Source: a virus. From it: a DNA stretch of 21,712 nucleotides. Location: the IMG/VR virus record IMGVR_UViG_3300030419_002038, positions 1-21,712 of that record, one strand, 5' to 3'. How positions within the stretch are numbered: the stretch's first letter is position 1; each line of letters starts with the position of its first letter. The notes under the pieces were generated by a model. The model had not been told where the DNA came from, did not search any database, and was given only the letters and a program-made list of their open reading frames with translations. A program made the translations under genes and the position numbers. Positions 1-21,712 of this stretch are shown here, one piece after another.

Positions 1-1743
1 GAAAAACCAGATATTCCTGAAAAAACTATTACTAAAATCAGGAAATACATGATGGAATTTGCAGTAATGCCATCTATGCGATTTTTATGGGCAGCAGGTC
101 CAGCTGCTAAATTTGATAACACTTGTATCTATAATTGCTCATTTGCAAAAATCAACTCTGTTGAAGCTTTTGCAGAATGTTTATATGTTTTAATGTGTGG
201 TACTGGATTTGGATTTTCTGTAGAGAATGAAGAAGTAGAAAAATTACCAGAAATACCAGAAATAAAATCATCTTTGGGTAATCCAAAAGTATTAATTGAA
301 GATTCAAAAGCGGGGTGGGCGGACTCAGTAAAAACATTAATGCAAAGTCTGTATGATGGACAAAACGTTATGTTTAATTATTCTGCTATACGCCTTGAGG
401 GGGCCCGTCTAAAAACTATGGGGGGAAGAGCTTCTGGCCCACAACCCCTTATCAAGTTGCACGATTTCATACGTGAAACCATGCATAACGCACAAGGTAG
501 GAAACTAACTGCTTTAGAGGCTCATGATATTTGCAATCAGATTGCCGAAATAGTAGTGGTTGGTGGAGTACGCCGCAGCTCCCAAATCTCACTGAGTGAC
601 CTTGATGACAAAGAAATGCGGCATGCAAAAGACTGGCCCTACCCTATAAAACGCGCTATGGCTAACAATAGTGCTATCTACAGGGCTCCACCAAGCGCAG
701 CGGAGTTTTTGAAAGAATGGGCCTCCTTAGCTCTATCAGGCACTGGAGAGAGAGGTATATTTAATCTAAATGCTGCACAGAGCAAAGCTCCATCTAGACG
801 TTATGCTCCATTAATACAGGGAACTAATCCCTGTGGAGAGATAATGCTAAGAGATATGCAGTTTTGTAATCTTAGTGAAGTCGTCATACGAGAAGATGAT
901 AATTTAGATACCTTACTTGACAAAGTAGAGACTGCTACATGGTTAGGTGTCATACAGAGCTCGTTTACATACTTTCCATACCTCAGAAAAGAGTGGAAAA
1001 AGAATTGTGATGTAGAAGCGCTTTTAGGCGTCAGTTTGACTGGTCAGATGGATAACCCTTCCATATTGAGCTCGGACGCACTAGCGGCCCTTAAAAGCCG
1101 TGTAATTCGCATTGCTCGTAAAGCATCAGGGATACTAGGAACAAAGATGCCAGCAGCCACGACATGTGTCAAGCCAAGTGGCACTGTTTCACAACTAGTG
1201 GATTCCGCGTCAGGAGTGCACCCCCGTTACTCAGAATACTATATTAGAAGGTATAGGATTTCGTCACGTGACCCTCTTTTTAGATTGATGAAAGATAGTG
1301 GTATAAAAGCAAGTCCAGAAGTAGGTCAAACAGTAAAAGATGCAACTACTTGGGTTTTAGAATTTCCAGTTAAATCACCAGAAGGATGTATTACTAGAAA
1401 GGATGTTACTGCTTTAGACCAATTAAAACACTACAAAAACTTACAACATAACTGGTGTGAACACAACGCAAGTATGACTGTTTATGTCAGAGATGATGAA
1501 TGGTTCGAAGTAGGTAATTGGGTATATCAAAATTGGGATATTATCAACGGTGTATCTTTCTTACCGTATGATGGTGGGAAGTATAAATTGGCCCCATATG
1601 AGGAAATAGACGTCCATACCTACGAAAGGCTTATAAAGAAGCTCCCCCTAATAGAATATAACAAGTTGTCAGAATATGAGTCTGAGGACAATACTCAAGG
1701 CAAACAAGAGATAGCTTGTTCTGGAGATAAATGTGACATCTGA
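1..1743 (+). CDS. nrdJ: Adenosylcobalamin-dependent ribonucleoside-triphosphate reductase (class II), 5' end missing
   Basis: Reduces ribonucleotides to deoxyribonucleotides for viral DNA synthesis, using adenosylcobalamin to make the active-site thiyl radical. The frame is open from base 1; the ATG at 49 lies inside conserved sequence, so the gene starts left of the window. Numbering from that ATG: an N-terminal Cys motif NTCIYNC (residues 24-30), the hallmark NPCGEI (260-265, thiyl Cys262, Glu264), Cys273 exactly 11 residues later (redox partner spacing as C408/C419 of the Lactobacillus leichmannii monomeric enzyme), CVKPSGT (373-379), and a C-terminal CSGDKC (557-562) matching the C731/C736 re-reducing tail. 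The distance from the first Cys to NPCGEI is shorter than in L. leichmannii (about 236 against 289 residues), so an insertion of that enzyme is probably absent. All catalytic and shuttle cysteines are present, so it should be active. GC content is raised in the middle (about 421-1260) relative to both ends. Confidence 0.96.
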   Translation, partial: EKPDIPEKTITKIRKYMMEFAVMPSMRFLWAAGPAAKFDNTCIYNCSFAKINSVEAFAECLYVLMCGTGFGFSVENEEVEKLPEIPEIKSSLGNPKVLIEDSKAGWADSVKTLMQSLYDGQNVMFNYSAIRLEGARLKTMGGRASGPQPLIKLHDFIRETMHNAQGRKLTALEAHDICNQIAEIVVVGGVRRSSQISLSDLDDKEMRHAKDWPYPIKRAMANNSAIYRAPPSAAEFLKEWASLALSGTGERGIFNLNAAQSKAPSRRYAPLIQGTNPCGEIMLRDMQFCNLSEVVIREDDNLDTLLDKVETATWLGVIQSSFTYFPYLRKEWKKNCDVEALLGVSLTGQMDNPSILSSDALAALKSRVIRIARKASGILGTKMPAATTCVKPSGTVSQLVDSASGVHPRYSEYYIRRYRISSRDPLFRLMKDSGIKASPEVGQTVKDATTWVLEFPVKSPEGCITRKDVTALDQLKHYKNLQHNWCEHNASMTVYVRDDEWFEVGNWVYQNWDIINGVSFLPYDGGKYKLAPYEEIDVHTYERLIKKLPLIEYNKLSEYESEDNTQGKQEIACSGDKCDI

Positions 1744-1951
1744 AAACGATATAACTGGTCAAGCCAAGAAAATGGGAAGGAACGCAGGACTTACTTCTGA
1801 TGGTAAATTAGATAGTGTTCATTCTGTAAGTGGAACTGAGTTAAAAGAAGGTACCATTGTTGTAAGGACTATGAATCCTGACTTACCAGACTCAAAGGCT
1901 TTATCAGGAACTGATAGACATAAAAACGCATCAATAAAAAATAATTATTAA
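1733..1951 (+). CDS. Small hydrophilic protein of unknown function, overlapping nrdJ
   Basis: A 72-residue protein that I do not recognise. It starts inside the last codons of the reductase gene (11-base overlap) and has a well-placed Shine-Dalgarno sequence, GGAG, at about 1724, which itself encodes part of the reductase's redox-active tail. This arrangement supports translational coupling and argues that it is a real gene. The sequence is rich in Ser, Gly, Lys, Asp and Asn, has no cysteine, no membrane segment and no motif I can name. Its stop codon overlaps the stop of the convergent tail hub gene. A role linked to nucleotide metabolism is only guilt by association. Confidence 0.6.
   Translation: MTSENDITGQAKKMGRNAGLTSDGKLDSVHSVSGTELKEGTIVVRTMNPDLPDSKALSGTDRHKNASIKNNY
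1936..1941 (-). terminator. Candidate T-run terminator after the minus-strand tail operon
   Basis: On the minus strand, six T residues lie about 6 bases past the stop of the hub gene, inside the 3' end of the convergent 72-residue gene. No stem precedes them. The mirrored placement around the overlapping stops suggests bidirectional hairpin-free termination, as is known for archaea, but this is inference from a short motif. Confidence 0.3.
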
Positions 1952-2988
1952 CTTTTTTGAAGATAGTCTCTTATTTGTGGAGCATTCTTATTCAATTTAA
2001 GTGAACAAGTTACTCTTTTACCAAAAGCTATTGTTTTACCAACTACTCTATGGTTACCAGAAATATCATCATCTGGAACATTTAATCTTATAATACTTCC
2101 TATTCCTATATCGTGTCCTTTAGACACTGTTATTTTAATTTCATCTTTACGTTGTTGTTCTAACAATACTTGTTGTATTGCTACATTCCTTAATTCAGCG
2201 CGAGACAATTTAGTTTTTTTACCTACTTTAATACTAGTTACTACATCACCAGTAGGTCTATTAGTATATTGAAAAGTACCATCTGTATAAGTCGCCGTAT
2301 TAACAGGAGTTCTTCTAGTAAAACTATAACCCTGTAAACCATCAGCATAAGAAAATGTCATTGCTGGTGTACTACTTAAAAGTTTGTCTTTTTTTATAAC
2401 TAATTGTGGCGCGTCATAATGTTCTATTATATCAAAAAAATAAGGTAAAGGATTTAAGAAATCATCGTCATCAACAGCAGTCTTTAAAATTTTCTTTGCT
2501 AAACCATATACTGATTGACTTTGTCTTTGACCTGTCATAGAAACTGTAGGATATGTATCAGTTAACATATCTAGCCCTAATCTAGTCTCGTTATTGTTCA
2601 CTTTATTAGATATAAAGGAATAAAGAAAGGCACCTAACGTATAGCCGTCATAATTTTGATTGTCTGTTAATTCAACTATATGTCCGTTTTTACCACTAAT
2701 CAATATACGTGGGTCCATGGCGGTTATATTCGTCATTGAAGCATCAGGTTTTATTTGTGTTATTATACCTGAAAAGAAAGGAGCAGAATCTATACTCCCA
2801 TTATTTAAATAAAGTTTAACATTTTTATCCATTAAAGAATGGTGTTGTATATCTGGATTAGAAATTTTTAATTTTAAACTATTTACTTGATTATTACCTG
2901 TAAAGGTAACACTTCCTGAAATTTCATCTAGTATTTCATTATTATTAATATAAACTCTAGGCTGAAGATACGTATTGGCTTCTACCAT
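1948..2988 (-). CDS. Tail hub-like (late control gene D-like) protein
   Basis: 346 residues, last gene of the structural block. The N-terminal half (about residues 8-85) reads as a hub-type beta-barrel start: a defined coordinate-like strand (PRVYINNNEI), then SGSVTFTG, LKLKISNP and PFFSGIITQIK. The C-terminal half has KGHDIGIGSIIRLNVPDDD, followed by a strand-rich end (HRVVGKTIAFGKRV), typical of proteins of the phage late control D/gp27 hub fold that cap the tail tube and hold the fibres. No lysozyme or peptidase domain is fused to it. The start overlaps the preceding gene by 32 bases but is supported by the Shine-Dalgarno sequence AGGTGG about 8 bases upstream. The assignment rests on pattern and gene position; another baseplate component is possible. 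Confidence 0.65.
   Translation of the reverse strand: MVEANTYLQPRVYINNNEILDEISGSVTFTGNNQVNSLKLKISNPDIQHHSLMDKNVKLYLNNGSIDSAPFFSGIITQIKPDASMTNITAMDPRILISGKNGHIVELTDNQNYDGYTLGAFLYSFISNKVNNNETRLGLDMLTDTYPTVSMTGQRQSQSVYGLAKKILKTAVDDDDFLNPLPYFFDIIEHYDAPQLVIKKDKLLSSTPAMTFSYADGLQGYSFTRRTPVNTATYTDGTFQYTNRPTGDVVTSIKVGKKTKLSRAELRNVAIQQVLLEQQRKDEIKITVSKGHDIGIGSIIRLNVPDDDISGNHRVVGKTIAFGKRVTCSLKLNKNAPQIRDYLQKS
1953..1958 (+). terminator. Candidate T-run terminator after the + strand genes
   Basis: Six T residues begin two bases after the stop codon of the 72-residue gene, with no hairpin in front. Archaeal RNA polymerase can terminate on such oligo-T tracts alone; a bacterial intrinsic terminator would need a stem. 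A short T-run in AT-rich DNA may be chance, but it is mirrored on the other strand. Confidence 0.3.
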
Positions 2989-5900
2989 CTACTTCACCAC
3001 CTATAGATATTTTATCTGATAATAAATTATAAGAACTGTCTAATTCAATTATATGTGATATTTGCATCTTAATTCCATATTTAGCGTGTTGTTTGCCAAC
3101 AGGATGGTCTTCTGACATGCCTGTTATCACTCCAAAGAAACGTGTCATTTCTCCACTCTTATGTGATACGTCTAAAAACACAGGAGTAGCTTGTTGTTGA
3201 TACTGTTTAAGTTTCTTTCTGTTACCTTTAGCGTCTGTGTCTCCTAAGTCTACACCACCAAACGTAACTGTTCCTCCTTTAGCTCCTAGTTTTCTAATTT
3301 CTGTCATACCAAACCTATCTGTGATTGATGTAAAATTAGTATCTCTGTTAAAAGATATAGCTTGTGCTATAGCTATACTGTTCAATGATACGTGGTGTGG
3401 GTCTACCACTTTAATTAATTGTGAATGTGAGTTGCTAAATGGCCAAATGTTAGTTACATTGACTTTAGCTGGTGCAGTTGCTGAACTTTCATTAACTGTT
3501 ATACCTATTAATATACCATAAGCTGAAAAATCCCATAATGTATCAGGGTCGTGACCTGTTCGCGGTGAGGCTCCTTCAGTCGTCCCATTTGTTGCTTCAG
3601 TACTTGCTGCATCAGCTGGACCACCCCAACCTCCTGAAGCTAATATTTCTGTACCATCTGGGTCACTTCTTGTAATACCATTAGAAGTTACACTTTCCCA
3701 ATCATTAGGTATTATAAATTCAATACTTCCTGAAGTTTTAAGTCCTTTAGTATTATCTATTATTTTAAGAGGTTTCCATCCATCACTATTAGAATAGTAA
3801 GCTGTTATATCTATATCAGCTGGAGTATCGCTATCTGCATAAGTATGTGCTGTTCTAAAGTATACTCTATCAAATTGGTCTGTTTTACAAAGAAATAACC
3901 AATTCATTGGATGGTTAGTCATAGCCTTAGGGTCTGATGTATCACCTTGAAATCTTAAATCAAATTCAGTTTCTCCTGAAGTTTCAGCACCACCTATCAT
4001 TGTTCCTGTAGTTCTATATAGTGTAGATAAATTACGCCAAACAGTTTTTGGTGTTGATGTTGTTTGAGAATTAGAAAATGCCATGTATCCTCTTGTTTCT
4101 AAAGAACTTGGTATATATTGTGTAGTAGTAGTATATTGGTCATCATCAAAATGTTCTACAAAAGACCTTCTATTAGATATATCTCCAGAACCTGTAACTT
4201 TAGTAAAATTATCTCCCACTTGAACTCTACATAAACGTGAAAAATCATAATATCTACCAAAGGAATCTTTAACAAAACCTTCTGCACCATGAGTATAGCC
4301 AGTAGTCCTTGTAGTCAAAGATGTACTTGGTTTACCTAAATCTGCATGAAACTCATCAGATATATTACCTAAATTAGATGACACAGAAGCTTGTGATTGT
4401 ATTGTAGCATTATTATTACTATCTAAATCAAAATAATATGAAGATAATGATAAATTTGACTCTCTAGTAAAACTTTCAGAGGCATCTAATGTTACTCTGT
4501 AACTATTATCATTAACATCTATTATAGGATTACCATTTGATAATATACAAACAGTTTCGTCTGCATCTACATCAATAAATGTATTATGTGCTCCTCGTGT
4601 AGCATTAAAGACTTTGATATATATTCTTTCGTCGTCTGATAGTTTATCAACATTTAATAATTCAGCTCTTAATAATTCACCTGCATAATCAGTTTCTGTA
4701 GCTATACTACTACCCTGAACTGCTACATAATCAGTAGTATCAGCACCGTCTTTTAAATGGTTAATATCACTTACGGTAGGGTCTAGTTCATTACCATATG
4801 TTTTAGATTCTATTGTAACTAAACCGTCAGTCGGATTAGCCCAAGTAAACCTATCGTCAAATACATGTGAAGTAGAAGAAAGTCTTCCTGTGTTATATAA
4901 TTTTCTAGCAAAACCTTTATTAGTTCTCATTCCAGTTCCACCATCATATGTAGAATTAACTCCACCTGTAAAATCATCACCTGTTAATGCACTGTCGTCA
5001 AGTCTAACTCTTAATGTGTCTGCAAATGAACCTCCACCGGGTAAATCTACACTAGGGGCCTCAGTTGTGCTTCCACTAACATCGAAATAAATTAAATATG
5101 CTAAACCACCACTGTAAATTATAATATAATCACCAATCAAATCATCAGCATCTCCATCAGTAGGGCCACCACCAGCGTCACCTGTAAAGAATTGAATATT
5201 AGTTTTCTCGTAAGCATTAGAACCATTTCTATAATTTCCATAAGGTACTGCTTTTGTAGCCAGCTCTGATTCACTTCCTGTTGGAGAACCACCACTAGTA
5301 GAGTTATCTATACTAGTATCTGCGGTTGCTACATCATCACCATGTAAGGTATACTCTCTTATTGCTCTGTCCATTCGCCCCGCAACTGTAAGTTTCACCA
5401 AACCTGAAGTTCCTAAACTGTTACTTGATTTAGTATAGGCATATAATAATGGTCCTTGAGATGTAGTATACTTATCTATATTTTTATTATCTATACCTGC
5501 AAATATTCTTTTTCTATCTGCTTTTAAAACACCAACTGGTGGATTATGAGCTGGAATAAAATGTGGTATTTTATCTTTTCCATCCTTTTCTATCTGTACT
5601 ATAGATGAGCCTGTATTACCTGCTGATAGAGTTTTATTCTCTAACGTAGAAAAGTCATTATTAGAAGAGTTATTTGTATACCATTTAGATAAATAACCTT
5701 CTGGACTTTTAACTCTAATTAAAGGCCAAAATGTTTTAGCCTCTGTATAAACGTGTTCTGTTATTGCGAAAAATGATGGTTTATCCATCTTTATAATTTG
5801 AATGTTTCTTTTTTCTGGTGAATTATCTTCACCGTCGTCCCAGTCTATGTGGAATTCACTTACTGGTTCGTTTGAGTCAATTCTATAATAATATTTATTA

Positions 5901-6040
5901 TATGTATAATATGGAACAGTACTGCTATTATTGTGTATTGTTCCTCCATCAGAATTGACTGTAGCAGAATCTATATCATTACTTGTATTTTCTGATATAG
6001 CATTTGCTTCTGTATTATATACTCTTATTACTTCGGTCAT
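2957..6040 (-). CDS. Large distal tail protein with PKD-like domains
   Basis: 1027 residues, between the LamG-containing tail protein and the hub gene. An N-terminal PKD-like beta-sandwich (about residues 50-120) shows WDDGEDN (67-73) and HVYTEAKTFWPLIRV (96-110), the two most typical PKD signatures. A second, weaker PKD-like stretch starts near residue 497 and contains VTLDASESF (516-524) followed by YYFDLDSN. The middle is Ser/Thr/Asn/Asp/Gly-rich and probably all beta. The last ~170 residues are different: SIAIAQAISFNRDT, then a GGTVTFGGVDLG strand pair and FFGVITGMSEDHPVG, which may be the part that docks to the tail tip. The start ATG overlaps the previous stop as ATGA. It probably takes part in host surface binding or forms a tail-tip spike; this is inference, as no exact family is recognised. 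Confidence 0.7.
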   Translation of the reverse strand: MTEVIRVYNTEANAISENTSNDIDSATVNSDGGTIHNNSSTVPYYTYNKYYYRIDSNEPVSEFHIDWDDGEDNSPEKRNIQIIKMDKPSFFAITEHVYTEAKTFWPLIRVKSPEGYLSKWYTNNSSNNDFSTLENKTLSAGNTGSSIVQIEKDGKDKIPHFIPAHNPPVGVLKADRKRIFAGIDNKNIDKYTTSQGPLLYAYTKSSNSLGTSGLVKLTVAGRMDRAIREYTLHGDDVATADTSIDNSTSGGSPTGSESELATKAVPYGNYRNGSNAYEKTNIQFFTGDAGGGPTDGDADDLIGDYIIIYSGGLAYLIYFDVSGSTTEAPSVDLPGGGSFADTLRVRLDDSALTGDDFTGGVNSTYDGGTGMRTNKGFARKLYNTGRLSSTSHVFDDRFTWANPTDGLVTIESKTYGNELDPTVSDINHLKDGADTTDYVAVQGSSIATETDYAGELLRAELLNVDKLSDDERIYIKVFNATRGAHNTFIDVDADETVCILSNGNPIIDVNDNSYRVTLDASESFTRESNLSLSSYYFDLDSNNNATIQSQASVSSNLGNISDEFHADLGKPSTSLTTRTTGYTHGAEGFVKDSFGRYYDFSRLCRVQVGDNFTKVTGSGDISNRRSFVEHFDDDQYTTTTQYIPSSLETRGYMAFSNSQTTSTPKTVWRNLSTLYRTTGTMIGGAETSGETEFDLRFQGDTSDPKAMTNHPMNWLFLCKTDQFDRVYFRTAHTYADSDTPADIDITAYYSNSDGWKPLKIIDNTKGLKTSGSIEFIIPNDWESVTSNGITRSDPDGTEILASGGWGGPADAASTEATNGTTEGASPRTGHDPDTLWDFSAYGILIGITVNESSATAPAKVNVTNIWPFSNSHSQLIKVVDPHHVSLNSIAIAQAISFNRDTNFTSITDRFGMTEIRKLGAKGGTVTFGGVDLGDTDAKGNRKKLKQYQQQATPVFLDVSHKSGEMTRFFGVITGMSEDHPVGKQHAKYGIKMQISHIIELDSSYNLLSDKISIGGEVDGRSQYVSSA

Positions 6041-9000
6041 GAATTATCCATCCTAAAGGCTGCCTTTCTATATGTTACTGCTGGAGCTGTAGCAACTTGT
6101 TCAGAGGTTTTACCTCTAATGTTGTGATAATCTTTAATAAATATTTTACTTACTATAGGAAGCGAAGCTGATGATGAACTATCATCTAATTCTACAAACG
6201 GTTTTCTTACTACTAAATCTGTAGTTTTACCATTAAACGGATAGAGTGCTTTTTTATATATTACTAACTCTTCTATCTTACCATCAAAACCATTAGTTGC
6301 ACCAACAGCACTATTTCCTACAAGTATAGTTGAGTTACCTCCATTTATACTTTGTCCTACCTTCCAGTTGTCTGTGCTACCTGTGGTAGTAGCTTGACCA
6401 GTTAAATCTTCTAAATTACCATTTATATATAATTTGGCATTTCCAGAATCTAATTCACTATCAACTACTAACATTATCGCTGTTGGTGTTTGACCATCAG
6501 TAGCTATAATACTAGCACTTTTTAGGGAAACGTAATTACCACTAGCATCGTAAAATACTGTAGCTTCTACTTGATTGGAACTATTTATTTTAATAAGGAA
6601 TTTTTCATCAGGATTTCCAGCCGTTGTTTGTGATATTACATATCTTTCATCAGAAGCACTATCAGCTATAATATGTATTAAAACTGTCATTTCTTTAGTA
6701 CAATCTGCTGTAGGGTCGCTACCTGCACCATGATTTATTGTTACATAATCGTCATTACCATCAAACTCTAAACAATAACCAGATAAACCTTCTACATTTT
6801 TTAACGCTCCACTTATAACATTACTAGTGCCTTGTATTTTTTCTACAGGAGCACTTGCTGGTGTTTTGGCATGTCTAGATTCTTCATTCATAGGAAGATG
6901 AATAACTGCATTATCATATTGATTGTAAATTTGTTTAGTATCTATACTTAAGAAACCATACCAAAGGTCATCATCAGGTGATTCCCATCTATAATGTGGG
7001 AAGAAAGGATTTTCTTGATTAGGTTCTACAGTAAAATCCTCAATTACTGGTATTTCATCTCTAAATTCTGCAAGTAAATAAGGTTTATCATATTCATTAC
7101 TTGCCTCCTCAGCATATATTTCTATAATAGATTCATTAGTAGCTGATAAAGGAGTTAATAATATTGGTAAAGTTGAATTATACTCTGGTTTCATCTCATC
7201 AATAATACCAGATATATCTATTCTTTGATTATCTATATCTGCACCATCTAAGTCTGCACTTGTTTCTAGGTGTAATATACCTGCCATACCTGCCTCAGTG
7301 TTATCTTCATCTACAACACCGAATCCCATATCTACATCTAATCTAACATCGTTACTTTCTACATCAGCAAAAGGTTCCATGTTCCTTTGATATTTGTAAT
7401 AACTACTATCTGTAAATTTATATTCATTAAATGTAGCACCCGGAGTTTCAACTCCAGAAATACCAACAATACTGTCATAAGACCTTTCTGGTAGATATGT
7501 ATTAGCGTCGCTTTTATTTAGTATAGCAAATATTATCCAAAATCTTTTAGGACTAATATATAAATTACCCATATCAGAAATTATAGTTGCCCCTGAATCT
7601 GCATTTTTTAATGATTTATTAAATGTAATTACATCATCATCTTTTTCTACAACTTTAAGACCAGTTAAATACTTGGTATTCGAATAGTCGCTTCCATCTC
7701 TGTACAAAATATATTCTTCGTTAGGATTTAAATTAAAAATGTCTGCATTATCAACTACTGCTTCCTGAAAATTACCACCCTGTATAAGTTCTACTCTAGC
7801 AGAAACGTAAGGGTTTTCTCTTGATGCAACATTTTTGTCAGTCCTTTTAGTAAAATTTAAAGTAAATACACCTTTTTGTGAAAAGCCATCTATATAATTA
7901 GCAGTTTCAACTTTGGTACCTACTTCTGCGCCTTCGCCAGATGCATTAAATATAAAACCTCTACCAGTAGTGTCGCTACCGTCACTTGGCCCCCCCTCGT
8001 CATTGTCAAACGTAGCTGTGCCTGTAAAACCTCCTAATGTTTCTGCCCCTCCAGTTATGGCTCCAGTATAACCTCCTCTTAAATAAGAGTTGTCTGAATT
8101 AGTAGATTGCATTATTGAGGTAGTAATCAATGGATTCTTAGTAGCAAAACCGCTAAGAAGGAAAAACTTTACAGCTCCTTCAAAATCATCTTCATTATTA
8201 AAACCAAAAGATAAATAACTCCATGCTTCTTTCTGCGCCGGTCCTATATCGTCAGCACCGTTCCAGTCAGCTACATTCGAATAAGATACATCAAAAGTTT
8301 TATGTGTTGCGGGAATTGTTAAATCTCCTGCATGATTATTAGCATTTACTATAGTAGCGTTTTCTATTTCAGGACTTATATTATGACATTTAATAGAATC
8401 AATATATATTATAGTTTCTGCATCTACACCCGGAGCTATTCCACCATCGACAGGTACACTTGCTGAAGTAAGCAAGGGTTCACCCTGATTGACAGTTTGA
8501 CCCTCAGCAGAAAAACTCATTCGGTCATACATAGATTGGTTAACGTTTTGTTCTCCTGTAGCAGAATAACAATAGAGTAAAGAACCAGCATCTTGTGAAG
8601 TTGCTATATATCCTTCACTTCCAACGGGAAAAGCCCAATATTTTTCTAAATTACCATCTGTAGCTCCAGTTCTTCTGTCTGAAAATATAATATTAGCTTG
8701 AACTCCTGCTGTGGCGGTGAAGATAGTTTTTCTTCTGGGGGTGGACGGGTGGCTTGATAAATCATCTACATCAACACAACTTTCAAATACCATACCAGTA
8801 TCCATGAAACCTTTATATTTATTTCTCACAGCTTCTGTTTCGTCTGCAAAAGGTCCATGGTCTTTATCATTAGCTCCTATACCACTATTAGGATTGCCAG
8901 TATTAACATTCCATATACTCATAAATCTTGGGAAATTACCTGCTAAATTATCAGCCGTACTTCCTGAAAGTGAAGTAGAATTAGATATAGCAACTCTGTA

Positions 9001-10938
9001 TAGTGCTTTACCATCTTCTGCATCAGTTATTACTAAATTACAACCTTGTGAATTAGGGTCTATAACAAAATTAAAATCTAACCATTTATCAGATAAATCT
9101 GCATCGTCTGCCATATATTTAAAATCTGTTGGAGTGGTCGCTATTCCTACTTTATCTCCAACTGGACATGATAACCAACTTAAATAAGATGTGCCGTCTG
9201 AACCAGCACTTGTAGCAGCAGCTCCTAATCTATTAATTGTAATTACACCGTGGTCGTTTGCTAAAAAGACTCCATAAAAATCCTTACTATTGTTGTCTCT
9301 GTTCAACGGTACAGTATCTTCCATATTGGGATGGTGTCTCTTTAAGAAAGTATAAAATGTATCGTCTTGACTCTTTGTCCCTGCTGTAGTTGATGTTGAA
9401 TCTATAGTAGTACCTGTATGCATTCCCGGTGGATACTCACTAAAACATATTGCTATTCCTCTTGTAAATATTCTAGACAAAGTAACTTGATTTGCTGCGT
9501 GGTCATTAGCTACAAGACCATCAGTATGGGTAAGTGTAACATCATATTTATCTGAATAAACTGTTTCCACTTCTCCATCATCATCTAAGTCGTGTGGCAT
9601 ATGACCAAAAGTATTGTCTCTTTTAAAATATCTTGATTCGCAAGGTGCTATCTTTTTAAGATTTAACTTTGCTGTTACTACGGTTCCTATTTTATCGGCG
9701 TCTGATGGGTTAGTTTGATTTTGCCATCTTTTTGGAACTGGAATCTTTTTAACTATATAACATTCCTGTCTTTGATGTGTATGACTACTTGTACTATCTG
9801 CTGGATAATAGATACTACTTCTTCTCCAACCATCTTGATTAGTCATAGCTGGCCAAAATGTATGCATTTTAACAGATTGTCCACCTTCATGAGCATTTTC
9901 ACTACTAAAAGAAACTCTTCCCCAAGCTATTTCCTTTGTACCTCCAGAACTACTTAATTCACTCATAGTTCTTGCCTCTTTAACATCTAAAAGTGTTGAA
10001 TTGTTAGGTGTGACTACATTAGACCTAGTAACTTTATAAGGACCATCAGTAGTAGGAATAGTATTCCTATCTAAATATTTTACTAGTTTTCTTTTATCAC
10101 CTTTTAGTTTAAAAGCACCGCGTTGAGTTTTACCGGTTAATCCTGATTTAGATTCTTGTGTAACAAATCGTGCAGAACCTCCTTTGAAACCCGGGAAACC
10201 AAACTTACCGGTTAAGGCATATCCACCCTTACTTCTACTGCGATATATTTTAACTATATCTTCACCGTTGTGTGTTTCACCGAAATGTTTTTTATAGTCA
10301 CTCTTTTTAAGCTTCCTTCTAAATAATTTACTTTCTTTTTTACCCCATTGATAACAATTCTTATGTGCATCATTTAGTGTTAAATAAGCTTCCTTCTGTA
10401 CTACTAATTGTCCTTGTTCTACTGTAGTAGTGGTTTCTTCTCCTACTCCGTCAAATATCTCGTTGTAATATTGAGAAGGTGGTTCAGTTGTAAAATAAGT
10501 AGAAAATGCTAATATATCTTCATTTACTATCATTGTAGAGCCATCTGAGGCTCCTCCTTCTACATCAATCTTACTATCTATCTTAAATGCTTTAATACCA
10601 ACACCTTCACCACCGCTAGTTACCCCGCTAGTTGGATTAGTAAAATCATCATTTTTTATTTTGGCTGAAAAATATAAACCTGAAAGTTCTCCTGCGCCAA
10701 AAGGAGGTTTATCAGTAAAAGTAGTGTCAAATTGAGAATATCTAGGAGACATTCCTCCTGTAATAGTATGATAATCGTCAGCGTTGTCATATAAATCTGT
10801 ATAAGTTCCGTGATAGCTAGCGGATTTAGATGGTACAGTACGTCTGTAAAAATGATTACCTTCTAGTTTTAAATCTGCACTCTTACTAGTTCTAAATGCT
10901 GTAAGGGCTGCTCTCATTGGGTCTTTCTTTATTGCCAT
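6037..10938 (-). CDS. Giant distal tail/adhesion protein with C-terminal LamG-like domain
   Basis: 1633 residues, the largest protein here, directly downstream of the tape measure gene. A concanavalin/LamG-like jelly roll lies at about residues 1340-1567: it starts with AVIHLPMNE, continues with YCLEFDGNDDYVTI and AKLYINGNLEDL, and ends with FDGKIEELVIYKKALYPF, the classical order of LamG_3-type domains that bind carbohydrates or glycoproteins. The first ~300 residues contain a Lys/Gly-rich patch (about 215-300), and the rest is rich in Asp, Asn, Thr and Gly, consistent with many beta domains. No membrane segment or enzymatic motif was seen. Its start is well supported: AGGAGGA lies 5 bases before the ATG, which shares one base with the tape measure stop (TAATG). 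The position suggests the distal tail or central fibre, with a receptor-binding role; that role is inferred. Confidence 0.75.
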   Translation of the reverse strand: MAIKKDPMRAALTAFRTSKSADLKLEGNHFYRRTVPSKSASYHGTYTDLYDNADDYHTITGGMSPRYSQFDTTFTDKPPFGAGELSGLYFSAKIKNDDFTNPTSGVTSGGEGVGIKAFKIDSKIDVEGGASDGSTMIVNEDILAFSTYFTTEPPSQYYNEIFDGVGEETTTTVEQGQLVVQKEAYLTLNDAHKNCYQWGKKESKLFRRKLKKSDYKKHFGETHNGEDIVKIYRSRSKGGYALTGKFGFPGFKGGSARFVTQESKSGLTGKTQRGAFKLKGDKRKLVKYLDRNTIPTTDGPYKVTRSNVVTPNNSTLLDVKEARTMSELSSSGGTKEIAWGRVSFSSENAHEGGQSVKMHTFWPAMTNQDGWRRSSIYYPADSTSSHTHQRQECYIVKKIPVPKRWQNQTNPSDADKIGTVVTAKLNLKKIAPCESRYFKRDNTFGHMPHDLDDDGEVETVYSDKYDVTLTHTDGLVANDHAANQVTLSRIFTRGIAICFSEYPPGMHTGTTIDSTSTTAGTKSQDDTFYTFLKRHHPNMEDTVPLNRDNNSKDFYGVFLANDHGVITINRLGAAATSAGSDGTSYLSWLSCPVGDKVGIATTPTDFKYMADDADLSDKWLDFNFVIDPNSQGCNLVITDAEDGKALYRVAISNSTSLSGSTADNLAGNFPRFMSIWNVNTGNPNSGIGANDKDHGPFADETEAVRNKYKGFMDTGMVFESCVDVDDLSSHPSTPRRKTIFTATAGVQANIIFSDRRTGATDGNLEKYWAFPVGSEGYIATSQDAGSLLYCYSATGEQNVNQSMYDRMSFSAEGQTVNQGEPLLTSASVPVDGGIAPGVDAETIIYIDSIKCHNISPEIENATIVNANNHAGDLTIPATHKTFDVSYSNVADWNGADDIGPAQKEAWSYLSFGFNNEDDFEGAVKFFLLSGFATKNPLITTSIMQSTNSDNSYLRGGYTGAITGGAETLGGFTGTATFDNDEGGPSDGSDTTGRGFIFNASGEGAEVGTKVETANYIDGFSQKGVFTLNFTKRTDKNVASRENPYVSARVELIQGGNFQEAVVDNADIFNLNPNEEYILYRDGSDYSNTKYLTGLKVVEKDDDVITFNKSLKNADSGATIISDMGNLYISPKRFWIIFAILNKSDANTYLPERSYDSIVGISGVETPGATFNEYKFTDSSYYKYQRNMEPFADVESNDVRLDVDMGFGVVDEDNTEAGMAGILHLETSADLDGADIDNQRIDISGIIDEMKPEYNSTLPILLTPLSATNESIIEIYAEEASNEYDKPYLLAEFRDEIPVIEDFTVEPNQENPFFPHYRWESPDDDLWYGFLSIDTKQIYNQYDNAVIHLPMNEESRHAKTPASAPVEKIQGTSNVISGALKNVEGLSGYCLEFDGNDDYVTINHGAGSDPTADCTKEMTVLIHIIADSASDERYVISQTTAGNPDEKFLIKINSSNQVEATVFYDASGNYVSLKSASIIATDGQTPTAIMLVVDSELDSGNAKLYINGNLEDLTGQATTTGSTDNWKVGQSINGGNSTILVGNSAVGATNGFDGKIEELVIYKKALYPFNGKTTDLVVRKPFVELDDSSSSASLPIVSKIFIKDYHNIRGKTSEQVATAPAVTYRKAAFRMDNS

Positions 10939-13900
10939 TAAATTCCTCCTATATCATTCTGTCTTCTTAATGCTTCTGGTAGAACTACTGCGACACGGTC
11001 AGCAAAGTCTTCTGCGTCATTAGTTACTATGTCACCGCCTATATTTAAAGTTATGCCTCCACCACTAAGCATATTTTGTGTCTTTGGTATAATAGTTTCA
11101 CCGGGTTCTACCATTACACTCTGATGTCTATTACCTAGACCTCCACTATCCATAATTGGTAAATATCCTGTATCTGCGGTAGGACTATGTGGATTTGTAG
11201 CAGTTGTAGGCATATCTACAGCAGGTGCTTTCATCATATCTTGCATAACTACATTTAATGCTGCAAAACCTGCAATAGTAGCTACAATTAATCCCGCCAT
11301 GGTTATAAAAGCCATTGGACCTGATAAAGTTGATAATACACCAGCATTATATATTTGTATAGCAAAAGCTAATCCAAAGAAAGCTCCAGTTAAACCACCT
11401 ATAACCGCTGCCATTGTTCTAGAACCATCTGCAAATTTTCGTGTTAAGTATATCATACCGAATAAACCTATAGATATACCTGCTTGAGATAGTGCTAGTT
11501 TAGAATAGGCCGCTCCTAAACTTTCCATAGAAAACTCTAATGCTCCATTTGCCCATATTGACTCAAGAGCTTCTAACTGTTCTGCATCCATTAAATCTAA
11601 TCTCATTGCCATAAGCATATTGTTCATAGGAAGAAGTCCGTTCATTAATTTCATAATTAAAGCAGATTCTAAAAACAACGGTCCTAACTTACCTAATAAT
11701 TTAATAGCTGCTGACATAGGAACTGTCATCATTTGTATAAGTCCTGTAAGATTAGTTCCTTCCTCTGACATTTGCATCATTGAATCTGTTATTGCCTGAA
11801 CTAATTTATAAAATTCATGTAATGCTGTTATCACAAATTCTCTAATCATTTCACCCATAGGTGTTAAACCAACAACTACACCTTCTTCGACAATAACAAA
11901 CATTCCTTCTAATTGGTCTGTAATTTGGTGTAGTACCATTGAAAATTCATTCATATACCCGTGTTGTTTACCAACTTCATCTGATAATAAAAATGGAGTT
12001 TGTAAAGCGTTTTTAATCCTTTCTATACTCATAGCTAAAGATTGCTGCTGGATGTCAGCCATCTCAGTTGCTGCACCTGCTGAATTTTGTAAATCATTAA
12101 CCGCATGTTCGAATTCATCAGCATTTTGTACTAAATGAACAAATGCAGTAGCACCACGAACATTTAAATCTTCAAGTAATGTCGTCATTAAATCTACATC
12201 AGAAGCCATTGGACCCATAGCAACTTGGAATTCCTTTGCTATTTCTGTTAATTGTTTAAAAGTACCATCAGTATTAGTAATCTCTACACCTAATTTAGCG
12301 AAAGCAGCTGTGTTATCGTCTGCATGTTGTGCAAACTCAGCTAATGCCTGTCTTAAACCACGACCTGCAATACCTGCTTCTAAAGCACGGTTAGTTAATA
12401 TTTCTAAAGAACCTAATAATTGGTCAACACTTTGTCCTGTAGAAGTAAAGAAAGGCATAGCGAACTTAACAGCACTTGCTAAATCTTGATATTCAATCAA
12501 AGATTTATTAATAGCATGTGCAAATTTATCTGTAAGTTCAGCAGAATCACTCATTTCTAATCCAAAACCAAATATGGTCTGAGTTGTTAACTTAGCGATA
12601 GTCTCATGGTCACCTTGTACAGCCATAGATAATTTTAAAGTATTGTTTAATACTTCCATAGATTCTTCTGCGTTTAAACCCGCAGAAGCTAAGGTATATA
12701 AACCTTGAGAAGCGTTCTGCATAGAAACACCATATTGATTACCAAAATTAACTATTTCATCAGATAATCCAAAAAGAGTTTCTTGATTTGTCTGAAAAAT
12801 AGATTGTGCATTCATTAATTCTTGTTCAAAGGCTTGGAAAGATTGACGAACTCCATCTAATTTATTAAAAAAGGCAGTAGTTGCTGCTGTCGATATTGCC
12901 AAAGCACCTACTAACGTTGTTTTAAAAGAATTAGCCATTGCTTCAATCTGTTGGTTGAATTCTTTAGCTAATCTTTGACGACGTTTTAATAATTCTACAG
13001 TTTTCTGTCGTATTTTATTATTCTCAGTCTCGCGCTTTTTATATTCACCCATTGCCTCATTTTCATCTTTTCTCTGTTTAGAACTTATAGCGCTTAAGTC
13101 TCTATCGACAGTTAATTGTGAATTTTTTGAATCTTTTAAATCATCTACTCTCTTTTTAGAAAAGGATAATTCATCATTTAAGTCTTTAACAGATTTTGTT
13201 TCTTGCTCTGTTAACATATCTAACCTTTTAATTTCTTTAGTTAGATTTTCACCTTCTCTAACAGAGCGACTTAGACCTAATTCTAGTTCTTTTATTTCTT
13301 TTTTAGCATCTTTTGCGTGTTTTTTACGCTTATCAGGTAATTTATCATAGAGTTTTTTCTTTATTTCTAATTCTTTTTCTAAATGATATCTAATCCTATC
13401 CTCTATTTCTTTTAAAAGTTTTTTCTGCTCTTTTTGTTCTTCTAAATAACCTAGATTTTTAAGTCTTAAATCTCGTTCTTTACTCAATGATTTAACTATA
13501 TTTTCTTGGTCCTGAAGCATTTCTTGGGTAACAGCAATTCCTGCTTTACGTTTTTCGAAATCTCCACCCATAGTGGCTTCAACATCTTCACCCATTGTCT
13601 CAGCAGTAGTATCAATAGTAATACCACGTTCTTCCATGTAAGCTTTAAAATCAGCAAAATTAGCTTTCATGGCTTGTAATTCTTCGGCGTATTCCTTGCC
13701 TATTTCAGGCATTTCAAAATAATCACCTTTCAAACTTTCTGCTGGAGCTTGTTTTGCAAGTGCTTGAGCTGTCTTTAATGCTCCTTGTGATGCAGCATCC
13801 GCTGTTTCACCAGCTTGTTTAATATCGTCTTCTAATTGTCTTAAAGAATCATGACTACGCTTATCCATAGCGTCTGCTAACTTTTTACCAGACTTTTCTA

Positions 13901-14021
13901 ACTCTAAATTAGCTTCAACACCAGCTCTTGCAAATGCACCAGTCTTCGCTATACCTTCGCCGAAACCATCTGTTACGACTTTTATTGAGATTTTTTCTTG
14001 ATAAGGGTTTATACCAACCAT
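10938..14021 (-). CDS. Tail tape measure protein
   Basis: 1027 residues; sets the tail length and is threaded through the tail tube. Order of parts: a short N-terminal segment; a highly charged coiled-coil region rich in Lys and Glu (about 160-365); a TP901-type core (about 366-690) with the alternating helices typical of tape measures, e.g. QELMNAQSIF, GLYTLASAGLNAEESM and AGIAGRGLRQALAEF; hydrophobic, possibly membrane-spanning helices near 840-927; and a C-terminal part with VEPGETIIPK and a Gly-rich end, common in this family. Using about 0.15 nm per residue, the tail would be roughly 150 nm long, which fits a long non-contractile tail. It follows the two chaperone-like genes with a 4-base gap; the Shine-Dalgarno sequence here is weak (GAGTAG). 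No peptidase or lysozyme domain is visible. Confidence 0.93.
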   Translation of the reverse strand: MVGINPYQEKISIKVVTDGFGEGIAKTGAFARAGVEANLELEKSGKKLADAMDKRSHDSLRQLEDDIKQAGETADAASQGALKTAQALAKQAPAESLKGDYFEMPEIGKEYAEELQAMKANFADFKAYMEERGITIDTTAETMGEDVEATMGGDFEKRKAGIAVTQEMLQDQENIVKSLSKERDLRLKNLGYLEEQKEQKKLLKEIEDRIRYHLEKELEIKKKLYDKLPDKRKKHAKDAKKEIKELELGLSRSVREGENLTKEIKRLDMLTEQETKSVKDLNDELSFSKKRVDDLKDSKNSQLTVDRDLSAISSKQRKDENEAMGEYKKRETENNKIRQKTVELLKRRQRLAKEFNQQIEAMANSFKTTLVGALAISTAATTAFFNKLDGVRQSFQAFEQELMNAQSIFQTNQETLFGLSDEIVNFGNQYGVSMQNASQGLYTLASAGLNAEESMEVLNNTLKLSMAVQGDHETIAKLTTQTIFGFGLEMSDSAELTDKFAHAINKSLIEYQDLASAVKFAMPFFTSTGQSVDQLLGSLEILTNRALEAGIAGRGLRQALAEFAQHADDNTAAFAKLGVEITNTDGTFKQLTEIAKEFQVAMGPMASDVDLMTTLLEDLNVRGATAFVHLVQNADEFEHAVNDLQNSAGAATEMADIQQQSLAMSIERIKNALQTPFLLSDEVGKQHGYMNEFSMVLHQITDQLEGMFVIVEEGVVVGLTPMGEMIREFVITALHEFYKLVQAITDSMMQMSEEGTNLTGLIQMMTVPMSAAIKLLGKLGPLFLESALIMKLMNGLLPMNNMLMAMRLDLMDAEQLEALESIWANGALEFSMESLGAAYSKLALSQAGISIGLFGMIYLTRKFADGSRTMAAVIGGLTGAFFGLAFAIQIYNAGVLSTLSGPMAFITMAGLIVATIAGFAALNVVMQDMMKAPAVDMPTTATNPHSPTADTGYLPIMDSGGLGNRHQSVMVEPGETIIPKTQNMLSGGGITLNIGGDIVTNDAEDFADRVAVVLPEALRRQNDIGGI

Positions 14022-14025
14022 CGTT

Positions 14026-14328
14026 TTAGTCTACTCTTTTAATTTTTCCTAAAGCTGAAAAGGACTTTTCTGACTTTACATAACCATATTTTCTACGCGA
14101 TAATAAAAATTTATTATAATCTTGGCGTATTTCTGGTTTATCTTTAGCCATTTGTTGAATGTCTTTTTCTGAATAACCATCAAACGAATGAAGGATATGA
14201 TATTCATTTAAGGCTAACATTAATCCTTCTAATTCCACTGCGGGAGTTGCTTTTATTTCAGCCCAGCTCATATTGAGCGTTTTCATTAAAGGGATGACCG
14301 CGTTCACCGCTGTCGGTGAATTAGTCAT
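14026..14328 (-). CDS. Putative tail assembly chaperone, downstream partner (gpT-like)
   Basis: 100 residues, mostly helical, located between the larger chaperone-like gene and the tape measure gene, where lambda-like viruses encode the T part of the G/GT chaperone. The sequence has NMSWAEIKATPAVELEGLM near residues 19-37 and a charged Lys-rich C-terminus. It is in the -1 frame relative to the preceding gene, and that frame is open across the upstream stop, so it could be made both from its own ATG (AGGA 12 bases upstream) and as a -1 frameshift extension. The assignment is by position, size and frame, not by a recognised motif. Confidence 0.55.
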   Translation of the reverse strand: MTNSPTAVNAVIPLMKTLNMSWAEIKATPAVELEGLMLALNEYHILHSFDGYSEKDIQQMAKDKPEIRQDYNKFLLSRRKYGYVKSEKSFSALGKIKRVD

Positions 14329-14333
14329 CCATT

Positions 14334-14699
14334 CTAAAAATCCTGATTTAATTCTGCCTTTGCTTGTAATACTGTATTAGATATACTCCAACGTAATGTT
14401 GTAGGTAGTTTAGACCAAGAATCCTCGTCAATAGTTTTACCTTCTGGATTTCTTTCATTAGCCTTTTCCATCATAGCTATCATTCTTTTACTAGCTATTT
14501 CAGCAAAATGCATATTTTTATCTTCTTCAGGTAAATCAGAGTCAGGGACCGATATTTTTGGTTCTTCTGCTTCTGTTAATTCACACCATTGTACTGGTAA
14601 TATTTTACCATTATATTCTATTTCTGCCTGTTGAACATCTTCTGTAAGAGCTACTAACTCATCAATGCTCCAAGTTTGTTTCTTTTCTTCTTCTGCCAT
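14334..14699 (-). CDS. Putative tail assembly chaperone (gpG-like)
   Basis: 121 residues, acidic (MAEEEKK start, several Glu/Asp clusters), encoded just before the small gene that precedes the tape measure. This is the position and size of the G-type tail assembly chaperone that coats the tape measure protein before tube polymerisation. Visible parts: an N-terminal helix (SIDELVALTEDV), a strand pair EIEYNGKILPVQWCELTE, and a long helix around FAEIASKRMIAMMEKA. The last codons are GAT TTT TAG, giving five T residues in a row at which a -1 slip would continue into the next gene. The Shine-Dalgarno sequence AGGA lies about 8 bases before the ATG. No motif identifies the family by itself. Confidence 0.6.
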   Translation of the reverse strand: MAEEEKKQTWSIDELVALTEDVQQAEIEYNGKILPVQWCELTEAEEPKISVPDSDLPEEDKNMHFAEIASKRMIAMMEKANERNPEGKTIDEDSWSKLPTTLRWSISNTVLQAKAELNQDF

Positions 14700-14710
14700 T
14701 TTTATTTCCT

Positions 14711-14725
14711 ATCCTTTAAAAGGAT
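14711..14725. repeat. Short inverted repeat between the Pro-Glu gene and the gpG-like gene
   Basis: ATCCTTT A AAAGGAT, a perfect 7-base inverted repeat with a one-base centre, lies just before the Shine-Dalgarno sequence of the downstream gene. The loop is too short for a normal hairpin and no T-run follows on the minus strand, so it is not a convincing terminator. It could bind a dimeric protein or be chance in AT-rich DNA. Confidence 0.4.
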
Positions 14726-14732
14726 TGTGAAC

Positions 14733-14933
14733 TTAATCGTATACTTTGTCGTATGAACCGTCGTTGTATACTAATAATTTATAGTCTATTCCTAGTTTTT
14801 CTTTAATTATTTTTTTACCACTGTTTAGTTCTGGTTCCGGTTCCGGTTCTGGTTCCGGTTCTGGTTCTGGTTCAGGAGTAGGCTCCTCTTCTATTGGAGC
14901 CTCTTCCTCTACCTTTTTTGACTTTTTAGCCAT
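14733..14933 (-). CDS. Small (Pro-Glu)8 repeat protein
   Basis: 66 residues. A lysine/glutamate N-terminus (MAKKSKKVEEEAPIEEE) leads into eight uninterrupted Pro-Glu pairs, then a compact C-terminal part (KKIIKEKLGIDYKLLVYNDG) that could form a small helix-strand unit. Pro-Glu runs form stiff, extended rods, as in the TonB spacer, so the protein may act as a rigid tether with a folded C-terminal anchor. It sits 10 bases after the second major tail protein and has AGGTGA about 7 bases upstream of its ATG. It may decorate the tail tube or belong to the chaperone set that follows; neither is shown by the sequence. I recognise no family. Confidence 0.65.
   Translation of the reverse strand: MAKKSKKVEEEAPIEEEPTPEPEPEPEPEPEPEPELNSGKKIIKEKLGIDYKLLVYNDGSYDKVYD
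14829..14876. repeat. Hexanucleotide repeat coding for (Pro-Glu)8
   Basis: Eight consecutive 6-base units of the form CCN GAA on the minus strand (CCA, CCG or CCT followed by an invariant GAA). All Glu codons are identical while the Pro codon varies at its third base. Such a tract can change length by replication slippage in whole units without breaking the reading frame. Confidence 0.9.
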
Positions 14934-14943
14934 ATTAATTCAC

Positions 14944-15558
14944 CTATAGTTCTGTTGCACCAGTTACTGTAGTGTATGCTGTTGTTGCAATTTTTGGGTC
15001 AACGTGGGAAACAAATTCCAATGTTTCTTCAGTTACACCATCTGCATTCAAAGTAACAGAATGTGATGTTATTGTAGCGTTTCTTACTGTAAATATTTCT
15101 GTACTATCTTTTAACTGAACAAATATTCTATATCCATAATTTACAGTTGGTTTTTCTAGACCGGTATGACTGTTAGTTGTGCTACCTGCTGTAACATTAC
15201 CACCTATACCCCATCTACCTTTAACACCATCACCATCTCCATTAAAAATAATATCCCAGACATCGTCTAATTTTTTCCTTGTGAGAGTTATGGTCGTTTC
15301 TTTCTTAATTTCAGCCTTTAAAGGAGTTCTTTGTCCTATATAAGCAATATCTTCGTCTGTTGCTCCTATACCAAGGTCTACAGAAGTTAAATCTGTAACT
15401 TTAGCATCTGCAACCATTCCTTCACTCTGTTGTCTTGCAAAACAAGTTCCGCCACCTGCTGCTGTAGAATGAATTTGCTTACTTGAGTTAACATATACAT
15501 GATTGTTTACTTCGGCGTTAAGATAAACCTTTACATCCCTTCCAAGATAATAAACCAT
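14944..15558 (-). CDS. Major tail (tube) protein, paralogue 2
   Basis: 204 residues. Closely related to the gene just upstream: both begin YxLGRDVKV and share a central block (VDLxIGATDED..Y.GQRT.LKAEIKKET..TLTRKK.D.VW) with 39 of 51 identical residues, plus a second block, YGYR....KD..E.F..RNA, ending with TEET.EF.S.VDP. The strand-rich make-up, the size, and a position shortly before chaperone and tape measure genes fit a tail tube protein. The N-terminal region between about residues 14 and 55 and the segment around 105-130 are quite different from the paralogue. GGAGA lies about 12 bases upstream of the start. The two proteins may form a mixed tube, or one may be a minor or decorating version; the sequence alone does not decide. 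Confidence 0.8.
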   Translation of the reverse strand: MVYYLGRDVKVYLNAEVNNHVYVNSSKQIHSTAAGGGTCFARQQSEGMVADAKVTDLTSVDLGIGATDEDIAYIGQRTPLKAEIKKETTITLTRKKLDDVWDIIFNGDGDGVKGRWGIGGNVTAGSTTNSHTGLEKPTVNYGYRIFVQLKDSTEIFTVRNATITSHSVTLNADGVTEETLEFVSHVDPKIATTAYTTVTGATEL

Positions 15559-15562
15559 AGTA

Positions 15563-16252
15563 TCAGAGGTCTCCTGTGCCTGTTGCGGCTATCATAGCGG
15601 TTGCGTCTGTAGCTACCATAATTGGGTCTACATAAGACATAAACTCCATAGTTTCTTCAGTTATACCATCGGGGTTAAGTGTAACACCGTGAGATTGAAT
15701 ACAAGCGTTGCGTAAGATAAATACTTCAGAAGTATCTTTCATCTTGATATAGACTCTGTATCCGTATCCTATGTCGTCTGGTTGTCCTGCTAGATTAGCT
15801 CTAATACCAGTTCCGGCTTCATTAATACCCCAACGGGCATTATTAAAAACCTCTTCCCAAACTCTGTCTCCCTTTTTACGGGTGAGTGTACAGGTTGTTT
15901 CTTTCTTAATTTCTGCTTTCAATGTAGTTCTTTGACCAAAATAGGTTACATCTTCATCAGTTGCACCTATTGACAAATCTACTCCAGTTAAGTCACCAAC
16001 TTCATTAGAATATGTCGGTGTACCCGTAGTTCCTGCCGTCTGTGAATTGAAAACACTATCTGAACCTGAATCATTACATGCTAAAGGTCCAGCGAAAAGT
16101 GTATCTGCTGCTACATAGTCATCTGCACTAGTTGCACCAGATTCAACGTCAAGAGCTTCAAGGGCATCACTATCTGCTTCTAATCCAATACCCACATCAG
16201 CGTCTTCAGTGGTAATTGCGACTTTAACATCTCGTCCTAGGAAATATGCCAT
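15563..16252 (-). CDS. Major tail (tube) protein, paralogue 1
   Basis: 229 residues, first gene after the promoter-bearing gap. It shares YFLGRDVKV, the central GATDED..Y.GQRT..KAEIKKET block and the TEETMEFMSYVDP end with the next gene. It differs mainly by an Asp/Ala/Ser-rich N-terminal insertion (about residues 14-85), likely a surface loop or small extra domain. It has the best translation start signal of this region (AGGAGAAA, 7 bases before ATG) and its own promoter-like sequence, as expected for the most abundant tail protein. No sheath gene is seen next to it, so a non-contractile tail is more likely. An alternative is that one of the pair is a highly diverged sheath-like protein, but both are too small for that. 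Confidence 0.82.
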   Translation of the reverse strand: MAYFLGRDVKVAITTEDADVGIGLEADSDALEALDVESGATSADDYVAADTLFAGPLACNDSGSDSVFNSQTAGTTGTPTYSNEVGDLTGVDLSIGATDEDVTYFGQRTTLKAEIKKETTCTLTRKKGDRVWEEVFNNARWGINEAGTGIRANLAGQPDDIGYGYRVYIKMKDTSEVFILRNACIQSHGVTLNPDGITEETMEFMSYVDPIMVATDATAMIAATGTGDL

Positions 16253-16265
16253 TTTAATTTCTCCT

Positions 16266-16281
16266 GCGTATCGTCATACGC
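16266..16281 (-). promoter_or_regulatory. Leader hairpin just before the Shine-Dalgarno sequence of major tail protein 1
   Basis: GCGTAT GACG ATACGC on the minus strand: a perfect 6-bp stem with a four-base loop, ending directly at the AGGAG ribosome binding site. It would be in the mRNA leader if transcription starts near 16285. It could protect the 5' end or tune initiation. An extra GCGTAT copy upstream (16294-16299) could compete for the same partner strand. Confidence 0.45.
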
Positions 16282-16283
16282 TA

Positions 16284-16297
16284 GTATAAAGTTATAC
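16284..16297. repeat. Second inverted repeat in the promoter gap
   Basis: GTATAA AG TTATAC, a perfect 6-base inverted repeat with a two-base centre, lies between the TATA-like box and the leader hairpin, where transcription is expected to start. This position suits an operator for a dimeric regulator. It is short and AT-rich, so chance remains possible. Confidence 0.35.
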
Positions 16298-16307
16298 GCC
16301 ACGGTAG

Positions 16308-16321
16308 TATATAAAGGTTTC
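16308..16321 (-). promoter_or_regulatory. Archaeal-type BRE/TATA promoter candidate for the major tail protein genes
   Basis: On the minus strand the sequence reads GAAACC directly followed by TTTATATA, matching the archaeal BRE (purine-rich GAAA) and TATA box. The box centre is about 59 bases before the ATG at 16252; with the usual ~25-base spacing, transcription would start near 16285, giving a leader of ~33 bases. A second, weaker box (CTTTATAC, 16291-16298) follows. No good -35 element was seen for a bacterial reading, although TATACT resembles a -10 box. Confidence 0.5.
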
Positions 16322-16392
16322 CCCATAAGATGCCATATGGCTCTACTTATCTACCATTTAACTCTCTATTAAGATATATTATATATATTAAG

Positions 16393-18291
16393 CTAATCGA
16401 CTTCTGGTTCTATAGTTATTTCTTCTATACCGTAATAAGGCATAGCCCAGAAAGAATAACCGGGCTGAACGTTTCCACCTGAAAGTTGGCTAGCTCTGGT
16501 TTCTTTAAATTGATTAAGGTGGCGAATAAATTGATTAGTTGAGCCACCCGGCGCATTTCTTTGAAAATTTTGTAATCCTGCATGTAAAGCCCCTGAAGAA
16601 CCATTTGCTACTCTATCTAACATTACATTTACAACGTGTGCCATTCTTGCATCTAGACTTGCTTCTGGTACATAAATACCTGCACTAAATCCTCTGGCAC
16701 CTTGACTAGTAGCTGTTTGAATAGTAAAACCACCTACATTAGCAATCGGTTGCATCTTACCAAGAGCCTTTCTTACTAAATGTCCAGACATTTGGTCATT
16801 CATAATTAAAGCACTACTTTTATGGAGAGTTCCTCCTAATTCTTGTAATAATCCATGTGTCGCAGGACCATCAAAAACTTTTACATGTTTGTCTTTAAGT
16901 TTTTTATATAAAAACTTTCTAGCACCTGACCTATATTGTCTTAGTAATACTCCTGCTGTAACATGTGCAGGAGTGTGTGTTAACGTAAATGTATCCCATA
17001 AACCATTCACTGTATTTGACCAGTTACCAATGGAGTGCATTAGATGTTTAGCTACACTGTTAGTCATTTTACCTGCTGAAGCACCACCTCTTGCCAGTCT
17101 ATCAGCTTCTCTTTTTGACATACCTGCTAATCGTCTGGCTGTTATAGAAGCCCCACCACCCCGCATTGGTTTTAAATGTTTTTTTGGGTCTGGGTTCTTT
17201 AGAGATTGTCTAGCAACGTCGTGTTGAGTACCCGGACCTCCAAACCCAGTTGGTGCTCTCATATGTTCTGCTGTTAAATCTCTTTCAGAAACACCATGAG
17301 CTTCAGCTGCCATACGTTTAATAGTTCCTAAATGGGGGTTCCATTTTGAAGTAATTTCATTATTATAATAATTTTTCATATCTTCTATAATTTTATCCCG
17401 ACTTTTAGGTATATCTTCAGTTCTTTGCCAAATAGGACCTCCAGTTAAACTGTGATGGTTTGTCCATTTTTCTCCGTCCGCAGTAGCTTTAGATTCTGTA
17501 ACATCTATAGCTATAATTTTATTTCCTATTTTTATATAAGCATCAACAGGTTGTGTTAAACCTATTGTATCTCTATGACTTTCTAATGCTTCAATACCAT
17601 CTTTATGAGAAGCTTGGTCTACTAATATAGCTGTTTGTTCTTCAGAAGCCCATTGAGAAGGGTGTGCTCCTTTTCTTAATCTTAATTCTCTTCCAGAATC
17701 TGCATCTCTTCCACCTATACTTGTTATTCTATTACTAATCTGTGTATTAATTTCTCTTAAATATTGACCAGTATAAGCAGCACTATTTCTTTTAAATTCA
17801 TTGTGTATATCTTTTAATACTCTGACTTGAGCATTATAATCATTATTTCTACCTGTAGCAGTAGGATAATCTTGATTTCCCCAAAAATTTTCTTGAAGCA
17901 TACTTGATACTGGTGCACCACCCATTGTAGCAGACTTCATCATATTTTTAAAACCTTCCACTGAGTTCCAAGCAGAAGCAAAAGCTTCAGATTCGATTGC
18001 TTCATCAAATTCTTTTTTACCTAGGTGTCTAAGTAACATATGTGCTCTAGAATACCAAGTTCTTTTACTTCTTATTGGGTGTCTAGCTTCAAAATTAGGT
18101 TGTTGATGATAATTAAATCCTATGACATTAACTAAACCATCAGCTTCATTCCATGAAAGATTTCCACCTAATGTATGAATTCCACTCTCACCACCTGCAA
18201 AACCTACTACAGAAGGATAAAATCCTGCTTTAATACCACTCTTAATTGTTGTTCTTAATTCAGATGTTGGTTTATTAAATGCTGTGCTCAT
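16393..18291 (-). CDS. Unrecognised 632-residue neck/tail-region protein
   Basis: Located between the tail-completion candidate (ATGA overlap of 4 bases) and the promoter in front of the major tail proteins. I recognise no family. The N-terminal ~170 residues are rich in aromatic and charged residues; residues 248-268 form two hydrophobic strands with P-V-D (248-250) and I-D-V-T-E-S-K (262-268), an arrangement like the PD...ExK core of PD-(D/E)XK nucleases (candidate D250, D263, E266, K268). Residues 375-410 are Gly/Arg/Ala-rich (RGGGASITARRLAG), a possible flexible nucleic-acid-binding linker. The rest is mixed helix and strand, with a C-terminal region from about 435 that contains many His and Gly. 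Tail gene clusters seldom carry such a long gene at this point. It might be a virion-packaged enzyme or a multi-domain neck protein; the nuclease idea rests on a short motif only. Confidence 0.6.
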   Translation of the reverse strand: MSTAFNKPTSELRTTIKSGIKAGFYPSVVGFAGGESGIHTLGGNLSWNEADGLVNVIGFNYHQQPNFEARHPIRSKRTWYSRAHMLLRHLGKKEFDEAIESEAFASAWNSVEGFKNMMKSATMGGAPVSSMLQENFWGNQDYPTATGRNNDYNAQVRVLKDIHNEFKRNSAAYTGQYLREINTQISNRITSIGGRDADSGRELRLRKGAHPSQWASEEQTAILVDQASHKDGIEALESHRDTIGLTQPVDAYIKIGNKIIAIDVTESKATADGEKWTNHHSLTGGPIWQRTEDIPKSRDKIIEDMKNYYNNEITSKWNPHLGTIKRMAAEAHGVSERDLTAEHMRAPTGFGGPGTQHDVARQSLKNPDPKKHLKPMRGGGASITARRLAGMSKREADRLARGGASAGKMTNSVAKHLMHSIGNWSNTVNGLWDTFTLTHTPAHVTAGVLLRQYRSGARKFLYKKLKDKHVKVFDGPATHGLLQELGGTLHKSSALIMNDQMSGHLVRKALGKMQPIANVGGFTIQTATSQGARGFSAGIYVPEASLDARMAHVVNVMLDRVANGSSGALHAGLQNFQRNAPGGSTNQFIRHLNQFKETRASQLSGGNVQPGYSFWAMPYYGIEEITIEPEVD

Positions 18292-18794
18292 GTTCTATAA
18301 TTCTTAAAGTGTAATGTAAATTGTGCAGTAGCTCCATACCATTGTAAATTTTCTAAAAAGCCTATATCTCTCCAACTGTCTAATCTACGAGATAGAATTT
18401 CTAGTTCTTCTTCCTCATATATAGTCCAGTCTATGTCTGCTACAGCATTTGCTATATTTAACATTAACCAATTAATCATTCTCCTTTGTTTATACGTTAC
18501 TCCACTTATTGTTAATTCTGTTTCTTTTTCTGCTATAATATGTACTAAATATTGTACACCGTAAACTTCACCAGTTCCTGCTGTGGAAGCATCTCCAAAG
18601 GTCATATCTTGTCCAAAAAATTGTTCATCAAATCCAGAACCAATCATCTGAACTATAACTGCGGGAAATTTTAATTCCTCTGTTTCAGGAAATTGTCCAA
18701 AGACATGTACGTCTCCTGTTACTGCTGCATTTATCTTATCACTTATACCCATCATCAGGGCTCTTTCTATTACATTTAAATAATCTTTAGCCAT
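18288..18794 (-). CDS. Putative tail completion/terminator protein
   Basis: 168 residues. An N-terminal helix (NVIERALMMGISDKI) is followed by KFPAVIVQMIG and a strand pair GVQYLVHIIAEKE, then a helix with MINWLMLNIANAV, and it ends in strands (ATAQFTLHFKNY). This strand-helix-strand layout with a FPAV-type strand and an antiparallel end is common in small tail terminator and completion proteins that cap the tube at the neck, and the gene is in the right place. It overlaps the upstream gene by 8 bases; its Shine-Dalgarno sequence (TAGGAGAAG) lies in that gene's Arg-rich final codons. The assignment is structural guesswork plus position, as no signature motif was found. Confidence 0.6.
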   Translation of the reverse strand: MAKDYLNVIERALMMGISDKINAAVTGDVHVFGQFPETEELKFPAVIVQMIGSGFDEQFFGQDMTFGDASTAGTGEVYGVQYLVHIIAEKETELTISGVTYKQRRMINWLMLNIANAVADIDWTIYEEEELEILSRRLDSWRDIGFLENLQWYGATAQFTLHFKNYRT

Positions 18795-19794
18795 ATGCTC
18801 TTCTCCTACTTGTTCTATCTCCTCTCACTCTCACAGCCCCTATCTCCATGTACTCATCACGGTAATCTTTAATCTCTTCAATACGCCATTCAGCACTCTT
18901 ATATAGATATATATCTTTAAGCTCTACTGTAGCAGAGCCTGATATATCTATTATAAGGGAGCTTAAATAAGAGCTACTGACTCCACCTAGTAATTTATCT
19001 AAATCTAAAGTAGAAGTAGCTGTAAATGTTTTAGCTGCTCCTCCAATATATACTTCCTTTGTATCACCTGTGCTTACATTTCTGACTGGTAAATCTACAG
19101 TTACCCAATTAGTAGGTGAAAAAGTATCAGTTGCTGTCCATGTTGTATGTTTTTCAGTAGTGTCTATACCTACGAGTTTAAAGTATACTAAATCACCACC
19201 ACTAGTAGTGTCTGTTTTGATTTTAAATTGAATCCTATCTATTTCATATCCTGCGGGGTAAGTAGAGCCCGGAGATAAATCTATTGTTTGTTGTCCTGAA
19301 GAACTAATATCAGAAGGTTTTTGAATAACCCTTTCTATATCTAAAAGTTTGTCATAAGTTTCTATCTCATCGAATTGACTTGTTTCACTAAAATTATCTA
19401 AAGACTTAATATAGTCTAAAGAAGGTAAATAAAACTTACAAGCACCTGTTATTCTATGTCCTGTTTGTTCCAGCTTACCAGAACGGCTTATAATAGGACT
19501 TTGAACGGCATTTAAGCCCGGTAAAACTAATTCTGGACTACTTGTATGGTAAGCCGTGTCAGTAGTCTCAGATTGTGCTGCAAAACTACTATCCTCATAA
19601 CCAAAATTTACAGGAGGACCAGATAAATTAGTACCTGTACCTTCAGTTCCGGTAGTACTTCCTGTAGTCTTAACAACTTTACGATAAATTGGGTCTCTGG
19701 CGAAAACTAGAGGTCGTACTTGATTAGTACGATGTCCTAAATGTCTTAATAATTTAGGAAAATTAACTGTTCCTAGTCCCACCGTATGTGCCAT
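18787..19794 (-). CDS. Putative head-tail joining (neck) protein with an inserted beta domain
   Basis: 335 residues. The flanks read as one unit: KLEQTGHRITGACKFYLPS (107-125) and the end EWRIEEIKDYRDEYMEIGA (302-320) resemble the strands of head closure/stopper proteins, and the gene lies between connector and tail-completion candidates. Between them, residues 163-300 form what looks like a separate beta-sandwich: QQTIDLSPG, IDRIQFKIKTDT, WVTVDLPV, LSSLIIDIS and a closing VELKDIYLYK, the last typical of galactose-binding or CBM-like folds. It ends in a basic tail (DRTSRRRAYG). The start has AAGGAA about 7 bases upstream, and only one base separates it from the previous stop. The neck role is moderately likely; the insert may decorate the neck or hold whiskers. 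Confidence 0.6.
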   Translation of the reverse strand: MAHTVGLGTVNFPKLLRHLGHRTNQVRPLVFARDPIYRKVVKTTGSTTGTEGTGTNLSGPPVNFGYEDSSFAAQSETTDTAYHTSSPELVLPGLNAVQSPIISRSGKLEQTGHRITGACKFYLPSLDYIKSLDNFSETSQFDEIETYDKLLDIERVIQKPSDISSSGQQTIDLSPGSTYPAGYEIDRIQFKIKTDTTSGGDLVYFKLVGIDTTEKHTTWTATDTFSPTNWVTVDLPVRNVSTGDTKEVYIGGAAKTFTATSTLDLDKLLGGVSSSYLSSLIIDISGSATVELKDIYLYKSAEWRIEEIKDYRDEYMEIGAVRVRGDRTSRRRAYG

Positions 19795-19795
19795 A

Positions 19796-20263
19796 TTACA
19801 AATTCCTTGGCTTCTGCCTTACATTGAGTGTACTATCACTACCATCTATATTCTTCTTCCAATTAACATCCCCTTGATTAGGGTCTGCATTGTAAGTTGT
19901 CATCTTAATACTCAATGCTGAATAAGATAATAAGGCATCTTTTGCCATTTCTTCAAATTTTTTGTATGGTTCTTCATCATTATAAGAAACAAATACATCT
20001 CCTATTTTTAAATTTTCTATTCCCATACCATTTTGTGCTATACTTGCCAAATAACAGGTATAATAAATTACTGCATTATCATATGCATTAGAAGTATCAA
20101 CTGTGTAAGTAGTGTTTGTTTGGTCTTCAAACCACTCCATTGACATACTTACTAATTCAGACAAATCACTATCGTCTACTTCAGTTGTTTCAATACCTGT
20201 GAGTAATCTAACTCGTGTTCCTATTTGGTTTAAATCTAATGTCGAGTCTCTTGTTATTGCCAT
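19796..20263 (-). CDS. Putative head-tail connector (gp6-like) protein
   Basis: 155 residues from the ATG at 20263, which shares one base with the stop of the upstream gene (TAATG) and has GGGGAT upstream. The frame is open for 19 further codons to 20320, but these would overlap the upstream gene in another frame and read as low-quality sequence with several Cys and Trp, so the internal ATG is preferred. The protein is mainly helical: DLNQIGTRVRLLTGIE, then DLSELVSMSMEWFEDQTN, AVIYYTCYLASIAQ and FEEMAKDALLSYSAL. Such an all-helical make-up is typical of HK97 gp6-like adaptors that sit under the portal. The position, first of the neck genes, agrees. No specific motif confirms it. Confidence 0.6.
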   Translation of the reverse strand: MAITRDSTLDLNQIGTRVRLLTGIETTEVDDSDLSELVSMSMEWFEDQTNTTYTVDTSNAYDNAVIYYTCYLASIAQNGMGIENLKIGDVFVSYNDEEPYKKFEEMAKDALLSYSALSIKMTTYNADPNQGDVNWKKNIDGSDSTLNVRQKPRNL

Positions 20264-20472
20264 TACATCATCCCCCATGCACCTGCTCCACCAGCTGCTG
20301 TAATTATTACAGCTAACCAACGTTGTAAAGATGCTTTAATATCATTCTCCCACATTTCGTGGTGTGCTAAGTGATTAGTGAAAAGAGTTTCGAACTTATC
20401 CATTCTATTATAGATAGTCTTAATCCTCTCATCCATGCGAATTAATAGTTCTTCTCTTTCCCATTCATCCAT
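20263..20472 (-). CDS. Small coiled-coil protein with a C-terminal membrane segment (XhlA-like)
   Basis: 69 residues. The first ~48 form a charged amphipathic helix with heptad-like spacing (MDEWEREELLIRMDERIKTI, LFTNHLAHHEMWENDI), and the last ~18 are hydrophobic (LAVIITAAGGAGAWGMM), a likely single membrane span with the C-terminus at the end of the membrane. This layout resembles XhlA haemolysin/holin-associated proteins, which suggests a role in lysis, but such proteins also occur as small virion or membrane-anchor components, and the location among head-neck genes would be unusual for a lysis gene. GAGGT lies about 9 bases before the ATG and overlaps the stop of the fibre gene. Confidence 0.65.
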   Translation of the reverse strand: MDEWEREELLIRMDERIKTIYNRMDKFETLFTNHLAHHEMWENDIKASLQRWLAVIITAAGGAGAWGMM

Positions 20473-20481
20473 ATTTTAACC

Positions 20482-21712
20482 TCATGCTGCTATAGACTCC
20501 GTTATATGCCAATAGTTTCCTGACCACATAGCTATACATAATTTTGCTTGAACGTTTCCTGCGTTTGTAGCAGTACATATATCAAAAGTTTGATTACTAC
20601 CTGATTCGTCAACCTTGGCATTAATTTTGACAGTAGCCGTATACATAGCTGAAAGGTGAGGGTTGAATCCACCCACAGCTAAACACATTATATAATAAAT
20701 TTTACCTTGATTTGAATCCGCTGATGGCGTAGGTAAAGTAACAGTAGTTGAACCAGTTGCTTGCCTAATCTCGGCGTTATATTGAACAATTAAACTATGC
20801 GCATCAGTAGTAGCTGTAGCATCACTACTTACATCTTCCGGTGTATGTATAAGTGTACCAGTATCAAATGTAGTATTATCGTTTAATGTAATAGTTGCTC
20901 CATCGTATGTTAAGTTTGCTTCTGCTGTTGCAGTGCCGTCTCCATCGGCAGTTAGAACTCGGTTAGCTGCATCATTTGCTATTGAAACTGCACCGGGTGG
21001 ACCTGCTGGACCACCGGGACCAGTTGGACCTGTAGGACCTGTACCACCTGCTCCACCCTTTTGTCCTTTTGTACCATCATCACCATCATCACCATCAGAA
21101 CCACCGGGACCAGTTGGACCTGTAGGACCTGTTGGACCTGCTGGACCTGTTGGACCTGCTGTAGTAGATGGAGCACCTTTCTGTCCTTTAGCGGCAACAC
21201 CACCTTCACCACCTTCACCACCTGCACCGGGTCCTTTAACACCCTTTTGACCCTTTTGTCCTGTACCTGATGGGTTAACACCACCTTTAGCACCTTTAGC
21301 TGCCTTTGTACCTTTCTGTCCTTTAGTACCTGCCGGAGAAGTAGTGGACTTTGCACTTTTTACTCCTTTTTGTCCGGTGTGACTAGCAGCAGTTGGACCT
21401 AATCCACCTTTAGCACCTTTAGCTGCCTTTGTACCTTTCTGTCCTTTAGTACCTCCCGGAGAAGTAGTGGACTTTGCACTTTTTGCTCCTTTTTCTCCGG
21501 TGTGACTAGCAGCAGTTGGACCTAATCCACCTTTAGCACCTTTAGTTGCCTTTGTACCTTTTTGTCCTTTAGTACCTCCCGAAGAACTAGTGGACTTTGC
21601 ACCTTTAACACCTTTAACGTCACCGGGATGTGCGACTCCACCTGCACCACCATCACCTTTAGCACCTTTAGTTGCCTTTGTACCTTTTTGTCCTTTAGTA
21701 AATTGAGTTGAA
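20482..21712 (-). CDS. Collagen-like fibre protein, N-terminal part beyond the window
   Basis: At least 410 residues, open from the right edge; the ATG at 20688 is internal. From the edge to about 21250 there are Lys/Ala/Thr-rich G-x-y repeats (GTKGQKGTKATKGAKG type) in ~41-residue units with breaks. From about 21181 to 20998 there is near-perfect collagen-like sequence (GPTGPTGPTGPGG, GDDGDDGTKGQKG, GPPGA). After that comes a globular C-terminal part starting SIANDAANRVLTADGDGTA followed by NLTYDG, a form often found in fibre proteins of marine phages, and ending in strands with IYYIMCLAVGG and MWSGNYWHI. Such a protein forms trimers: a triple-helical shaft with a C-terminal head. Its place at the head end of the operon suggests a head fibre or decorating fibre rather than a tail fibre. 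The repeat part would tolerate unit gain or loss. Confidence 0.85.
   Translation of the reverse strand, partial: STQFTKGQKGTKATKGAKGDGGAGGVAHPGDVKGVKGAKSTSSSGGTKGQKGTKATKGAKGGLGPTAASHTGEKGAKSAKSTTSPGGTKGQKGTKAAKGAKGGLGPTAASHTGQKGVKSAKSTTSPAGTKGQKGTKAAKGAKGGVNPSGTGQKGQKGVKGPGAGGEGGEGGVAAKGQKGAPSTTAGPTGPAGPTGPTGPTGPGGSDGDDGDDGTKGQKGGAGGTGPTGPTGPGGPAGPPGAVSIANDAANRVLTADGDGTATAEANLTYDGATITLNDNTTFDTGTLIHTPEDVSSDATATTDAHSLIVQYNAEIRQATGSTTVTLPTPSADSNQGKIYYIMCLAVGGFNPHLSAMYTATVKINAKVDESGSNQTFDICTATNAGNVQAKLCIAMWSGNYWHITESIAA
21281..21712. repeat. 123-bp tandem repeats in the collagen-like gene
   Basis: Unit starts (low coordinate) are at 21281, 21404, 21527 and 21653, so the spacing is 123, 123 and 126 bases, i.e. 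41 or 42 codons. Copies 21281-21403 and 21404-21526 differ at only three positions, suggesting recent duplication. The third copy is similar only over its first ~80 bases, and the fourth is cut by the window edge. Confidence 0.85.

Follow-up and report, generated by a model that had tools for sequence, protein, structure and literature searches.

A conserved archaeal-type promoter core and a small predicted leader hairpin before the tail-tube gene of uncharacterised tailed viruses

The sequence GAAACC followed by TTTATATA at positions 16321-16308, on the minus strand 5' of the tail-tube gene, is best explained as a whole as a working archaeal promoter core that heads the tail unit and would start transcription at about 16285, a reading in which we place high confidence. 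The window, i.e., the whole stretch of DNA analysed, is a 21,712-base IMG/VR contig (record G000); a class II RNR gene lies on its plus strand, and its minus strand carries a structural block. A promoter of archaeal type is shared by dozens of related viruses from the environment, and this uncharacterised group of tailed viruses therefore very probably infects archaea. The sequence of the element, its conservation, geometry, and genome-wide recurrence, as well as the covariation of a hairpin located downstream, were computed directly. The features referred to below are the following.

16316-16321, minus strand: predicted BRE, GAAACC; the invariant AA at 16319-16318 lies at -34/-33 from the predicted start
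16308-16315, minus strand: predicted TATA box, TTTATATA, at -30 to -23; the element recurs genome-wide in relatives
16295-16296, minus strand: predicted proximal promoter element, TA, at -11/-10; T in 96% and A in 93% of 46 relatives
16285, minus strand: predicted transcription start (A), placed 30 bases past the first T of the TATA box
16266-16281, minus strand: predicted 5'-terminal hairpin, GCGTAT-GACG-ATACGC; 6-bp stem, -8.3 kcal/mol, z -2.0; the stem covaries
16261-16265, minus strand: Shine-Dalgarno sequence, AGGAG, directly 3' of the hairpin; conserved in relatives
15563-16252, minus strand: tail tube protein 1, 229 aa, first in the unit; predicted fold similar to phage tail tubes and Hcp (Z about 7-8.2)
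14944-15558, minus strand: tail tube protein 2, 204 aa, tandem paralogue; related by BLASTP to the same family in all relatives
10938-14021, minus strand: tape measure protein, downstream in the tail unit; PF10145 (E 1.6e-26) and phrog_1533 (E 3e-45)

On the basis of its tape measure and tail-tube genes, together with the HK97 capsid, portal, and terminase found in the relatives, the window was assigned to Caudoviricetes, probably with a non-contractile tail. The model of tail tube protein 1 was of moderate quality (pLDDT 67), and its best 50 fold matches were almost all tube-type proteins; the protein belongs to a family that is conserved in the relatives. The tandem tail-tube paralogues head the unit, and tandem copies are present in many relatives too. 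The 632-aa gene directly upstream of the promoter (16393-18291) had only a weak match, in record G438 of locus L119 (25.9% over 263 aa), and a pattern search yielded no IMG/VR relative of it. Positions 20482-21711 encode a collagen-like (GXX) repeat protein, which is cut by the window edge.

The site had been described in an earlier note on this DNA as a BRE/TATA-like element, and the analysis confirmed it on the minus strand and found it conserved in relatives. GAAACCTTTATATA occurs as a single copy in the whole record, at 16321-16308 of the minus strand. When the window was scanned with a matrix built from the relatives, the window being excluded, this site ranked first with 18.9 bits, and the runner-up (12.8 bits) was antisense and intragenic; the maxima in 60 shuffles had a mean of 6.4 and an sd of 3.6, the top value being 18.7. 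The element lies in a 140-base gap (16253-16392), the sole large gap in the structural block, the remaining genes of which overlap or stand 1-33 bases apart, provided that the 66-aa ORF at 14733-14933 is real; on that proviso, the description of this gap as the only sizeable one in the structural operon was borne out. The element was also said to stand 59 bases before the start of the tail protein. It does lie in that leader, but the distance from the first T of the TATA box to the ATG (start codon at 16252) is 63 bases, with 55 bases between the end of the box and the ATG, and the value of 59 fits the middle of the box only. The suggested transcript start near 16285 agrees with the predicted, alignment-based position, which was chosen because of a sharp edge at 28-31 bases in the distances to genes and the positions of BRE, TATA, and TA.

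The decisive evidence for the element is its conservation at the same site in all relatives with upstream DNA. A search with the tail protein gave 35 sequence-related viral contigs, and 78 loci were recovered by alignment; the element was present in all 56 distinct leaders for which the record extends upstream of the first tail-tube gene. In the non-redundant set of 46 of these leaders (<75% identical), the sequence (A)GC[AG]WAA[GC]C-TTTATATA preceded the same gene. The information content was near zero upstream of -9 relative to the first T, high from -9 to +10, where the footprint reads A-G-C-R-W-A-A-G/C-C-TTTATATA-C/G-T-A, low in the weakly conserved stretch that follows, high again at the TA at +19/+20, and weaker thereafter. 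The AA was invariant in the set at -4/-3 relative to the first T. A start 30 bases past the first T would put the AA at -34/-33 and the TA at -11/-10, in agreement with the published positions of the archaeal BRE (about -33) and proximal element (about -10) (PMC5316973; PMC8707807), and would centre the TATA octamer at about -26/-27. The sequence AGCRWAAGCTTTATATA upstream of the tail-tube gene provides a searchable promoter signature from which start sites can be predicted base by base.

The same promoter recurs elsewhere in the family. Across 0.80 Mb of sequence from 22 related records, 45 copies of AAGCTTTATATA were counted, compared with none of its reversed control; GAAASCTTTATATA was present in 13 of 13 further records, mostly of the window's own clade, with 0 control matches. 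A de novo search upstream of 222 transcription-unit starts returned TTTATATA as the top 8-mer (48 sense vs 7 antisense; Fisher 1.6e-9). In line with a check suggested in the earlier note, the element recurs in the relatives upstream of other first genes, and in many family members it does so at the same genes: the portal gene, RNR, two genes close to the terminase, several replication genes, and the tail-tube gene, the last in 16 of 16 mapped records. The gene families fam21 and fam19 are among those with recurrent promoters. The mapped promoters at the portal and tail-tube genes mean that the head genes and the tail genes each have their own promoter. Tandem arrays of TGAAAAAA[CG]CTTTATATAG promoters were also observed (G019, 16326-18151; G012, 33703-35555; equivalents in G013 and G017), some of these promoters lying 28-30 bases ahead of small genes (~78 aa).

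From this organisation we infer that the host TBP would bind TTTATATA and the host TFB the A-rich BRE upstream of it, and that the archaeal RNA polymerase of the host would start about 30 bases past the first T, probably at 16285. The resulting transcript would carry the two tail-tube genes first and run on through the tape measure and distal tail genes, so that the tail module would have a transcript of its own, separate from that of the head unit, the portal promoter of which was detected in the relatives. Similar core promoters are known from the Thermococcus onnurineus transcriptome (PMC5316973), with a TATA box centred at about -27, an A-rich BRE at about -33, an A/T-rich element at about -10, and leaderless genes beside Shine-Dalgarno-led ones; however, AGCRWAAGCTTTATATA is far more uniform than the cellular average and is known here from comparison alone. 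In halovirus HF2 (PMC8707807), archaeal core promoters (TATA at -26, BRE at -33 to -37) are likewise repeated across a tailed-virus genome, but the HF2 intergenic repeats span 29-58 bp and are experimentally proven, whereas the promoters described here share the core only.

Two other readings of the element were weighed. An AT-rich match that arose in the spacer by chance could draw on the frequency of TTTATATA in the window, where the octamer alone is unremarkable (8 copies vs 5 of the reversed control). The footprint, which 46 non-redundant relatives share at this position despite diverged flanks, refutes this reading; the ratio of 45 to 0 between the element and the reversed control in related records also speaks against it, and the probability left to it is negligible. 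It is also highly improbable that the virus infects bacteria and that TTTATATA serves as a -10 element for a sigma factor of the phage or its host, comparable with the T4 late promoter TATAAATA. The octamer is AT-rich, and the virus is tailed and has an RNR related to those of bacteriophages; however, a bacterial reading is at odds with the conserved A-rich element upstream and the TA 19-20 bases downstream, and with the distances from the first T to the start codon in the family, which have a sharp lower edge at 28-30 bases. A clear Shine-Dalgarno sequence was found in 7 of 31 starts at 25-35 bases and in 40 of 55 starts at 51-150 bases (p 1e-5), so that most short-distance starts are without one, as would be expected of leaderless archaeal genes. 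No consensus sigma-70 pair (TTGACA-TATAAT) was found upstream of the units, and sigma-70-like sites showed no excess in the region, being fewer than in shuffles. The Sigma70_r2 domain was absent from 12 records, although the same search was positive in 10 bacterial controls. A sigma-70 promoter was rejected on the absence of the -35/-10 hexamers, and a T4-like late promoter on the absence of a sigma domain and incompatible spacing.

Sequence searches in cellular genomes also argue against the bacterial reading. Archaea make up about 5% of the species in GTDB R220. Among one genome per species (84,980 species), exact GSGAAASCTTTATATACT was found in 42 stretches, 18 of which (43%) were archaeal (p ~1e-12 against an expected share of 5%). 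Among the archaeal copies, 14 of 18 lay outside ORFs of at least 100 aa, compared with 7 of the 24 bacterial ones. The ratio of AAGCTTTATATA to its control was 59:3 in 17 archaea and 13:10 in 9 bacteria, ratios somewhat inflated by the choice of genomes for a related pattern. In addition, all 36 phage-record matches of the replication protein phrog_12057, which was found in relatives rather than in the window itself, were haloarchaeal tailed viruses. On the grounds of footprint geometry, recurrence, the leaderless edge, the absence of sigma-70 signals, the archaeal enrichment, and phrog_12057, an archaeal host of the family is very likely.

The earlier note had named sigma-70-type promoters and host matches to bacteria as signs that would speak against its reading. 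Neither appeared: there were no such promoters and no encoded sigma factor, and no link to a bacterial host was found. The RNR of the window was nearest to diverse bacteriophage RNRs at <50% identity and was set aside as uninformative about the host; PolB and TerL showed weak similarity to bacteriophages. As for the suggestion of an unusual archaeal siphovirus, the archaeal host is supported, phrog_12057 of the relatives having matched haloarchaeal viruses only, whereas the placement in a host lineage is not. Dozens of unplaced tailed-virus contigs can thereby be assigned, with the probability given above, to archaea largely through cis-regulatory sequence and without CRISPR spacers.

A finding beyond the earlier observation is that the tail mRNA of the window's clade seems to begin with a small conserved hairpin, which suggests that a structural mRNA of the virus has a structured 5' leader. 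In this clade, the predicted mRNA has the hairpin within a few bases of its start, and the type with a GACG loop abuts the Shine-Dalgarno sequence. Variants of this type in relatives include GCATTC-GACG-GAATGC, ACGTTC-GACG-GAACGT, and GCGTAG-GACG-CTACGC. In the GACG stems, every one of the 30 cells pairs, with changes on both sides in 4 of 6 pairs, and sliding the partner abolishes the pairing; the count of covariation was restricted to the GACG type because a joint MAFFT alignment of both hairpin types was misaligned. Support from single-sequence folding was modest (z -1.25 to -2.7). The GACG sequence occurs 3,189 times in the examined records and has a perfect 6-bp stem in 9 cases, 9 of 9 at the tail-tube gene, and the ATCGCGA sequence occurs 34 times and has such stems in 6 cases, 6 of 6 at the tail-tube gene, both hairpin counts including duplicates because some contigs are covered by overlapping loci. 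On the tail-protein tree, relatives with one loop type are interspersed with those carrying the other, a pattern suggestive of exchange or convergence. An Rfam search of the leader gave no family match, and a limited literature search returned nothing relevant on leader hairpins of archaeal viruses or on promoters of Poseidoniales viruses.

The hairpin most likely would protect the 5' end of the mRNA and/or keep open or regulate access to the ribosome-binding site. A DNA operator, i.e., an inverted repeat bound by a regulator instead of an RNA structure, seems unlikely: the repeat does lie in the initially transcribed region, and a sister clade has the perfect palindrome GTCTAGAC there instead, but the halves co-vary in 4 of 6 pairs around a fixed GACG loop, which is the reverse of an operator pattern, and this loop type abuts the Shine-Dalgarno sequence. 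A stronger contender, although we hold it at well under even chances, is that the hairpin serves as a translational operator to which a viral protein such as the tail tube protein binds, and not as a passive 5' stabiliser. Two fixed loops (GACG and ATCGCGA) on varying stems, the position flush with or near the Shine-Dalgarno sequence and confined to the tail-tube gene, and the interspersed loop types would all suit such an operator; on the other side, the independent lineages are few, and a stabiliser would equally sit at the 5' end. A wider proposal is offered tentatively and is rather doubtful as a whole: an undescribed family of archaeal tailed viruses in which the tail-tube mRNA carries a dedicated RNA element, either one of the two fixed-loop hairpins or, in the sister clade, a repeat with the GTCTAGAC palindrome, that would serve as an operator controlling translation of the most abundant tail protein.

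The sister clade without such a hairpin has a conserved GAGTGNARTG stretch and the GTCTAGAC palindrome before the Shine-Dalgarno sequence. In about 42 leaders of relatives (e.g., L025 and L013), GAGTGNARTGT stands at the predicted start and the palindrome ~30 bases before the ATG. The leaders of L008, L011, L017, and L023 (131-132 bases) contain a conserved mini-ORF of 14 codons (MVYTHNK..GGEF) that has a Shine-Dalgarno sequence of its own; its TAA stop overlaps the tail-tube ATG, which suggests translational coupling.

No close relative of the family was found in an archaeal genome with the tail-tube and portal searches: the tail-tube protein had no relative in GTDB genomes, nor in 389 genomes belonging to the same phylum as a DHVE2 archaeon, and the portal profile gave distant matches only, in two archaeal phyla. 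With the haloarchaeal tailed viruses (isolates from Halorubrum, Haloarcula, and Haloferax), the family shares the phrog_12057 replication protein at 21-22% identity, but its tail-tube and capsid proteins had no match in the phage collection. Like Magrovirales (Aoguangviridae and Apasviridae; viruses of Poseidoniales), these viruses are environmental and tailed, encode PolB, and have oppositely oriented structural and replication modules. The Aoguangviridae are described as encoding a replisome with PolB, MCM, PCNA, and a clamp loader (PMC10768690). By contrast, TFB, MCM, and PCNA were not found in the relatives studied here (MCM and PCNA in 9 records, possibly incomplete), and the longest record is 81 kb; membership in Magrovirales was unsupported. 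Further genes were noticed in some relatives. A CobS/CobT-like pair of AAA and VWA genes (L058:259-1437 and 1803-3917; also in G008 and G437) is found in relatives with a B12-dependent RNR, and a squalene/phytoene synthase gene (L058:6448-7053 in record G019; PF00494, E 2e-25) is a possible auxiliary gene of lipid or carotenoid metabolism.
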